Shown here one piece after another: positions 1-64,000 of a DNA stretch of 64,000 nt. Under the pieces are notes generated by a model. It searched no databases, was not told where the DNA came from, and saw only the letters and a program-made list of their open reading frames with translations. Numbering within the stretch: position 1 is the first letter of the stretch; the number at the start of each line of letters is the position of its first letter. Source of the stretch: an uncultured Spirochaetota bacterium (GTDB lineage: Bacteria > Spirochaetota > UBA4802 > UBA5550); assembly GCA_937872225.1 (NCBI GenBank), contig CALMRZ010000089.1, positions 1 through 64,000 on the forward strand, read 5' to 3'. The position numbers and the translations under genes were made by a program.

Positions 1-1251
1 GACGGGGCGGTCCGCGTTCGCCGTCGCCTCCCGTCCGGCGGCCTGGCGGCGGCCGGGATCGCCAGGGTCCTTGACCGCCATTTCAAAGGGCATATCCTTG
101 ATGTGACCGGCGGCCAGGCCTGCGCCATCGCGCCCGACCCGGTTCCGCTGGAATCAATCACTGAAGATAAAACGAGGGACGTCATCGCATCGCTGTCGCT
201 CCCGGAACTGGTCCGGGGAGCGCCGCTTCTGCGGGACGATATGGAGAACCTGGTCAGGTCATCCCGCGGCACCGGCGTGAAATCAAACGCCGCCCCGGGG
301 AGGGACCTCTTTGCCGAGCGCGAGGACGCGGGCGAGCTGGGCAGGGCCCGGCTCATGTATATTCCCGTGCTTGACTGCGTCGTCAGGATAGGGGACCGCT
401 CCCTGACGGCTGTCCGTTCCGGAGACGTGCTCTGGTCTGTCCCTATCGACGGCCCGGCGACCTCCCTGCCTGTTTTTGAAGCCACGTCGATGTATGTGCC
501 AACCGCCAGGGGCATGATCGTCAAGGTTGATCTCTTTACCGGCGCCGCCCAGTGGAAGGCCGTGGTGCCCGGGGGCGCGTCCGGGGGCATGACCCTGACC
601 CTTGACGGCGGCGGTCTTTACTGCGCGACAGCGCGGGGGACCCTCTTTAAATATGACCGGGGCGGAGATATCCTCTGGAGCGCGGCCGCCGGTGAAGCCA
701 TTTCGGCCTTGCCGGTCATAGCGGGAAAGCTCGTGTTTGTTTCTACCCGCAAGGGGAGCCTCTTCGGCTACGACATGTCAAGCGGTTTGAAGGCCGTAAC
801 GGTGAGTATCCCCGGGAGCATCGTTTCGACCGCAGCCCGGAAAAGCTTTATCTTCATGGCCACCGAATCCGGCCGCCTCTATTGTTATGATTCAGCCGAC
901 GATGCGATGCTGTGGGAATACCGGGTCAATGACACTCTTGCCTGCGACATGTCCGTAAACGGCGATTCGGTGTATCTCTTCGGGCGGAGAGGAACAATCT
1001 ACCGGATAAGCAGGGAGGGCAGTCCGGTCTGGGAACGCGATCTCGGCGTTGCCCTGCTGAAATGTCCCTCGGAGGACGCGTCCAGCTTGTATGTGCCATC
1101 CAGCGATTCGCTTTTTGTCGTTGATAAGGTCACCGGCGATGTTACCTGGTCGCTCCTGTTGCCCAACATCACCTCGGGCAATGTGGCCGTGTCCAAGGGG
1201 CATATCTATTTTGATACCGGGAAAAATAGACTCTCAAGCCTGAAAAAGTAA
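1..1251 (+). CDS. PQQ-like beta-propeller protein, 5' end outside window
   Basis: The reading frame is open from base 1 with no stop, so the gene begins before the window and the GTG at 103 is unlikely to be its start. From about base 340 the protein is a run of beta-propeller blades of the PQQ/BamB type: repeated W-S/W-K blade ends (VLWSVPIDG, AQWKAVVPG, ILWSAAAGE, MLWEYRVND, PVWERDLGV, VTWSLLLPN), each followed by a strand such as 'PVFEATSMYVPTARGMIV'. Such propellers act as binding scaffolds or in outer-membrane assembly; no enzymatic residues are visible. The part before the propeller (the first 100 or so visible residues) is not recognised. It is followed by cheW after 140 bases, so it may lie upstream of, but probably outside, the chemotaxis operon. 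The family call is solid; the function is unknown. Confidence 0.75.
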   Translation, partial: DGAVRVRRRLPSGGLAAAGIARVLDRHFKGHILDVTGGQACAIAPDPVPLESITEDKTRDVIASLSLPELVRGAPLLRDDMENLVRSSRGTGVKSNAAPGRDLFAEREDAGELGRARLMYIPVLDCVVRIGDRSLTAVRSGDVLWSVPIDGPATSLPVFEATSMYVPTARGMIVKVDLFTGAAQWKAVVPGGASGGMTLTLDGGGLYCATARGTLFKYDRGGDILWSAAAGEAISALPVIAGKLVFVSTRKGSLFGYDMSSGLKAVTVSIPGSIVSTAARKSFIFMATESGRLYCYDSADDAMLWEYRVNDTLACDMSVNGDSVYLFGRRGTIYRISREGSPVWERDLGVALLKCPSEDASSLYVPSSDSLFVVDKVTGDVTWSLLLPNITSGNVAVSKGHIYFDTGKNRLSSLKK

Positions 1252-1391
1252 TTCATTCCGCACTGACGGCCCTTTTGTCCGGTTGTTCCGCCGTCAACAG
1301 CCCATTTATTTAAAAAAAATGCTTGAAAAGTACGGCTTTTATTTTACAGTAAATTGTTTACAGGCATATCAATAAAATCAGGACGACCTCT

Positions 1392-1919
1392 ATGGATCTG
1401 AATGAACTCATGGACAAGCAGGAAGAGCTGAAGGTTAGGATATCCGGAGAGGAGGAAGAGGAGCTCATTGCCGAGGGTTCCATAATCCAGCTGGTAAGTT
1501 TCGTTCTTGAAGACGTTGAGTACGGGGTGGACATCCTCGCCGTCCACGAGATCCTCCGGTTCCCGGAAATAACCCGCCTTCCCAATACGCCGGATTTCAT
1601 CAAGGGAGTCATCAACCTGAGGGGGAATGTCATCCCGGTGGTCGACGTGCGCAAGAGATTCGGATTCTCCCGGGCAAAGGTTACCGACCTGACCCGCATT
1701 ATAGTCATAGAGACCAACGACAAGCTGACGGGGCTGATGGTTGATAACGTCCACCAGGTCGTCCGGATTTCACGGAACAACGTTGATCCGCCTTCGGAAC
1801 TGATCGAGGGGGTATCGGAAGAATACATATGGGGCATCGGGAGATTGAAAGACCGATTGATAGTTATTCTTAACCTGTCGAATATCCTGTTCCTCGAGGA
1901 AGACGAGGAACGGGCGTGA
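1392..1919 (+). CDS. cheW: Chemotaxis coupling protein CheW
   Basis: CheW links chemoreceptors to the histidine kinase CheA at the cytoplasmic face of the receptor array. The 175-residue product has an acidic leader of about 30 residues and then one full CheW domain: 'LVSFVLEDVEYGVDILAVHEILR', the 'LPNTPDFIKGVINLRGNVIPVVDVRKRFG' core, and the C-terminal 'IWGIGRLKDRLIVILNLSNIL'. The length is usual for the family apart from the leader. It is the first gene of a cheW-cheA-cheB-cheY run and is separated from cheA by 135 bases, so it may have its own expression level. No receptor or cheR gene is in the window. The identification is secure. Confidence 0.95.
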   Translation: MDLNELMDKQEELKVRISGEEEEELIAEGSIIQLVSFVLEDVEYGVDILAVHEILRFPEITRLPNTPDFIKGVINLRGNVIPVVDVRKRFGFSRAKVTDLTRIIVIETNDKLTGLMVDNVHQVVRISRNNVDPPSELIEGVSEEYIWGIGRLKDRLIVILNLSNILFLEEDEERA

Positions 1920-2054
1920 TGGCGTGCCGCCCGGGTCATGCCTCCGGTACGGCTTTCAGGCGGGGCGAGCGTTTAACGGTGATACCATGATGGTATTCCC
2001 TGTTCCAGGCAGTGACGGACCGATGCCTGTTAATTGAAATCGTGGAGACCGATT

Positions 2055-5000
2055 ATGGCTTTCTCTCTTGGCGAATACCAGGATATTTTTCTCGAAGAGG
2101 CTGACGAGCAGCTCCAGGAGCTCAATCAGAACCTTCTGGAACTTGAGAAAAATCCGGAGAATCTGGAGATCATAAACAATATTTTCCGCGCCGCCCATTC
2201 TCTGAAAAGCTCGGCCGCCTTCGTCGGCCTTAACGAGCTCAGCGACCTGGCCCACATGATGGAGAACCTTCTCCAGGGGATCCGGGACGGCAGCATGGGC
2301 ATCACGCCTGAAATCATAGACATCATCTTCAAGTGCTTCGACGAGATACACAATGTTATCGACACCATAGCGTCCGGCGAAAAGCCGGAGCAGGACCTTC
2401 AGTGGCTCATAGACGACATCAAGGCCATCTGCGAAAAATCAACAAAGCCGAAGAAAGAAGACCGGAAAGCCGCCCGGGAGATTGTGACAGACGGCCCGCA
2501 CCAGTACGAAGTCCCCAAGACGTTGCTGGACGCCGACGCGAGGAAAAAAATCAAACACGGCCTGGACCATGGCAAGTCCTGCTGCGAGGTCACGGTGTTT
2601 ATCGATGACAAGGCCCAGATGAAGTGGGTGAAGGCCCAGCTGGTCGTCAATAACCTCGGGAAGATCGGGGAAATCGTGGCGACCTTTCCTTCCATGGAGG
2701 ACATGGGCGACGATGGGATGAACAACGTCGTCAAGATAGTCCTGCTGACGGACCAGCCCGGCGAAGACGTTCGCCGCGCGGCCAATATTGACCTAATTCA
2801 CCGTATCGACATACGCACCATACGGCTCAGTAAGAAGGACGGCAAGCTGATGCTCCAGTTCAGCGACAGCGAGACCTTCTACGGGGACCAGCTGCTGGCG
2901 GAGGGCGGCGGGAGCGCCGCGGCAGGCGCGGTCCGCGGGGAAACGGAGACCGCCGGGATCAAGGAAGAAATCGAAGATGCAGCCGAAGATGAAGAGGAAG
3001 AGGAGGAAGGCGCCGAGGCGGACCATGCCGTCAAGGGGGCCGATAAAGACGCCAAGAAAAAAGTGGCGATGCTGAAGACCGTGAAGGTCTCCATCGACAA
3101 GCTGGACCTCCTCCTGAATAACGTGGGCGAGCTGGTCATCGCTAACTCCGGTTTCTTCAAGCTCTACGAAGAGATGCGGAAGATCAGCGAGGAAAAATCG
3201 ATAATCAATGAATTCAAGAGCCGCATGGAGCAGATGTCCCGCATTGCCAAGGATCTGCAGAGCGGCATCATGAAGACCCGCATGGTTCCCATCGGCCAGG
3301 TCTTTACCCGTTTCCGCCGGCTGGTCAGGGACCTTGCCAAGGAATTCAACAAGGACGTGGAGCTCATCATCAAGGGCGAGGACACGGAGCTGGACAAAAA
3401 GGTCATCGACTCGATCGGCGAACCGCTGCTGCACCTGTTGAGGAACGCCGTGGACCACGGCATCGAGACCGCGGCTGAAAGGAAAAAGCTGGGCAAGTCC
3501 GAGACGGCCCATATCACCATGAACGCGTACCAGAGCGGCAACCAGATCTTCGTCGACGTGAGCGACGACGGCCGGGGCCTCAACCTGGAACAGATAAAGC
3601 GGAAGGCCGTGGCGATGGGCCTGGCAACCCCTGAAATGATCTCCTCCATGGACGACCAGGACATCTATAATTACATCTTCACGCCGGGCTTCTCCACGGC
3701 CGAGAAGATCACCGACATATCCGGCCGCGGCGTCGGCATGAACGTTGTGAAAGAGATCGTGAGCGAGCTTAACGGCTCGGTGTCCATTGAAACCGAGCTG
3801 GGCATGGGGACGCGCTTCGTCCTGTCTTTCCCCATAACCCTGGCGATCATTCCCGCCATCATGGTAAAGGTCCGCAACGAGATGTACGCGATACCCCTCA
3901 CCGACGTCATCGAGACGATCAAGATATCACAGTCGGACATCACGACCATAGAGGGACACGAGGTCATAAACCTCAGGGGCGAAATCCTGTCGCTGCTCCG
4001 CCTGTCCCGCTTCATCAACCTGGAAAGCGCCCTCGGGCCGGATGACAAGATGCCGGTCGTGGTGGTCGGCTTCGGCTCCCGGAAGATCGGGCTTATCGTG
4101 GACTACCTCGAGGGCAAGCTGGAGATCGTCATCAAGTCCCTCGAGCAGAATTACAAGACCGTTGAAGGCCTTGCAGGCGCGTCGATTCTCGGCGACGGCA
4201 GCATCTGCCTTATCCTCGATATCTCTTCAATGATAAACAAGGTGATCCTCGAGCAGGACAGGGTTTCAAAGTATGACCGCAGGAAGATCGCCGAGGCCGA
4301 CGTTGAAGAAGTGGAAGATGAGGATATGCCGGTGAAGGAGCCGGCGGGGAGGGCCGCGGTACGGGAAACCGCCCCGGCGGCCGGCGCGAAGGCCGGTGCC
4401 GGCGCAACGGTTTCCTCTGAAGCCAGGACCGCTGAAGCCAAAAAGCAGACCCCCGCGGAGTCGAAGACGTCCGAGCCGGCATCGAGGATCGCTCCGGAGA
4501 AAAAGCCGGATAATATCGTCCGGGTGTTCGCCGACCAGGAAGCCCCACGGCCGCAGGCAAAGGCGCCGGAACCGGACGCCAAGATTGAACAGCGGGTGCA
4601 CAAGGCCCTTGACGAGTTCAGGGAGGAGCTCCGCGAAAGCATCAAGACCACGGCGGGAACCGGTTTCCCGTCGGACCACATGGCCGATTCGATCTCGCTC
4701 ACCAGGGATGAATTGCGGGAATTCCAGCTCGTCGCCAACATAGGCGCCGCCAACGCGGCGGAGTCCCTGTCGAAAATTCTCAACAAGCAGATAGACCTTT
4801 CGATTCCCGAGGTGACGGTGATGCCGATAGAGCAGATACCGAAACATATCGGGGACATCGACAGCATATACATGGGCATCATGATGCCCATCCTCGGAGA
4901 TACCCGGGGCACGGTCCTGTTCATCTTCAAGGAAAACTCCGGGTTCGAGGTGATAGACCTGCTGTACGGTCTCGCGTCGAAAACGACCCATGAGTTCAAC

Positions 5001-5306
5001 GAGGACGGCCAGTCCGCACTGCAGGAGCTGACGAACATCGTCGGTTCCTCGGTGATCAACGTCATTGCGGAGAAATCGAACCTTGTCATTCGCGCCGGCC
5101 TGCCGACCATCGTGCATGATTACCTGCAATCGGTCATAGACTCGATACTTGTCCTTCACAACATGCTGAGCGATTACGCGGTCATCATGGATACGGCGTT
5201 CTTCTTCGAGAACGACAAGATCATCGGGAACCTGCTGCTTCTTCCTGAGGCCGATTCTCTTAAGATCATTGTTGAGCGCATGAGGACCAATGTCGGATCA
5301 AATTAA
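2055..5306 (+). CDS. cheA: Chemotaxis histidine kinase CheA with C-terminal CheC-like phosphatase domain
   Basis: A 1083-residue CheA, far longer than the usual 650-750. ATG 2055 is chosen because GGAG lies about 8 bases upstream; a TTG at 2034 is the only alternative. Order: Hpt domain (1-110) with phospho-His48 in 'AAHSLKSSAAF'; a CheY/CheB-docking-like region (about 150-265); acidic linker; dimerisation domain (about 340-410); HATPase (about 440-595) with N box 'LLRNAVDHGIE', G1 'DDGRGLN' and 'GRGVGMNVV'; CheW-like domain (about 596-735); an Ala/Pro/charged linker (740-880); then about 200 residues like CheC/CheX. The second half of that domain fits the CheC phosphatase signature [DS]-x3-E-x2-N-x22-P exactly (S987, E991, N994, P1017). 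The first copy ('LVANIGAANAAESLS') lacks the Glu. CheC enzymes remove phosphate from CheY-P, so kinase and phosphatase appear joined in one protein. It overlaps cheB by 17 bases. Confidence 0.93.
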   Translation: MAFSLGEYQDIFLEEADEQLQELNQNLLELEKNPENLEIINNIFRAAHSLKSSAAFVGLNELSDLAHMMENLLQGIRDGSMGITPEIIDIIFKCFDEIHNVIDTIASGEKPEQDLQWLIDDIKAICEKSTKPKKEDRKAAREIVTDGPHQYEVPKTLLDADARKKIKHGLDHGKSCCEVTVFIDDKAQMKWVKAQLVVNNLGKIGEIVATFPSMEDMGDDGMNNVVKIVLLTDQPGEDVRRAANIDLIHRIDIRTIRLSKKDGKLMLQFSDSETFYGDQLLAEGGGSAAAGAVRGETETAGIKEEIEDAAEDEEEEEEGAEADHAVKGADKDAKKKVAMLKTVKVSIDKLDLLLNNVGELVIANSGFFKLYEEMRKISEEKSIINEFKSRMEQMSRIAKDLQSGIMKTRMVPIGQVFTRFRRLVRDLAKEFNKDVELIIKGEDTELDKKVIDSIGEPLLHLLRNAVDHGIETAAERKKLGKSETAHITMNAYQSGNQIFVDVSDDGRGLNLEQIKRKAVAMGLATPEMISSMDDQDIYNYIFTPGFSTAEKITDISGRGVGMNVVKEIVSELNGSVSIETELGMGTRFVLSFPITLAIIPAIMVKVRNEMYAIPLTDVIETIKISQSDITTIEGHEVINLRGEILSLLRLSRFINLESALGPDDKMPVVVVGFGSRKIGLIVDYLEGKLEIVIKSLEQNYKTVEGLAGASILGDGSICLILDISSMINKVILEQDRVSKYDRRKIAEADVEEVEDEDMPVKEPAGRAAVRETAPAAGAKAGAGATVSSEARTAEAKKQTPAESKTSEPASRIAPEKKPDNIVRVFADQEAPRPQAKAPEPDAKIEQRVHKALDEFREELRESIKTTAGTGFPSDHMADSISLTRDELREFQLVANIGAANAAESLSKILNKQIDLSIPEVTVMPIEQIPKHIGDIDSIYMGIMMPILGDTRGTVLFIFKENSGFEVIDLLYGLASKTTHEFNEDGQSALQELTNIVGSSVINVIAEKSNLVIRAGLPTIVHDYLQSVIDSILVLHNMLSDYAVIMDTAFFFENDKIIGNLLLLPEADSLKIIVERMRTNVGSN

Positions 5307-6348
5307 GGTACTGGTTGTCGATGATTCAACGCTGGTGAGGAAGATCGTTACCGACAGCCTGGAAAGCGATCCTCAGATCAAGGTCATCGGGACGGCGGAC
5401 AATGGCGAAACCGCGGTCAAGCTGGTCAAGGAGCTTAACCCGGACGTCATCACCATGGACATAGAGATGCCCGTCATGGACGGGCTCACGGCCCTGCGGT
5501 CAATAATAGCGACGAACCCCAAGCCGGTCATCATGCTGAGCGTCTTCACCCAGCATGGCGCCGAAGAGACCTTCAAGGCGCTGGAATACGGAGCCGTCGA
5601 CTTCATTCCCAAGCCGTCATCGATGGTTTCCCTGACCCTCAATGACATAGGCGAACTGCTCCGCACCAAGGTGAAATCGGTCTGCCAGTCGAAGGTCGAA
5701 GGCTCCGATGCCCCCCTCAGGAAGAAAACCGTTGTAACCGTCGACAGAAAGCCGGCGGCGCCGGCCGAAATGAAGGCGGCCAGTTCGCGCGTCGTGGGTA
5801 TCGGCACCTCGACGGGGGGGCCGGCGGCGCTCATGCACGTGTTCACGAACATTCCGCCCAACTTTCCCTCGTCAATCCTGGTGGTGCAGCATATGCCGGA
5901 AGGCTTCACCAGGGCCTTCGCGGAACGCCTTGACGCCATGTCAAGCCTGAAGGTCAAGGAGGCCCAGGACATGGACCAGGTGCTGCCCGGCTGCGCCTTC
6001 GTGGCGCCGGGAAACATGCATATCGCCATCGAGGAAAAGAACAGCAAGCGCTATGTCAGGGTTTTCCAGGGTGAGAAGGTGAGCGGCCACCGTCCTTCGA
6101 TTGACGTGCTTTTCGATTCCCTGGCGGCGACTACCGGCAGGAACACGGTGGCGGTGATCATGACCGGGATGGGCAGGGACGGCGCGGACGGCATTACGAA
6201 AATAAAAGAAGCCGGAGGGAAAACGATTGCCCAGAACGAGGAGACTTCCATCGTTTACGGCATGAATCGGGTCGCCGTTGAAAAGGGCGGCATTGATGAT
6301 GTCGTCCCTTTATCCGAAATTCCAAAAAAAATTGTTGAATATATTTAA
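5290..6348 (+). CDS. cheB: Protein-glutamate methylesterase/deamidase CheB
   Basis: CheB removes methyl groups from chemoreceptor glutamates and deamidates glutamines, giving adaptation; CheA phosphorylates its receiver domain. The 352-residue protein has a receiver domain (1-120) with acidic pair D11/D12, phospho-acceptor D57 in 'VITMDIEMPVMDG' and K108 in 'FIPKPSS'. A linker of about 40 residues follows, then the esterase domain with catalytic triad S174 ('GTSTGGP'), H201 ('VVQHMPEGF') and D297 ('TGMGRDGAD'). All key residues are present and the length is normal. The start overlaps the end of cheA by 17 bases, so the two are translationally coupled. No cheR methyltransferase is in the window, although CheB activity implies one elsewhere in the genome. 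Confidence 0.96.
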   Translation: MSDQIKVLVVDDSTLVRKIVTDSLESDPQIKVIGTADNGETAVKLVKELNPDVITMDIEMPVMDGLTALRSIIATNPKPVIMLSVFTQHGAEETFKALEYGAVDFIPKPSSMVSLTLNDIGELLRTKVKSVCQSKVEGSDAPLRKKTVVTVDRKPAAPAEMKAASSRVVGIGTSTGGPAALMHVFTNIPPNFPSSILVVQHMPEGFTRAFAERLDAMSSLKVKEAQDMDQVLPGCAFVAPGNMHIAIEEKNSKRYVRVFQGEKVSGHRPSIDVLFDSLAATTGRNTVAVIMTGMGRDGADGITKIKEAGGKTIAQNEETSIVYGMNRVAVEKGGIDDVVPLSEIPKKIVEYI

Positions 6349-6530
6349 CGTAATGCTGTATTATGACTATAAATTTGTGTATTGCATGGAACGTTTAATT
6401 TTTTAGTTGCATTTTTTAAGATTCCGGTAATATTTCACCTATTATTGAAATTTTAAAAAACACTTAAAATTTGGATGTTAAGCATTAATTTTTATCGTCC
6501 GAATGACGAAACAGTAAATGGGGTAGGTGC

Positions 6531-6890
6531 ATGGCGACCATTTTGATAGTAGACGATGCGAAATTCATGAGGACCCTCGTCAAGGACGCGCTGGTTCCGG
6601 CAGGACATGAGATTATAGGTGAGGCTGAAAACGGGAACGAGGCCATTGAGCTTTATAAAAGGCTGAAGCCCAATCTGGTCACCATGGATATCACGATGCG
6701 GGAAAAGGACGGAATAGAGGCCGCTGAAGAGATACTGCGGCAGGACCCGAATGCCAGGATAATCATGGTAACGGCCCTGGGCCAGGAAAACCTCCTTACC
6801 AAAGCCATCAAACTTGGCGTCAGGGACTTCGTGGTCAAACCGTTTCCGCCCGAGAGGCTCCAGAAAGCTGCGGAGAAAGCCTTGGCTTAA
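6531..6890 (+). CDS. cheY: Single-domain response regulator CheY
   Basis: CheY carries the phosphoryl signal from CheA to the flagellar motor. The 119 residues form a single receiver domain with D8/D9, phospho-acceptor D53 ('VTMDITM'), T81 and K103 ('VVKPFPP'), all in canonical places. It follows cheB after a 182-base AT-rich gap, unlike the tight coupling of cheA-cheB. That gap holds TTGCAT (6407) and TAATAT (6428) at 15-base spacing, a weak promoter candidate. 'GGGGTAGGTGC' just before ATG 6531 is the ribosome-binding region. A terminator follows, so this is the last gene of the chemotaxis cluster. It could in principle be a general receiver protein, but its neighbours favour CheY. Confidence 0.9.
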   Translation: MATILIVDDAKFMRTLVKDALVPAGHEIIGEAENGNEAIELYKRLKPNLVTMDITMREKDGIEAAEEILRQDPNARIIMVTALGQENLLTKAIKLGVRDFVVKPFPPERLQKAAEKALA

Positions 6891-6924
6891 ATAAACTGAT
6901 TGACATATATTACGTTGGTTGTAT

Positions 6925-6955
6925 AAAAAACCCCTCCATCCAAGAGGGGTTTTTC
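6925..6955 (+). terminator. Rho-independent terminator after cheY
   Basis: An inverted repeat AAAAACCCCTC / GAGGGGTTTTT with a 9-base loop ends in a T run, 35 bases after the cheY stop. It separates the chemotaxis genes from scpA. The A run on the 5' side means it could also stop transcription from the other strand. Confidence 0.85.
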
Positions 6956-7091
6956 ATGCATACCGGCCTCCCGGAGCTGGCCGGGGACGTGCCCGATGCA
7001 TACTATTTTTTCATGAGACTTGTATCATAATTCAATTGCAACGGGGCGATGATCCAATAATGGCCCCGGCAAGGTTTTCCGGCGTTTACGT

Positions 7092-7886
7092 ATGAGCGAT
7101 ATAGAAGATAAAATTGAAGCGGAACCGGGCGAAAATCCCGAGAACAATCCGATCATCCATATTGATAACTTTGACGGGCCCCTCGACCTCCTGTGGGACC
7201 TGATCAAAAAAGCGAAGATCGATATAACCGAGATAACCATATCCCACATCACCGAGCAGTACCTGGCCTACCTGAAGCTGATGGAGAAGCTGAACGTCCG
7301 CGTGGCCACCGATTTTATCCGGATGGCGTCGGAGCTCCTGTTCTACAAGAGCTGCGCGCTGCTACCGGCCGGTCAGATCGAGGACGAGTATTTCGTGCCG
7401 CCCCTGCCCCCGGAGCTGGTGCAGAAGCTGCTGGAGTTCAAGAAGTTCCAGAACGCGTCCCGCAGGCTGATGGAGGAGTTCGAGGTCAGCGCGAACAGGT
7501 ATACCAGGGTGAACAAGGTTGAAGAAATCATCGAAATAGACGATTACGGTGAAGTGTCGCTCTTTGACCTGCTGAAGGCCTTCGCGGACGTCATCCAGTC
7601 CCGGAAGGCCGTTGACGAGAAGGAAATTGTGTTTGACGAGATACTGGTGAGCGACAGGATAGAGCATATCAAGAACATGCTTGAGAGATCGGACGTTATT
7701 CAATTTCCCGACATATTTACGGCGAAGCCGTCCCGGATGGAGATCGTGGTGACCTTTATGGCCATCCTGGAGCTGGCCCGGACGAGGATCATCAAGCTGC
7801 TTCAGCACAAGATATTCGGGACCATCCGCATCGTGAAGCATGCGGTGGCGGCGGTGCAGGCCCCTCCGGCCCCGGAAGGGGCGTAA
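7092..7886 (+). CDS. scpA: Segregation and condensation protein ScpA
   Basis: ScpA is the kleisin of the bacterial SMC-ScpAB condensin, which compacts and helps segregate the chromosome. The 264-residue product has the family's N-terminal block 'NFDGPLDLLWDLIKKAKIDI...ISHITEQYLAYL' (about residues 24-58), 'ATDFIRMASELLFYKSCALLP', and a C-terminal winged-helix region 'VVTFMAILELARTRIIKLLQ' that binds the SMC head. scpB follows after 63 bases, the standard order. An acidic, Pro-containing leader of about 22 residues precedes the domain. smc itself is not in the window. Family and role are secure. Confidence 0.94.
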   Translation: MSDIEDKIEAEPGENPENNPIIHIDNFDGPLDLLWDLIKKAKIDITEITISHITEQYLAYLKLMEKLNVRVATDFIRMASELLFYKSCALLPAGQIEDEYFVPPLPPELVQKLLEFKKFQNASRRLMEEFEVSANRYTRVNKVEEIIEIDDYGEVSLFDLLKAFADVIQSRKAVDEKEIVFDEILVSDRIEHIKNMLERSDVIQFPDIFTAKPSRMEIVVTFMAILELARTRIIKLLQHKIFGTIRIVKHAVAAVQAPPAPEGA

Positions 7887-7949
7887 AAGGATATCCGCGA
7901 TTCATACATCGCGCATTTCAATGGACCGCGTGTAACAAGGAACAGTACC

Positions 7950-8561
7950 ATGGCAAACGATATAGAAGATGATGTAGTAGAGAAGATCGACCAGGAAGCG
8001 GAGCCCGATGAGGGGCACCGGGACGACGACGAGGTCATCAAGGGTCTGCTTGAGGCTGTTCTATTTCTGAGCAACGAGCCGGTGCCGCTGTCGTTCTTCG
8101 TGAACAGTTTTTCAATCGACCAGACCCACGCGAAGATACTCCTTGACTCGCTCGTTGACGAGTACGAGGACCGGGACGGCGGCATCAAGCTCCAGGAGAT
8201 CGCCAAGGGGTACCAGTTTGTCACGAGCCCCAGGTACGGGGAGCAGCTGCGGCGGGTCATCGGCGTCAGGAAGAGGGAAGGGCTTTCCAAGGGCATGCTG
8301 GAAACCTTGGCCATCATCGCCTACAAGCAGCCCATCGTGCTGGCCGAGATCGACGAACTCAGGGGGGTGTCGTCCCGCATGATGGTGGCGAAGCTGATGG
8401 AGCGCACCCTGGTCAAGCCGGTGGGGCGGAAGGAGCTCCCGGGGCGTCCCCTGGCGTACGGCACCACCAATGAATTTTTAAAGTATTTCGGCCTCAACAA
8501 GCTTTCCGACCTGCCGAAGCTGTCGGAGATCAAGGAATTTTCGCTGAACTGGGAAGAATAG
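7950..8561 (+). CDS. scpB: Segregation and condensation protein ScpB
   Basis: ScpB is the second non-SMC subunit of the bacterial condensin and binds ScpA as a dimer of winged-helix proteins. The 203-residue product shows the first winged-helix region ('LLEAVLFLSNEPVPLSFF', about 31-48) and the conserved second block 'LSKGMLETLAIIAYKQPIVLAEIDELRGV', ending in 'GRPLAYGTTNEFLKYFGLNKLSDLP'. The first 28 residues are acidic and not conserved. AAGGAAC before ATG 7950 serves as ribosome-binding site. The next gene, pheA, starts one base after the stop codon. Confidence 0.94.
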   Translation: MANDIEDDVVEKIDQEAEPDEGHRDDDEVIKGLLEAVLFLSNEPVPLSFFVNSFSIDQTHAKILLDSLVDEYEDRDGGIKLQEIAKGYQFVTSPRYGEQLRRVIGVRKREGLSKGMLETLAIIAYKQPIVLAEIDELRGVSSRMMVAKLMERTLVKPVGRKELPGRPLAYGTTNEFLKYFGLNKLSDLPKLSEIKEFSLNWEE

Positions 8562-8562
8562 C

Positions 8563-9612
8563 ATGGCGGAGCGCGACGACATAGGCGCAATAGACCGGGA
8601 GATCATCGGGCTGATCTCGCGGAGGACCGAGCTGTACCTGCAGGAGCTGCGGAAGAGGCCCGAGGGGGACCCCTTCGTCGCCGAAGAGCGGAGCAGGCTA
8701 TTTGACCTTATCGATTCATGCAATGCCGGCCCCCTGGGCGCGGATGTCATCAAGCGCATCTACACCGATATCATGTCGGCAACCATGGCGTCCGTGGCGC
8801 CGGTCCATGTGGCCTTCCTGGGACCGGAGGGCACCTTCACCGCCATTGCCGTGAAGGAGCTCTTCGGCCAATCCATAACGCCGATGCCCCAGCGGACCAT
8901 ACAGGACGTGTTCCTCCAGGTGGAGGCGGGGGCCGCGCGGTACGGCGTGGTCCCCATAGAAAACAGCACCGAGGGAGCGGTGACCTATACCCTTGACGAG
9001 TTCATGCAGACGAGCCTGGTCATCATGGCCGAGCAGTACGTGCGCGTCACCTACAGCCTCCTGTCGCGCGGCAGCGACATGGCCGCGATAAAGAAGATCT
9101 ACACCCATCCCCAGACCCTGGGCCAGTGCAAGTCATGGATCAGGGCGAACCTGCCCTACGCGGAAATCGTCAGTGTCGATTCGACGTCACGGGCCGCCGA
9201 GATCGCCTCGCAGGAGGACGGCGCCGCGGCCATCGCCTCGGGCCTTGCCGGCGAGATATACACCCTGAACACCCTCGCGTCGATGATCGAGGACTCCCGG
9301 CTGAATTACACCAGGTTTTTCCTCATCGGCAAGAAGAGCGGCGCACCGACCGGCAGGGACAAGACCTCCCTCGTGTGCGCCGTCAAGGACCGGCCGGGGG
9401 CGCTCCTTGACCTGCTGAGGCCGTTAAGCGAGGCCGGCATCAACATGACCAGGATCGAGTCGCGCCCCGATAAAAAGAAGATGTGGGAGTATAATTTCTT
9501 CATCGATATACTCGGCCACGCCGAAGACGAGGCGGTCCGGAAGGCGCTGGACAAGGTGAAGAACGAGACGATATTTCTCAAGATACTCGGTTCATATCCG
9601 ATCGGCAGTTGA
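8563..9612 (+). CDS. pheA: Bifunctional chorismate mutase / prephenate dehydratase (P-protein)
   Basis: This enzyme converts chorismate to prephenate and then to phenylpyruvate, the phenylalanine branch of aromatic synthesis. The 349 residues divide into an AroQ-type chorismate mutase region (about 1-80, 'IDREIIGLISRRTELYLQEL'), a prephenate dehydratase domain (about 83-265; 'FLGPEGTFTAIA', 'PIENSTEGAVTYTLDEF' and the TRF-type 'YTRFFLIG'), and a C-terminal ACT domain ('DRPGALLDLLRPLSEAGINM', 'RIESRP') that normally gives feedback inhibition by phenylalanine. The start lies one base after the scpB stop, so it is co-translated with the condensin genes. tyrA for the tyrosine branch lies next, and aroB is in the same gene run. 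Confidence 0.93.
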   Translation: MAERDDIGAIDREIIGLISRRTELYLQELRKRPEGDPFVAEERSRLFDLIDSCNAGPLGADVIKRIYTDIMSATMASVAPVHVAFLGPEGTFTAIAVKELFGQSITPMPQRTIQDVFLQVEAGAARYGVVPIENSTEGAVTYTLDEFMQTSLVIMAEQYVRVTYSLLSRGSDMAAIKKIYTHPQTLGQCKSWIRANLPYAEIVSVDSTSRAAEIASQEDGAAAIASGLAGEIYTLNTLASMIEDSRLNYTRFFLIGKKSGAPTGRDKTSLVCAVKDRPGALLDLLRPLSEAGINMTRIESRPDKKKMWEYNFFIDILGHAEDEAVRKALDKVKNETIFLKILGSYPIGS

Positions 9613-9814
9613 CCCCCCCGGGGCGCGATGAATATCCCTTTGACCTCGTAGGGGGCACTAATGTAGGGGCTGCGGCAGATTTGATGAGATAGTGACGGAT
9701 CCCGCGCTCTCCTTCAAGGGAACGGGGGTGCACGGCATATAATCCGTAAAATTAAATATAACGAGTTAAGTCCCATCCTACATGCCCCCTTGAGGGGACA
9801 GGGGGGTGTCAGAT

Positions 9815-10687
9815 ATGTTTAAAAAAGTAGCCATATTCGGCCTGGGCCTGCTGGGCGGTTCGATATGCCGGGCCCTGAAGGAGCAGGACCCCGGCGTGCA
9901 CATTTCCGCGTACGGGCGGAATCTCCCGAGGATCGAGCCGGCCCTCAGGGACGGCAGCATTGACGCGGCCGGCACCTTCGACCGCGTCTCTCTCGCCGGC
10001 GTCGAGCTGGCGGTGGTGTCCACGCCCGTTGACTCCTCGATCGATATCATCAGGGGCATCCTCGGCCATGCCGAGCTGGACCCGCGGGCGATAGTTGTCG
10101 ATGTCGGCAGCGTCAAGGAAGTCATTGTCCGTGAGGTCTCGGGACTCGGGCGGTCCGCACAATTCATCGGCTGCCACCCGATTGCCGGATCCGAAAAAAC
10201 AGGATACGAATACAGCAGGGCCGATCTCTACAACGGCTCCTCGGTCATCATCACGCCCCACGGCGGCAACAGCGACGGCGATATCGCCCGGGTGGCGCGG
10301 TTCTGGGAGTCCCTCGGCGCCCGGACGACCGTGGTAACGCCGGAGGAGCATGACCGCATCGTAGCCTATACGAGCCACCTGCCGCACATGATCGCCAGCT
10401 CCCTTGTCGAGGTTTTCCACGAATTCCGCAGGGACAGCGAACCGACATCGGGCATCGGCGCATTCATTGGCAACGGCTTCAGGGACGTGACCCGCATATC
10501 CTCCGGATCGCCGGACATGTGGCGCGATATCGTACTCCAGAACCGGGGCAACATTTCCGGGGCGATTGACCGTATGATCGGGGAGCTCGATCGGCTGAAA
10601 AAGCTGATAGCCGGCGCCGGACCGGAAGGCGGTCCGGTCCATGATTATTTCGCCGACGCCAAGAAGATCAGGGACGGGTTGAAATGA
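9815..10687 (+). CDS. tyrA: Prephenate/arogenate dehydrogenase TyrA
   Basis: TyrA oxidatively decarboxylates prephenate (or arogenate) in tyrosine synthesis using NAD(P). The N-terminal Rossmann motif is 'VAIFGLGLLGGS'. Further family blocks are 'VDVGSVKE', 'GCHPIAGSEKTGYEYS' and 'YTSHLPHMIASSLV' with its conserved His. ATG 9815 is preferred because a GGGGGG run sits 8 bases upstream; a GTG at 9806 in the same frame would add three residues. The 202-base gap after pheA carries a short CCCC-ttga-GGGG inverted repeat directly before the start region. The stop overlaps the start of cmk (ATGA). Whether prephenate or arogenate is the substrate cannot be read from the sequence. Confidence 0.9.
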   Translation: MFKKVAIFGLGLLGGSICRALKEQDPGVHISAYGRNLPRIEPALRDGSIDAAGTFDRVSLAGVELAVVSTPVDSSIDIIRGILGHAELDPRAIVVDVGSVKEVIVREVSGLGRSAQFIGCHPIAGSEKTGYEYSRADLYNGSSVIITPHGGNSDGDIARVARFWESLGARTTVVTPEEHDRIVAYTSHLPHMIASSLVEVFHEFRRDSEPTSGIGAFIGNGFRDVTRISSGSPDMWRDIVLQNRGNISGAIDRMIGELDRLKKLIAGAGPEGGPVHDYFADAKKIRDGLK

Positions 10688-11358
10688 TGAAAAAGATCGT
10701 GGTCGCCGTGGACGGACCGGCGGGTTCCGGCAAGAGCAGTGTTTCCCGGCAGGCCGCCGTCGGGCTGGGGCTCAAGTACATCGATTCCGGGGCGCTCTAC
10801 CGGTCGATAACCTGGTACGTGCTGGGCCGCGACGGGGCCGTGGACGAACATTTCGCCTTTACCCCCGACATAGCCGCGATCGCCATCAGGCAGGACTTTC
10901 TTCCCGACGGCACGTCCCTGACCTTTGTTAATGGAACGGATGTGACAACAATGATACGGGACGAGGTCATTGCGCGCAATATCGGCATAATATCGGACAA
11001 CCGCGGGGTCAGGAACCATATCAACGCCATGCTCAGGGACTGGGCCCGCCATGATTCGATCATAATGGACGGGAGGGACATCGGGTCGGTAGTCTTCCCG
11101 GACGCCGACCTGAAGATATACCTGGACGCTTCGGTCGAGGTTCGGGCCGAGCGCCGCATCAAAGAATACCGGGAAATGGGAAAAAAAGTTGACGAAAATC
11201 TAATCAAAAAACAGATTATACAGCGTGATGAACAGGACTCGCGCCGGCCGTATGGTGCGCTGGTCCGCGCCCGCGATGCAGTGTATATCGACACATCGAA
11301 CATGCCGATGGCCCACGTGGTTGACCGCATCAAGGAACTGGTTCTTCAAATACGGTAA
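10684..11358 (+). CDS. cmk: Cytidylate kinase
   Basis: Cmk phosphorylates CMP and dCMP with ATP, feeding nucleotide pools. The 224-residue protein starts with the P-loop 'VAVDGPAGSGKSSVSRQAA', then 'YIDSGALYRSITW' for the CMP site, 'IIMDGRDIGSVVFPDADLKIYLDAS', and the lid segment with 'RDEQDSRRPYGALVRARDAVYIDTS'. Length and motifs are normal. The start overlaps the tyrA stop by four bases. rpsA follows on the same strand, an association common in many bacteria. Confidence 0.95.
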   Translation: MMKKIVVAVDGPAGSGKSSVSRQAAVGLGLKYIDSGALYRSITWYVLGRDGAVDEHFAFTPDIAAIAIRQDFLPDGTSLTFVNGTDVTTMIRDEVIARNIGIISDNRGVRNHINAMLRDWARHDSIIMDGRDIGSVVFPDADLKIYLDASVEVRAERRIKEYREMGKKVDENLIKKQIIQRDEQDSRRPYGALVRARDAVYIDTSNMPMAHVVDRIKELVLQIR

Positions 11359-11453
11359 AACCGGAAGACACCGTGGCACGCGGGGGCATATCGCCGGACA
11401 ATCAACGGCGGCCGCCGCCCGGTCCGACATCTCACAAGCCAGGATGGATAGCT

Positions 11454-13124
11454 ATGGAGAATCTCACCCCCGAAATCAATGAAAATATAGATATGGAACA
11501 TGTCGCGGATTCTACCATGGATGACCTCCAGCCGGGAATGATCGTCCAGGGTGAAATCGTAACGATAGACAGCGAATACGCCTACGTCAACGTCGGCACC
11601 AAGACCGACGGGAGGATCCCCCTCCACGAGTTCGAGGAAAAGCCGAACATCGGCGATATCATCCCCGTAATGCTCCAGAACAAGAGGCTCGTTGACGGGA
11701 TGTTCCAGTTCTCCAAGAAATCCGCCAGCGCCGAGCTCCACTGGAAAAAGTTCATGGAGTGGTACAATGAGGGGCACAAGACGATCATGGGAAAGATCAA
11801 GAGCTCCATCAACAAGGGGAAACTGGTGGACTGCAACGGCGTCATCGCGTTCCTTCCCTTTTCCCTCACCGCCGACCTCAAAAACAAGAATGAATCTGAC
11901 ACGGAATACGAATTCAATATAAAAAGCATCGATCGGAAGAAAAAATCGGTCGTCCTGTCCCGCAAGGAGTTCCTCGACGAGGAGCTGGAATCGCGGTGGG
12001 AGAATTTCACGGCCAAGTACAAGGCGGGGGACATCGTCAAGGGCGAGGGGGTCAAATATGTAGAGTTCGGCATATTCGTCCGCGTCGAAGGCCTTGACGC
12101 CCTCCTGCACCGCAATGACATGTCATGGAAAAAGGTGTTCAAGCAGCGGAAGGTCCTGAAGCTGGGCAAGGAGCAGGAGTTTGTCATCCTTGACATCAAC
12201 CGGGCCGACCGGCGGATATCCCTGGGCCTGAAGCAGCTGGCCGAAGATCCGTGGCTTTCCATACATGACCGGTACAAGCAGGGCGACCGGGTGACCGGGA
12301 AGGTGGTTACCATCACGAACCACGGTGCCTTTGTCGAGATCGACGACGGCATCGAAGGCTTTGTCAATAATGCCGACCTCACGTGGAACAAGAACAGCTT
12401 CAGCGCCAAGGACGTCCTGGGCAAGGGCGATTCCTGCGAGTTCATGGTCCTGGACATCAACCAGGCGGACCGGAAGCTTACCCTGGGATACAAACAGCTC
12501 AGGGCCAACCCGTGGGACACCATCAGCGAGAGGTTCCCGGTCGGTTCCGTCCACCGCAAGAAGATCAAGAAAATAGTGAAGTTCGGCATGTTCGTCGAGC
12601 TTGAGGAAGGCATCGACGGCCTCGTCCACACGTCCGATATAAGCTGGGACGACAGCGTCAAGAGCGTCCCGGGGACCTACTGCGTGGGCGACGAAGTCGA
12701 GTTCAAGATCCTCGACATCAACAAGGGCGACAGAAAGATAGCCTGCGGCATCAAGCACCTGACCAGGTCACCCTGGGAGGAGATACGGAAGAAATATCCC
12801 CCGCGGACCCGCGTTGAGGGTACCGTTTCCGGGATCACGCTCTTCGGGCTTTTCGTCAAGCTGGACAATGACATCGAGGGCCTTGTCCATATATCCGAGG
12901 TTTCAAGAAAGCGGGTGGAAAACCTGGAGGAGCATTATAAGATCGGCGACCCGGTCAGCGCCGTCGTACTCGACGTGGACGTGGAAAAGAAGCGGCTTTC
13001 CCTGAGCATCAAGAGCTTTGAATCGGCCACCGAGAAGGAAGAACTGGAAAAGATAATGAAGGGGACGAGGCCGAGCACCGTCACGCTGGGCGATTTCGTC
13101 AATATCAATCTGGAGAACAAATAA
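11454..13124 (+). CDS. rpsA: 30S ribosomal protein S1
   Basis: S1 binds mRNA on the small ribosomal subunit and helps initiation on structured or weakly marked messages. The 556-residue product has six S1 RNA-binding repeats. They are visible as recurring cores of the type 'G.V..I..FG.FV.....I.GLVH.S..SW', at about residues 20-90, 105-170, 190-260, 275-345, 362-430 and 449-520. The first two are the most divergent, as usual for S1. ATG 11454 is chosen because AGGA lies 9 bases upstream; the open frame extends back to a GTG at 11373, but that leader is low-complexity and unlike S1. Length matches the six-repeat form. cmk lies just upstream. Confidence 0.95.
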   Translation: MENLTPEINENIDMEHVADSTMDDLQPGMIVQGEIVTIDSEYAYVNVGTKTDGRIPLHEFEEKPNIGDIIPVMLQNKRLVDGMFQFSKKSASAELHWKKFMEWYNEGHKTIMGKIKSSINKGKLVDCNGVIAFLPFSLTADLKNKNESDTEYEFNIKSIDRKKKSVVLSRKEFLDEELESRWENFTAKYKAGDIVKGEGVKYVEFGIFVRVEGLDALLHRNDMSWKKVFKQRKVLKLGKEQEFVILDINRADRRISLGLKQLAEDPWLSIHDRYKQGDRVTGKVVTITNHGAFVEIDDGIEGFVNNADLTWNKNSFSAKDVLGKGDSCEFMVLDINQADRKLTLGYKQLRANPWDTISERFPVGSVHRKKIKKIVKFGMFVELEEGIDGLVHTSDISWDDSVKSVPGTYCVGDEVEFKILDINKGDRKIACGIKHLTRSPWEEIRKKYPPRTRVEGTVSGITLFGLFVKLDNDIEGLVHISEVSRKRVENLEEHYKIGDPVSAVVLDVDVEKKRLSLSIKSFESATEKEELEKIMKGTRPSTVTLGDFVNINLENK

Positions 13125-13127
13125 TTA

Positions 13128-13838
13128 ATGGCACGTAAACCGCGAGTCAGACCAGAACGGGAAACCAAGCAGATAGAGATCGAGCGCAACGTCATCGAAC
13201 AGTACCTCATGGACGCGAAGGAATTCGTCAGGGAAAAACGCTCCCTGGTCATATACTCGTTTCTCGGCCTCCTGGTCGCCTGCGTCCTGGTCATAGCGGC
13301 CGTGGTCATCGTCGATTATGTAAACACGAAAAACGAGAAACGCTTTGAAAAGATCATGAACGATTACGCGAAGTATTCCTCCGCCGGTGACGCCGAAAAG
13401 GTCAAGGGCGTTGCCAGGGATCTCCGTGACTTTACCGATTCGACCTATTTCGGATTTCCCCATTCCGCCGGGTATTACGCCCTGGGCAATATCCTGTTCG
13501 GCCAGAAGGAATACCGCGAGGCGCACAAGTACCTGGTGCGGTACGCCGACAAGGCGCCGAAGACGACCCTGGCGCCCCTGGCGCTCCTGAAAGCGGCCAT
13601 AGCCCTTGAAGAGGCGAATGACCTCAAGGGGGCTCTCGAGGTGTACAAACGGCTCGAGGACAAATACGGCGACAGCATTATCGCCGACCAGATTTTCTAC
13701 AATGCGGCCCGTGTTTACGCCAAGAACAAGGACCTTGTAAATTCCCGCAATTATTACAACAAGGTAATTGCGTCTTTCCCGGAATCGGCCTTTGCGGAAC
13801 AGGCCAAAAAGCGCCTCTTTCTGATGGGCGCGCTCTGA
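13128..13838 (+). CDS. Single-pass membrane protein with TPR-like repeats
   Basis: The 236-residue protein has a basic, cytoplasmic N-terminus (to about residue 38), one transmembrane helix (about 39-62) and an extracytoplasmic domain with helical TPR-type repeats: 'AGYYALGNILFGQKEYREAHKYLVRYADKAP', 'DLKGALEVYKRLEDKYGD', 'NAARVYAKNKDLVNSRNYYNKVIASFPES'. This layout resembles YfgM/AncA-type proteins, which assist the SecYEG translocon or envelope folding; that function is inferred from architecture only. It starts 3 bases after rpsA and is probably co-transcribed with it. Confidence 0.7.
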   Translation: MARKPRVRPERETKQIEIERNVIEQYLMDAKEFVREKRSLVIYSFLGLLVACVLVIAAVVIVDYVNTKNEKRFEKIMNDYAKYSSAGDAEKVKGVARDLRDFTDSTYFGFPHSAGYYALGNILFGQKEYREAHKYLVRYADKAPKTTLAPLALLKAAIALEEANDLKGALEVYKRLEDKYGDSIIADQIFYNAARVYAKNKDLVNSRNYYNKVIASFPESAFAEQAKKRLFLMGAL

Positions 13839-13881
13839 AGAGCGGGAGGGGACATTTCCGGTAAACAGCCGTAAAAAAATC

Positions 13882-13911
13882 TTGACAGAATTTCGGCAAA
13901 ATATTGAGAAT
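13882..13911 (+). promoter_or_regulatory. Sigma-70-type promoter for rpmF
   Basis: A perfect TTGACA at 13882 is followed after 18 bases by GAGAAT (13906), or after 17 by TGAGAA. It lies 52 bases ahead of the rpmF start and just after the TPR gene, so rpmF can be expressed apart from the upstream run. Confidence 0.55.
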
Positions 13912-13962
13912 CCCTGATACCGCGCTGTCATATTAATTAATACGGAATAATGGAGTTGTAAC

Positions 13963-14154
13963 GTGGCATTACCAAAGAGAAGAAAATCCAAGTCTAAGTC
14001 GAGAATGAGAAGATCCCACGACGCGATCGGCGCGCCAAATCTGCGTCCCTGCCCGCGGTGCGGCGCCTATGTGCTCCCTCACAGGGTGTGCCCCGAGTGC
14101 GGCTCATACAAGGGTGAAGTGATCGTCGAGAAGAAGGTCAAGATAAAAGAATAA
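13963..14154 (+). CDS. rpmF: 50S ribosomal protein L32
   Basis: L32 is a small zinc-ribbon protein of the large ribosomal subunit. The 63-residue product begins '[21 protein letters not shown]' in the family pattern and carries the zinc-binding pairs CPRCG and CPECG, so it is the C+ (zinc-binding) form. The start is GTG 13963 with GGAG about 8 bases upstream. The DUF177/YceD gene that often precedes rpmF is absent; the gene here follows a membrane TPR gene and has its own promoter. acpP lies downstream beyond a terminator. Confidence 0.95.
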
Positions 14155-14179
14155 TATCTCACTATCGATATAACCTGAG

Positions 14180-14210
14180 AAGGACGCCCGTACGGCGTCC
14201 TTTTTTGTTT
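14180..14210 (+). terminator. Rho-independent terminator after rpmF
   Basis: A perfect 9-base-pair stem AAGGACGCC / GGCGTCCTT with a short loop is followed by a T-rich run, 25 bases after the rpmF stop codon. Confidence 0.88.
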
Positions 14211-14268
14211 CCGTCGGGGACGGGCGTGCGCCCCGTCCCCGCAGAATCGCATATCATTGCACAATTGC

Positions 14269-14296
14269 TTGACATTTTTACATTGCCCCATAAGAA
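14269..14296 (+). promoter_or_regulatory. Sigma-70-type promoter for acpP
   Basis: TTGACA at 14269, a 16-base spacer, then TAAGAA (14291), 60 bases before acpP. It lies just after the rpmF terminator, so acpP and the genes behind it start a new transcript here. Confidence 0.65.
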
Positions 14297-14355
14297 TAGC
14301 AGGGTGTCGGTGACCTTTTCCGGGCCGGTTTTTCATCAGACAGGGAGGAACTACC

Positions 14356-14601
14356 ATGGCGTCTGTGTTTGAACGGGTACAGAAGATCATTGTGAAGCAG
14401 CTCAACGTGGACGAGGAGCAGATCACGGGCGACGCGTTTTTTGTCGACGACCTCGGCGCGGATTCGATAGACTCCGTCGAACTGGTGATGGCTTTCGAGG
14501 CCGAGTTCAAGCTTGACATACCGGAAAAGGACGCGGAGGGGTTCCAGAAGGTCGACGATGTCGTCAGGTATCTGGAATCGCGCATCGGAAATCAGAAATA
14601 A
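14356..14601 (+). CDS. acpP: Acyl carrier protein
   Basis: The acyl carrier protein holds growing fatty-acid chains on a phosphopantetheine arm. The 81-residue acidic protein has the attachment motif 'LGADSIDSVEL'; the first Ser after 'GAD' is the modified residue. Helix II residues 'DSVELVMAFEAEF' are typical of the fatty-acid type. AGGGAGGAACTACC ahead of ATG 14356 is a strong ribosome-binding site. The order acpP-rnc, with 29 bases between, is widely conserved, though here the gap to the upstream fatty-acid genes is filled by rpmF instead of fabF or fabG. Confidence 0.96.
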   Translation: MASVFERVQKIIVKQLNVDEEQITGDAFFVDDLGADSIDSVELVMAFEAEFKLDIPEKDAEGFQKVDDVVRYLESRIGNQK

Positions 14602-14630
14602 GCCCCGCGCCGCGGGGCCGCGGGAAGCGC

Positions 14631-15389
14631 ATGCTACGGGAATTGAACCATAATTCAGAAGACCATCGGAAACAGAAGAAGATCGAAAACAGGAATATTG
14701 ACCGGCTCCAGAAAACCCTCCATGTAAAGTTCAAGAACAAGAGCCTGCTGCAGCGGGCGATGACCCACCGGTCCTTCGTCAATGAATCCGGAAGATCGGT
14801 CAAGGACAATGAGCGCCTTGAGTACCTGGGGGACTCGGTCCTCGGCCTGGTGGTCAACGAGTATCTCTTCAAGGTGTTCGAGGAATACCGCGAGGGAAAG
14901 CTCGCCAAGATAAAGTCGGCCGTCGTTTCAGAGGCCACACTCGCCAAAATAGCGCAGGCGATGTGTCTCGGCGATTATATCCTCATGGGCAGGGGAGAGG
15001 AGCACAGCGGGGGAAGGGAGCGTCCCTCTATCCTGGCCAACACCCTCGAGGCAATAATCGGCGCCCTCTACCTGGACTCGGGGCTCAAGGTGAGCCGGAA
15101 GTTTGTCCTTTCCCTTCTCCGGGAGGAGATAGACAGCGTCAACAGCCTTACCTATCTTCGGGATCCGAAGACCGCCCTCCAGGAATACGTGCAGAAAAAA
15201 TACAAGGAGCGTCCCGTTTACCAGGTCATTGAGGAGCGGGGCCCCGACCATATGAAGGAATTCACCGTCAGGCTGGTCATCAACGGAAGGGAGATCGTGA
15301 CCGGCGAAGGCCCCAGCAAGCGCAAGGCCGAGATGAACGCCGCCCGGGCGTCGCTGAAAAAGATCGAGGACGGGGAGATTGATATCTAA
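14631..15389 (+). CDS. rnc: Ribonuclease III
   Basis: RNase III cleaves double-stranded RNA, processing rRNA precursors and some mRNAs. The 252-residue protein has the signature 'NERLEYLGDSVLGLVVNEYLF' with the metal-binding Glu/Asp residues, the second acidic site in 'ANTLEAIIGALYLDSG', and a C-terminal double-stranded RNA-binding domain 'DPKTALQEYVQKKYKERPVYQV...GEGPSKRKAEMNAARASLKKI'. A basic leader of about 25 residues precedes the catalytic domain. Its end overlaps the next gene by 11 bases. Confidence 0.96.
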   Translation: MLRELNHNSEDHRKQKKIENRNIDRLQKTLHVKFKNKSLLQRAMTHRSFVNESGRSVKDNERLEYLGDSVLGLVVNEYLFKVFEEYREGKLAKIKSAVVSEATLAKIAQAMCLGDYILMGRGEEHSGGRERPSILANTLEAIIGALYLDSGLKVSRKFVLSLLREEIDSVNSLTYLRDPKTALQEYVQKKYKERPVYQVIEERGPDHMKEFTVRLVINGREIVTGEGPSKRKAEMNAARASLKKIEDGEIDI

Positions 15390-15834
15390 TCTGTTCAGGG
15401 ATGAGGTCAGGGTCAGGGTATCCGGCATTATCATGCGGGACGACGCCCTCCTGCTCATTGCGCACAGGAAAAAAGACGATATCTACTGGCTCCTTCCCGG
15501 GGGCGGCGTGCGTCACGGCGAATCCCTTTCCGAGGCCCTCCGCAGGGAAATCAAGGAGGAGCTCGGCGTGACCATCACGGTGGGGACGCCGGCCTTCATG
15601 TGCGATTCCATCGATCCCCTCGGGAAGCGGCATATCCTGAACATATCATTCATCTGCAGCCACAGCGGCGGCGAGTACCGCATCGGCAGGGAGCGGCGCC
15701 TCCATGGTTTCGGCTTTTTCCGCAGGCAGGAGATTTCCGGCATGAAAATACATCCTCCCGTCAACGCCACGCTGGAGTCCGTCATGGACGGCAGTGACCA
15801 TGATTTTTACCTGGGGAGCCTATGGCTGAAGTAA
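15379..15834 (+). CDS. Nudix hydrolase
   Basis: Nudix enzymes hydrolyse nucleoside diphosphates linked to another group, often as housecleaning enzymes. The 151-residue protein has a complete Nudix box beginning 'GGGVRHGESLSEALRREIKE' and ending 'ELGV', matching G-x5-E-x7-REUxEExGU. The start is taken as TTG 15379, inside the last codons of rnc, with GGGGAG just upstream; the next ATG (about 15433) would cut into the first beta-strand. The substrate cannot be told. Both ends overlap neighbours (11 bases with rnc, 13 with aroB), so it is clearly within one transcript. Confidence 0.85.
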   Translation: MISNLFRDEVRVRVSGIIMRDDALLLIAHRKKDDIYWLLPGGGVRHGESLSEALRREIKEELGVTITVGTPAFMCDSIDPLGKRHILNISFICSHSGGEYRIGRERRLHGFGFFRRQEISGMKIHPPVNATLESVMDGSDHDFYLGSLWLK

Positions 15835-16913
15835 CGCGCACGATCACGGCATCGGCCGGCGGCTCGTCCTATGACGTGCTCATCGGGAGCTCGATCCTGC
15901 CCGCGGCGATGGCCCGGAAGGAGCTTGCCGCCTTCGAGCGGGTGGCCGTCATTGCCGGCTCGCGCGTCTACGGACTCCACCGGGACTATATAGATAGGTC
16001 GCTGTCGGTCTTCGGCGACCGCATGGTGCTCATCCTTTACGAAGACAGCGAGGAGAACAAGAGCTACGGCCGCGCCGGGGAGGTCCTGGAGAAGTTCATA
16101 ACCGCGAAGATGAACCGTAAATCGGCCGTTATCGGCATCGGAGGCGGCGTGACGGGCGATTTTTCCGGTTTCTGCGCCGGCGTGTACATGCGGGGCGTAC
16201 CGGTGGTGCACGTGCCGACGACCCTCCTGTCCATGGTCGATTCGAGCCTCGGGGGGAAGGTTGCGGTGAACCTTTCGGTGGGGAAGAACATCGCCGGCCT
16301 CTTCCACCAGCCGCGCATGGTCGTGAGCGACGTCCGGTTCCTTGAAACCCTGCCGGACGACGAATTCAGGAACGGGCTGTCGGAGGCGCTGAAGCACGCC
16401 CTGATAGGCGAGCCGACCACGCTGGGAATACTTGAGCGTAACGACCCGGCATCCGTCAGGAATGAAAGCGTAACGGCCGACCTGGTGGCCCGTTCGGCGC
16501 TCTTCAAAACGGGCGTTGTCGAACGGGACGAGAAGGAGAACGATCTCCGGGCAATCCTGAACTTCGGCCACACCATCGGCCATGCCATAGAGTCGCACCT
16601 GGGATACCGGGGGGTGTCACACGGGGAGGCCGTGGCGGCCGGGATGCGCGTCAAGGCTGAAATTTCCCGGCGGCTGGGGCTCCTTACCGACGCGGAGGCC
16701 GGGCTGGTGAAGGGCGTCATCGCCCGGTACGGCCTTATGCGCGAGCGGTGGGGCCTCGATGTGGACAGCGTTATCGAACACATGGAATACGATAAGAAAA
16801 ATTTCGGGGGAGCCATTAATTTTGTCTTGCTGAAAGGGCTCGGCAAGCCATTTATTAACCAGCAGATACCCGTCGGTCTTTTAAAAAAGGCGATGACGGA
16901 AGTAGTGGGGTAA
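15822..16913 (+). CDS. aroB: 3-dehydroquinate synthase
   Basis: AroB converts DAHP to 3-dehydroquinate, the second step of the shikimate pathway, using NAD and a divalent metal. The 363-residue protein shows the NAD-binding and active-site core 'GIGGGVTGDFSGFCAGVYMRG', 'HVPTTLLSMVDSSLGGKVAVNL', and the metal-ligand regions 'GLSEALKHALIG', 'LNFGHTIGHAIE' and 'SHGEAVAAGM'. Length is usual. GGGGAG precedes ATG 15822. With pheA and tyrA it is the third aromatic-pathway gene in this run. Confidence 0.94.
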   Translation: MAEVTRTITASAGGSSYDVLIGSSILPAAMARKELAAFERVAVIAGSRVYGLHRDYIDRSLSVFGDRMVLILYEDSEENKSYGRAGEVLEKFITAKMNRKSAVIGIGGGVTGDFSGFCAGVYMRGVPVVHVPTTLLSMVDSSLGGKVAVNLSVGKNIAGLFHQPRMVVSDVRFLETLPDDEFRNGLSEALKHALIGEPTTLGILERNDPASVRNESVTADLVARSALFKTGVVERDEKENDLRAILNFGHTIGHAIESHLGYRGVSHGEAVAAGMRVKAEISRRLGLLTDAEAGLVKGVIARYGLMRERWGLDVDSVIEHMEYDKKNFGGAINFVLLKGLGKPFINQQIPVGLLKKAMTEVVG

Positions 16914-16926
16914 TAACCGGTCTGAC

Positions 16927-17268
16927 ATGCTGAACTATTCCATCAATGAAATCGAAGGCGTCAAGGTCCTCGTCATGAGCGGGAGCCTCACCGCGGACAC
17001 CTCCGAGACCTTCAAGTCCCTGGTGAAGCAGGTGACGGAGCGCGAAAGCCTTATCATCAATTTCGAGAACGTGACCCTGGTCACGTCCGCCGGCATGAAC
17101 GCCCTGGTGGACGTTTCGTTTTTCGCCAAGGACCATGACAAGCGGGTCATCATCCTCTGGCCCGAGAAGGATCTGCTGAAGATGGCGGAGACCCTGGGCG
17201 TGTACAATTACCTCATTTTCGCCCAGAGCGTTGATGAGGCGAAGATGAAGATCAAGTTTTTCACCTGA
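16927..17268 (+). CDS. STAS-domain anti-sigma-factor antagonist
   Basis: A 113-residue single STAS domain of the SpoIIAA/RsbV type, which acts in partner switching: the unphosphorylated form binds an anti-sigma kinase. The core 'LIINFENVTLVTSAGMNALVD' has S54 at the site phosphorylated in the family, although the preceding residue is Thr where SpoIIAA has Asp ('DSSG'). It follows aroB after 13 bases and no kinase gene lies beside it. The window also encodes a SpoIIE-type phosphatase at 42413-44488, a possible partner; that pairing is inference. Confidence 0.85.
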   Translation: MLNYSINEIEGVKVLVMSGSLTADTSETFKSLVKQVTERESLIINFENVTLVTSAGMNALVDVSFFAKDHDKRVIILWPEKDLLKMAETLGVYNYLIFAQSVDEAKMKIKFFT

Positions 17269-17353
17269 TACCTGCCGCAAAATAAAAACAGGGCCCGGCA
17301 TCTTGAACTGGTAACATGCAACTCGCCATAATTTGATTCATCCAGTTTTACCC

Positions 17354-17442
17354 CATCAGAAAAAAGCCTCACGGCCGTAAGAACGAAGACATAACAATGC
17401 AGACTCGGGAAGTTCCCTGCCGATCGGCTCTTTTTTCTGATG
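17354..17442. repeat. Palindromic element, copy A of two
   Basis: An 89-base imperfect palindrome with arms CATCAGAAAAAAGC / GCTCTTTTTTCTGATG and a structured core. The left arm continues CTCACGGCC. A small internal inverted repeat GGGAA-G-TTCCC sits at 17407-17417. Copy B at 27784-27866 shares the ends, the TCACGGCC block and the position of the small inverted repeat. The A6/T6 arms could end transcription on either strand. It lies 85 bases after the STAS gene and is the only notable feature of the 17269-17571 gap besides the arsR promoter. Confidence 0.75.
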
Positions 17443-17504
17443 CTCAACGATGATCCCCCAGAAAGAAAAAAATTAACTTTTTTAAAAAAAACATCCGCGG
17501 GGTG

Positions 17505-17540
17505 TTGACGTTGTTAATAAAAAGTGATTATTTGATAATC
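17505..17540 (+). promoter_or_regulatory. arsR promoter with overlapping palindromic operator
   Basis: TTGACG (17505), a 17-base spacer and TTATTT (17528) form a promoter candidate. The -10 region lies within the 15-base palindrome GATTATTTGATAATC (17526-17540). A palindrome over the -10 element just ahead of an ArsR-type gene is the usual layout for self-repression. Confidence 0.5.
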
Positions 17541-17571
17541 ATCGAAATGTAAGAATGTTAGTTTAATTTGT

Positions 17572-17880
17572 ATGGATACCAAACAAATAGCCAGGGTCAT
17601 GAAGGCCCTATCCAATCCAAACCGCCTTGAATTGTACCTTGAGATCCTCAAGAAATGCGAGGCGAGCTTTGAAACTGAAGACAGGGAATGCCTTGTCAGC
17701 GACATAATGTGCTCCTTTAACATCGGGGCCCCGACCATTTCCCATCACCTGAAAGAGCTGACCAACGCCGGTCTCATCACCACGGAGCGGAAGGGGAAAT
17801 TCCTGACGGCCAGGGTCATTGAACAGACTATCGATGAAGTGAAAAGTGTTCTTTCAGCGACGACGAAGCGGAAGAAGTAA
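17572..17880 (+). CDS. ArsR-family transcriptional regulator
   Basis: A 102-residue winged-helix repressor of the ArsR/SmtB family. The core runs 'IARVMKALSNPNRLELYLEIL', then the recognition helix region 'NIGAPTISHHLKELTNAGLITTERKGKFLTARV'. Several Cys residues (C49 and C62, plus C70 by count in 'ECLVSDIMCSF') lie before the recognition helix and could bind a metal or sense thiols, but the classical ELCVCDL metal site is not intact. It is followed by a palindrome and then a peptide and nitroreductase, its likely targets. The sensed signal cannot be told. Confidence 0.85.
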   Translation: MDTKQIARVMKALSNPNRLELYLEILKKCEASFETEDRECLVSDIMCSFNIGAPTISHHLKELTNAGLITTERKGKFLTARVIEQTIDEVKSVLSATTKRKK

Positions 17881-17887
17881 AAAAATT

Positions 17888-17904
17888 TATCGAATAGTTC
17901 GATA
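17888..17904. promoter_or_regulatory. Palindromic operator candidate downstream of arsR
   Basis: TATCGAA-TAG-TTCGATA is a perfect 7+7 inverted repeat with a 3-base centre, 8 bases after the arsR stop and ahead of the peptide/nitroreductase pair. Its size and symmetry suit an ArsR-family dimer. Binding is inferred. Confidence 0.45.
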
Positions 17905-17989
17905 GTTATAGAATTGTAAAATAATTTTTTTCGTATCAAGCTGTTTATTGCAAGTTAATGTAATTAAGGGGTGGAGCCGCTCCAGCTCA

Positions 17990-18024
17990 GCCGCAAAAAT
18001 AGTACACCCGTGTACTATGGCGGC
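17990..18024 (+). other. Stable hairpin in the leader of the nitroreductase pair
   Basis: ATAGTACA / TGTACTAT form an 8-base-pair stem around CCCG (17999-18018), enclosed by GCCGC / GCGGC (17990-18024). It lies about 95 bases ahead of the 56-residue reading frame. More GC-rich potential pairing follows up to 18060. It looks like a structured 5' leader; no known riboswitch class was recognised. Confidence 0.45.
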
Positions 18025-18118
18025 CGGGAACATCCTCTTCACTGTGAGCGTGAGCGGCCTCGCTCCCTGAGAAGGAAAATAAATAATTAAAAAAGTTTTT
18101 AACAGGAGAATACATCAA

Positions 18119-18289
18119 ATGAACGACCAGACAAAAAGAATTGTTGAAATACTGAAACAGCCAGGAAATTATCCCATTGAAAGGGTGAGCCTGGCTCTCA
18201 TGGAAATACTGGAAATAACCAGGGAGATGTATCAAACTGCTGCATGGCCCGCTGATGCGTATGCCATGGGAGGAATCAAGAATGGATAA
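18119..18289 (+). CDS. 56-residue protein of unknown function, coupled to nitroreductase
   Basis: A short frame from ATG 18119 to TAA 18289 with a good ribosome-binding site (AACAGGAG about 10 bases upstream). The product starts 'MNDQTKRIVEILKQPGNYPI' and continues with 'LALMEILEITREMYQ'. It is mostly helical and amphipathic, with no signal peptide or cysteines. Its last codons overlap the start of the nitroreductase gene by 8 bases, so it is probably translated and couples the two. The name and function are unknown; it could be a small partner of the nitroreductase or a translational regulator. It was not assigned to any family. Confidence 0.6.
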   Translation: MNDQTKRIVEILKQPGNYPIERVSLALMEILEITREMYQTAAWPADAYAMGGIKNG

Positions 18290-19151
18290 CAAAAGAAGCA
18301 TAACGGAGATCATCGGCGAGCGGTACGCCAACAGGACATACCGGGAAAAACCGATCTCACCCGAACACCGGGAACTTCTTGATGAGTACCTGGCTTCTCC
18401 CGTGAAGGGTCCCTTCGGCGCAACGGCGCGGTTTCTGCTGGTTGCAGCCCGGGAAGGGGACTCGGATTCCCTCCGCGGCCTCGGCACCTACGGCATCATA
18501 AAGAACCCGGCCGGGTTCATCGCCGGCGCGATCGACAAGTCGGATCACTACCTGGAGGATTACGGGTACCTCCTCGAGCGGATCGTCCTCTACGCCACGG
18601 CCCTGGGCCTCGGCACCTGCTGGCTGGGGGGGACCTTCAGGAGAAGCGGTTTCGCGCGGAGCATCTCCATCGAAGACGGCGAAGCGATCCCGGCGGTCAT
18701 TGCCATCGGCTATCCCGCCGACAGGCCCGGTATTCTTGACTCGATCATGCGCTTCGGCGCCGGCTCGAAGCACCGGAAGCCGTGGGAAAAGCTTTTCTTC
18801 ATCGGCGATTTCACCACGGCCATGACTGCGGAGTCCGCCGGGGCCTACCGGGTTCCCATCGAGATGGTGCGCCGGGCGCCGTCGGCCTCCAACAAACAGC
18901 CCTGGCGCATTGTCAGGGACCGCGGCCGCGACAATTTCCACTTCATCCTGGCCAGGACGAAAAACTATTACCGGAACTGGAAGATCGTCGGCATGGAGGA
19001 CCTCCAGCGGGTTGACATGGGCATTGCCATGCACCACTTTGAGGCGACAGCCGCCGAGTTAAAGCTGAAGGGGGCCTGGACCGTTGACGCGCCAAACCTT
19101 GCGCTTCAGGCGGGAGAAGCCGAATATATCGTGACCTGGAAAGGTCTGTAG
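18282..19151 (+). CDS. Nitroreductase-family protein
   Basis: A 289-residue flavoprotein of the nitroreductase type. The N-terminal FMN-binding pattern is 'YANRTYREKPISPEHRELLDEYL'. The middle has 'LLERIVLYATALGLGTCWLGGTF' and the C-terminal part has 'PIEMVRRAPSASNKQPWRIV', an FMN-site motif normally near the N-terminus, so the chain looks like two half-modules in one polypeptide (the TM1586-like NADPH nitroreductase layout). ATG 18282 has GGGAGGAATC upstream; an earlier frame start at 18255 lies inside the preceding small gene. Members reduce quinones, flavins or nitro compounds. The gene sits behind an ArsR regulator and ahead of a DUF362 protein. Confidence 0.8.
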   Translation: MDNKRSITEIIGERYANRTYREKPISPEHRELLDEYLASPVKGPFGATARFLLVAAREGDSDSLRGLGTYGIIKNPAGFIAGAIDKSDHYLEDYGYLLERIVLYATALGLGTCWLGGTFRRSGFARSISIEDGEAIPAVIAIGYPADRPGILDSIMRFGAGSKHRKPWEKLFFIGDFTTAMTAESAGAYRVPIEMVRRAPSASNKQPWRIVRDRGRDNFHFILARTKNYYRNWKIVGMEDLQRVDMGIAMHHFEATAAELKLKGAWTVDAPNLALQAGEAEYIVTWKGL

Positions 19152-19210
19152 AACCGTCACGGGGCCGGGCTCCGGATTCGGCTGCGGAACGATATCCAAG
19201 GAGAGAACAA

Positions 19211-20368
19211 ATGAGCAAGGTGTTTTTGTCCCGCTGTCAGGAATATGATCATGACAGCATGAAGAAAATAATCGCCGCCGGCATGGCCGGGGCAGGCTTC
19301 GATCCCCGCGGGTTCAGAGGGAAGCGGGTGGCGCTGAAACCGAACCTGCTGATGCCGGCCCGGCCGGAAAAGGCGATTGTCACGCACCCGGCCTTTGTCG
19401 GGGCCGTTGCGGAAATCGTCAGGGAGAACGGCGGGTCCCCGGTTATCATCGAATCGCCGGCCATGACGGCACTAGAAAGCACCATGAAGAAATCAGGTTA
19501 CTCGGAGATGGTCGCGAAGCAGGGGATCGAGGTGGCCGATGTCTCCGAAGCGAAGGTCCTCTACCATGGCGGCAGCCAGAGATACAGGCGCTTCGAGGTT
19601 TCAAAGGCCCTGTTTGACGTGGACATCATCATCAACCTGCCGAAACTGAAGACCCACGGCATCACCTATATAACCGGCGCCGTAAAGAACCTTTTCGGGA
19701 CCATACCCGGCCTTGACAAGTCGAAATGGCACATGAAGGCGCCGACGCCGTCCGATTTCTCGGAGTTTCTCCTGGACCTCAACGAGGCGCTGCTGCACGG
19801 CTTCGAGAAGCGGAAGCGGATACTCCATGTCATGGATGCCATCGTCACCCAGGAAAAGGACGGGCCGGGGCCTTCGGGCACGCCGAAAAAGATCGGCGCC
19901 ATTATTATAGGGGAAAGCCCCGTCGCGGTGGATTTCGTTGCGGTCAGGGTCGCCGGTCTTGACTATGAAAAGGTCCCCACCGTCACCGGCGGGTTCAGGC
20001 GGGACCTGGGCGCGGGCTCCCCGGAAGAGATCGAGGTCCTGGGGACGCCCATCGACGAAGTAAGGGTTGACGATTTTATCCCGACCGGCCATTCCTTCTT
20101 GACCAGTTTCGGTGCGCGATGGCCGGCAAACACCGGGTTCTTTAAAAACATGTTTACCGAAAAGCCGGTGCCGGTTGAAGGGGAATGCACGCTCTGCTAC
20201 CAGTGTAAGAACATATGCCCCGCCGGCGCAATCGGCGATTCCGCGGGAAACAACAAGGTGCCGGTATACGATTACCGGAAATGCATCCGCTGCTACTGCT
20301 GCAGGGAGATCTGTCCCCAGGCAGCCATAACGCTGAAGCGGGGCCGCCTGCAGTTTATCCTGGGGTGA
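19211..20368 (+). CDS. DUF362 domain protein with two [4Fe-4S] ferredoxin motifs
   Basis: The 385-residue protein has an N-terminal DUF362 domain ('ALKPNLLMPARPEKAIVTHPAFVGAV', 'NLPKLKTHGITYITGAVKNLFG') and a C-terminal ferredoxin domain with two cluster motifs: C-x2-C-x2-C-x3-CP ('CTLCYQCKNICP') and 'CIRCYCCREICP'. Such proteins are common in anaerobes and probably carry electrons, but their reactions are largely unknown. A clear AAGGAGAG precedes ATG 19211, 59 bases after the nitroreductase. The broken flavin reductase gene follows, so all three may once have formed one redox unit. Confidence 0.85.
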   Translation: MSKVFLSRCQEYDHDSMKKIIAAGMAGAGFDPRGFRGKRVALKPNLLMPARPEKAIVTHPAFVGAVAEIVRENGGSPVIIESPAMTALESTMKKSGYSEMVAKQGIEVADVSEAKVLYHGGSQRYRRFEVSKALFDVDIIINLPKLKTHGITYITGAVKNLFGTIPGLDKSKWHMKAPTPSDFSEFLLDLNEALLHGFEKRKRILHVMDAIVTQEKDGPGPSGTPKKIGAIIIGESPVAVDFVAVRVAGLDYEKVPTVTGGFRRDLGAGSPEEIEVLGTPIDEVRVDDFIPTGHSFLTSFGARWPANTGFFKNMFTEKPVPVEGECTLCYQCKNICPAGAIGDSAGNNKVPVYDYRKCIRCYCCREICPQAAITLKRGRLQFILG

Positions 20369-20449
20369 TACGACAGCTGGTCCGGACCCTGTGCCGGCTC
20401 TGCAATATTGTCATCCCGATGCAGGATATCATGTCATGGAGCGTAAAAA

Positions 20450-21029
20450 ATGAAAAAGTCAAAAAAAGTCAATAGGACCGCAGACGCTGATCTTCCCCAA
20501 CCCGGTTTTAATTGTCGGGTCGTACGATAGATAATGCCGGACAGGCAAATGCGATGGCCGCCGCATGGGGCGGAATTGCTTGCTCCAGCCCTCCCTGCGT
20601 TTCGATATCCCGCGGAAAGCAACCTACACCTATGGAAACATAGCTGAACGCAAGGCTTTCACCATAAGCATGCCATCGGAGCAATACGTTAAAGAAGCGG
20701 ATCATTTCGGGATAACATCAGGCAGGAATGAGGACAAGTTTTCAACGGTCAGGCTCACCCCCGTGAAAAGCGATATTGTAGACGCTCCCTATGTGAAGGA
20801 GTTTCCGGTGGCGCTGGAATGCAGGCTGCTTCATATGTTTGAGCTCGGTTTGAACACGCAGTTCGTGGGGCAAATCATGGATGTCAAGATCGAAGATGAT
20901 ATTACCGGCGATGGCGGCAAGCCCGACATGCATAAAATCAGGCCGTTCGTGTATGATCATTCCAGCATGGCCTATTATGGGATCGGCGCGGTGATCGGCA
21001 AGGCCTTCAAGATCGGGAACGAGTTCTAG
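20450..21029 (+). pseudogene. Flavin reductase-like gene broken by frameshifts
   Basis: Homology to FMN-binding split-barrel flavin reductases runs through three frames. From ATG 20450 (GGAG upstream): '[17 protein letters not shown]', then an in-frame TAG at 20528. From about 20530, two bases out of frame: '[20 protein letters not shown]' and 'PPCVSIS'. From 20613, shifted again: '[19 protein letters not shown]' through 'YYGIGAVIGKAFKIG' to the stop at 21029. Together these give a complete family member of about 190 residues, so the gene was full length and lost its frame at two points (about 20522-20529 and 20611-20612). A 9-base in-frame tandem duplication (AAAAAGTCA) lies near the start. 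The last frame alone could make a truncated 154-residue protein. Sequencing error at both sites is the alternative. Confidence 0.85.
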
Positions 21030-21088
21030 CGCCCACGGGGCTTTTGTGCCGGCTCCGGTCGCAGTGGCACTGCCATTATCGGCCCGGT

Positions 21089-21856
21089 CTACGCGTCGGG
21101 GAAGAGGTGGATCTCCGGCTTCCCGTTGTAGATGTTCCTTGAGATAAGCACGTCGATGCCGAAGTGGCGCTTGATGGTGTCGGCGGTCATGATGTCGGTG
21201 CTACCTGTTTCGGCGATGCGGCCGTCCGCGAGGATCACGATGCGGTCCGCCGTCTGCGATATGAAATTAAGGTCGTTTGAGCTGACGGCGGCGACACGGC
21301 TGCCGTTCATGACGTAGCGCGCCAGGGCGTTGCGGAACAGCCGTACGGACAGGATGTCCAGGTCATTGGTCGGGTTGTCGAAAAGAACCGCGTGTCTTTC
21401 GCCAATAAGGGTATGGGCGAGCATCGCCAGCCTGAAAATGCCGTCGGGGAGCGTGCTGATCTTGGCCCCGCCGTACCGACCGAGGTCCAGCGCCGACAGG
21501 TATTCTTCCGTCACCTGCCGGTCGTAGTCGGAGAAGGGCCTGAAGGGCTTCTTGTGGGCGACCCGGGCAAGGAGCAGGAAGTTATACAGGTTCTCCTCCG
21601 GGTTCTGGGGCAGCGCCGATCCGTAGTAGGCAACGCCCCTCTGGGGTCCCTTCCTGTTCCCCGCCGCCGCGTCCTGTATCGTTACCGTACCCTCGTATGA
21701 GCGTATCCTCCCGGCAATGCTCTTCAACAGCAGTGTTTTCCCGGATCCGGACTTTCCTATCAGACCTATTATCTCGCCGTCGTTCATCGTGAGGCTGATG
21801 TTGTTCAGGACGGCTGAGCCATTTATGGTCAGGCTAAGATTGCTGATATCGATCAT
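21089..21856 (-). CDS. FecE-like ABC ATPase with degenerate catalytic motifs
   Basis: A 255-residue ABC nucleotide-binding protein most like iron-siderophore/haem/B12 ATPases (FecE, HmuV). Walker A 'GLIGKSGSGKT' (residues 31-41) and the Q-loop 'LPQ' (82-84) are intact. The signature normally LSGGE reads 'STLPDGI' (134-140), Walker B ends 'VLFDNPTNDLDI' so the catalytic Glu is Asn161, and the switch His region reads 'VSSNDLN' with Asn in place of His. The protein can probably bind ATP but may not hydrolyse it normally. Start ATG 21856 has GGAGG about 10 bases upstream and overlaps the permease gene by 23 bases. It is the last gene of a minus-strand set. Confidence 0.8.
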   Translation of the reverse strand: MIDISNLSLTINGSAVLNNISLTMNDGEIIGLIGKSGSGKTLLLKSIAGRIRSYEGTVTIQDAAAGNRKGPQRGVAYYGSALPQNPEENLYNFLLLARVAHKKPFRPFSDYDRQVTEEYLSALDLGRYGGAKISTLPDGIFRLAMLAHTLIGERHAVLFDNPTNDLDILSVRLFRNALARYVMNGSRVAAVSSNDLNFISQTADRIVILADGRIAETGSTDIMTADTIKRHFGIDVLISRNIYNGKPEIHLFPDA

Positions 21857-22739
21857 ACACGTGGACCCTCCGGGTATAGTAAAGGGAAAAAACGGCGTAC
21901 GAACAGGCCCATGAAACGGCCGCGGCACGCAGCGGGCCAGCCAGGGCCCCGACCAGCAGGGCGGCCTGACCGAGGCATGCCATCGAAAGGAACATGGCAG
22001 CGTCGGGCAGCGCGCCGCGGTGGAGGCGACGCACGCTGATGCCGATGCAGCAGGTCAATCCGGCAAAAAGAAAGGAAATGGCCGCCAGCAGGCCCCTGGC
22101 GACGATGAGACCGGCTGAGGCAGCAACGCGCGCGCGGCGGGGGCGCTGTGAAAAGGGGAGGCCCTGCGACAGGAGCCTCATTTCCGGGTTCAGGGCCCTG
22201 AAAAGGAGCGGTATCAGGATTGCCGCGGCGAGCGACACTGCCGGCAGAGCCGGGTGAACGCCGGCGGCGGAAAAAAATCCGGTCAAGACCGGGCCGGCAA
22301 GAGAGGCGCCCCCCGGCAGGCCGCCGGTAACGACAAGCACGGCCATGGCTGCGAGAACCGCCTGGGCGGCCATGCCGGCCAGGGCGATCTCCTTTTTTGC
22401 CGGGGCCAGCACGGCCTTCATGAACAGCTGGTACATGATGAGAACGATGAAGATTGCGGCAAGCAGCAGGTACGGGTTCACCGTGATGAAAAGCGCTGCG
22501 GCGCCCAGGGCCAGTGTCGCCACGGCAGTTTCGCCGCTCTGGACGGTATCGCAGAGGATGTGCGGGTCATAGTCGCCGAGCAGCGCAAGGGCGGCATAGG
22601 CGCAAACGCCGACGAGGTTGAGGGCCATGTGCAGCGGCGGGACGTTCATGAGGAGGTTTGCCGCCGCCGTGGAAAGCGCCGCCGCTGAAAGGATCGCGAT
22701 GGGGACCGCGTCGGTTCTAGCTGTCCTCATCGTCGTCAT
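21834..22739 (-). CDS. FecCD-like ABC permease (divergent)
   Basis: A 301-residue, very hydrophobic protein with about eight to nine transmembrane helices. Its C-terminal half matches the FecCD/BtuC pattern: 'MRLLSQGLPFSQRPRRARV' in the place of the cytoplasmic coupling helix, then 'GLLAAISFLFAGLTCCIGISVRRLHRGALPD', which parallels the conserved 'aGpIgFvGLivPHi.R' segment but has lost the Pro-His. The N-terminal half is weakly conserved. It overlaps the ATPase gene behind it and the TPR gene ahead of it by 23 bases each, so the three are translated together. No substrate-binding protein is nearby. The permease call is good; the substrate is unknown. Confidence 0.65.
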   Translation of the reverse strand: MTTMRTARTDAVPIAILSAAALSTAAANLLMNVPPLHMALNLVGVCAYAALALLGDYDPHILCDTVQSGETAVATLALGAAALFITVNPYLLLAAIFIVLIMYQLFMKAVLAPAKKEIALAGMAAQAVLAAMAVLVVTGGLPGGASLAGPVLTGFFSAAGVHPALPAVSLAAAILIPLLFRALNPEMRLLSQGLPFSQRPRRARVAASAGLIVARGLLAAISFLFAGLTCCIGISVRRLHRGALPDAAMFLSMACLGQAALLVGALAGPLRAAAVSWACSYAVFSLYYTRRVHVYDRYQQS

Positions 22740-24294
22740 TTTCCTCGTCTTCTTCCTCGCTGTCCTGCGTCTTGTTTTTCAATTCGGGCCGCTTCTTCTC
22801 TTCCGGTTTTTTCTTTTCAGGACCGGTTTCCTTTTTCTCCGGTTCAGGTTTTCTGTCCCCGCTTCCGCCATCCATTTCGCGGGCCATGCCCGACAGGAGC
22901 GGGTCCCTCTTTGCCCGGGAAAGGTAATCGCCGCTGAGGGACAATTCCGACAGGAGGGCCTTCGCTTTCTGCCTCCTGCCGGTCTGCGCGTAGGCCCTGC
23001 AAAGGGTGAACTTGTCTTCGTTGTCCAGGGAGAGCTTCTCGAACTGGTCGATGGCGCTGTCATATTCCTTCAGCCCGTAATGGGCACGCGCCGTCAGCAG
23101 CCGTGTCTCGAAACTCTGGGATTTTTCGTCGAGCGTCCCGAGAATGCTTAGGGTGCGGCCGTAGTTCTTGCTCTCATAATGGTGCCGGGCGAGTTTTATG
23201 AAGGCCTTGCGGTACCGCGCGGGGTACGTTTTTTTCCCTCCCGCCAGGGCGAAGAGCCTGTCGTAGGCGGCCACGTAACGGGGATCGTTTTCCCTGAAGT
23301 AGACGCTGCCGATCTGGTAGTGTACTTCCGGGTTGTCGGGACTGGCGGCATTCGCCTGCTGCAGCGTCTTTATCGCCTCGCCGTATTTTCCCATCTTGAT
23401 TTTTATCGCCGAGAGGAGAAGCAGGGCTTCGGTCGAACGGGAACTGCCGCGCACCGCCCGGTCTATGTCCTCCTCGGCATCCCGGTATTCGCCAAGCTTG
23501 TAATGGCTGGTGCCCAGCCTGATCCTGATGCGGTTTTCGGCGGCTCCGTCAAGGAAGCCGTATTCCAGCACCCTGTGGTAGTGGTCGATGGCGATGCGGT
23601 AGTTGCGCCGGCCGAACTGAATGTCGGCAAGCACATGCTGTACCTCGGCATAGAAGGGGATCTTCGCCGCGATGTCTCCCAGGTGGGATGATGCACGGTC
23701 AAGGTCGCCGCTGTTATAGGCCGCCATGCCGAGTTCGAACTTGGGGGCGAGGAATGCGTGGTCGATGCCGATGGCTTCATTGAAGCGGGACAGGGCCTCT
23801 TCCGTTTTTCCCCTTTTCTTGAACTCGATGCCCTCGTTGTATTTATCCACCGCCTCGCTATTATCCGTCCAGAGAAGCTTGTTGATGAGGGAATCTATTT
23901 TCTGGCGCGCGGCCGCGTCGCCGGTCTTGAGCCACATGGAGCGGCAGATGGACACCACGCTTTCGAAATCGTTACGCTGTTCCGCCATGAGCAGGGCGTT
24001 CCAGTAGGAATTGATCATGTACTGGCGCGAAATGCTTTTTTTCGTTATGGCGCTCTTGTAATATTTTTCCGCCTCAAGGTAGTTGCCCTGTGTCTTCTCA
24101 ATTTCCCCGAGAAAATAATAGGCGTTGCCCGAATCGCCGGTTTCCGCGGCCTTGAGGAACATCTCCTTTGCCTTTTCGTACTGTTTGCGGGTATAGAAAC
24201 GCCGGCCCTGTTCGTAGTAGCCTGCCGCCGCGAGCAAATGCTGGCCCAGCGAAAGGACCAAGGCCAAGGACAGTATCAGTATTGTTTTTTTCAT
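22717..24294 (-). CDS. Exported TPR-repeat protein with acidic tail
   Basis: A 525-residue protein starting at ATG 24294 with a signal peptide ('MKKTILILSLALVLSLGQ'), so it acts outside the cytoplasm. At least ten TPR-type repeats follow, for example 'YEQGRRFYTRKQYEKAKEMF', 'YYFLGEIEKTQGNYLEAEKYY', 'KIKMGKYGEAIKTLQQANAA' and 'ARAHYGLKEYDSAIDQFEKL'. The last 60 residues are Lys/Glu/Pro-rich and end in an acidic stretch of Asp and Glu. TPR proteins are scaffolds; no enzyme motif is seen. It heads a translationally coupled set with a FecCD-like permease and a degenerate ATPase, so it may be their periplasmic partner (inference). Confidence 0.75.
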   Translation of the reverse strand: MKKTILILSLALVLSLGQHLLAAAGYYEQGRRFYTRKQYEKAKEMFLKAAETGDSGNAYYFLGEIEKTQGNYLEAEKYYKSAITKKSISRQYMINSYWNALLMAEQRNDFESVVSICRSMWLKTGDAAARQKIDSLINKLLWTDNSEAVDKYNEGIEFKKRGKTEEALSRFNEAIGIDHAFLAPKFELGMAAYNSGDLDRASSHLGDIAAKIPFYAEVQHVLADIQFGRRNYRIAIDHYHRVLEYGFLDGAAENRIRIRLGTSHYKLGEYRDAEEDIDRAVRGSSRSTEALLLLSAIKIKMGKYGEAIKTLQQANAASPDNPEVHYQIGSVYFRENDPRYVAAYDRLFALAGGKKTYPARYRKAFIKLARHHYESKNYGRTLSILGTLDEKSQSFETRLLTARAHYGLKEYDSAIDQFEKLSLDNEDKFTLCRAYAQTGRRQKAKALLSELSLSGDYLSRAKRDPLLSGMAREMDGGSGDRKPEPEKKETGPEKKKPEEKKRPELKNKTQDSEEEDEENDDDEDS

Positions 24295-24447
24295 TGTTTT
24301 TGAGGGATTTCTCACTGGGTTTTATATTGTAATCTGGAACGATGTTCGTTGCATTGTTGCAGATATTTACAGTAAATGTCAAGATATTTGCTTTCATTAA
24401 TACAGTATGGCTTTACCCGCTCCATGGGGACCTGACGGGACCCCTCT

Positions 24448-24460
24448 AGGCTCTGAGCCT
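24448..24460. repeat. REP-like palindrome, left of the RAYT gene
   Basis: AGGCTC-T-GAGCCT, a perfect 6+6 inverted repeat 8 bases beyond the 3' end of the RAYT gene. The core GGCTCTGAGCC recurs exactly at 25241-25251 on the other side of the gene. Confidence 0.6.
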
Positions 24461-24468
24461 ATAAGTTT

Positions 24469-25059
24469 TTAAAAATACACAGCTAGTCTCCTTCGATAGG
24501 CTTCCTCGTAGAATAAAAACAACTGAGCGCGTTCCTCAAAGGTATCCGCCAGTTTAATAAAATAATAATGCAATGTGATTTTAAACGGTGCGATGAAATT
24601 TTTATCAAGATAACAGTTAATGAAGCCAATATCGTTTTTTCTCGGATCCCGGGATAAGCCTTTCCTGACGGGATTATAGCCGATATACCACAATAACCAT
24701 AAAAGGTATTCCTCCGGGTTATCCGCTTCCTCGATGACACTCGATCCGAAACGTTCATTCCAGAATGCCCCGGTAGTTCCCATAGCCTTATTGTATTTTT
24801 CAGCTATTCGTGCCTTAATATACTGCATTATGCGAGATATTGTTTCCTTTTCTTCGCAAGTTTGAATAACCAGATGAATATGATTGGCAACAATTTCTGC
24901 GGCAATAAGCTCAAAATCATATTTTTCCTGGCACATGGTAATTGCTTCAATAAAATATAGTTTTCCATATTTTCCTTGAAGCAGATTTCTCTTCCCATGA
25001 CACCTGCTGTAAGTGTGATGGGTTAATCCCTGGGCAATATTTCTCAATGGATAGGTCAT
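24469..25059 (-). mobile_element. REP-associated tyrosine transposase (RAYT / IS200-like Y1 family)
   Basis: A 196-residue single-strand transposase of the Y1 (HUH) superfamily. The metal-binding His pair is H60-x-H62 in 'IVANHIHLVIQT', and the catalytic Tyr is probably Y89 in 'YIKARIAEKYNK'. Further family features are 'GAFWNERFGSSVIEE', 'YLLWLLWYIGYNPVRKGLS' and the N-terminal 'HTYSRCHGKRNLLQG'. RAYTs are thought to spread REP palindromes and are usually single-copy and domesticated. GGAGAT lies before the ATG. The gene and its surroundings are clearly more AT-rich than the neighbours, suggesting transfer. Palindromes with the GGCTCTGAGCC core lie on both sides. The frame is intact. Confidence 0.88.
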
Positions 25060-25123
25060 AATTTTATCTCCAGAATAGTTAGTATTGTGTATACGATTTG
25101 GGCTGGAGAAATTTAAAAAAAAT

Positions 25124-25253
25124 AGGCTCAGATCAAATTTTTTTCGATATCTGGTTCAGAGCCTGCAACTGTTAAGTTCAAGCAAGGATAATCAATTCCT
25201 GTTATATGTTAAGGCTCAAAGCTTATTGAATTTGTTTAACGGCTCTGAGCCAG
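25124..25253. repeat. REP-like palindrome cluster, right of the RAYT gene
   Basis: Four related GAGCC/GGCTC words lie in 130 bases: AGGCTCAGATC (25124), CTGGTTCAGAGCC (25151-25163), AAGGCTCAAAGC (25211) and GGCTCTGAGCCAG (25241-25253). The second and fourth are inverted copies of each other (12 of 13 bases), able to form a stem with a 77-base loop. The stretch is AT-rich and holds no gene. It fits the REP/inverted-REP arrangement next to a RAYT gene. Confidence 0.65.
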
Positions 25254-25317
25254 TCATGATTAATATTTTCCAATTATATGCTTGAACAAACCTTGCTTGA
25301 TATATTAAAGTAGTCCG

Positions 25318-26865
25318 ATGAACAGTCTTTTGCGGTCAACGGGCGTTGTGGCTCTGTCAACGCTGACGAGTAGGATCCTGGGCCTTATGCGGGATATGCT
25401 CATGGCAGCTATGTTCAGCGCTACGGGTGCCACTGACGCGTACTATATAGCGTTCCGCATCCCCAACCTGGTGCGCCGGCTGGTTGGCGAGGGCGTTTTG
25501 ACGATTTCCTTCATTCCGGTGTATACTGAAAATGTCGTCACCCACGGTGGGGCCGCGGCTTTTAATCTCGCCGGCAGGACCCTGACCGCCTTTATGGCGG
25601 GCCTCGCGGTGGTGGTGGCTCTGAGCCTGGCTTTCGCGCCGCAGGTGGTGCATGTCCTCGCCATGGGCTTTGACGACACGGCACAGGTGGGTATGACCGT
25701 GGCGATGTTCAGGATCATGATCCCTTATCTCACAATGGCCGGCTTCCTCGCCTTTTCCATGGGACTGCTCAATTCACATAAGTTCTTCTTTGCCCCGGCC
25801 TTCGCGCCGGTGCTTCTGAACGTGGGCATCATATCCGGTATACTTGTCTTTAGCAGGTTTTTTGAAGAGCCGCTCTACGGCGTATGCGCCGGCGTCCTGG
25901 CCGGGGGACTGCTCCAGGTGATCCTCCAGGTGCCGTACCTTGCTCGGGCCGGTTTCAGGGTGCGGTTTTCCGCCCCCGTCATCAATTCGGACGTGAAAAG
26001 GATTTTCCGCCAGGGCCTCCGGGGGATCATCGGCATGGGCAGCCAGCAGATCAACATCCTCGTCGCCACCCTTATGGCGTCGTTCCTGGCACCCGGCAGC
26101 ATATCCTACATATACTTTTCAGACCGCCTCCACGAACTGGTCCTGGGCCTTACCGCGGTTTCCATCGGCAGCGTGGTCTTTCCCGAAATGTCTGAGCTTT
26201 CCGCCCGGAAGGACTACGGGCGGCTGGGCGAGATTTACTCGGTCGCGGTCCGCTCCGCCCTCTTCATGGCGATACCGGCTACGGCGGCCCTGATGATTGG
26301 CGGTTTTCCCATCGTGTCGGTCCTGCTGATGCACGACAGGTTCACCGCCTATGAGGCCGCCATGACATACCGGGCCCTTTTTTATGCCAGCTCCGGGATC
26401 ATCGGAATAGCCTTCTGTAGAATTACCATTCCCCTCTATTACGCGCTCCATGATTCGCTGACCCCCCTTTTTGCCGCCGTGGCGTCCTTCGCGGTCAATG
26501 CCGTATGCGGGTATTTCCTGATGAGGACGCCGCTTGAGCATGCCGGCCTGACCTTTTCCGTGGCCATCGCGGCTACGGTGCAGATGGGTATCCTCGCGAC
26601 CCTGCTGAAAAGGAAGGATGTCCCCCTGCGGGCGGGGGAGATAGTCGTGTCAGTCCTGAAACAGGGTGCCGCCGCCGGCGCCATGGGCGCCCTGGTATGG
26701 TTTATCGCGGGGTTCGTCGACTGGGCGCAGGACCCCTTTTCGCGGCGGGCACTCTTTCTGGCCCTCATGGTATCGGCGGGCGGCGCGGCATACCTGCTCC
26801 TCTGTCTGGTGCTGCAGGCCCCGGAGGCCCGGTCCCTTCTCGACAGGATGTTTCGGAGTAAATGA
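25318..26865 (+). CDS. murJ: Lipid II flippase MurJ (MviN)
   Basis: MurJ moves lipid II across the cytoplasmic membrane for peptidoglycan synthesis. The 515-residue, 14-helix protein begins 'LLRSTGVVALSTLTSRILGLMRDMLMAA' with the 'YYIAFRIPNLVRRLVGEGVLTISFIPVY' block that carries the essential charged residues of the family. 'SYIYFSDRLHELVLGLTAVSIGSVVFPEMS' and 'RITIPLYYALHDSLTPL' are further MurJ signatures. Length is normal. ATG 25318 follows the REP-like cluster after 65 bases, with only a weak ribosome-binding site. The next gene is convergent and ends one base beyond its stop. Confidence 0.94.
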   Translation: MNSLLRSTGVVALSTLTSRILGLMRDMLMAAMFSATGATDAYYIAFRIPNLVRRLVGEGVLTISFIPVYTENVVTHGGAAAFNLAGRTLTAFMAGLAVVVALSLAFAPQVVHVLAMGFDDTAQVGMTVAMFRIMIPYLTMAGFLAFSMGLLNSHKFFFAPAFAPVLLNVGIISGILVFSRFFEEPLYGVCAGVLAGGLLQVILQVPYLARAGFRVRFSAPVINSDVKRIFRQGLRGIIGMGSQQINILVATLMASFLAPGSISYIYFSDRLHELVLGLTAVSIGSVVFPEMSELSARKDYGRLGEIYSVAVRSALFMAIPATAALMIGGFPIVSVLLMHDRFTAYEAAMTYRALFYASSGIIGIAFCRITIPLYYALHDSLTPLFAAVASFAVNAVCGYFLMRTPLEHAGLTFSVAIAATVQMGILATLLKRKDVPLRAGEIVVSVLKQGAAAGAMGALVWFIAGFVDWAQDPFSRRALFLALMVSAGGAAYLLLCLVLQAPEARSLLDRMFRSK

Positions 26866-26866
26866 T

Positions 26867-27541
26867 TCAGTCGAGGATGGCCTTCATGACGCTGTCGACG
26901 TCGCTCAGGTCTTTGAAATAGTAGTCCGGTTCAAGGGCGAGAAGCACTCCGGGATCGACCCAGCCGGTGCCGACGGAGACCGATACGGCTCCGGACGCCT
27001 TGGCGCAGGCAATATCGTGGACCGTGTCTCCGATGATGACAATGTTGCGGTACGGCACATCGATGTTGAAGCTTTCCTTTATCATGGAGCGGGCAATGGG
27101 CGGCATGTCGTTCCGGTACGCTGCGTCGTCTCCGAAGACGCCGAAGGTGAAGAAGCGGTTCAGGTTGAAGCGGTCGAGTTTGATGCGGGCGCTTTCCCTG
27201 AAATTGCCCGTGAGGAGTCCCACCATGGCCGAATCGCTGTCGGACAGCCGCACGAGGAGCTCTTCCACGCCCGGCAGGAGGACCGACGAGCTGTCGTAGA
27301 TGTTCCTCCTCAGGTGCCCGAAGTAGCGGTTTTTCAGCTCCTCAATGTTGCGCCGTATGTCCTCTTCCCGGTAGCCCATGATGCCGAGGGATTCAAGCAG
27401 GATCAGGGGGTCGGTCTTTCCCTGGAAGTCGACGGCGTGCATCGTCCCGACCGTGCCGAAGACCTCCTGGCACGCCTGGATCAGGGATTTCTTCCCCGCC
27501 CCGTAACATTTCAGCAGGGTCCCGTCTATGTCAAACAGCAC
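26867..27541 (-). CDS. HAD-family phosphatase (phosphoglycolate phosphatase-like)
   Basis: A 224-residue HAD hydrolase with motif I 'LFDIDGTLL', motif II in 'VGLLTGN', and the motif III/IV region 'NIVIIGDTVHDIACAKASGA'. The helical cap between motifs I and II ('CQEVFGTVG...DPLILLESLG') suggests the beta-phosphoglucomutase/Gph subgroup. GTG 27541 gives 'MLFDIDG', which starts very close to motif I. The frame runs on upstream (I-K-V-V-L-F-D), and an ATC codon at 27550 with GGGGTAGGA ahead of it could be the true, unusual start. The substrate is not known. The gene is convergent with murJ. Confidence 0.82.
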   Translation of the reverse strand: MLFDIDGTLLKCYGAGKKSLIQACQEVFGTVGTMHAVDFQGKTDPLILLESLGIMGYREEDIRRNIEELKNRYFGHLRRNIYDSSSVLLPGVEELLVRLSDSDSAMVGLLTGNFRESARIKLDRFNLNRFFTFGVFGDDAAYRNDMPPIARSMIKESFNIDVPYRNIVIIGDTVHDIACAKASGAVSVSVGTGWVDPGVLLALEPDYYFKDLSDVDSVMKAILD

Positions 27542-27783
27542 GACCTTGATGGCGTATCCTACCCCGTGCGGCGCATGCCGCCGCGCTCTGCGGATGATGA
27601 ATTAGGGAAACGGTCACGGCGCAAATAAATCAATACATTTTTTCCAATTACTTGACTCGGGTGGGGGTGATTTGATATGATGATTCCTGTAATGTATTGT
27701 TACGTGCTGTTGATAATAAAATAATGCTGTCCGATCCCTGCGGATGCCGGTACCTTAAATTGAAATTTTGCAACGATGGGGCG

Positions 27784-27866
27784 TCAGAAAAAAGCTTCAC
27801 GGCCTGCGTTACAGGATAGAAGATGAAGGCGCGGACAGTCCTCGGCCGCTCAGCTTTTTTTCCTGA
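27784..27866. repeat. Palindromic element, copy B of two
   Basis: Arms TCAGAAAAAAGC / GCTTTTTTTCCTGA enclose a core that begins TTCACGGCC, as in copy A (17354-17442). The small inverted repeat is GGAC-A-GTCC at 27833-27841, where copy A has GGGAA-G-TTCCC; the pairing is kept with different bases. It lies between the divergent starts of the HAD phosphatase and the lipoprotein gene, about 90 bases ahead of the latter, and is the only clear feature in the 27542-27953 gap. Confidence 0.75.
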
Positions 27867-27953
27867 GGCTTGGCTGACCTGCTGGTATTTACTAAATGCA
27901 ATAAACGGGTACTATCCGCTTTTAGCTGACCAAGTTTATCAAGGAGAATATCC

Positions 27954-28394
27954 ATGAACATCAAATCGCTATTAATGTTACTGGTGATTGCAGGGATAGC
28001 CGTTTCCGGGTGCGACCAGGGCGGCGTGAAGAGCGGGGCTCCCTACGAGGCCCTTGTCAGCAAGGGGTTTGTCGACGACAATACCTGGAAGGTCGTGTGC
28101 CGCGGGTATCCCCTGGAGGGACTGAAGGGAATCCAGAAGAGCGAGTCATCGAAACGGGCGGCACTGCTGGGGGCCTACCACTACATCCAGGAGACCTTCA
28201 ACGAATCAGTGGAGCCCGACAGGGACGGGAAAACCGAAAAAATCGAGGTCATGGGCGATCATGTGGTGCTGTATTATGTTGTCCGCAAGAGGGGCCTGAA
28301 GAAGATGCTGAAAGCCGAAAAAAAGCCTGACACGAAAACTGAAAACAGGCCCGAGGAAAAGACTGAAAATACAATCGAAACCAAAACGGAATGA
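27954..28394 (+). CDS. Lipoprotein of unknown function
   Basis: A 146-residue protein with a lipoprotein signal peptide: 'MNIKSLLMLLVIAGIAVSGC', with Cys20 as the lipid-bearing residue. The mature part has 'KGFVDDNTWKVVCRGYPLEGLKGIQKSESSKRAALLGAYHYIQE', resembling the LPP20/FlgT-N-like fold in which a short 'v.c.G......K..A...A' segment is typical. The C-terminus is a charged Lys/Glu/Thr tail with near-repeats (KTENRPEEKTENTIETKTE). AAGGAGAATATCC precedes ATG 27954. The stop overlaps the PfkB kinase gene (ATGA). No specific role can be given. Confidence 0.7.
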   Translation: MNIKSLLMLLVIAGIAVSGCDQGGVKSGAPYEALVSKGFVDDNTWKVVCRGYPLEGLKGIQKSESSKRAALLGAYHYIQETFNESVEPDRDGKTEKIEVMGDHVVLYYVVRKRGLKKMLKAEKKPDTKTENRPEEKTENTIETKTE

Positions 28395-29392
28395 TACAGG
28401 CGATGAAGATAATGAACACGAACGCTGAATTCGACGTCATCGGCATGGGCTCCGCGCTGCTAGACTTTACCGTCATGGTGAATGACGAAGAGCTTGCCCT
28501 GCTCGGTCTCAGGAAGGGGGAGATGCTCCTTGTTGACTCCGACCGGAGCAGGGAGATCCTTGCCGGCCTGGCCGGCAAGCCGATGGACGTCACGCCGGGC
28601 GGGAGTTCAGCCAACACCCTGGCGGGCATATCGGTTCTGGGAGGGAAGGGCATCTTCCTGGGAAAGGTAGGCAACGATTCCCACGGCGACCGGTATATAC
28701 AGGACACCGAGCGCAGCGGAGTGAAGGCGGAAATCGGAAGGCATGACAGCATGACCGGCCATGCCATCACCTTTATTACGCCCGATTCGGAGAGGACCTT
28801 TGCCACGCACCTGGGGGCCGCCCTCCAGCTCAACAGGGACGATGTGAACCACAGCCATATCAGCAACAGCAAGATCATACATATTGAGGGATATCTCTTC
28901 GAGCCCCCGGGTCTCCGGGAGGCGTGCATGGCGGCGCTGGAGACGGCACGGAAGAACGGGGTCTTGGTGTCGATTGACCTATCCGATCCGGGCCTCATCG
29001 GCAGGATACGGCCGGTTTTCGAACAGGTGGTCCGCGAGTACGCCAATATCGTCTTCGTCAACGACGAAGAGGCCAGGGCCTTTACCGGGAAAGAACCCCG
29101 GGGGGCCCTCGAGGAGATCGCCCGCTTATGCGATTTCGCCGTGGTCAAGATCGGCTCCGAGGGGAGCATCATTGAAACCGGCGGCGAGCTTTACACTATC
29201 CCCGTCTGCCGGACCGACCTGGTAAACACCAACGGCGCCGGGGACATGTACGCCGCCGGGGTGTTGTACGGACTGGCCCGCGGCTTCAGCCCGGAACGGT
29301 GCGGCAGGATCGGCAGCTATGCCGCCTCCCGGGTCGTGTCCCAGGTGGGGGCCCGCTTCCCGGGAAAAATTTCCGCGGCTGATATTGAATAA
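28391..29392 (+). CDS. PfkB-family sugar/nucleoside kinase
   Basis: A 333-residue ribokinase-like enzyme that phosphorylates a sugar or nucleoside with ATP. It shows the N-terminal 'DVIGMGSALLDFTVMV', the substrate-site 'PGGSSANTLAGISVLGGKGIFLGKVGNDSHGD', and the C-terminal PfkB signature 'VNTNGAGDMYAAGVLYGLARG' with catalytic Asp in the GAGD anion hole. The overall look is closest to the adenosine-kinase/inosine-kinase-like branch; the substrate is not certain. ATG 28391 overlaps the lipoprotein stop; ATGs at 28403 and 28412 are alternatives, the former having AGG just upstream. Confidence 0.85.
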   Translation: MIQAMKIMNTNAEFDVIGMGSALLDFTVMVNDEELALLGLRKGEMLLVDSDRSREILAGLAGKPMDVTPGGSSANTLAGISVLGGKGIFLGKVGNDSHGDRYIQDTERSGVKAEIGRHDSMTGHAITFITPDSERTFATHLGAALQLNRDDVNHSHISNSKIIHIEGYLFEPPGLREACMAALETARKNGVLVSIDLSDPGLIGRIRPVFEQVVREYANIVFVNDEEARAFTGKEPRGALEEIARLCDFAVVKIGSEGSIIETGGELYTIPVCRTDLVNTNGAGDMYAAGVLYGLARGFSPERCGRIGSYAASRVVSQVGARFPGKISAADIE

Positions 29393-29500
29393 ACGGCGCC
29401 GGGTTAGTCAGAGCCGGAACCGTATGCATTCGCCGTTCTGAAGCGCTGAAAAAACGCGTGGTTCATGTGCATGCGCGGTTCCTCCAGGATAAAAAAGTCA

Positions 29501-29529
29501 TTGCATTAAATTGAGTACTATGGTATAGG
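29501..29529 (+). promoter_or_regulatory. Promoter candidate for the Cys-rich lipoprotein
   Basis: TTGCAT (29501), a 17-base spacer and TATAGG (29524), 38 bases before ATG 29567. It lies in an AT-rich gap after the kinase gene. Confidence 0.45.
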
Positions 29530-29566
29530 TTCAGCAGCATGAATTATTATTCAAAAGGAGGAATAC

Positions 29567-29806
29567 ATGAAACAACTATTCACCACAGCAATTGCAGCCG
29601 TTTTCGCGATCGGTATGGTATCATGTTCAAGCATTAATATTGAGCGGGAAAGCTGCGACAAGGCATGCAAAACAGCACAGGAGGCGTGCATTAACAAGCT
29701 GGCCAAGGACAAGCAGGGCAAGGTCAGCGAAATCAAGAAAAAAGCGTGCGACGTTACCGCTAATAAATGCCTCGACGAATGCGCTAAGAAATACGGCGCC
29801 AAATAA
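29567..29806 (+). CDS. Small Cys-rich lipoprotein with mirror CX3CX6C motifs
   Basis: A 79-residue protein with a signal peptide and lipobox 'GMVSC'. The mature part has C-x3-C-x6-C ('CDKACKTAQEAC') and then C-x6-C-x3-C ('CDVTANKCLDEC'), separated by a Lys-rich helix. This mirror arrangement suggests a helical hairpin closed by disulfides in the periplasm. The same spacing appears in the otherwise different protein at 63034-63300. AAAGGAGGAATAC before ATG 29567 is a very strong ribosome-binding site, and a promoter candidate lies upstream, so it may be abundant. An imperfect GC-rich inverted repeat (CCGTCCGCAT... / ...) near 29822-29885 may end the transcript. The family and function are not recognised. 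Confidence 0.75.
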   Translation: MKQLFTTAIAAVFAIGMVSCSSINIERESCDKACKTAQEACINKLAKDKQGKVSEIKKKACDVTANKCLDECAKKYGAK

Positions 29807-29989
29807 GTCGCCTGTTGTTGTGCCGGGCCGTCCGCATCAAGCAAACCGGACGGCTGAAACAGTGCCGGGAGATACGGCACTGTTTTGTTTAAGGGGATGA
29901 GGTGCGTGACCGCGGTTGAGGGGGGTCGCCGGCGGCGCAACCGGGGTCTTGATTAGGGAAATTGAGTAAATGTGGCGGTGAGGTCGACT

Positions 29990-30958
29990 ATGTGCGGCGG
30001 TTTCAGGCTTTTCACCTGCATAATTTTCATTTCGGTACTGCTCGCGGGCCCGGGGCTTTCGGCCCAGGGGATCGTGAAAAAGAGGCACAAAACTGACCGT
30101 GAGATGGTTGACCGGCAGCATGCGGCGGACCTGGAGAGGATTGGAAACATAAAGAAAAAGCTCGGCGCCTTCAGGGACGATGTCAACCGGCGGCTGGGGC
30201 CAGACAACAGGATCCGTATCGACGATCCGGTCGACATCGACAGGATCGATGACATAGAGCGGCAGGATCACTTCCATTCCAGGAAGAAAATTCAGCCCCG
30301 GGAGTTCGCTTATGTCAACGGCGAGAGGGTCTCCATGCGGTCCGAGGGTAGCGCTGAAAGTGCCGTCGTGGGACGCGTCGCATTCCGCGAAAGGGTCGAG
30401 GTGATCTCGCAGACGGAGCGGATAGATACGATACAGGGTGTCGGGGCGCCCTGGGTGCTGGTCCGCAGGGACAACGGCGATGAGGGATGGGTCTTCGGAG
30501 CATTTCTCCAGAAGAATGAACCGTACCGGAAGGAGGATTTCAATACCTTTGACCGGGAAAAGAAGGGGCGGGATTTCAGCGCGCCCCTTATCGGCATGAT
30601 AACAAGCCGGTACGGTTACCGGGTCCACCCGGTGACGAAGCGCAGGGAGTCGTTCCACAGCGGCATCGACATAGCCGCCAGGGAGGGGACGCCGGTCAGG
30701 GCTTCGGCCGACGGGACCGTGGTAACGGCCGAATACCTCCGCAACGGATACGGCAGGCTGGTAATCATCGAGCATGTAAAGGAGCTCACCACCTATTACG
30801 GGCACCTGGCGGAAATCGGGGTGGAAAAGGGACAGAAGGTCCTGCGGGGGGATGTCATCGGCACCGTGGGGCGGACCGGAAACGCCACCGGGCCCCATCT
30901 TCATTTCGAAGTGCGACGGGGAGGCGACGCCTGCGATCCCGAGGCGTATCTGCGGTAA
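29990..30958 (+). CDS. M23 (LytM) peptidase with SH3-like domain
   Basis: A 322-residue exported protein, probably a murein endopeptidase or an activator of amidases. The N-terminus has a hydrophobic signal segment ('LFTCIIFISVLLAGPGLSAQ'). A basic helical region follows, then an SH3b-type domain ('YVNGERVSMRSEGSAESAVVGRVAFRERVEVI...WVLVRRDNGDEGWVFGAFL'), and the C-terminal M23 domain with metal ligands in 'SFHSGIDIAA' (HxxxD) and 'GPHLHFEVR' (HxH). All zinc ligands are present, so it is likely active. ATG 29990 with GTGAGG upstream is preferred over GTG 29972. Confidence 0.9.
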   Translation: MCGGFRLFTCIIFISVLLAGPGLSAQGIVKKRHKTDREMVDRQHAADLERIGNIKKKLGAFRDDVNRRLGPDNRIRIDDPVDIDRIDDIERQDHFHSRKKIQPREFAYVNGERVSMRSEGSAESAVVGRVAFRERVEVISQTERIDTIQGVGAPWVLVRRDNGDEGWVFGAFLQKNEPYRKEDFNTFDREKKGRDFSAPLIGMITSRYGYRVHPVTKRRESFHSGIDIAAREGTPVRASADGTVVTAEYLRNGYGRLVIIEHVKELTTYYGHLAEIGVEKGQKVLRGDVIGTVGRTGNATGPHLHFEVRRGGDACDPEAYLR

Positions 30959-31058
30959 TATCCTCCCCATCATCCCGGAGGGGGCTTTCCATAATTCTGC
31001 TGCTGCGCCAACATACGATTGGAGTCCCCCCCGGTAAATGTAAATTCAGGGAGCATAT

Positions 31059-32429
31059 TCATTCCTCGTCCTTGAGGAACCCCTTCGCGATGAGCATCTT
31101 CGCAAGCGCCAGGGATAGCTCGGTGTCATTGGGAAAGCTGCCGTTCCGGGCGAAGAACTCCCGGGCAGACGAATGACCGAGGAGCCTGATGGCGCTCTCC
31201 GCCGCTTTTTCCCTCATCGGCCGGTACCCTGAGAAGAGCATCTGTATGATATTGTCACCACGGATGGAATAGCCGTTCATAATGGCCCATTCATACCAGG
31301 GGCCGTAGTAGGGGCCGTTGTCAACGCCGGTAACCCGCTTCAGGTGCCCGGCGATTTCCAGCTTGCTGTTGTCGAATGACCTGCGCTGGTGCTTGCGGCC
31401 GATGTCGTCGAAAACCGATGCTATGCCGAAGGTAATGATCGTGGCAAAGATGTCGGCGCCGCCGCGTTCCCTCTGGATAAAGTCTTCCCTGAGGATCATG
31501 ATGAGGGAAGGAACGATGTCGGGCGATGTGTAATCCCTCAGCCTCAACGCGGCTTCCATGCGCGTCATCTGGAACCTGCCTTTTTTAACAATCCGGCAGA
31601 GCTCGGTTTTTACGGAATCTGATCTTACCCCGGTGAAGACCATGATGCCTCCCTGGACCAGGTTCTCGTCCCCTTCCCTGAGGGATTCCATGAAGACCCG
31701 GTGCCGGTAGGCGTCGTCTCCCCACTTGTTGACCGCCTTGTAGGCGATGAGACGGTATTTCACCTCTTCCCGTTTCTCCAGGATGGTCCTGAAGACCGCC
31801 AGCTCGTCCGGCGCTCCCCGGTCAACGATGTAGGTCAGGGCGTGGGCCCTGAAGAGGGGGATGTCCCGGCGTTCCCTGATGTACTGGTAGTTGCCTGCCG
31901 GATAGCAGGCGGCCAGGTTTTTAAAGGCGTTTTCCCGGTCGCCGGATCCCTCGTCATCGATGATGCTTTTAAGGAAAGACTCCCCCATGGGTGTCTTCGA
32001 TGTGCCGATGACGTCAATGATGCGGTCCCTGCTTTTCTGGTCCGGCATCTTCCGGTATTCCGCGCTGAGGAATTCATAATAAACGCCGAGGTGTTTACTG
32101 AAACCCGCTGCTATTTCGTCATCGATCATGTGGTCGGAAAGCATGCGCTTCAGGAGCGCCGGTCCGGCGCTTGGGCCGGGAAGGGCGAAAAGTCCCCTGA
32201 CCGCGGCGGTGCGGTTCCAGGACGACTGGTCCCCGAGGAGCCCGAGGAGCTTATCCTTCGCGTCGGCGGTACCCAGCCGGCCCAGTTCCTCGGCTATCCT
32301 GCTTTTTTCCGGGATGAAGGCCTCTCTCATGATGGCATTGTACAGACGGTCCTCCCGGTCCCCGGCCATGGCGCCTCGGGCCGCGGCTAGGATAAGGATG
32401 GATGCGCATATACCTATTCTTCTTTTCAT
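31059..32429 (-). CDS. Exported HEAT-repeat protein
   Basis: A 456-residue protein from ATG 32429 (GGAAGG upstream) with a signal peptide ('MKRRIGICASILILAAARGAMAG'). The rest is all-helical with HEAT-like repeats, such as 'IAEELGRLGTADAKDKLLGLLGDQSSWNRTAAVRGLFAL', 'FQMTRMEAALRLRDYTSPDIVPSLIMIL' and 'YRPMREKAAESAIRLLGHSSAREFF'. It is probably a periplasmic scaffold; nothing points to an enzyme. It stands alone on the minus strand between the M23 gene and a long hairpin. Confidence 0.7.
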   Translation of the reverse strand: MKRRIGICASILILAAARGAMAGDREDRLYNAIMREAFIPEKSRIAEELGRLGTADAKDKLLGLLGDQSSWNRTAAVRGLFALPGPSAGPALLKRMLSDHMIDDEIAAGFSKHLGVYYEFLSAEYRKMPDQKSRDRIIDVIGTSKTPMGESFLKSIIDDEGSGDRENAFKNLAACYPAGNYQYIRERRDIPLFRAHALTYIVDRGAPDELAVFRTILEKREEVKYRLIAYKAVNKWGDDAYRHRVFMESLREGDENLVQGGIMVFTGVRSDSVKTELCRIVKKGRFQMTRMEAALRLRDYTSPDIVPSLIMILREDFIQRERGGADIFATIITFGIASVFDDIGRKHQRRSFDNSKLEIAGHLKRVTGVDNGPYYGPWYEWAIMNGYSIRGDNIIQMLFSGYRPMREKAAESAIRLLGHSSAREFFARNGSFPNDTELSLALAKMLIAKGFLKDEE

Positions 32430-32659
32430 AATGGACCTTCCCTGGACAAATAGAATCGGTTTGGGGACTTCAATTGCCGATAAACAAGGTATGCCGTATC
32501 GGAACAATTGTCAAAGATTATTCGGATAAGGAAGTCCCCGCCTGCAGGCGATCCACCGATGGGAATTAATCCTGACAGACCCCCTGCCCGTCGGGGAGGG
32601 CATGGGTGAATTGCCGGGGGACAGGGATAATAAAGAGCGCTTCGCTGTGCGCATTATGA

Positions 32660-32727
32660 CCTTAAAAATGGAAAAAACCGCCGTTGTGGCCCATGTTTGC
32701 GGCAGTTCTTCCCTCTTATTTTTAAGG
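32660..32727. other. Long imperfect hairpin ahead of the 32777 gene
   Basis: Perfect outer arms CCTTAAAAAT (32660-32669) and ATTTTTAAGG (32718-32727). Inside them AACCGCCG pairs with CGGCAGTT apart from one mismatch. The whole 68 bases form one long stem. It resembles the A/T-armed elements at 17354 and 27784 in design but not in sequence. It lies between divergently placed genes (32429 and 32777). Confidence 0.5.
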
Positions 32728-32776
32728 CCAACAATGCCGACAATAAGGGTGGGAAACCGGTAAAGGACGGGATGGT

Positions 32777-33196
32777 ATGGACCTGTATCCCTATTTTGAA
32801 CTGACGAAAATTTCGGACAAGGCAATGGCCTCGAACCTGGAAAAAATAAACAAGTCTGATTACATAGCCTCCCGAGATCCGCTGGTTGAACCGGACGCGA
32901 AAAGGCGTGAGAGCGGGCAGGGTAAAAAGGACGAGACCGGGGACGAGGCCGGGAAGCACTTTGAAAGCCTGAAGGACGCGGCGGACCTGGCCAACAGGGA
33001 GCTTGAAAAGAAACGGTCGGCCTACCGGTTTTATATATACCGCGAGTTTGACGAAACCTTCATAAACCTGGTGCGCCTTGACGGCGATGGCAATATCGTC
33101 GAGGTGAAAAAGAAGAATATCACCCACCGGGAATTCGCGGACCTCATCAAGCAGATCCAGGAAGGCGAGGGACTCTTTTTCGACAGTATCGGCTGA
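32777..33196 (+). CDS. Small protein with FlaG-like C-terminal region
   Basis: A 139-residue soluble protein with a charged, Lys/Glu-rich middle. The C-terminal half, 'ANRELEKKRSAYRFYIYREF' followed by 'DETFINLVRLDGDGNIVEV' and 'THREFADLIKQI', follows the FlaG pattern of a helix, a strand pair with an 'F.....' core and a short final helix, although the usual 'IPPEE' motif is missing. FlaG proteins influence flagellar filament length. The match is by eye and weak. AAAGGAC lies before ATG 32777. No other flagellar gene is nearby. It converges with the aminotransferase gene. Confidence 0.4.
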   Translation: MDLYPYFELTKISDKAMASNLEKINKSDYIASRDPLVEPDAKRRESGQGKKDETGDEAGKHFESLKDAADLANRELEKKRSAYRFYIYREFDETFINLVRLDGDGNIVEVKKKNITHREFADLIKQIQEGEGLFFDSIG

Positions 33197-33203
33197 CGGC
33201 TTC

Positions 33204-34415
33204 TCAGGCGAGCTTGCGGATCGCCTCGTCGATACGCTTCACTCCTTCAACGATGTTTTTGTCCGACGTCGCAAAGGACAGGCGGATATGCTTGTCCGTC
33301 CCGAAGGCGATGCCCGGCACGACCGCCACCCGGGCCTCCTCGAGGAGATACGAGGTGAGCCGTGAGGAATTGAAGTCGCTCTTGTATTTCTCCACCACGC
33401 CGGGCCAGCCCTTCATCGAGTATACCCTTTCGACGCCCGGGAAGGCGTAAAAGGCGCCGTTGGGGCTCAGGCAGGTGAAGCCGGGCACCTTGTTGAGGGC
33501 CTCGACGATGAGCGCGCGGCGCCGGGCAAAGGCCTCGACCATTTCCGCGACGGGCTTCTGGTCGCCGTTGAGGGCCTCGACGGCCGCCCACTGGGAAATC
33601 GACGTGGGATTGGAGGTGGACTGGCTCTGGAGCGTGTCCACCTGGGCCATGATGGACGCGTCGCCGGCCATGTAGCCGATGCGCCATCCCGTCATGGAGT
33701 AGGCCTTGGATACGCCGTTCATCACGATGGTCTTCTGCTTCATTTTATCGGACACGTTGGCGATGTTGTAGAATTCGAAGCCGTCGTAAAGGATTGATTC
33801 GTACATATCGTCGGAAAACAGGAGGATGTCGCGGTCGCCCACCACTTCCGCCAGGGCCTGGATGTCCTTTTTGGCGTAGGCCGAGCCGGTCGGGTTCGAC
33901 GGCGAATTGATGACGACCCCCCGTGTCCGGGGCGTGATGGCGCGGTCGAGCTGGTCCGGGGTCATTTTGAATCCCCCTTCCTCGGTCGTTTCGATTATGA
34001 CCGGAACGCCGTCCGCCAGGGTGGTCATGGGCGGGTATGACACCCAGTAGGGCGCCGGTATGATGATCTCGTCTCCCTTGTTAAGGAGGACCTGCATCAG
34101 GTTGTAAAAGGAATGCTTCCCGCCGGAATTGACAATAACCTCGGAGGGCTTGTATTCCAGGTTGTTGTCCCGCTTGAATTTTTCGATGATGGCTTTTTTA
34201 AGCTCCGGTATGCCGCCGGAGGGGGTATACTTGGTTTTGCCTGATTCAATGGCGCGTATGGCCGCCGCTTTTATGTGGTCTGGAGTGTCAAAGTCCGGCT
34301 CACCGGTGCCGAACCCTATAACATCAATTCCTTTCGCCTTGAGGGCATTGGCCAGGGCCGTGACCTCCAGGGTCGGGGATGGTTTTACCTGAAGTATCCT
34401 TTCTGAAAATATCAT
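33204..34415 (-). CDS. Class I pyridoxal-phosphate aminotransferase (aspartate aminotransferase type)
   Basis: A 403-residue aminotransferase of the type I-beta aspartate/prephenate group. Motifs: 'VIGFGTGEPDFDTPDHIKAAA', 'YTPSGGIPELKKAI', 'INSPSNPTGSAY', the PLP-Lys region 'NGVSKAYSMTGWRIGYMAG', and the C-terminal 'GIAFGTDKHIRLSFATSD' with the substrate-binding Arg. It most likely interconverts aspartate and oxaloacetate. Given pheA, tyrA and aroB in the window, an aromatic or prephenate aminotransferase role is also possible. The length is normal and it is transcribed alone. Confidence 0.88.
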   Translation of the reverse strand: MIFSERILQVKPSPTLEVTALANALKAKGIDVIGFGTGEPDFDTPDHIKAAAIRAIESGKTKYTPSGGIPELKKAIIEKFKRDNNLEYKPSEVIVNSGGKHSFYNLMQVLLNKGDEIIIPAPYWVSYPPMTTLADGVPVIIETTEEGGFKMTPDQLDRAITPRTRGVVINSPSNPTGSAYAKKDIQALAEVVGDRDILLFSDDMYESILYDGFEFYNIANVSDKMKQKTIVMNGVSKAYSMTGWRIGYMAGDASIMAQVDTLQSQSTSNPTSISQWAAVEALNGDQKPVAEMVEAFARRRALIVEALNKVPGFTCLSPNGAFYAFPGVERVYSMKGWPGVVEKYKSDFNSSRLTSYLLEEARVAVVPGIAFGTDKHIRLSFATSDKNIVEGVKRIDEAIRKLA

Positions 34416-34550
34416 GGGGGTATCCTCAACTCTGGTTTTATGTTGCAGTTGACTCTATCAGGGGAGAACCCGTACCGGTGTCAAGTTTTTTACATTATGT
34501 ATGATGTAAAACATCATGCTGCTGACCGGGACCCGTTCGGGGAATATTGC

Positions 34551-35011
34551 GAGGGGGAGAGGGGTGGCCTCACCTCTCCCCCTTCGCGCTCCTCTTTTCC
34601 CCCGCGCCTGCGGCGGGCTGGGCTTGTGTCTGAGATACTATTCATCCTGCTCGGCGATCGTATGCGGCCTCCATGCCGCGGGTATTATAGTAACTATAAT
34701 TATAAGTCGCCGGGCACGAGGCCCGGCGTCGCGAGGATGGCCCAGGATGGGCCTCCCGGAGCGAAAGGCGGAAGACTTTTATGGCCATCATTTTTTCCAA
34801 GGTGATGACATTTTAAGTTACCTGCGAAAATCCAATATACTCTCGGCAGCCAGACCTCAAAACGTCCGCCGAAAGACGGACAAACCTATCAAGGGTGGAT
34901 GTCTGAGTCGAATCCGGCGAAGCCGGTTCGACGAGTTCACCCGAGGCCCGCCGCAGGCGCGGGGTGATGGGGTTCGAAAGGGGAAGAGGGATGCCACCCT
35001 CTTCCCCTTTC
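34551..35011. repeat. Long inverted repeat filling the 34416-35162 gap
   Basis: The unit at 34551-34618 recurs inverted at 34945-35011. Each unit has a hairpin (GGGGGAGAGG / CCTCTCCCCC at 34553-34582; a perfect 15-base-pair stem at 34976-35011) and a GC block (CCCCGCGCCTGCGGCGGGC at 34599 and its complement at 34945-34964). The 326 bases between them hold further small palindromes (GCCGGG / CCCGGC near 34710; GTCCG / CGGAC near 34865). No gene is convincing here: the open frames on both strands are low-complexity. It looks like a non-coding transposable or recombinogenic repeat. Confidence 0.7.
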
Positions 35012-35162
35012 AAAAATTACCCGACCCGCATCCGGGTCACGAAACCCGCCCAGGTCCCGGGCATTACTTGAATATATTTCTATTGACTAAATCAATATTG
35101 ATGTTATAGTTATGGCGTTCCGCACCGATGTGTCGAATATCCAGTATGGAAAGAGTATTGAT

Positions 35163-36119
35163 ATGCGAATAAAGTTATGGGGAGTGAGGGGATCGCTTCC
35201 GACCCCCCTGAACGGGAATATGATAGAAGATAAAATCCGGAAGGCCCTGACCCTTGCCAAGCCGGGTGACATCTCATCGGAGGAAGCGATTGAGTCATTC
35301 ATCCATTCCCTTCCGTTTTCCGTGCGCAATACCTACGGCGGCAACACCACCACGATCGAGGTCGATACGTCGGCGGGAGACCTTATCATCATTGACTGCG
35401 GGAGCGGCCTCAAGCTTTTTGGCATGGAGCTCATGAAGGGCGATTTCGGCAAGGGCCGGGGGACCGCCAACGTCCTCCTGTCCCACACGCACTGGGACCA
35501 CATCCAGGGCATCCCCTTTTTCGTGCCCCTGTACATCCGGGGGAACCGGTTTAATTTTTATTCCGCACTTCCCGACCTGAAAAAGCGCCTGGATTACCAG
35601 CAGGTCTTCACCCATTTCCCCGTGACGTTCGACTACCTGCAGGCGACCAAGGAATTCTTCACGATCCAGCCGGATGAGGAGCTTTATATCAACGACACCA
35701 GGGTGGTGAACAAGGTCATGCCGCACCCGGGCGGTTCCTTCGGATACCGGATCGAGGAAAACGGCACTGCCATGGTCTACACCAGCGACTGCGAGTTCAA
35801 CATCAACGAGATTGACAACATCGAGAAATACCGGAGCTTCTTCGCCGACGCGGACCTGGTGATATTCGACACCCAGTACACCTTCGAAGAGGCGATCAAC
35901 AAGCTGGAGTTCGGCCATTCCTCGGCGGCCATTGCCATAGACATAGCCGGCATGTTCAACGTGAAGCGCCTCGTCCTGTTCCACCATGAGCCGAATTACG
36001 ACGACGACAAGCTGGAAAACGTGCTCATCAACGCCCGTACCTACCAGAGCATGAACCCCAAGCGCACGGGTGACCTGTATATCGACATAGCCTACGAGGG
36101 GATGGAATTCGAGCTCTGA
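35163..36119 (+). CDS. Metallo-beta-lactamase-fold hydrolase
   Basis: A 318-residue protein of the MBL-fold group with the zinc motif 'LLSHTHWDHIQGIPFF' (HxHxDH) and later ligands in 'MPHPGGSFGYRI', 'YTSDCEF' and 'LFHHEP'. The start 'MRIKLWGVRGSLPTP' is typical of a family often placed near phosphodiesterase-like proteins (PhnP/RNase Z-like folds). ATG 35163 with GGAAAGAG upstream is preferred over 35112. The physiological substrate is unknown; a cyclic-nucleotide or phosphodiester substrate is possible. It lies just after the inverted-repeat region. Confidence 0.83.
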   Translation: MRIKLWGVRGSLPTPLNGNMIEDKIRKALTLAKPGDISSEEAIESFIHSLPFSVRNTYGGNTTTIEVDTSAGDLIIIDCGSGLKLFGMELMKGDFGKGRGTANVLLSHTHWDHIQGIPFFVPLYIRGNRFNFYSALPDLKKRLDYQQVFTHFPVTFDYLQATKEFFTIQPDEELYINDTRVVNKVMPHPGGSFGYRIEENGTAMVYTSDCEFNINEIDNIEKYRSFFADADLVIFDTQYTFEEAINKLEFGHSSAAIAIDIAGMFNVKRLVLFHHEPNYDDDKLENVLINARTYQSMNPKRTGDLYIDIAYEGMEFEL

Positions 36120-36154
36120 TCCGCGGCCGCATATCACGGTCTCAAGGGGTGGCC

Positions 36155-36280
36155 ATGGGTGAACAACACCTCATTCCCGCCGTTGATGTCGGCACCACGG
36201 ATACCAAGGCGGTCCTCGTCAGCCCTGACGGGTTCCTTGATCCGCGGCAGGCATCCTGCGGACCGCATGTTGCTTCATGA
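36155..36280 (+). pseudogene. Fragment of an FGGY-family carbohydrate kinase
   Basis: A 41-codon frame starts 'MGEQHLIPAVDVGTTDTKAV' and continues 'LVSPDGFLDPRQ', the ATP-binding N-terminus of FGGY sugar kinases (normally 'GIDIGTTSTKAVLFD'). It has a ribosome-binding region (AAGGGGTGGCC) and start codon, then reaches TGA at 36278. Intact members are about 500 residues, so more than 90 percent is gone. It lies 35 bases after the hydrolase and 39 before the MtnX-like gene. Confidence 0.7.
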
Positions 36281-36319
36281 AGGAATGCAACGACATCAAC
36301 AGGCAAGGATACAGGGAGC

Positions 36320-36976
36320 ATGACATCAGCGAACCATTTCAAACGGGCGGTATTCTGCGACTTCGACGGCACCATCACCTCGAAGGAATCCTTCGTCGGC
36401 ATGTTCAATGTCTTCACCCCGGACCTCTTCAGGCAGGTGGCGCCCGAAATGCTGTCGGGCCGCATGACCCTCAAGGAGGCCGTGCGCAGGCTCATAGAAT
36501 CGCTGCCCTCCGATAAATACGGCGAGATACTGGACTATGTCCTCACCATCGATATACGCCCGGGCTTCACCGAACTGCTGGACTACCTCGAGTCGATGGG
36601 CGTCCCTCTGGTGATCATCTCCGGGGGGTTCCGGGGGATGATCGAGACGAGGCTCGGGCCCCTTCTGGAACGCGTACACGCGGTGCATGCCGTGGATGTC
36701 GACACGACGGGCCCCTTTCTCCGCGTGCTGAGGACGGTCGAGGGGGACACGGAGCTCATGGCCAAGGCGAAGGTGATGGCACTGTATGATTGCGGCGAGG
36801 CGGTCGCGATCGGGGACGGCTCCACGGACCACAAAATGGCGGAAGCGGCATCGTTCGTGTTTGCCCGCGACGGCCTGATGAAATATCTCCGGTTGAAAGA
36901 AATGCCCTTTATCCAGTGGGACGATTTCCTCGATGTGCGCCGCGTGCTGATGGAGCGGTGGGGCGGGAAACCGTGA
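36320..36976 (+). CDS. MtnX-like HAD phosphatase
   Basis: A 218-residue HAD-family phosphatase: motif I 'VFCDFDGTITSKESF' (both Asp present), motif II in 'VIISGGFRGMIE', and motif III/IV 'AVAIGDGSTDHKMAEAA'. The pattern matches the MtnX/phosphoserine-phosphatase-like group; MtnX dephosphorylates 2-hydroxy-3-keto-5-methylthiopentenyl-1-phosphate in methionine salvage. No other methionine-salvage gene is nearby, so the substrate is uncertain. CAGGGAGC precedes ATG 36320. The upstream sugar-kinase fragment suggests that it once formed part of a sugar-phosphate gene set. Confidence 0.75.
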   Translation: MTSANHFKRAVFCDFDGTITSKESFVGMFNVFTPDLFRQVAPEMLSGRMTLKEAVRRLIESLPSDKYGEILDYVLTIDIRPGFTELLDYLESMGVPLVIISGGFRGMIETRLGPLLERVHAVHAVDVDTTGPFLRVLRTVEGDTELMAKAKVMALYDCGEAVAIGDGSTDHKMAEAASFVFARDGLMKYLRLKEMPFIQWDDFLDVRRVLMERWGGKP

Positions 36977-36998
36977 TTTCCGGTTGAGGGAGGTTGGC

Positions 36999-37385
36999 AT
37001 GATTAAATTCAAATCCGTGAATGATCCCATCGAAAAGGATGACGGGATCCGCATTCTGGCCACGCGGTTCCGGGGCAGGGGCATGAGGTCCGTCCGTTAT
37101 GATGTGTGGATGCCCAGCCTGGGGCCCTCGGAGAAGCTGCTGAAAGGCATGCTCGATGACAGGATGTCATGGGCAGATTTTAAAAAAAAATACAGGGACG
37201 AGGTCCTGTCATCCGCCGCAATCGACCGGAACAACGCGACGATCTTAAACCACGGCCAGAAGTTCACCTTCAGACTCATCAAAATGCTGGGTGACAAGGG
37301 ACAGGTGACCCTCATGTGCCACTGCGATACCGACGAACAGCATTGTCACCTGAGGGTCATGGAGAAGATCATCCGGTCGTTGTGA
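36999..37385 (+). CDS. DUF488-family protein
   Basis: A 128-residue soluble protein with the DUF488 layout: 'DDGIRILATRFRGRGMRSVRYDVWMPSLGPSEKLL', 'WADFKKKYRDEVL' and the C-terminal 'QVTLMCHCDTDEQHCHLRVMEKII', where the family has the conserved Cys-containing loop ('LLC.E.....CHR..'). The function of the family is unknown. ATG 36999 has GAGGGAGG upstream and the gene follows mtnX-like after 22 bases, so the two are probably co-transcribed. Confidence 0.78.
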   Translation: MIKFKSVNDPIEKDDGIRILATRFRGRGMRSVRYDVWMPSLGPSEKLLKGMLDDRMSWADFKKKYRDEVLSSAAIDRNNATILNHGQKFTFRLIKMLGDKGQVTLMCHCDTDEQHCHLRVMEKIIRSL

Positions 37386-37506
37386 TGCCAGTACCATCCC
37401 CCCACCCCCCCCAGCGGGGGCTTTCGGGGCCAGTTTTGTAACAGAAGTCCCCCTCTGGAGGATTGAAAGGGCTTGGGGACAATTTATTGAGAAAGGAGAA
37501 GCGTGT

Positions 37507-37893
37507 ATGATGGCAGTCAGAATAATAGTCGGCATATATCTTGTGATCCACGGTTTCTGCCACCTGGTGGGATTCGTCGTTCCCTGGAAGATCGCCGTGT
37601 TGAAAGAGGAGCCGTACAAGACGACGCTGCTCGCCGGCGCCGTTGATATCGGCGACGCCGGGATTCGGATGGTCGGCGTCCTGTGGCTCCTGGCCGCAGC
37701 GGGCTTTGCCGCCGGGGCCGTGGGCGTGTTCGGCCAATGGAGCTGGTGGCGCCCCCTGGTGACGGGCCTTTCTATCTTTTCCCTTGTGCTCTGCGTACTT
37801 GGCCTGCCAGGCGCGAAAATAGGTATAGCGGCAAATGCGATTATACTTGTTTATCTGATAGTCGGCGGTACGTTCGGCTGGGTGCCGAAGTGA
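37507..37893 (+). CDS. Small four-helix membrane protein
   Basis: A 128-residue protein with four hydrophobic segments (about 3-28, 53-73, 82-99 and 104-124), starting 'MMAVRIIVGIYLVIHGFCHL'. AAAGGAGAAGCGTG precedes ATG 37507. The first helix with 'IHGFCHLVGF' and a Trp-rich third loop ('FGQWSWWRPL') resemble DoxX-like or ABC-associated small membrane proteins, but no family was firmly recognised. It lies behind the DUF488 gene across a 121-base gap containing a C-rich run. Confidence 0.65.
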   Translation: MMAVRIIVGIYLVIHGFCHLVGFVVPWKIAVLKEEPYKTTLLAGAVDIGDAGIRMVGVLWLLAAAGFAAGAVGVFGQWSWWRPLVTGLSIFSLVLCVLGLPGAKIGIAANAIILVYLIVGGTFGWVPK

Positions 37894-38017
37894 TGACATA
37901 ATGCTTGAAAAATTTATTTGCTTTTTTTTTAAAATGTATTAGTTTTTTATAGAGACTGGTGAAAAGTTTTAAGTATGCAATTGCATTAACTTAAAAGATT
38001 GTGGGAGGTTATTTTAA

Positions 38018-40045
38018 ATGAAAAGGAACAGGGTCTTCATGGTAATGATGCTTACAACGGTTTTAATAACAGCCTGCGGTGAAACAAAAAAGAATGACCT
38101 GTCTTCTTTATTTATGCTGTACCCCCGCTTCGGAAAAACCGTTACCATGGTGCAGTACAACTTTCCGGCATCAAAAAACCCGTCTCTTTCAGGTGACGCC
38201 ATCGGTTCAATAGGCGATACCGCCATAACCATTAACGTTCCCTATGATGCCGATATTGCCAATCTTATTGCTGAATTCACTCCCAGCAGTGAAAAAATCA
38301 TGGTGAAAGTGAACGGTGTTGTACAGAAAAGCAATGTAACGGCTAATAACTTCACTGAGCCAGTCGTGATTACCCTGTCGTGCAATGATAAAGACGTAGT
38401 GAGTTACACCGTTACCGTGATCAGGGCCAAAAACAATGAAAAATCGATGCTGTCATATACACTCAATGGAACCGCCGGCGTTATTGACGATACGGCCGGC
38501 ACCATTACGGTTGATCTTCCGCCGCGAACTGGCTTGACGTCCCTGGTTGCTTCGTTTTCGACGAGCGGCACATCAGTACTTTCGGGAGGCACCGAGCAGA
38601 AAAGCGGCGAAACGGCAAATGATTTCACAAATCCTGTGACTTACACGATAACAGCCGAAGACGGATCGACCAGGCAGTATACAGTGACTGCCCGTGTACT
38701 CCCTTCCGCAAGGAAGGAGATCAAGTCGTTTTCTTTCCTAAAAGCCAATAATGACGCTCTTCCCGCCGATGTCAACGGCATCGTGTCCGGCACAAAGATT
38801 TCTGTAGAGTTACCGTTCGGTTCAGGCAGGGAAAATCTCAAGGCGACCTTCGAAACCTCCGGAGAAGGCGAGACGGTTGCAATAGGGGAGACCGCGCAGG
38901 TTTCAGGGGAAACGGTGAATACCTTTACCACGCCTTTGACGTACCGGGTTACCGCCGAGGACAAGACTACCGTCGATTATGAGGTGACCGTTACCGTCGC
39001 CAAGAACGACGCCAAGTCGATAACATCATTTGTACTCGACGGCGAGACCTGTGCCATAAACCAGGACACGGGGACCATTTCGGTTGATTTTCCGGCAACG
39101 AAGACCCTTACCGGGCTTGTCGCGACTTTCGTCACTACCGGCGTGGTTGTCCAGGTCAATGATATTGACCAGGTGAGCGGGACCACGGCCAATGATTTTT
39201 CGAACCCCGTCACATACACGGTCGTGGCCGAAAACGGTTCCAAGAAAACGTACACCGTAACCGTTTCGGGGAAGACAGACATGGCCGGCCTGTGGAATTT
39301 CGAATCACCGTCTGATGGCACTTATACCATCAGCGGCACGACGCCGGCAACCGGCCTGTCGGGATCTGCGCTTCTGTTTAACGGGACCAGCGATTATGTG
39401 AGTGTTCCCGACAGCGATATTCTCACCCTCGGTATGTCCGGTACCGTCGAGGCCGTAGTCTACATGAATGCCTATACCCGTTTCGCCGGCATCGTGCACA
39501 AGGGAACAAGGACTGATTTTAATGATGAGGCCTACAGCCTCCAGTTCTGGGATCCGGATGGCATTCTGAGATTTTCGATTTTTAATGATGCCGGTGCCTA
39601 TCTGTACGTGGACAGCCCCGATGTTCTGGAGACCGGGAAATGGTATCATCTTGCCGGGACCTGGGACTTGAGCAGGATGGTGCTGTATATTAATGGCGTA
39701 GAAGTCGCTTCAGCGACAAATAATATCGGGGCGGTCCGAAACACCACCGGGGACCTTGTCATCGGGGCCCAGCTTCCCGTTCAGTATAACGGGGTATGGC
39801 ATAACCTGGGGTTCTCCGGGATCATAGACCGTGTGCAGATTTTCAGCAGAGCCCTCACCGCAGAAGAGATTGAAGCTAATTACAACTCGATATTCGCATC
39901 AGGTGGACAGCCCCTGACGGCATATCTGCTCTCGGCTGTTTCGAAAAGAGGGATTGTTCTTGTTGTGATCCTGGTGGTTGTGGCCTGCGTTCTGTTCGGT
40001 ATGTTTATGCGGTACAGAAGGATGGCACTGAAAACCAGGGAATGA
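38018..40045 (+). CDS. Surface lipoprotein with four Ig-like repeats, LamG-like domain and C-terminal membrane helix
   Basis: A 675-residue protein. The signal peptide has a lipobox ('VLITAC'), so the mature N-terminus is probably lipidated. Four repeats of about 88 residues follow (about 45-135, 142-228, 235-325, 332-414), each ending in a strand such as 'ITAEDGSTRQYTVTA', 'VTAEDKTTVDYEVTV' or 'VVAENGSKKTYTVTV', the DUF5018/Ig-like pattern. Residues about 420-620 form a concanavalin/LamG-like domain ('GSALLFNGTSDYVSVPD', 'WYHLAGTWDLSRMVLYINGVEVA'), often sugar-binding. The end has a hydrophobic helix (about 645-668) and a short Arg/Lys tail. A lipid anchor plus a C-terminal helix is unusual. 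It is likely an adhesion or sugar-binding envelope protein. A terminator follows. Confidence 0.8.
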   Translation: MKRNRVFMVMMLTTVLITACGETKKNDLSSLFMLYPRFGKTVTMVQYNFPASKNPSLSGDAIGSIGDTAITINVPYDADIANLIAEFTPSSEKIMVKVNGVVQKSNVTANNFTEPVVITLSCNDKDVVSYTVTVIRAKNNEKSMLSYTLNGTAGVIDDTAGTITVDLPPRTGLTSLVASFSTSGTSVLSGGTEQKSGETANDFTNPVTYTITAEDGSTRQYTVTARVLPSARKEIKSFSFLKANNDALPADVNGIVSGTKISVELPFGSGRENLKATFETSGEGETVAIGETAQVSGETVNTFTTPLTYRVTAEDKTTVDYEVTVTVAKNDAKSITSFVLDGETCAINQDTGTISVDFPATKTLTGLVATFVTTGVVVQVNDIDQVSGTTANDFSNPVTYTVVAENGSKKTYTVTVSGKTDMAGLWNFESPSDGTYTISGTTPATGLSGSALLFNGTSDYVSVPDSDILTLGMSGTVEAVVYMNAYTRFAGIVHKGTRTDFNDEAYSLQFWDPDGILRFSIFNDAGAYLYVDSPDVLETGKWYHLAGTWDLSRMVLYINGVEVASATNNIGAVRNTTGDLVIGAQLPVQYNGVWHNLGFSGIIDRVQIFSRALTAEEIEANYNSIFASGGQPLTAYLLSAVSKRGIVLVVILVVVACVLFGMFMRYRRMALKTRE

Positions 40046-40062
40046 TCCCCACTCTGGAAATA

Positions 40063-40096
40063 CAGAAAGGCGCCCTCCGGTGCCTTTCCTGTTTTT
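40063..40096 (+). terminator. Rho-independent terminator after the 38018 gene
   Basis: AGAAAGGCGCC pairs with GGTGCCTTTCT around a short loop, followed by a T5 run, 20 bases after the stop codon. Confidence 0.75.
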
Positions 40097-40145
40097 GATT
40101 CTTCAATCCGGAGCTGGCATATGCGCGGGACGTTTTAATCGCGGG

Positions 40146-42167
40146 TTAGCGGATGTCGAGCCGGAGTCCCTTCATTGTCTTTTCAACCATAGCGGAAATT
40201 TTTTCATCAGGCTGGGAATTGGCGTCTAGCGAGTACGAATCCCGGAGATACCTGACAAGATCAGCGCGAGGTAGTGCGGCCAGCACGTTCTTTCGGTCTG
40301 AAGATACCTGAAGGGTGATAACCCCATTCTCCGGCCTGCCTCCTGCAAGGAGGGACAGTATCATTGCGCCAAACGTCATCTGCTTCTCCTTTATAAGTAG
40401 CATCTTCTGGAGATAATCGATCGTGCTCGTCAGCTGTTCCTGGGTGTTGTCGACCCGCTTCAGGAGATTACGTATCAGGGCGAGAGCGAAAAGGGGGTCG
40501 TTTTTTATCAGGGCTTCAAGGTTGTCGGATTGTGCTTCAGCAAGAACGCATCGCGTCACGCATTCAGCGGAAACGCTTCTCTTCGTGTTCCCCAGGATGG
40601 CCATTTCATTAAGAATCCGCCCCGCCTCCATCGTTTCCAGGATAATGCGCTCCCCGGATTCAAGCTCTTTAATGATATTCACTTTTCCTTTTTTTATATA
40701 GTAGAAGCTTTTAATTGACTCACCCTGCCTGAAAACAGCAGCGCCGGGGTGATACACGATCTCTTTCTGCATCACGGTTGATGGTCTCATGAAAAGCCTC
40801 CGGATGGCCTCAAATCCCGGAAGCTTCAGATTGAAAACAATTCCTTTCCAGAATCGGTATATGAAATAGCGGGCGAGGAAGAAGTAAAATGACAGGCCTG
40901 GACTGTTAATAGCAATTATTGTGCCTACGGGTTCATCGATAGTGCCGCTACCGTGGCGGTTCCACACGGGACGGGCCCTCACCAGGGGTGACCTGAAATT
41001 CCTCATTTCGAAATGCAATTCGACTTCATTCTCTTCCATAGGCTCAAAAGTGCGGAGAAAGGCATTGGCGGCGGTGATATCAAAGGTGGGCAGAATGCCC
41101 TCGAAGTTATTCTGGTGAAGCACGGTGTCGAATATGATGGGGATGCGGACGATATTGTAACGGAAGAAATCCGGGTTGAGAATGCCGACCAGAATGAGGG
41201 ACAATCCAATGGAAGCCGGATATGCCGCCGTCACCAGAATTCCGGTCTGGTGGTTGAGGGGAAGACCAAGCATGGCGCACACATCATCGCTGAAAGGCAG
41301 GGCAGCCGCAGAACAGGCCAGAATAATAATGGGAATGATCCAGAGCATGGAATTGGTGTGAATGCGGAGAAGGGGAACCTTTACATTGGACGGCGTTCCG
41401 GTGGAATTGAGTATCCAACGCTCATAGCGCGGCTGGCGGTACTTGATAAGCCAGTCTTCGAGCCGGAGATGTTCATTCTCGAGGGTTGCGCATGAGGGGA
41501 TGAGTTTTGATCTTGATATGAGGATTTCAAGCAGCAGGACCAGCATGACAATAAGCGGCCCAGCCATGTAAAGAAGGTTCCCGTCCATGAGGAGCATCGC
41601 ATCAAAGGAGCCATGAAAGAATGAAGGGAGCACGCAGGCCAGAATTATTCTCGGCACCTTTGTCCGAATGCTAGAGCTGAGCCGCATCGATGAACAGTAA
41701 TAGCCCACCATGCCGCATGTGGTGATGTGGAGCGGAGCGGAGAAGATGAGACGGACGATGATAACCTGTGGACCGAACGTAATGGCGTAGGCGATATTTT
41801 CCACCAGTGAAAACCCTGCACCAATGGCAATACCGGAAACGATTCCTTCAAGGGTGGAAAACCTCGGGTAATGGCGAATAACCATAAGGAACAGCACTAC
41901 TGTTCCGGCTTTTTCTATAAGCGCGGCTTTCACGAAAGCGTTGGTGAAAATAGTATCGTCATTTATTAACCTGTCAATGTTGGGCGCGAGCAGTATGATG
42001 ACGAGAGCGAGAACGATCCCGTACAGAAAAGACTCAAAATGTTTCCCATATACAGGGATCTCATGTTTTTGCCGGTAATAACTGAAGAAATGGCGGAAAT
42101 ATATCAGATAGAACACTGGCACGGCTGATAAGGCTATAAAGTAATATGGAATTGATTTGTAGTCCAT
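40146..42167 (-). CDS. PrsW-type membrane protease fused to a cyclic-nucleotide-binding domain
   Basis: A 673-residue protein. Residues 1-220 form a PrsW-like multi-helix domain with the active-site pattern: E85 ('ALIEKAG', a reduced form of EExxK), E123 in 'GFSLVENIAYA', H147 in 'SAPLHITTCGMVGY', and H185/D189 in 'FFHGSFDAML'. More helices and a middle soluble region (about 365-420) resembling a PilZ-type barrel follow. Then comes a cNMP-binding domain (about 470-590): 'VFRQGESIKSFYYIKKGKVNIIKELESGERIILETMEAG'. The last 100 residues are helical. PrsW proteases cleave anti-sigma factors within the membrane, so this one may be gated by a cyclic nucleotide. It lies 245 bases behind the SpoIIE-type gene on the same strand. 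The PilZ call is tentative. Confidence 0.75.
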   Translation of the reverse strand: MDYKSIPYYFIALSAVPVFYLIYFRHFFSYYRQKHEIPVYGKHFESFLYGIVLALVIILLAPNIDRLINDDTIFTNAFVKAALIEKAGTVVLFLMVIRHYPRFSTLEGIVSGIAIGAGFSLVENIAYAITFGPQVIIVRLIFSAPLHITTCGMVGYYCSSMRLSSSIRTKVPRIILACVLPSFFHGSFDAMLLMDGNLLYMAGPLIVMLVLLLEILISRSKLIPSCATLENEHLRLEDWLIKYRQPRYERWILNSTGTPSNVKVPLLRIHTNSMLWIIPIIILACSAAALPFSDDVCAMLGLPLNHQTGILVTAAYPASIGLSLILVGILNPDFFRYNIVRIPIIFDTVLHQNNFEGILPTFDITAANAFLRTFEPMEENEVELHFEMRNFRSPLVRARPVWNRHGSGTIDEPVGTIIAINSPGLSFYFFLARYFIYRFWKGIVFNLKLPGFEAIRRLFMRPSTVMQKEIVYHPGAAVFRQGESIKSFYYIKKGKVNIIKELESGERIILETMEAGRILNEMAILGNTKRSVSAECVTRCVLAEAQSDNLEALIKNDPLFALALIRNLLKRVDNTQEQLTSTIDYLQKMLLIKEKQMTFGAMILSLLAGGRPENGVITLQVSSDRKNVLAALPRADLVRYLRDSYSLDANSQPDEKISAMVEKTMKGLRLDIR

Positions 42168-42412
42168 AGTAATGTCCGCATATCGGAGCTCTCATTCTGA
42201 GGGATCAATCTTAAGATTCATCCGTTATTGATGGCTCCAATAGGTATCTGACAATTTTGTCCGCAAATCATATCACTATGCGCAGGCATGAATTGCCATA
42301 GTATTTATCGGTTTTAGTTCGGCTGATCATGATAGATATTGTCACAAAGGGGACGGCGGATCTTATGATCGGGGGTTGGCTGGAAGTCCGCTAAGGGGAA
42401 TATCCCCGCTGT

Positions 42413-44488
42413 CTACGACGTCTTCTTCGCCACGATGACCGTGAAGTCGTCCCTCAGTTCAATATCCCTGACAAAGGAATTGAATCGTAACAGCAGGAAA
42501 TCGAGGACCTCCGCAGCGGAACCGTCGGGCGCTTCGGCCAGAGACGTCATAAGACGGTCCATGCCGTATCGCTCTTTACGCTGGTTGCGGGCGTCAAGTA
42601 TGCAGTCGGTAAAGAGCAGGAGGAGGTCGTTTTTCCCCACGGTGAAGCTTATGGCGGAGGGACGGTGGTGATTGATGGCCAGCCCCAGGGGTTCGCCCCG
42701 GAAATTTTTTCCGCCGGCGTCGATTATCCGCACGTCGCCGGTTGCGTGCGCGCGGTGTAGCAGGTCAGGGTGGCCGGCATTGACGTATTCGACCCTGTTG
42801 CCGGTCATCCGGACCAGGATGCTGGTCACGAAATTGTCCAGGCGTGACAGGTCGTGTGAAATGTGCTCGTTCACCAGGTTCATTATCTTTTCCAGGCTTT
42901 CGCCCTGCATCGCGTTGAAAATCCTGAAGGTGACGGGTTTTACCATCATGGTTATCAGGGCCGATGAAACGCCGTGGCCCGACACGTCAAAGAGGGCAAT
43001 CCCTTGGAGCTCCTTCCCCGAATAATAAAAATCGTAAAAATCACCCGATGCCCCGTATTTCGGCACGAAGGACATGGCAATGTCCCATTGCTCAATGCCC
43101 GCGGGCACCGGCGGGAGGAGCATCTTCTGCATGTTGGCCGCCAGCTCCATCTCGATGGCCGCGATCTCGTTGCTCATTTCCAGCTCCCGGTGGGTCTTCA
43201 GGAACCGGTTGGCGAGGATCAGGGTCATCCCCATGGTAAAGGCGAAAAATCCGTACTGGGTGAGGACGACATCGTAGGCCCAGAACAGGGAGTCGGCGAT
43301 GTCAAAGATGGAGCAGGCCGCGAGGATGATGGCTCCCGACAGGATGTTTCCCGCGGTGGTGGAAGTCAGCGTCCGTTCCGTTGTCTTCATGACCCGGTAG
43401 GGCAGCCCGTGGGACCTGTAGCGTCCGTAGATTCTTTTCCATTCCTGGTAGACCTTGCCTCCGATCCTGACGATCAGGTAATAGAACAGGGGTATGATGG
43501 CCGATACCTGCCATACCCGCAGTATGTCGATGGCGAACATATTGGAGACCGGCATGACCGTTATGATGATGAGAAGGGCATAGAAGGCGCTGCAGATCTT
43601 TGTCAGGCGGCTATAGGACCCGGTCAGGAGCAGGTCAAGGAAGGCGCCGATGAGGGGTATAAGCGTGTAGAGCGAACAGTATTCGATGCGGTGCAGTATG
43701 GTAGAATCGCTTATGATTTCATAGATGGTATGGGTGCGGGAAAGGATGTATATGAAAAGAAGGGTGGAAAACAGGGCGTAGTACAGGTTAAAGAGCTCGT
43801 CACGCCTCCTGATGAAAATGAAAAGATGATAAATCCCGAGGAACAGGTAGAGGAATACCAGGATCATGGTTGTCTGTTCGGACCGTTGCTTTTCAATTTC
43901 TTCCATGGAGTCGATTACAAAGGGGGTGCTCCGGTGAAATCCGGAATCTATGTTGGTCGGGTCCCCGATGATCCGGGCGGCGAGGACGTTGATGCCCGGC
44001 CTGAGCAGCCGCGGGTCCACGGGTATGGCAACCTCACGGGAGTGGCGGTAGCCCGTTATCTCTCCCCGGCCGTTGATGTGGATCTCCGACCGGACCAGGC
44101 GTCCGTTGAGGTACACCGCCCAGTTCTCTCCAATATTTGCGAAATAGATGCCGAGGCGACCATTCATTTCGATGCCCTTCTCGTCCATGGCGAAAGAGGT
44201 CAGGAACGTGAAGTTTTCCGGCTGGTACTTTTTCAGGGAAAGGAACGTGCGTTCGGGCATGCCTTTCAGCGGCAGTTCTTTCAGTACGACTTTTCTGGTC
44301 CCCGATGCCACGCCGGGGATTACCAGCCAGTCGCTGTCGTCCGGGGACGGCAGTGCGTTCACCCACCCGGCTTCAAAGCCCCTGCGGACGTAAATGGCCT
44401 CCCTGTCGAGATTTATGGCGGCAGCTGCACCGTGGATTGTGCTTAACAGGATGGTTCCTGCAGTGATAGTGAATAGGATTTTTTTCAT
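42413..44488 (-). CDS. 7TM-DISM sensor with SpoIIE-type PP2C phosphatase domain
   Basis: A 691-residue membrane protein. After a signal peptide it has an extracytoplasmic 7TMR-DISM domain (about 30-190, 'RLGIYFANIGENWAVYLNGRLV'), seven membrane helices (about 205-440) and a cytoplasmic SpoIIE phosphatase domain (about 450-690). The metal-binding Asp residues are in 'GASGDFYDFYY', 'ALFDVSGHGVSSALITMM' and near the end 'ELRDDFTVIVAKK'. 'EMELAANMQKMLLPPVP' is the usual linker. Such proteins dephosphorylate STAS-domain anti-anti-sigma factors in response to an outside signal. A candidate STAS partner is encoded at 16927-17268. The PrsW-cNMP gene follows on the same strand. Confidence 0.88.
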   Translation of the reverse strand: MKKILFTITAGTILLSTIHGAAAAINLDREAIYVRRGFEAGWVNALPSPDDSDWLVIPGVASGTRKVVLKELPLKGMPERTFLSLKKYQPENFTFLTSFAMDEKGIEMNGRLGIYFANIGENWAVYLNGRLVRSEIHINGRGEITGYRHSREVAIPVDPRLLRPGINVLAARIIGDPTNIDSGFHRSTPFVIDSMEEIEKQRSEQTTMILVFLYLFLGIYHLFIFIRRRDELFNLYYALFSTLLFIYILSRTHTIYEIISDSTILHRIEYCSLYTLIPLIGAFLDLLLTGSYSRLTKICSAFYALLIIITVMPVSNMFAIDILRVWQVSAIIPLFYYLIVRIGGKVYQEWKRIYGRYRSHGLPYRVMKTTERTLTSTTAGNILSGAIILAACSIFDIADSLFWAYDVVLTQYGFFAFTMGMTLILANRFLKTHRELEMSNEIAAIEMELAANMQKMLLPPVPAGIEQWDIAMSFVPKYGASGDFYDFYYSGKELQGIALFDVSGHGVSSALITMMVKPVTFRIFNAMQGESLEKIMNLVNEHISHDLSRLDNFVTSILVRMTGNRVEYVNAGHPDLLHRAHATGDVRIIDAGGKNFRGEPLGLAINHHRPSAISFTVGKNDLLLLFTDCILDARNQRKERYGMDRLMTSLAEAPDGSAAEVLDFLLLRFNSFVRDIELRDDFTVIVAKKTS

Positions 44489-44822
44489 GTGACAAAATCT
44501 GAGGTGATCTGCTGCATGTCCGGCATACCGCCGGCTGCGATGGAGATATTCATGAGAGCATCATGGCAGAAAACCGCCTGCTAGGGCTCTTAATGCCCGT
44601 TTTTTGGACGCTTGTCAATATTTTTTTATCCCCCCCAATTAAATACCGGATCCCCTGCGGCTTACGGTCGGTTTAAAAGGATCGCATGAATGTGTTGGCG
44701 ATCATAGGCACCTGCGAGGTGGACGGGTGTCAATACATGTACAGCTGAATTTTCCGGTATATTTTCGTATTCCCCTGCTGAAATAGAATAAAGCAGGATA
44801 GTTATCGGCACTATAATTTTTA

Positions 44823-44851
44823 TTGCCAACCGGCCATAAAATGTATATTAT
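44823..44851 (+). promoter_or_regulatory. Promoter candidate for the 44872 oxidoreductase
   Basis: TTGCCA (44823), a 17-base spacer and TATTAT (44846), within an AT-rich stretch just before ATG 44872. Nothing else is recognised in the 44489-44871 gap. Confidence 0.4.
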
Positions 44852-44871
44852 ATAAAGAGAGATGAATTTTT

Positions 44872-46227
44872 ATGCGGGGACTGACCCGGAAGAACAATAC
44901 GGTTGATGTGATAGTTATCGGCGGCGGGCCGGTGGGAGCGTATTTTGCCGGGCAGATGGGCTCCCGCGGCTATAGCGTCCACGTGTTCGAAAAAAGAAAG
45001 AGGGACCATGTCAGAAAAGAGCTCGGCTACATCCACTTCGACGTGCCCTGCTACGGTGAGCTGTCCCTCCCGAGGCCTTTCGCGGACAGCCGTATCCTTA
45101 AGGGTACCTTCACCGAAAACTGGCAGATCCCCCTCTCCGAAGAGCTGAAGTTCCAGGTGCCCTGCAGAACAGACATCCTCTCCATGAACGGCTTTTCGCA
45201 ATGGGTTGCCCGCCACGCCGAAAGCTCCGGCAATGTCGTGTTCCATTACGAGGCCCCTTTCATCCGTCCCATCATCGGCGGATCCAGGGTTGTGGGCGCC
45301 GAGATAGAGGGATGCGGCAATGTCTATGGCGGGATCGTGGCTGACTGCACCGGCCGGGATGCCGTTGTCCGTAATTCCCTCCCGCCGGAGTGCGGCGTGT
45401 CCCCGCTGTCGGCGCGGCCCCTCAGGACCTTCACCCTGCACATGGAGCAGTGGCGCTGCCGCGGGACGTTCCCCCGGGGAAGCAACACCTATGTTTGCTA
45501 CAAGGGCTTCGCGAACCAGGTGGGCCCCTCGGACATCCTGGTGGGGCTGTCGACCTTCGGCGACCTGGCGCATACCCGCGACGTTCACCGCGAATTTGCC
45601 GCCCGTCACCTGGCCGGCGTGGAGCACAGGGTCGCTTCGGTGTACACCGGCACCGTTCCCTTCGACTTTCCCCCGGCGTCCCTGGTGGGGGACGGCTTCG
45701 TCTCCCTCGGCGACGCCGCCTTCCAGAACAAGCCCTTCAACGGCGAGGGCATAGCCTCCGGCATGGAAGCGGCACGGATCGCCGCGCCGGTCATCGCGGA
45801 GGCGCTCCGGGGCGGGCCCGTCATGCGCAGGCACCTCTGGCATTACAATGCGGCCTATTTCAGGGGGATCGGCGCCGGCTTCGCGAAGCTCCGGGGCATC
45901 TGCGAGACGCTGGTGGACCTGTCGCCCCGCGAATTCGACTGGCTCTACCGCATGAAGTTCATCACGCGAAAAGACATGATGGCCATGTGGCTGAAGCAGA
46001 AATCCGTCAAGGGGCCGCTGGAAATCATACGGATGACCCTGAACGGCCTCCGCAACCGGGAGATCTTTAAAAAGCTCATCGATGCCTTCAGACTCGGGGC
46101 GTCCCTCGGATCGCTGTACCGCATCTATCCTCTCCTCCCTGCGAAAATAGGGGGGTGGGAATTCCGCCTTGACGCGATTCTGCAGAGACACGGCATAACC
46201 ATCCAGAAGACCGATGCTGTTTCATGA
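44872..46227 (+). CDS. FAD-dependent oxidoreductase (geranylgeranyl-reductase/FixC type)
   Basis: A 451-residue flavoprotein. The FAD dinucleotide site is 'VIVIGGGPVGAYFAGQMG' with the acidic residue in 'VHVFEKRK'; the second FAD motif is 'LVGDGFVSLGDAAFQNKPFNGEGIASGMEAA'. This layout is that of geranylgeranyl-reductase-like monooxygenase-fold enzymes, which act on isoprenoid chains or on quinones. Length is typical. A large antisense frame exists but is a shadow of the GC-rich codons. The gene stands alone. Confidence 0.85.
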   Translation: MRGLTRKNNTVDVIVIGGGPVGAYFAGQMGSRGYSVHVFEKRKRDHVRKELGYIHFDVPCYGELSLPRPFADSRILKGTFTENWQIPLSEELKFQVPCRTDILSMNGFSQWVARHAESSGNVVFHYEAPFIRPIIGGSRVVGAEIEGCGNVYGGIVADCTGRDAVVRNSLPPECGVSPLSARPLRTFTLHMEQWRCRGTFPRGSNTYVCYKGFANQVGPSDILVGLSTFGDLAHTRDVHREFAARHLAGVEHRVASVYTGTVPFDFPPASLVGDGFVSLGDAAFQNKPFNGEGIASGMEAARIAAPVIAEALRGGPVMRRHLWHYNAAYFRGIGAGFAKLRGICETLVDLSPREFDWLYRMKFITRKDMMAMWLKQKSVKGPLEIIRMTLNGLRNREIFKKLIDAFRLGASLGSLYRIYPLLPAKIGGWEFRLDAILQRHGITIQKTDAVS

Positions 46228-46350
46228 GCTCCGGGCGGTTATTGGCATGGTAAGGCACGCCACGGGCCCTTTCTGCTTCTTCCGGGGGATTGTTGGCTGT
46301 AACGAGGTTTAATCAGCGCGGTCATACCGCTTCCCCGAGGGGGGGACCGG

Positions 46351-46515
46351 TCATCCCTGTTTTTCTTTGGGACACCCCACGACATAGATAATGCCGGCGG
46401 CGCGGTCTTCATAGGTGGCGACGCTGTTGATGTTGTTTTCCCAGAAGCGGCAGTAGATCTGGCCGCGGCTGTAATCTGAATGAAATGAGCAGGCTTTGCA
46501 GTCTTCAAGTTTCAT
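46351..46515 (-). CDS. 54-residue Cys-containing protein
   Basis: From ATG 46515 the product starts 'MKLEDCKACSFHSDYSRGQI' and contains 'YCRFWENNINSVATYEDRA' and ends 'VVGCPKEKQG'. C-x2-C early, then C and C-P later, suggest a small metal-binding (zinc-ribbon-like) fold. AGGAG lies upstream of the start, at a rather long distance. The frame extends back to 46611, but that part is not convincing. The organised Cys pattern makes it more likely real than chance. The function is unknown. Confidence 0.55.
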   Translation of the reverse strand: MKLEDCKACSFHSDYSRGQIYCRFWENNINSVATYEDRAAGIIYVVGCPKEKQG

Positions 46516-46920
46516 GCGCGATAGTGACTCCTGATAGTTACACGGCTTCATACAGCATGGGTGCGCAGCAGTCAATAAAATTTTTCCTGCTACATTCCTG
46601 GTCGGGAACAATGTATTGTATCACGGGACACGTCATCGGCGCGCCTTCACGGTACGGGCGGTACCGGCGTTATTCCGGCAAGGCCCTCTGCGGCGCGCAG
46701 TTGAAATCCGTCGATGAAGCGATGGCACGGCAATTTCGTTAGACGCGATCTGCATTATATTGTTTCAACCGGCCGTTTTTCCGGATTTTTCGTTTCGAAC
46801 CCCGCGTGCCGGGGTGAAAAATCTTGAATTATCATCATTCCATCATAATTTCTCCCCATCCGGGAATGCCCTGATTCGTCGAAAGGACAGTCTCATATTA
46901 ATAACCACCAGACAGCGGGC
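46516..46920. other. Intergenic stretch, no clear gene
   Basis: About 400 bases with no convincing gene, RNA or terminator. A frame ending at 46742 has a coding-like end ('SVDEAMARQFR') but no family match or good start and could be another gene remnant. The part near 46760-46860 is AT-rich and may hold a promoter. Confidence 0.3.
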
Positions 46921-47340
46921 ATGAAAATACGGGCAATCGTTACGGGCGTTACCGGCATGGTGGGCGAGGGCGTACCCCATGGATGCCTGGACCATGTGGC
47001 GGTGGAGACGGTGACGCGCCTTCTTCTCGTGTCCGACGCCTCTTCGCGGGGCCTGGACGTCGTGAGGACCATCAGGGAGGTGGCCGACCGAACGGTGAAA
47101 CACCGTCACGCCGGCCTGGCGCTGAACCGTATCGCTGACGATGGAGAGGTCCGGCGGCTGTCCCTGCCGCCGGACCTGGCGTTCGCCGGGTGGGTGCCCG
47201 AGGACGTCGCGATACGCTCCGCCGATATCATGAGTGCAAGCGCGCCGACCCTGCCCGGATCGCCGGCCCTGTCAGCTGTGCGGGACGTCCTTGAGCGGCT
47301 CCTGGAGGCGAAGGCGCCGCGGGAGACGGCCCCGGCGTGA
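46921..47340 (+). pseudogene. Chimeric remnant: epimerase N-terminus joined to CooC-like ATPase C-terminus
   Basis: The first 30 codons, 'MKIRAIVTGVTGMVGEGV' and 'HVAVETV', are the NAD-binding start of an atypical SDR/epimerase protein (usual text 'GATGMVGEGVLHECL'). From about residue 33 the frame changes to the C-terminal half of a CooC/MinD-type nickel-insertion ATPase: 'LLLVSDASSRGLDVVRTIRE', 'HAGLALNRI', 'FAGWVPEDVAIRSADI', 'SPALSAVRDVLERLLEA'. Neither part is complete: the epimerase lacks its catalytic region and the ATPase its P-loop. A deletion that fused two genes in frame explains this best. It may still be translated, but no function is expected. The carbon-monoxide dehydrogenase that CooC would serve is not in the window. 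Confidence 0.65.
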
Positions 47341-47384
47341 GAATATCCTGCGGCACGGTACCCATGACGGTGCGGAGAAAGGCA

Positions 47385-49244
47385 TCAGTTGACGTTGGAT
47401 GAATCGTTATTCCAGTCGATAAAACTGGGATGGCCGAAATAGAAACCCTGGAGATAATCGATGCCCATCTCCCTGAGGTCTTCCGCCAGCTCCGGGCTGT
47501 CAACCCATTCGGCGATGATCGAAAGGCCTGCCTGCTTGCAGAAGAGGATGATGTTTTCTATCATCATGCGGGCCTTGGCGTTCTGCTTTAGCTGCTGGAT
47601 GAGGGTGCCGTTGATCTTGATGATATTGATCGGCAGGGAGAGGAGGTTTTCGAAATTCGAGTAGCCCGACCCGAAATCGTCTATGGCGATGAGGCAGCCG
47701 AGCTTGCTGGCGCTGGCCGCGAACTCGTGGCAGGCAGCGATCTCGCTCAGCTCCGACCGCTCGAGAATCTCCAGTATCAGTCTTCCTTTTCCGGGCTCGG
47801 GCATCCGGTAATGCCTGTTCAGCAGCCCGATGAGGTCGCTCTGGATCATGTCCCGGAACGATATGTTTACCGAGATGTTCTTGTCGGTATGGCGCAGGGC
47901 CTCGCAGGCGGATTTTATCATGAAGCGGGTCAGGTTTACGTCAAGGCCGGTGGACTCGGCGATGGGAAGGTACGGAAGCGGCGATTCGTATGCCCCCTCG
48001 TTGTTGCGTATCCTGAGCAGGCCTTCGTAGGATACTATGCTACCCGTGCACGCGTCGATGATCGGCTGGTAATAGGCCCGGAACGTCTGCTGTTCATGGT
48101 TCTTGTACAGTATTGAAAAGAGGTTGGTCGAGTGGAACGCCGAGGTCTTGACGTGATCGTGGTTTTCGTACAGGGCGACGCCCTTGTGGTTTTCGATGGC
48201 GGACTTCAAGGCCTGGTCGGCCTTTGAGAGGATGTCGGACGATTCACCCGGCTTGCCGGAGTGGAAGGCCACGCCGCCGATGTGGATGTTCAGCCTCAAC
48301 TCGGAGTTTTTCCACGGCATGGCGGTTGACTGGAGGAGCCGCCTGAGCTCCTTCATCTTCAGGTACGCCTCTTTCCGGTCTTCATCCCCGAGATCGAGCA
48401 GGATGCCGAACTCGTTCCCCTTGAGACGGTAAATCGAGTAATTGAACAGGTCCCTCCAGTGGTCAAGCTGCCGTGAACAGAAAAGAAGGACCTCGTCGGA
48501 CAGGTCGTAGCCGAAGATCAGGCCGAGATCGTTGAAGTTCACGATGCTGACGATGGCAAAGAGGTAATGCGTGTTTTTCCTGATGGAGTTGATCAGCACT
48601 TTCTTGTTCGGGTACCTGGTCGTCTCGTCGAAAAGGACGCTCCGGATGACGGTGTCGATCGCTTTTTCGTGCTGCCACTCGCCGAAAAACGTCAGTACCG
48701 ATATGAAAAAGAGGGCCACCCCGGCGAGGAGGATATTGATGTTGCTGGGATAGACCACGTTCCACGGCGGAAGGAGGCCGTACAGCTGGAGCAGGTACAG
48801 GAGCGCCGCGGCAGCGAAGAAGACGGCGACCCAGATGGTGCCCCGCCACGTGCCCCGAAGCTGGATCGCAATGGGAGGAAAGCAGTAGAAGATGACCAGG
48901 CTCACGTGGCGCGCGTTGGGAAGATAGAGGGTCAGGGCAAAGCTGATGACGCAGAAAATGATCGCCACGATGGAAATAATTTCGGTTTTCTTTGTCGTCA
49001 TCAGGAAAGCGACCATTGCCACCAGGATGACAAAGGGGATTGAATAATTGACAAGAAACGCCGTTTCGCCCTTCATGAGGTCCAGGACGGCATACAGCAC
49101 CGGGACCAGCGACGACGCGCTCAATACAACACACAGCAGCGTGTACCGGTACCGGTCATAGTTGCCCCTCAGGTCCCTGTACCACCGGGCATTGTGGAAA
49201 ATAAATTCACCGGGCAGTATTTTGTTTATGATCCTACTCACCAT
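47385..49244 (-). CDS. Membrane GGDEF-EAL protein, degenerate cyclase and probable c-di-GMP phosphodiesterase
   Basis: A 619-residue protein with about six N-terminal membrane helices (about 35-190), a GGDEF-like domain (about 205-355) and an EAL domain (about 380-610). The GGDEF site reads 'KGNEF', so cyclase activity is unlikely. The EAL site reads 'YEGLLRIRN' and keeps the key residues in 'ISVNISFRDM', 'LEILERSE' and 'IAIDDFGSGYSNF', and the Lys in 'IKINGTLI', although the usual KID is KIN and the AEGVE box is 'AEWVD'. It probably hydrolyses or just binds cyclic di-GMP. The gene is alone on its strand. Confidence 0.85.
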   Translation of the reverse strand: MVSRIINKILPGEFIFHNARWYRDLRGNYDRYRYTLLCVVLSASSLVPVLYAVLDLMKGETAFLVNYSIPFVILVAMVAFLMTTKKTEIISIVAIIFCVISFALTLYLPNARHVSLVIFYCFPPIAIQLRGTWRGTIWVAVFFAAAALLYLLQLYGLLPPWNVVYPSNINILLAGVALFFISVLTFFGEWQHEKAIDTVIRSVLFDETTRYPNKKVLINSIRKNTHYLFAIVSIVNFNDLGLIFGYDLSDEVLLFCSRQLDHWRDLFNYSIYRLKGNEFGILLDLGDEDRKEAYLKMKELRRLLQSTAMPWKNSELRLNIHIGGVAFHSGKPGESSDILSKADQALKSAIENHKGVALYENHDHVKTSAFHSTNLFSILYKNHEQQTFRAYYQPIIDACTGSIVSYEGLLRIRNNEGAYESPLPYLPIAESTGLDVNLTRFMIKSACEALRHTDKNISVNISFRDMIQSDLIGLLNRHYRMPEPGKGRLILEILERSELSEIAACHEFAASASKLGCLIAIDDFGSGYSNFENLLSLPINIIKINGTLIQQLKQNAKARMMIENIILFCKQAGLSIIAEWVDSPELAEDLREMGIDYLQGFYFGHPSFIDWNNDSSNVN

Positions 49245-49576
49245 GGTCCATCATTGACTTGGCAGTCATTATTCCTCGGCACGTTGAATCGGCTAGAAAT
49301 ACCTGTTCGCGGGCGAATCTGCATTTCGAACAATGATCATTGTATACAATGTATTCATATACTTATATTAATCCACATCATTTTTTCATGATAGTGTGGG
49401 GGAGTTCCCTTATTTCATCATGGGGGAAATTTTCTATGAACTGTTAAGATAAAATGTACCTTTGATTTTACTTCAAGGAGTACCGAAGCCGGGTGTCAGA
49501 GCAAAGTCGTCCCGGATTCATGGGATTGGGTAATGGCGGTGTGGTCGGAGGGGCGTGTCAATATCCTTCATAAAAT
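49245..49576. other. Intergenic stretch, no clear gene
   Basis: About 330 bases between the GGDEF-EAL gene start and the lipoprotein fragment. It is AT-rich at 49330-49470 and probably holds the promoter of the minus-strand gene. No structured element or gene was recognised; the last part may be the decayed 5' end of the fragment that follows. Confidence 0.3.
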
Positions 49577-49822
49577 ATGCTTTTCTGCGGCTACCGCGTT
49601 GTCGGGGACTACTATTTTTACCCGGGGATAACGGGCGGCAGCGGGATCAACCTGACGGTCCTGACGGCAACCATCAGGCTGACCCCGGAGATGCAGAAGG
49701 CCCTTGACGGCGCAGATTTTTACGGGATACGATGTTCAATTGGCGGCGACCCGGTGACCCTCGAAGCGGCCCCGGGACAGCTTGGGGCTTTGCGCCAGTT
49801 CTTCAGGGCCGGCCGGCCCTGA
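49577..49822 (+). pseudogene. C-terminal fragment of a paralogue of the 52768 lipoprotein
   Basis: An 81-codon frame whose second half, 'LTATIRLTPEMQKALDGADF' and 'GGDPVTLEAAPGQLGALRQF', matches the C-terminus of the lipoprotein at 52768-53427 ('LTARIRLTPEIQSAIMGGSS', 'GETPVTLEATSKQLEALKKF'). The lipoprotein signal and the first 130 residues are missing and no ribosome-binding site is clear at 49577. It is most likely a truncated duplicate. The full copy lies 3 kb downstream on the same strand. Confidence 0.65.
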
Positions 49823-49837
49823 GCGGGGGGGCATCCA

Positions 49838-50215
49838 TCACTGCTTCTTGTATTCCCATTTCCGGAGAATTTTATCCGCCTTGTTTTCCGTCATGTCCAG
49901 CCTGATGCCGGTCGTTTTGGCGTTCAGCTCCCTCATCCGCACCTTGACCCTCTTTTCCGGCTTTTTCGTGAGCCTGCTTATTTCCTTCATGTATGATTCT
50001 TCGAGATGATAAAACCCCTTGATCTGGTTGCAGAGGATTGCTATGTCCTTGAGGGCCCTGTCCCAGTCGGTATTCATCCGTATGGATTCCAGCAATGTCT
50101 CGTTGTTCTGCCGTGTCGTGGTCAGGAGGGCATGACGGGTTATCAGGGAGCCGGCAACGGCGCCGCCCAGGCCCCCGACCAGGGCGAATATTCCGGATAT
50201 GACGGTTGAATCCAT
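49838..50215 (-). CDS. Small protein with one membrane helix and a coiled coil
   Basis: A 125-residue protein from ATG 50215 (GAGGAGA upstream). It begins with a Gly/Ala-rich hydrophobic segment ('MDSTVISGIFALVGGLGGAVAGSLIT', about 5-27) and continues with charged helices likely to form a coiled coil ('ESIRMNTDWDRALKDIAIL', 'SRLTKKPEKRVKVRMRELN'). The 'GGLGGAVAGSL' helix is typical of small inner-membrane anchors. The frame runs back to 50374, but that leader is Arg/Pro-rich and unconvincing. The function is unknown. Confidence 0.6.
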   Translation of the reverse strand: MDSTVISGIFALVGGLGGAVAGSLITRHALLTTTRQNNETLLESIRMNTDWDRALKDIAILCNQIKGFYHLEESYMKEISRLTKKPEKRVKVRMRELNAKTTGIRLDMTENKADKILRKWEYKKQ

Positions 50216-50470
50216 GGGTCTCCTCGCATCGGGTAAGCGGTTCCGCCGCCATCGCCAGCGGCGGGACCTACCGGTTATGATGTTTTTTCTATAAGGGACA
50301 GGGATCGGGGGAGAAATCAAGAATTTTATGCCCGGGGGCATAATTATCGCTTTACCGGGCATTTTTTCTGGCACACTATGGCATTATATTCGTTACATAT
50401 GATGAAATATGAGAGCGCGTCCCGTGATCGGGGCGCATCCAAAACAATACACGCTAAAAGGAGCATTTCT

Positions 50471-50938
50471 ATGGGTATGATGAAGTGGTTGGTCGCGGCC
50501 CTGGTCCTGGCCGTGTCCCTGGGCGTCGTTCCGCGCCTCATGGCGCAGGATGCCTCCCCGGAGGGAGACCGGAAGGCATGGGCCGAAATGACGGATGAGG
50601 AGCGGCAGATTGCCCGGGAGACCGCGCGGGAAAAATGGGCGGCCATGACGCCGGAGCAGCGGGAAGCGGCCCGGGCCAAGGTGCGCGAAAAATGGAACAG
50701 CATGACGCCGGAGCAGAAGGAAGCGGCAAAGGCGAAGGCGAAAGAATGGTGGAACGGCCTGACGCCGGAACAGAAACAGGCGGCAAAGTCGCGGGCCAGG
50801 GAGCGGTGGAAGAACCTGACCCCGGAGGAAAAACAGCAGAAGAAGGCGCGGATGAAGGAGCGGTGGAAAAACATGCCCCCGGAGAAAAGGGAGCAGATAA
50901 GGAACAGGCGTCAGCAGAGGAAGGCGGGCGGCCAGTGA
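50471..50938 (+). CDS. Exported DUF3106-like repeat protein
   Basis: A 155-residue protein from ATG 50471 (AAAAGGAGC upstream). The signal peptide is 'MGMMKWLVAALVLAVSLGVVPRLMAQ'. The mature part is six near-copies of a 17-18 residue unit of the form 'W..MTPEQ.EAA..K.RE.W', one per two helical turns. This resembles DUF3106-type periplasmic proteins and the LTXXQ/CpxP-like group, which are helical and may bind membranes or proteins. It is highly basic at the C-terminus. A terminator follows. Confidence 0.75.
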   Translation: MGMMKWLVAALVLAVSLGVVPRLMAQDASPEGDRKAWAEMTDEERQIARETAREKWAAMTPEQREAARAKVREKWNSMTPEQKEAAKAKAKEWWNGLTPEQKQAAKSRARERWKNLTPEEKQQKKARMKERWKNMPPEKREQIRNRRQQRKAGGQ

Positions 50939-50968
50939 CCTGCCGCGCTCAACCAATGATTGCTATGG

Positions 50969-50998
50969 AAGGCCCGGGGAAAACCGGGCCTTTTGTTT
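50969..50998 (+). terminator. Rho-independent terminator after the 50471 gene
   Basis: AAGGCCCGG / CCGGGCCTT with a 6-base loop (50969-50992) and a T-rich tail. Confidence 0.85.
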
Positions 50999-51030
50999 AC
51001 GGTGGAGCGTCACCGGGACATAACCCCGGA

Positions 51031-52425
51031 TCATAGAATGTCCTCCTCGGGGATGCCGGCCAGGGGCGGGACCGGTCCGGTTTCAATGATTTTTTTTCTG
51101 TGCCAGCTTCCCTTCTGGTAGTACACGAACATAAGGCCGAGGCCGACCAGCGTGGAAATGAAGATGCCGATCCATATGCCCGTTTCATTGAGCGGTGTGT
51201 GGCGGCTCAGCGCGTAGGCGAAGGCGATCCTGGCGGACATCGTCAGTATTGAAAATACGAGCGGCACGGTGACAGAACCTGCCCCCCTGACGGTCGACTG
51301 CAGTATGAAAAAAAGGGAGAGGTTGAGATAGGCCCAGCACATTATCCGGAGATACAGGGCCGCGTGGCTGATGACGGCGGCTTCGTTTGTGAAAATGATT
51401 GATATCCACTCCGGAAGGAAGGTGCAGACAACGATGACGGCCGCTGAAACCGCGAGGGTGAACCGCGTAGCGGCCACGGTTATCTCCCTGGCGCGCTCGA
51501 TTTTACCGGCGCCGATGCTCTGCGCCACCATGGTGGACACGGCAACGCCGATGGACATGGCGGGGAGGACGGAAAAATTCTCCACGCGCAGGCCGATGCC
51601 GTAGGCCGCGATCACCGCGTCGCCGAAAAGGTTGACGAGTCCCATCAGCACGATCCCGCTGAAGGAAACGATGAGCATCTGGAGGGACGTCGGGAGTCCC
51701 AGTTTTATTATTTTTGCGATAATGTCCCGGTCGAATACCCACCGCCAGCGGCCGAAGTCAAGCACATGGTTCTTCCTGGCGAGGTAGACGTATGAGACCG
51801 CCGTCGTCACCATGTTCGCCAGGACCGTCGACAGCGCCGAGCCGCGGACGCCGAGGGGAGGGATGGGTCCGGCGCCCTTGATGAGGAACGGGATGAACAG
51901 GATGTTGAGGAGCACCGTGAGGCCGGTCATGTACATCGGGGTGCGGGAGTCCCCCAGGCCGCGCATGACCCCCATGATCCAGTTGTTGACCACCATGAAG
52001 ATAAAACCCGACGCGAACCAGGAGAGAAAAAGATAGGCGTCTTCCATGAGCCCTTCCGGCGTGTTGATCAGCGCCAGCATGCCGCGGCCCCATATGATGA
52101 TCGACAGCGTTATGAGTACGCTCACCGACACGTTCAGGGTGAAGGAATTTACGAGTATCCGGGAAAGGAGTTCATGATTTTTCGCCCCGTAGGCCTGTCC
52201 CACGAGGACGACGGCGGCTATGCCGAGGCCGATGAGGATGGCTACAAGGAAGAAGATGAGGGGGGTGCTGATGGAAACTGCCGCCAGGGCCACGTGGCCG
52301 AGGATCCGCCCGACGAAAACGCCGTCAATGATGCTGTACGCCGCCTGGAACAGGTTCCCCACTATCATCGGGATGGAGAATGATATCAGCAGCTTAAAAA
52401 CATGTCCTTCCGAGAGGTCTTTCAT
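51031..52425 (-). CDS. MATE-family efflux transporter
   Basis: A 464-residue, 12-helix protein of the multidrug and toxin extrusion family, exchanging drugs or metabolites for Na+ or H+. Family marks: 'SFSIPMIVGNLFQAAYSIIDGVFVGRILGHVALAAVSIS', 'GLGDSRTPMYMTGLTVLLNI', 'GLVNLFGDAVIAAYGIGLRVENFSVLPAMSIGVAVSTMVAQSIGAGK'. The length is typical. The C-terminal 35 residues are soluble. The gene is alone on the minus strand. Confidence 0.9.
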   Translation of the reverse strand: MKDLSEGHVFKLLISFSIPMIVGNLFQAAYSIIDGVFVGRILGHVALAAVSISTPLIFFLVAILIGLGIAAVVLVGQAYGAKNHELLSRILVNSFTLNVSVSVLITLSIIIWGRGMLALINTPEGLMEDAYLFLSWFASGFIFMVVNNWIMGVMRGLGDSRTPMYMTGLTVLLNILFIPFLIKGAGPIPPLGVRGSALSTVLANMVTTAVSYVYLARKNHVLDFGRWRWVFDRDIIAKIIKLGLPTSLQMLIVSFSGIVLMGLVNLFGDAVIAAYGIGLRVENFSVLPAMSIGVAVSTMVAQSIGAGKIERAREITVAATRFTLAVSAAVIVVCTFLPEWISIIFTNEAAVISHAALYLRIMCWAYLNLSLFFILQSTVRGAGSVTVPLVFSILTMSARIAFAYALSRHTPLNETGIWIGIFISTLVGLGLMFVYYQKGSWHRKKIIETGPVPPLAGIPEEDIL

Positions 52426-52664
52426 GGCCTTCTATCCGCACCATTGGTCATGACAGTATGATGCACTATGATACTATTAATTCACGGCTTTTAGATAACA
52501 AGAAGTTTATTGATTCATGGTAAGATTTAATTGAACTGCGGATCATGGCATTAACCGCCGTTCCGGTCCGTTAATGGACCATGCCCGGATTTTTGTAACC
52601 ATAAAATTTTTCAAATCAGGAAAAATTTTTCAAACAAATCCGCACACCGGATGGTCTAATAACA

Positions 52665-52692
52665 TTGAAAGTACCGAAACGTACGGTATATT
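52665..52692 (+). promoter_or_regulatory. Promoter candidate for the 52768 lipoprotein
   Basis: TTGAAA (52665), a 16-base spacer and TATATT (52687), about 75 bases before the start codon. It lies in the AT-rich 52426-52767 gap, which has no other recognised feature. Confidence 0.5.
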
Positions 52693-52767
52693 ATATATAT
52701 CCGTATAAAATTTATTATTGTGAACGCCTTGTCAATGGAACGATCAATGTCACGCTCGGAACGGGGT

Positions 52768-53427
52768 ATGCGGAGCAGTTTATTCCACCGGTTGTGGACC
52801 CTGGGCCTCTTTGCATTCATCGCTATTATAACGGGCTGCGTGAGCTTCCCGGTCACGGTAAACAATGATCCCTTTAAAGACGTAACCACGGTCTCGGTTG
52901 ACATGTGGCACACGGTCCTGGACAGCGACCTGGACAATATCCGGACCCTGTACACCAAAACGATTTCGAAGGGAGACATGTCCGATCCCGTGGCCACCAT
53001 CGTATTCGTGGCTTCAGCCGATCCCTATTACGGCTATCACGGCCAGGACATGAGCAAGGAAGCATATGTCATGGTCGACGCAACGACCTTTCCGCTGAGC
53101 CTGATCGACAATAAGAAAGAGCGCGTCAAGCATAATACGATGATCTATGACTATCCCTACGTGTACCCCTATGTGTACGGATATCCGCATTTCTTTTTTT
53201 ATTATCCCGGCGTGGTGATCGTGAAGGAATCGCGCCGGTACATCCTGACGGCCAGGATCCGGCTGACGCCGGAGATACAGAGCGCGATTATGGGCGGGTC
53301 CTCATACAAGATACGGCTGTATCTGGGCGAGACCCCGGTCACGCTTGAAGCCACGTCGAAGCAGCTCGAAGCGCTGAAGAAGTTCATTGTCTACGGCCAC
53401 ACGGCGTCCGCTCCGCCGGGACAATGA
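52768..53427 (+). CDS. Lipoprotein of unknown function, with a truncated paralogue upstream
   Basis: A 219-residue protein from ATG 52768 (GGAACGGGGT upstream; the frame extends to 52720). The signal peptide ends in a lipobox 'AIITGC', with the lipidated Cys at about residue 24. The mature part is rich in beta-strands, with an unusual Tyr-rich block ('DYPYVYPYVYGYPHFFFYYPG', about 140-160) and a C-terminal 'RIRLTPEIQSAIMGGSSYKIRLYLGETPVTLEA'. The Tyr-rich segment resembles those of envelope or outer-membrane-facing proteins. The 49577 fragment is a paralogue. The function is not known. Confidence 0.72.
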   Translation: MRSSLFHRLWTLGLFAFIAIITGCVSFPVTVNNDPFKDVTTVSVDMWHTVLDSDLDNIRTLYTKTISKGDMSDPVATIVFVASADPYYGYHGQDMSKEAYVMVDATTFPLSLIDNKKERVKHNTMIYDYPYVYPYVYGYPHFFFYYPGVVIVKESRRYILTARIRLTPEIQSAIMGGSSYKIRLYLGETPVTLEATSKQLEALKKFIVYGHTASAPPGQ

Positions 53428-53543
53428 CCCGGGGAAAATTGAAATTATTTCGTTTCAGGATTTAATTTTTTCCAAAGGGCCTTGACGATTCATTGAATTT
53501 TAGTTATTTATATAATACTAAATAATTCGTTTGGAGGTTGGCC

Positions 53544-53744
53544 ATGAAAGCGACAGCAAGCGGCACCAGATTAGCCGAAAGAATAAAAACAGCCATTGAA
53601 GATCATGTCATCACACGAAGCGAATATGAGGAGATACTGGCCTTGGCGGATCAGGATGGAAGGATTGACCATCATGAAAGGATATTATTGCGCGAATTGA
53701 AAAACCTGATTGCGGACAGGGTTGTCCAGAGGGTAGCCGGTTAA
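53544..53744 (+). CDS. Small protein with EF-hand-like loop
   Basis: A 66-residue soluble protein from ATG 53544 (GGAGGTTGG upstream). It is two helices with the loop 'DQDGRIDHHERILL', which matches an EF-hand calcium loop (D-x-D-G-x-I-x3-E). A -10-like TATAAT lies at 53511. It is a single EF-hand-like unit and so may dimerise. A strong terminator follows. The product has no signal peptide; the function is unknown. Confidence 0.65.
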   Translation: MKATASGTRLAERIKTAIEDHVITRSEYEEILALADQDGRIDHHERILLRELKNLIADRVVQRVAG

Positions 53745-53765
53745 TTTCTTTCATTATTAATTTAC

Positions 53766-53799
53766 AAAAAGAACCGCCGAGAAGGCGGTTCTTTTTTTG
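53766..53799 (+). terminator. Rho-independent terminator after the 53544 gene
   Basis: AAAAAGAACCGCC / GGCGGTTCTTTTT with a 5-base loop and a T7 tail. It ends the single-gene transcript. Confidence 0.92.
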
Positions 53800-53918
53800 T
53801 GTGCTAATAATTCTGCTTGAAATCCGCCCTGCATGCCGCATATAGTCAACAATCCATTAATTCTGTTGCAATCAGATTGCCGGTCGCATCGTCACATCCT
53901 AGAATCGGGAGGCAGGCC

Positions 53919-55013
53919 ATGGCGCTCAAACGGGTTGGAATTCTGACGGGAGGCGGGGATTGTTCCGGCCTTAATGCGGTCATCAGGGCTGTCACCAGGG
54001 CGGCCGTGATAGGTCACAATGCCGCGGTCGTCGGCATCGAGGGGGGGTTCGAGGGGCTCATCACCGGCCACTCGGTGGAACTCACGGTCAGGTCGACCCG
54101 CGACATCCTTACCCTGGGCGGGACGGTGCTCGGCACCACCAACAAGGGGAACCCCTTCGAGTTCCGCGAGCTCGCGGAGGACGGCTCGATAACGGTGAGC
54201 GACTACTCCGACAGGGCGGTGGAAACCTTCAGGAAGATGGGCCTCGACTGCCTCTTTGTCGTGGGCGGCGAGGGGACCCTGGAGATAGGGTACCGCTTTT
54301 TCAGGAAGGGCGTCCCCGTCATCGGTATTCCGAAGACCATCGACAATGACCTTGACCGAACGGACTACACCTTCGGCTACCAGACCGCGGTGGAGGTCGC
54401 TTCCGAGGCCCTGGACCGGCTCCAGACCACGGGCCGGAGCCACCAGCGGGTCATGATCCTCGAGGTAATGGGCCGCACCGCCGGATGGATCGCCTTGGAG
54501 TCGGGGATATCCGGCGGCGCCCACATCATCCTCATTCCCGAGATACCGTACAGCATCGACCGTATCGTGGAAAAAATACAGCTGCGCGAAAAGGGCGGGA
54601 GCCCCTTCAGCATCATCATGGTGGCAGAGGGGGCGAAAGAGGAGGGCGGCGATGTGATCACCCAGGCCTCGGCCTCCACGCGACTCCAGGGGGTGCCGCA
54701 GCTCGGCGGCGTGGGCCAGTACCTGGCAGACCAGATCAAGAAGAGGATCGACCTGGAGGTCCGCTGCACCGTCCTCGGCCATGTCCAGCGCGGCGGCTCT
54801 CCCTGCGCTTTCGACCGGGTCCTGGGCACCCGCCTCGGGAGCTTCGCGGTCCAGGCCGCGGCGGAGGGGAAGTTCGGGACCATGGTGGCCCTCGACACGC
54901 CCGATATGGTCCTCGTGCCCCTGAGCGAGCTTGCCGGCAAAGTGCGCACCGTGCCGGTCGATTCACAGCTCATCAGGTGCGCCGAGTCGATCGGGATAAG
55001 CATGGGGAGGTGA
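53919..55013 (+). CDS. pfkA: 6-phosphofructokinase, probably ATP-dependent
   Basis: Phosphorylates fructose 6-phosphate at C1 in glycolysis. The 364-residue protein from ATG 53919 (CGGGAGG upstream) shows 'ILTGGGDCSGLNAVIRAVTR', the phosphate-donor site 'VVGGEGTLEIG', 'IPKTIDNDLDRTDYTFGYQTAV', and 'EVMGRTAGWIALESG'. In this family Gly in 'GGEGT' favours ATP and Asp favours pyrophosphate; the Lys in 'PKTIDND' is shared with the pyrophosphate group. It therefore looks like the ATP-using branch of the mixed group III enzymes. That choice is an inference from two residues. The frame extends back to 53817 but without a good start. Confidence 0.85.
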   Translation: MALKRVGILTGGGDCSGLNAVIRAVTRAAVIGHNAAVVGIEGGFEGLITGHSVELTVRSTRDILTLGGTVLGTTNKGNPFEFRELAEDGSITVSDYSDRAVETFRKMGLDCLFVVGGEGTLEIGYRFFRKGVPVIGIPKTIDNDLDRTDYTFGYQTAVEVASEALDRLQTTGRSHQRVMILEVMGRTAGWIALESGISGGAHIILIPEIPYSIDRIVEKIQLREKGGSPFSIIMVAEGAKEEGGDVITQASASTRLQGVPQLGGVGQYLADQIKKRIDLEVRCTVLGHVQRGGSPCAFDRVLGTRLGSFAVQAAAEGKFGTMVALDTPDMVLVPLSELAGKVRTVPVDSQLIRCAESIGISMGR

Positions 55014-55034
55014 TTAATGCGAGGGGGAAGGAAT

Positions 55035-56336
55035 TTATTCCGGAAATGCCGGCCAGCGGTCGATGACCTTCCCGCCCCGGACGATGGCAATGTCCCCGAA
55101 TTCCCGCATGATTCCCTCGCTCTGGGCGGGCCAGAGAAAAATGTAATCATCGACCCCGATCGCAGTCCGCGCCGAGCCGTTGACGATGGACTGGTTGGTG
55201 CTTTTACCGTAGAGGGAATTGTCTTCAAGTCCGTACGGGGAATAGTAGGATGCCCGCCAACCGCCGCCGTAGATAAAGAACGTATTTTTCTTGTTGGGGT
55301 CCCATAGGGGCCAGAGGCCGGTGAGATGTTCCAGGAACGGTATGGTGGTGCCCTCCAGTTTCTTTATAACGGGCGTAGCGACAAAGAGGGCTTTTTCGTG
55401 GTCCGTAAGCATCTGGGTGTCAAAATCAGAAGGCTTCACCAGGCCTGAGCCCACGGAAATGTCGTTAATCGGCACCTGGTCCTTGAATAAACGGTAGGTC
55501 TGGCTGCCGCCGCTATTGAAGGTGAGGGTGCCCCTGAACAGGGCAGGGTATTTCTTCCGGCCATGGTCATAAAAGGCGCGATAACGGGCAAGCATCCCGT
55601 TGAATGCCGACTGTACCGCCTTTTCCTTTGAGGTGAATAGTGCCGGCGCAGACGCGGCATATACATCATATCCCATGAAGCCGCTGAAGACCAGGGCGGC
55701 CCTGCTTGATTCAATCATGGCTAACATCCTGTCCAGGTCGGTGTTATTAGTCACGCCGCCGCGGTGCAATCCCACATCGATTTCAATGTTTATCTTCAAT
55801 GTGATGTTTTTCCCGGCGGCATAGTCCCGGTACTGCTTCAGCCGCTCCGGCGTGTCAACCAGCCATTGCAGCTGTGCCGCGGGATTGAAACCCTTCTTAC
55901 CGGTGAAGCGGCGGTAGAATTCCCGCACCGCGTTTACCGGCATGGGTTTGCCGAGGAGAATGTCAACGCCGCCGCCGAATTCCTCGGCAAGGAAGTTGCA
56001 GTCGGGCTGGTGAAACACCATCAGTTTGCCGGTGCCGGTTTTGTCCATGATGTACCGCACCAGGCGCAGGGAAGGGAGGGACTTGACCACGATCCGGTAT
56101 GAGAGGGGCGGCTTGATGGTCGACCTGAGGATCGCCAGGTTCCGGTCAAGGCGGTCCAGGTCCACGATAATTATCGGCCTTCCGGGGCCGTTGTTTTTCA
56201 GGTCGTTATTCAATGCCGCAAAATAGGGCGCGTAGGGGGCGCCGCGGTCCGATGGCTTCAGCAGCGCCATGATAACCGTCAGCGCGAGGGGCAGGGCGAT
56301 TATCACATACCGTGTACGCAATGTGCGGTGCTTCAT
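55035..56336 (-). CDS. PLP-dependent enzyme, D-threonine aldolase/alanine racemase-fold type, membrane-anchored
   Basis: A 433-residue protein from ATG 56336 (GGAGG upstream). It has a short cytoplasmic end and one hydrophobic helix ('YVIIALPLALTVIMAL', about 9-24), so the enzyme is probably exported or membrane-bound. Next come 'PIIIVDLDRLDRNLAILR' and 'SYRIVVKSLPSLRLVRYIMD', where K near residue 84 is the candidate PLP lysine. 'ININIEIDVGLHRGG'-type text in the middle and 'TFNSGGSQTYRLFK' follow the alanine-racemase-like barrel of the DSD1 group (D-serine/D-threonine enzymes). The C-terminal domain has the metal/active-site-like 'GVDDYIFLWPAQSEGIM'. A membrane-attached form of this fold is uncommon. 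The substrate is unknown. Confidence 0.7.
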   Translation of the reverse strand: MKHRTLRTRYVIIALPLALTVIMALLKPSDRGAPYAPYFAALNNDLKNNGPGRPIIIVDLDRLDRNLAILRSTIKPPLSYRIVVKSLPSLRLVRYIMDKTGTGKLMVFHQPDCNFLAEEFGGGVDILLGKPMPVNAVREFYRRFTGKKGFNPAAQLQWLVDTPERLKQYRDYAAGKNITLKINIEIDVGLHRGGVTNNTDLDRMLAMIESSRAALVFSGFMGYDVYAASAPALFTSKEKAVQSAFNGMLARYRAFYDHGRKKYPALFRGTLTFNSGGSQTYRLFKDQVPINDISVGSGLVKPSDFDTQMLTDHEKALFVATPVIKKLEGTTIPFLEHLTGLWPLWDPNKKNTFFIYGGGWRASYYSPYGLEDNSLYGKSTNQSIVNGSARTAIGVDDYIFLWPAQSEGIMREFGDIAIVRGGKVIDRWPAFPE

Positions 56337-56416
56337 GGGTATTACCTCCATCTTGATATCGGAATTCCCGCATTCTGATAGGGTGGGGTTTTAACCCCAC
56401 CCGGCTGGAAGCGATG

Positions 56417-57178
56417 TTACACCACCAGCAGGTCCCCGGCGCCGTACCTGCCGGCGACATGATAGGTAAGGCCCCGGTTTATTGAACGGTGGGTGCGCAG
56501 GGCCACCTCCGGCGTGTTGTTCTCCCCGGAAAGGTGGCCCAGGCAGGCCCAGCGGAGCCGCGCCCCGTGCCGCGCGATGACCTCGGCCGATTCGATGTTG
56601 GAAATGTGGCCGCGGGAGCCGGTTATCCTGTTCTTCAGATGCCGCGGGTACGGCCCGGTGCGCAGCATGTCGGGATCATAGTTGCTTTCGATGAGCGCCG
56701 CGTCCACAGAAGAGAGGGCGTTTTTCAGATCGTCGTACACGTGTCCCAGGTCGGTGAAGATGCCGAGCCTGCTTTCGCCGTCGTCTATGATGAAGACCGC
56801 GCCGTCGGCGCCGTCATGGGGCGTGGGTATGGTCTCGACCCGGACCCGGCCGAAGTCCATCGACGCGCCGGCACGGAAATGAACGACTTCCCGAAGGGCG
56901 CCCAGATCGTGGGACGAGCGCGCGGCCCGCATGGTTTTTTCGGTGATGTAGAGAGGAACGCCGAACTTGCGGTGATAGATCCCGGCGCATCGGACATGGT
57001 CCGCGTGGTCATGGGATATGATGAGGGCATTGGCGCCGGAGAGATCGCGGCCGGCAGCGGCAAGGCGCTCAACAGCCTGCTTGCCGCTGATACCGGCGTC
57101 GAAGATGAGCCGTACGCCCCCGGCCTCGACATAGACGCAGTTGCCGTTGCTGCCCGATTGCAGTGAAATAAGGTTCAT
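56417..57178 (-). CDS. YycJ/WalJ-like MBL-fold hydrolase
   Basis: A 253-residue single-domain metallo-beta-lactamase-fold protein that starts at once with 'MNLISLQSGSNGNCVYVEAG', typical of the YycJ family (nuclease-like, acting in cell-wall or DNA control). Metal ligands: 'IISHDHADHVRC' (HxHxDH), 'PTPHDGADGAV', 'IFTDLGH' and 'ACLGHLSGENNTPE'. Length is usual. YycJ is often coupled to a two-component system, but no such genes are nearby. It precedes pyruvate:ferredoxin oxidoreductase, separated by a strong hairpin. Confidence 0.85.
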   Translation of the reverse strand: MNLISLQSGSNGNCVYVEAGGVRLIFDAGISGKQAVERLAAAGRDLSGANALIISHDHADHVRCAGIYHRKFGVPLYITEKTMRAARSSHDLGALREVVHFRAGASMDFGRVRVETIPTPHDGADGAVFIIDDGESRLGIFTDLGHVYDDLKNALSSVDAALIESNYDPDMLRTGPYPRHLKNRITGSRGHISNIESAEVIARHGARLRWACLGHLSGENNTPEVALRTHRSINRGLTYHVAGRYGAGDLLVV

Positions 57179-57192
57179 GGGCCTTTATATAT

Positions 57193-57225
57193 GGTGTCCC
57201 CGCCGCCTTCGGCGGCGGGGACACC
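57193..57225. terminator. Strong GC-rich hairpin between two minus-strand genes
   Basis: A perfect 15-base-pair stem (GGTGTCCCCGCCGCC and its complement) around TTC. It lies 16 bases downstream of the pyruvate:ferredoxin oxidoreductase stop and 14 before the YycJ-like start. It lacks a long T run, so it could be an mRNA-end or regulatory hairpin. The core CCGCCGCCTTCGGCGGCGG recurs at 62875. Confidence 0.5.
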
Positions 57226-57241
57226 GGTGAGTGTACCAAGC

Positions 57242-60200
57242 CTATTCTTCTTTCTGGGCCTCGGCCCCCCCGCCGTCTCCGGCGAGCTTTTTATACCGGT
57301 TGTACCTCCGCCGCGCGCTTTCCTCGGCGGCCTTGAAGAATTCCTGGGCCTTGTCCGGCGACGATTTCTTGAGAGCGTTGTAGCGGACTTCGCCCATGAG
57401 GAATTCCTGGAACTTCTCCCACTTCGGTTCCTTTGAGTCGAGGATGAAGGGGTTCTTACCCTGCTCCTCGAGGAGCGGGTTGTAGCGGTACAGGTGCCAG
57501 TAGCCGCACTCCACGGCGAGTTTACCCTCGAGCTGGGACTTTCCCATGCCTGCCCGGAGCCCGTGGTTGATGCACGGCGAGTAGGCGATGATCAGCGACG
57601 GACCCGGGTACGCCTCGGCCTCGAGGATGGCCCGTATCGTCTGCGGCTGGCTCGCGCCCATGGATATCTGGGCCACGTAGACGTTGCCGTAGGTCATGGC
57701 CATCATTCCCAGGTCCTTTTTCCCGACGCGTTTGCCGGCCGCGGCGAACTTCGCCACCGCCGCCAACGGCGTTGCCTTTGAGGACTGTCCGCCGGTGTTG
57801 GAATAGACCTCGGTGTCGAGGACCAGGATGTTGATGTCCTCGCCCGAGGCGATGACGTGGTCAATGCCGCCGTAGCCGATGTCGTAGGCGAACCCGTCGC
57901 CGCCGAAGGACCAGACCGACTTCTTGATCAGGTACCGCCTGAGCTTGATAATCTCCCGGGGGCATTCGCCACCGTCGCGCTGGAGCATGGGAACGAGCCG
58001 CGCGGTTATTTCCTTGGATTTCACCGGGTCATTGTGGAATTGCAGCCATTCGTTGAGGGCGTCCTTCAGCTCGGGCGCGACGTCTTTCTGCATGATATTC
58101 ATCGCGAGTTCCGCGATGCGGCGCTTCATCTGGTTGATCCCGGCAAGCATGCCGTAGCCGTACTCCGCGGCGTCCTCGAAGAGGGAGCTCGCCCATGCCG
58201 GGCCGTGGCCGTCGGGGTTGGTGCAGTAGGGGGTTGAGGGCGCCGTGCCGCCGTATATGGAGGAGCAGCCCGTCGCGTTGGCGATCATCATGCGGTCGCC
58301 GAAGAGCTGGGTGATCAGCTTGATGTAGGGTGTCTCGCCGCAGCCGGCGCAGGCGCCGGAGTACTCGAAGAGCGGCTGGGCGAACTGGATCCCTTTCACC
58401 GTGGTCTTCGGCATCAGGGTGTCCTTGTAGGTCACCTCGCCGGCGAAATATTCCCATATATGCCCCTGCACGGCCTGGGTGTCTATCGGTTTCATGACCA
58501 GCGCCTTCTCCTTGGCCGGGCACACGTCGGCGCAGTTGCCGCAGCCGGTGCAGTCCAGCGGGCTTATCTGTATCCTGAACTTGAGTCCCTGGAGTTCCTT
58601 TCCCTTGGCTTCAAGGAGCGCGGTCCCTTCGGGAACTCCAGCGGCCTCCTTTTCGTCAAGCAGGAAGGGCCGTATGACGGCGTGGGGACAAACGCACGCG
58701 CACTGGTTGCACTGGATGCAGTTGTCGGGCTGCCACTCCGGCACGTTGACGGCGATGCCGCGCTTCTCGAACCGGGTCGTGCCGTTCGGGAAGGTGCCGT
58801 CGGGATTGTCGACGAAGGCGCTCACCGGGAGGTGTCCCCCCTCGTACCGGTTGATCGGCATGACGACCTTGCGGATGAACCTGGGGAGTTCCTTCTCCCT
58901 GGCATTCTCCCGCGCCAGGCTGATGTGCTTCCATTCTTCCGGTACGTCCACCTTGATGACTTCGCTTCCGCCGCGGTCGATGGCTGCGATGTTCATCTGC
59001 ACCACGTTGTCTCCCTTGATGCCGTATGATTTTTTGACCGCTTCCTTCATCTTCTCGAGGGCCGTGTTGTAATCCATGATATTGGCGAGCTTGAAGAAGG
59101 CCGCCTGCATGATGGAGTTCGTCCTGGTCCCCAGGCCGAGCTCCTCGGCGATCCTGGTGGCGTTGATGATGTAGAACTGGATGTTGTTGACCGCCATGTA
59201 CTTCTTCATGCGGTCGGGGAGCCGCTTCTTCGTTTCTTCCGCGTCCCAGGTGCTGTTCAGGAGGAACGTGCCGTCCCTGTCCAGGCCCTCGAGCATATTG
59301 TACTTGTAAATGTAGACCGGCACGTGGCACGCCACGAAGCGCGGGTGGTGGATCAGGTACGTTGACTTGATCGGCTCCGTGCCGAAGCGGAGGTGCGATA
59401 TGGTGATGCCCCCCGACTTCTTCGCATCATAGGCGAAATAGGCCTGGGCGTAGTAATCGGTGTTGTCGCCGATGATTTTCATCGAGTTCTTGTTGGCCCC
59501 GACGGTGCCGTCGGCGCCGACGCCGTAAAACTTGTAGGCCATGGTGCCTTTCGGTCCCAGGAAGCGCTGCTCCCCGACGGGGAGGGAGCGGTAGGTGATG
59601 TCGTCCGTGATGCCCACGGTGAAGAAGTTCTTCGGCTCGAAGGACTTCAGGTTGTCGAAGACCGCGAGGAGGCGTCCCGGGGTCGTGTCCTTCGATGAAA
59701 GGCCGTAGGTGCCGGCCACGATCATCGGCTTGTTGTCGATGTTGTAGAATATCTCTTTCAGTTCCCGGTAGAGAGGGCCGCCGTTGGCGCCCGGTTCCTT
59801 GGTCCGGTCCAGGGCGGCAATGCGCTTGACCGTGACCGGAATCACCTTCATGAGGTAGCGCTTCGAGAAGGGGCGGTACAGGTGGACGGTTATCACCCCG
59901 ACCTTCTCGCCGCGGGCTATCAGGGTGTCGACCGCTTCCTGGAGGCTCTCCGTCACGGAGCCCATGGCGACGACCACGTACTCGGCGTTCTTGTCGCCGT
60001 AATAGGTAAAGGGGTGGTATTCCCGCCCCGTGATGTTGCTGATCTCCGCCATGTAGCTGTCGACCATGTCGGGGATGGCGTCGTAGTAGGTGTTGGACGC
60101 CTCGCGCATCTGGAAGAAGATATCCGGGTTCTGGGACGTGCCGCGCGTGACCGGGTGCTCCGGGTTCAGGGCCCTGCGCCGGAACGCGTCGACAGCCGTG

Positions 60201-60796
60201 AAATCGACGAGCTGTTCCAGGTCCTCGTAGTCGATCACCTCTATCTTCTGGATCTCATGGGAGGTGCGGAAGCCGTCGAAGAAGTGCAGGAAGGGCACCC
60301 TGCTCTTGATCGCGGCCAGGTGTGCGATGGCCCCCAGGTCCATGACCTGCTGTACGCTGGAGCTGGCGAGCATGGCGAAGCCGGTCTGGCGCACGGCGTA
60401 AATATCGGAATGGTCCCCGAAGATCGACAGGGCGTGCGTCGATATGGTGCGCGCCGTCACGTGGATGACGCCGGGAAGGAGCTCGCCGGATATTTTGTAC
60501 ATGTTCGGGATCATCAGGAGGAGGCCCTGCGACGCGGTGTAGGTGGAGGCGAGGGCCCCGGCCTGGAGGGCCCCGTGCATGGTGGCTGCCGCCCCGGCCT
60601 CGGACTGCATCTCGATGACCCTCACCACGTTGCCGAAGATGTTCTTTTTACCCGCGGCCGCCCACTCGTCGATGGTCTCGGCTATAGGGGACGACGGCGT
60701 GATGGGATAGATCGCCGCCACCTCGGTAAAGGCATAGGCGACATGGGCCGCCGCCATGTTTCCGTCCATTGATTTCATGACTTTTTTCTCGGACAT
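57242..60796 (-). CDS. nifJ: Pyruvate:ferredoxin (flavodoxin) oxidoreductase
   Basis: Oxidatively decarboxylates pyruvate to acetyl-CoA, reducing ferredoxin; a central step of anaerobic metabolism. The 1184-residue single-chain form starts at ATG 60796 (AAGGAG upstream): '[21 protein letters not shown]', then '[26 protein letters not shown]'. Domains follow the usual order. Two [4Fe-4S] motifs are '[12 protein letters not shown]' and '[12 protein letters not shown]' (about residues 680-755). The thiamine-diphosphate domain has '[21 protein letters not shown]' followed by '[11 protein letters not shown]', and a proximal cluster Cys. Length and motifs are complete. The 776-base upstream gap is described separately. 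Confidence 0.95.
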   Translation of the reverse strand: [1184 protein letters not shown]

Positions 60797-61572
60797 ATCT
60801 CTTGCTCCTTCTGACTGATGGTAGTGCGCGAATGGAACCGGTATCACGACCCGGATAGGATTCACAACGCCGCCGCACAAAAAGGGTACTGTAAGTACTA
60901 CAAGCACAAGAAATGAAAAGCGTCCTGTCGGCACCGGCAGCGGACAAACCCCGGACGTATACATTGTACAGGGCAGGGGCTGTACCTATAACGCGAAAAA
61001 ACAGGTCGGGAAAATCCACTATCGGTGAGTTGAGATTCCCCCCCCCTGCTGTATATGAAAAATCCGGCAAACCAAAATATCAAGAATAAAAAGGCAATTT
61101 TTTAAAAATCATCGAACGGTGCGCGATTGGGCAGCCTGCTTTTCATGATCATTCAATCCGATGACACACTGACATCAGTATAATGCTTCTCTGTTCTTCA
61201 GGAATATCAGATCTTAATTGACAAGGCCAGAGATTCTGAATAGTGAGCAATCGCTCATGTGATTTCTTTTCATGGAAATCATCCGCACTCTATATGTAAG
61301 GAAGTTATTCGCATCCATCAGACGGAATGAGTTGGCGTTGTCAGTCATTATGCAATATGGCATAACAGCGTTGCTGAAGCATTGCTTTTTTTGCATAGAA
61401 ACGACCGCAGCAGCGGTGCGGGAATACCAGCGTAGAGGATCTGCAAGTATTAAAAATATGACTGGACAGAGTAATGAAAAATGTATACCGGAGAGATGGG
61501 CCATACGATGCGTGCCGCCGTATCGGTAACGGCCATGGTGATGGATGTTGAAATGACATTGAAGGTTGTCCC
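60797..61572. other. Long intergenic region upstream of pyruvate:ferredoxin oxidoreductase
   Basis: A 776-base gap between divergently transcribed genes. The left part (60797-61080) is likely the leader of the oxidoreductase. TTGACA near 61218 with TGAATA about 17 bases on is a plus-strand promoter candidate. A 31-codon frame ending in the ATGA that overlaps the VOC start has no ribosome-binding site and is doubtful. No RNA, repeat or longer gene was recognised. Confidence 0.35.
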
Positions 61573-62052
61573 ATGAAGTACATATGCGCCATGCTGGTTG
61601 TTGATGATATCGAAACATCAAAAGCATTTTATCATGATGTTCTGGGTCAGACGATCAAGTATGATTTCGGGGAAAACGTGACGTTCCACGGCGATTTTGC
61701 CATCCATAAAAAATCTCATTACCAGGGTCTTATCGGCAATCGGGATATCAGGCAGGGCGAGCATGCCGTCGAATTGTATTTCGAATATAACGATGTTGAA
61801 AAAATGGAGCGGGACCTTGCCGCGCGGGGAGTGGAGTTCGTCCACCGGACCAGTGAACAGCCCTGGCGGCAGAAGGTGCTGCGGTGTTATGACCCCGACG
61901 GGTATATCATTGAAATAGGGGAATCGCTGGCTCACCTTTCGCACCGCCTGCATGGGGAGGGGGTCGCGGAAGAAAGGATAGCGGAGATTGTCGGCATCCC
62001 CGTCGGGATGGTGAGAGAAGGGATGGATTCATTCGGGAAAGGAGGAAACTGA
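61573..62052 (+). CDS. VOC-family (glyoxalase-like) protein
   Basis: A 159-residue protein with one vicinal-oxygen-chelate domain: 'CAMLVVDDIETSKAFYHDVLGQTIKYDFG', 'AVELYFEYNDVEKMERDLAARGVEFVH' and 'RCYDPDGYIIEIGES', giving the usual metal ligands including the final Glu. The C-terminal 35 residues ('GEGVAEERIAEIVGIPVGMVREGM') are an extra helical tail, reminiscent of a helix-turn-helix. The reaction is not known; members include glyoxalases and dioxygenases. The next gene starts 2 bases after the stop. Confidence 0.83.
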   Translation: MKYICAMLVVDDIETSKAFYHDVLGQTIKYDFGENVTFHGDFAIHKKSHYQGLIGNRDIRQGEHAVELYFEYNDVEKMERDLAARGVEFVHRTSEQPWRQKVLRCYDPDGYIIEIGESLAHLSHRLHGEGVAEERIAEIVGIPVGMVREGMDSFGKGGN

Positions 62053-62054
62053 AA

Positions 62055-62534
62055 TTGAAGATTACCGAAGAGGAGCATAGGGGACTTTCGCAGATGTCCT
62101 TCGCGCGGATGGACGGCGCGTGGTTCATGGCGGTTGCCAAGAAATTCGGCATTGACGCGGCGTGGGAAATGGACGTGGAGGCATGGAAGCAGTTTTCCTA
62201 TGTCATGGGAAAGAATATAAGGAAGAGACATTTTGCCGAACCCCAATGGCCGTCATCCTTCCTGGACGCGATGGAAATCTTTATGAACATCCTGGGGATA
62301 ACGAACCGGACCGTGGAATTGAATGAAAACGCGATCCACGTGCGGGTCGCGGATTGCGACATCCAGAAGGGGATCGCCAAGGCGGGAATCGCCGACTGCG
62401 GCATCGTCACCGTGGAGACCTATAGGGGCATGGCCCGCGGCCTTTTCGGAAAAGATACGGATATCGAGGTGGTGCACGCGAAGAACCTGAACCACGGCGC
62501 GGACTGCTGCGAGGTCATCATACGGAGACCATGA
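62055..62534 (+). CDS. DUF6125-like protein
   Basis: A 159-residue soluble protein with a helical N-terminal half ('ARMDGAWFMAVAKKFGIDAAWEMDVEAWKQFSYVMGKNI') and a beta-rich C-terminal half ('RVADCDIQKGIAKAGIADCGIVTVE', 'NLNHGADCCEVIIRRP'). The second half has conserved-looking Cys and His residues, resembling DUF6125 or V4R-type small-molecule-binding proteins; the assignment is by eye. TTG 62055 is the start, with GGAGGAAAC upstream. It is translationally linked to the VOC gene, so the two may handle the same substrate. Confidence 0.55.
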   Translation: MKITEEEHRGLSQMSFARMDGAWFMAVAKKFGIDAAWEMDVEAWKQFSYVMGKNIRKRHFAEPQWPSSFLDAMEIFMNILGITNRTVELNENAIHVRVADCDIQKGIAKAGIADCGIVTVETYRGMARGLFGKDTDIEVVHAKNLNHGADCCEVIIRRP

Positions 62535-62841
62535 ACCATTTTCCGGCCCGTGAAACACATTGCCGCTGACAACAATACGGGGGAACGCCGCCCTGTTGCT
62601 CTCGTAGTAGGGGCATGCCTGCAGTAATCGTCTCCGGGAAGCCGGCTTTGGACTGGCACACCGCGCTGGCGAGGCCGCCGATGCCGGACCCGATGACGAC
62701 CCCGGGTAGTACCCCGGTATTTTTCCCTTCCTCGGCAATCTTGTTCACGGATCTGTCGGATATGCAGCCGGCGGACAGCGACAGGGCCGCAACGGAAGCT
62801 GGCCGGATGAGTTAACGACGGGTCGGTTTCCCGTGTTTCAT
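62518..62841 (-). pseudogene. Broken Tat-exported FAD-dependent oxidoreductase
   Basis: Read on the minus strand from ATG 62841 (AAGGGGAT upstream): 'MKHGKPTRR', an in-frame TAA (62814-62812), then 'LIRPASVAALSLSAGC' in the same frame. Twin Arg, a hydrophobic stretch and a lipobox together form a Tat lipoprotein signal (compare RREFIRxASVAAL). Next comes 'GVVIGSGIGGLASAVCQ', the FAD/NAD dinucleotide motif. Homology ends soon after, and the frame stops at 62518. The stop codon in the signal and the loss of more than 400 residues mark it as a pseudogene. It overlaps the end of the DUF6125-like gene. Confidence 0.7.
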
Positions 62842-62874
62842 GTCGTATCCCCTTGAGTGGATGAGCGGTGAATC

Positions 62875-62893
62875 CCGCCGCCTTCGGCGGCGG
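62875..62893. repeat. Short GC hairpin shared with 57193
   Basis: CCGCCGCC-TTC-GGCGGCGG, an 8-base-pair stem identical to the core of the longer hairpin at 57193-57225. It lies upstream of the pseudogene start on the minus strand. Confidence 0.45.
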
Positions 62894-62924
62894 AACGGTT
62901 TATCCGGCAAGCCATATTTTCTAC

Positions 62925-62953
62925 TTGCAATGTATTATTTCTTCCGGTAATGT
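62925..62953 (+). promoter_or_regulatory. Promoter candidate for the 63034 gene
   Basis: TTGCAA (62925), a 17-base spacer and TAATGT (62948). The first six bases match the -35 candidate of the other Cys-rich gene (TTGCAT at 29501) in five of six positions, with the same 17-base spacer. Confidence 0.4.
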
Positions 62954-63033
62954 ATCAAATGTAGTATGCTGATACTGAAATGACAATTGTCGGCAGTCAT
63001 CATGCCGGAACACGTTGTACAGGAGAAAGAAAT

Positions 63034-63300
63034 ATGAAAAGCCTTTCCAGGATTGTTGTTGCCGCCGCTGTTCTGTTTTCAATGCTGGTTTTAATATCCT
63101 TGTCCGCTTCAAGCGCAAAGAAAAAGGACCGGAATTGCCTCAACAGGTGCGCCGCCGATTACCGGTACTGCTTAAAAAAAGCAAAGGACTATAACTATAA
63201 AGAACGCATATCCGCCGGGAACGTGTGCATCAAGGAAAAGAACACCTGCGTAGGCCTGTGCCCCGACGCTATGGTGTTCCGGAAAAATACGCCGGATTGA
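63034..63300 (+). CDS. Small exported protein with mirror CX3CX6C motifs
   Basis: An 88-residue protein from ATG 63034 (AGGAG 9 bases upstream). A hydrophobic signal peptide ('VVAAAVLFSMLVLISLSASSA') is followed by Lys-rich text and C-x3-C-x6-C ('CLNRCAADYRYC'), a Lys/Tyr-rich spacer, and C-x6-C-x3-C ('CIKEKNTCVGLC'). The spacing is identical to the lipoprotein at 29567-29806, but the sequence is otherwise different and there is no lipobox. It is probably a periplasmic disulfide-linked helical hairpin. The function is unknown. Confidence 0.72.
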   Translation: MKSLSRIVVAAAVLFSMLVLISLSASSAKKKDRNCLNRCAADYRYCLKKAKDYNYKERISAGNVCIKEKNTCVGLCPDAMVFRKNTPD

Positions 63301-63380
63301 TTCCCCTCCTGTCCGGAGCGAATAGCGGCATAAAAAGAAGTTGATCCGCGGTAAAGGCGTATCGCAGTGGTCCTTGCTGT

Positions 63381-64000
63381 ATGAAGCGTATAAAAATCGC
63401 CACCTGCCTCGACCTCAGGAACGTTGTCATGGAATTGGGGTTTCTTCCTCTTTTCCAGAACGAGGCGGCCGGCTTTTCCCTCATGGACTGCACCGGCATC
63501 GGACGCTGGTGGACGGGGGACGAGAAGACCGATCCCTGGGTGTGGCGCATGATACTTTCAGAGGACCCCTCCATAGCCTACGGCAAGCTCTTCAGGAACA
63601 GGGCGGGCTTCGTGTCAAGAGAATGGTTTCCCTATATGGCCTCGTATCGTCGGGACGGCTATGACTTTGACGCCCGGTATGATGACGGCAAGGCCTCCCG
63701 CAAGTGCAAGAAGATCATGGACCTCTTCGAGAATCAGCCGATGATACCCTCGTACCTCATCAAGTCCATGGCGGGTTTTTCCGCCAGGGGTGAAAAGGGG
63801 TTTGAGGGCGCCCTCACTCTCCTGCAGATGCAGACCTATATAACCGTCCGCGGCTTCACCAGGAAACAGAACAAGGCCGGGGATTACTACGGCTGGCACA
63901 TCAGCGTATATTCCAGGACCGAGGACAAGTTCGGGAAAAATTTCGCAGCGAAGTCATACCGCCTGGGCGCTGACGATTCAAGGGAAAAGCTTGTCCGACA
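63381..64000 (+). CDS. AlkZ-related protein, 3' end outside window
   Basis: The frame from ATG 63381 is open to the window end (more than 206 residues). It contains 'FSLMDCTGIGRWWTGDEKTD', 'PWVWRMILSEDPSIAYGKLF', 'SYRRDGYDFDARYDDGKA', 'KIMDLFENQPMIPSYLIKSM' and 'GFEGALTLLQMQTYITVRGF'. These are hallmarks of a family often named AlkZ-related, which resembles winged-helix DNA glycosylases but has no proven activity. The start has no clear ribosome-binding site. Nothing suggests damage. Confidence 0.75.
   Translation, partial: MKRIKIATCLDLRNVVMELGFLPLFQNEAAGFSLMDCTGIGRWWTGDEKTDPWVWRMILSEDPSIAYGKLFRNRAGFVSREWFPYMASYRRDGYDFDARYDDGKASRKCKKIMDLFENQPMIPSYLIKSMAGFSARGEKGFEGALTLLQMQTYITVRGFTRKQNKAGDYYGWHISVYSRTEDKFGKNFAAKSYRLGADDSREKLVR

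Follow-up and report, generated by a model that had tools for sequence, protein, structure and literature searches.

Genomic locus and architecture of the fused CheA

The window analyzed here, a stretch of 64,000 nucleotides from a spirochaete draft genome of 4.69 Mb in 95 contigs, carries a chemotaxis operon whose cheA gene extends well beyond the usual kinase domains (Table 1). By direct reading, this gene starts at an ATG at position 2055, preceded by GGAG, and encodes a protein of 1083 aa that ends at 5306; an in-frame TTG lies upstream at 2034. Its CheA core is complete, with Hpt, P2, H-kinase_dim, HATPase_c and CheW matched in order and all above the Pfam cut-offs. Going by these profile matches, the kinase portion is a full five-domain CheA to which a C-terminal CheC-family domain is fused. 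Its operon and a tree of the P3-P5 domains place the protein beside other CheC-fused CheAs, and it may belong to the F1 class of CheA. Directly after the chemotaxis operon lie scpA, scpB and pheA-like genes (window positions 1392-10687 for the whole arrangement).

Table 1. Features of the cheA-cheC gene and its operon neighbours, with positions in the window.
Feature	Position	Strand	Evidence
cheW, same operon	1392..1919	+	PF01584 2e-38; synteny
cheA-cheC fusion gene, 1083 aa	2055..5306	+	ORF and Pfam architecture
Hpt (P1), residues 8-105	2076..2369	+	PF01627 7e-19
His48 in HSLKS, within Hpt (P1), candidate phospho-acceptor			sequence
P2, CheY/CheB-binding domain, residues 178-254	2586..2816	+	PF07194 8e-14
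Dimerisation domain (P3), residues 341-408	3075..3278	+	PF02895 3e-17
ATP-binding kinase domain (P4), residues 457-594	3423..3836	+	PF02518 1e-18
CheW-like regulatory domain (P5), residues 602-729	3858..4241	+	PF01584 8e-30
Linker rich in Ala/Glu/Pro/Lys/Arg, approximately residues 735-884 (~150)	4257..4706	+	composition; no Pfam family match
CheC domain, residues 885-1083	4707..5303	+	PF04509 3e-13; NF041093 3e-35; T. maritima CheC structures 8e-20
First half-site, degenerate: L892-x2-N895, without Glu	4728..4739	+	class copies: Glu 0/42, Asn 42/42
Intact second half-site, E991-x2-N994	5025..5036	+	Glu and Asn in 80/80 fused copies
D1022, at the alignment position of T. maritima CheC D143	5118..5120	+	Asp in 42/42 class copies vs 7/38 other fused copies
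cheB, start overlapping the end of cheA	5290..6348	+	CheB_methylest 1e-65 and Response_reg; synteny
cheY-like single receiver domain, likely (predicted) substrate	6531..6890	+	PF00072 4e-28; synteny

The C-terminal domain belongs to the CheC family

An earlier sequence-only reading of this locus had taken the last ~200 residues for a domain of the CheC/CheX type, placed behind a long linker of Ala, Pro and charged residues. The composition of the linker bears out the second point, and profile searches the first. Pfam CheC (PF04509, CL0355) scores 49.9 bits against a cut-off of 22, in two stretches, and again 49.9 bits when the domain is searched in isolation, whereas Pfam CheX reaches only 19.6 bits on the whole protein, below its cut-off of 27, and 27.6 bits on the isolated domain, just above it. 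A CheX identity was rejected on the difference between these isolated-domain scores. Residues 892-1076 also match NCBIfam NF041093 (Thermotogales CheC) at 3.1e-35, with a score of 122 bits that lies below the equivalog cut-off of 250 for this model and so indicates a member of the CheC family rather than an orthologue of the Thermotoga protein. The structures of T. maritima CheC (2f9z and 1xkr) match the domain at 8e-20 along almost its full length. An AlphaFold2 model of the domain built with 10 homologues was too poor for placing E991 and N994 (pLDDT 48, pTM 0.45); a Foldseek search with it returned CheC at the top, but at a TM score of 0.36 and an rmsd of 18, and the order of its secondary-structure elements agrees loosely with that of CheC.

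The same reading had recognized the signature [DS]-x3-E-x2-N-x22-P, and S987, E991, N994 and P1017 do fit it exactly. Shuffling produces this pattern at a rate of 0.3% for the domain and 1.9% for the whole protein, so that the motif alone is modest evidence, and it is the profile matches that are strong. The first half-site reads L892-x2-N895-x22-P918, with the proline in place, and therefore lacks the catalytic Glu, again as had been noted. The further expectation of one active site, as in CheX, holds in part: Glu and Asn occur together in the second half-site only, but the domain is of CheC type and has two half-sites, a degenerate one followed by the intact one. Two-site CheC proteins carry Glu and Asn in both half-sites, and the fused domain does not. 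Judged on its sequence, it is best called a CheC with one functional half-site, and not CheX-like.

Conservation among fused copies follows the same pattern. Of 80 aligned fused domains, none has both Glu and Asn at the first site; the domains diverge down to 17-30% identity, yet all 80 keep E-x2-N at the second, these counts being of sequences and not of independent events, as the loci overlap in kinship. Among 22 diverse copies, full invariance is confined to the columns of E991, N994, N1002 and P1017. Loss of the first Glu throughout the class together with retention of the second is what would be expected with one site under selection. Separate CheC proteins keep both sites in five of the six families sampled, the remaining one (f12) being without the second.

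Distribution in Spirochaetota

A survey of the domain across 393 spirochaete genomes, using a profile of fused domains and a single sequence as queries, found that the fusion recurs. In this sample the class of the window has 46 genomes, which belong to a single order and divide into 26 genera and 7 families; none of the genera is as large as Leptospira. The fused-type CheC domain is found in 44 of these 46 genomes, in about 41 cases within ORFs of at least 886 aa, the rest being cut by contig ends or by a frame break; the two genomes in which it was not found have completeness values of 72% and 85%. Outside the class, seven families (f9, f11, f19, f27, f28, f29 and f34) likewise encode long CheA ORFs that contain the domain, while most of the remaining genomes among the 393 gave no match to the fused domain.

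The gene order cheW-cheA(C)-cheB-cheY-scpA-scpB-pheA is common to members of the class and to one f11 genome (G049), and its first four genes appear in the same order in f34 members, which favours shared descent of the class, f11 and f34 operons. In the tree of CheA P3-P5 domains, the class (41 rows) groups together beside the f11 and f34 fusions with starred support. Because unfused CheAs are few in this tree and several of its branches are long, it does not establish a single origin of the fusion; one row labelled as unfused (L055) is identical to a fused one (L044).

In CheAs from four further families (f22, f38, f41 and f46; L089-L093, L095-L098), the C-terminus is formed by a CheC-like domain of ~140 residues that is more divergent, keeps the second E-x2-N and has lost the first site. 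Pfam gave no CheC/CheX match in either of the two such domains that were tested.

A probable tethered phosphatase and a possible link to CheD

We consider it probable that the gene product is a CheA of F1-like type to which a CheC domain with a single active site is tethered, and that this domain dephosphorylates CheY-P. The kinase part would autophosphorylate on His48 and pass the phosphate to CheY bound by P2; the CheC domain, on its flexible linker, would then reach CheY-P and insert E991 and N994 at its active site, speeding up dephosphorylation, so that one and the same array would both produce and clear CheY-P. This reading is supported by homology to CheC, by the second E-x2-N kept in every fused copy, by the class-wide loss of the first Glu, by the maintained operon order and by the absence of CheZ, which gave no match in the genome itself nor in any class genome searched. 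Counting against it are two separate CheX ORFs of 155 and 152 aa in the same genome, both with an intact E-x2-N, owing to which the fused domain is not the sole candidate phosphatase. FliY-sized ORFs (~360 aa) with a CheC match are also present in several class members. In B. subtilis, moreover, CheC is a weak phosphatase, with 6% of the activity of FliY, and its main role is CheD binding (PMC3513319), so that conserved catalytic residues are no proof that dephosphorylation is the main role of the fused domain.

This precedent leads to the most serious alternative, which we regard as rather unlikely and which is compatible with a phosphatase role: the fused CheC may serve mainly as a dock for CheD, with dephosphorylation secondary. 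CheY-P would raise the affinity for CheD and draw it off the receptors, lowering CheA activity, as in the CheC/CheD/CheY-P adaptation loop of B. subtilis, here anchored to CheA. The argument centres on D1022, an Asp that would lie at the CheD interface, judging from alignment with T. maritima CheC and from its 28-residue spacing after the catalytic Asn; its equation with D149 of B. subtilis CheC comes from this spacing rather than from an alignment with the B. subtilis protein. D149 lies at the CheD interface, and its replacement in the D149K mutant abolishes CheD binding and chemotaxis while phosphatase activity is retained (PMC3513319). The corresponding Asp is invariant in the class but absent from most fusions outside it. 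The genome holds six CheD-family genes (L126-L131), two of which (L126 and L127, on contigs C47 and C17) carry the GGAxMF motif also present in the T. maritima CheD of the CheC-CheD complex structure 2f9z. Species that have CheC conserve M101 and F102 of CheD (PMC3513319), and GGAxMF would contain this pair, a correspondence that we only infer. The two GGAxMF proteins make CheD binding by the fused domain no more than possible. On the other side, the invariance of E-x2-N is stricter than pure docking would need, and no cheD lies within the cheW-cheA(C)-cheB-cheY operon.

Both roles might be combined: the CheA-CheC of the class would then make and remove CheY-P and, at high CheY-P, also withdraw CheD from the receptors, integrating into the kinase an adaptation loop that B. 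subtilis runs with separate proteins; we put this forward tentatively, as an unlikely possibility.

It is improbable that the domain is a non-catalytic binder of CheY-P, acting as a buffer or as a scaffold of the array. Such a role would agree with the degenerate first half-site, and phosphatase activity could come from the separate CheX proteins, but all 80 fused copies retain the second-site Glu and Asn, which also belong to the few invariant columns. Finally, the draft state of the genome notwithstanding, an artefact of assembly or reading frame is ruled out by the recurrence of the same architecture in independent assemblies of the class and of other families, as is a chance resemblance to CheC by E-values of 3e-35 and 8e-20.

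Comparison with known systems

The statement in the sequence-only reading that this fusion is an undescribed type is wrong. CheC/CheX domains fused to F1 CheAs have been reported in the class Leptospirae, with a proposed dual role as kinase and phosphatase, in a survey of 14,796 GTDB R95 RefSeq genomes (Berry, Andrianova and Zhulin, 2023, PMC10782961); F1 and F8 are the main systems of Leptospirae (PMC7666581). As far as the account of these fusions in PMC10782961 goes, they are F1-type CheAs that resemble the protein described here, probably itself F1-like, in having a P2 domain and a C-terminal CheC/CheX domain, and are reported for Leptospirae only, whereas the window apparently comes from another class, probably GTDB UBA4802, a class to which other spirochaete MAGs have been assigned (PMC13248872): 46 genomes of a single order, without a genus of Leptospira size, would argue against membership of Leptospirae. 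The loss of one half-site, the Asp at the CheD interface and the synteny are features found here and not described in the CheC/CheX section of that paper. What is new is the extension of the fusion to an apparently different class, with a conserved operon and conservation at the level of residues.

Such conservation marks the published fusion as stably maintained over a broad part of the spirochaete phylum. It also makes the dual-function idea of the published account testable at single residues, as phosphatase activity would depend on E991 and N994, and offers D1022 as the residue on which binding of CheD would depend. Where one chain holds both the kinase and the phosphatase acting on what it produces, the removal of CheY-P would be coupled in location and in quantity to its production, in contrast to the separate enzymes of model organisms.

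Stand-alone CheC (T. maritima, 1xkr and 2f9z; B. subtilis) shares with the fused domain homology over its whole length, the second half-site and the Asp at the CheD interface. The fused domain differs in being joined to CheA and in having Glu and Asn in one half-site, where T. maritima CheC has them in both. Its likeness to CheX consists of a single E-x2-N site and a weak Pfam CheX match, but CheC is by far its best profile, and it comprises ~199 residues with two half-site repeats. A bifunctional kinase-phosphatase is reportedly also represented by CheA3 of Rhodobacter sphaeroides (Porter et al., 2008, cited in PMC10782961), likewise tying both activities to one chemotaxis protein. Its phosphatase region is not known to be a CheC domain.

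Additional chemotaxis loci

A second CheA of 708 aa, unfused, is encoded on another contig of the genome (C81:72000-83000, L122) with its own cheW and cheB; this locus includes two CheD-like genes without GGAxMF, and a fliG-like ORF adjoins it. Elsewhere in the sample, one genome (G047) has two CheA-CheC fusions (L035 and L036), in both cases with a CheD gene and a CheX gene following.
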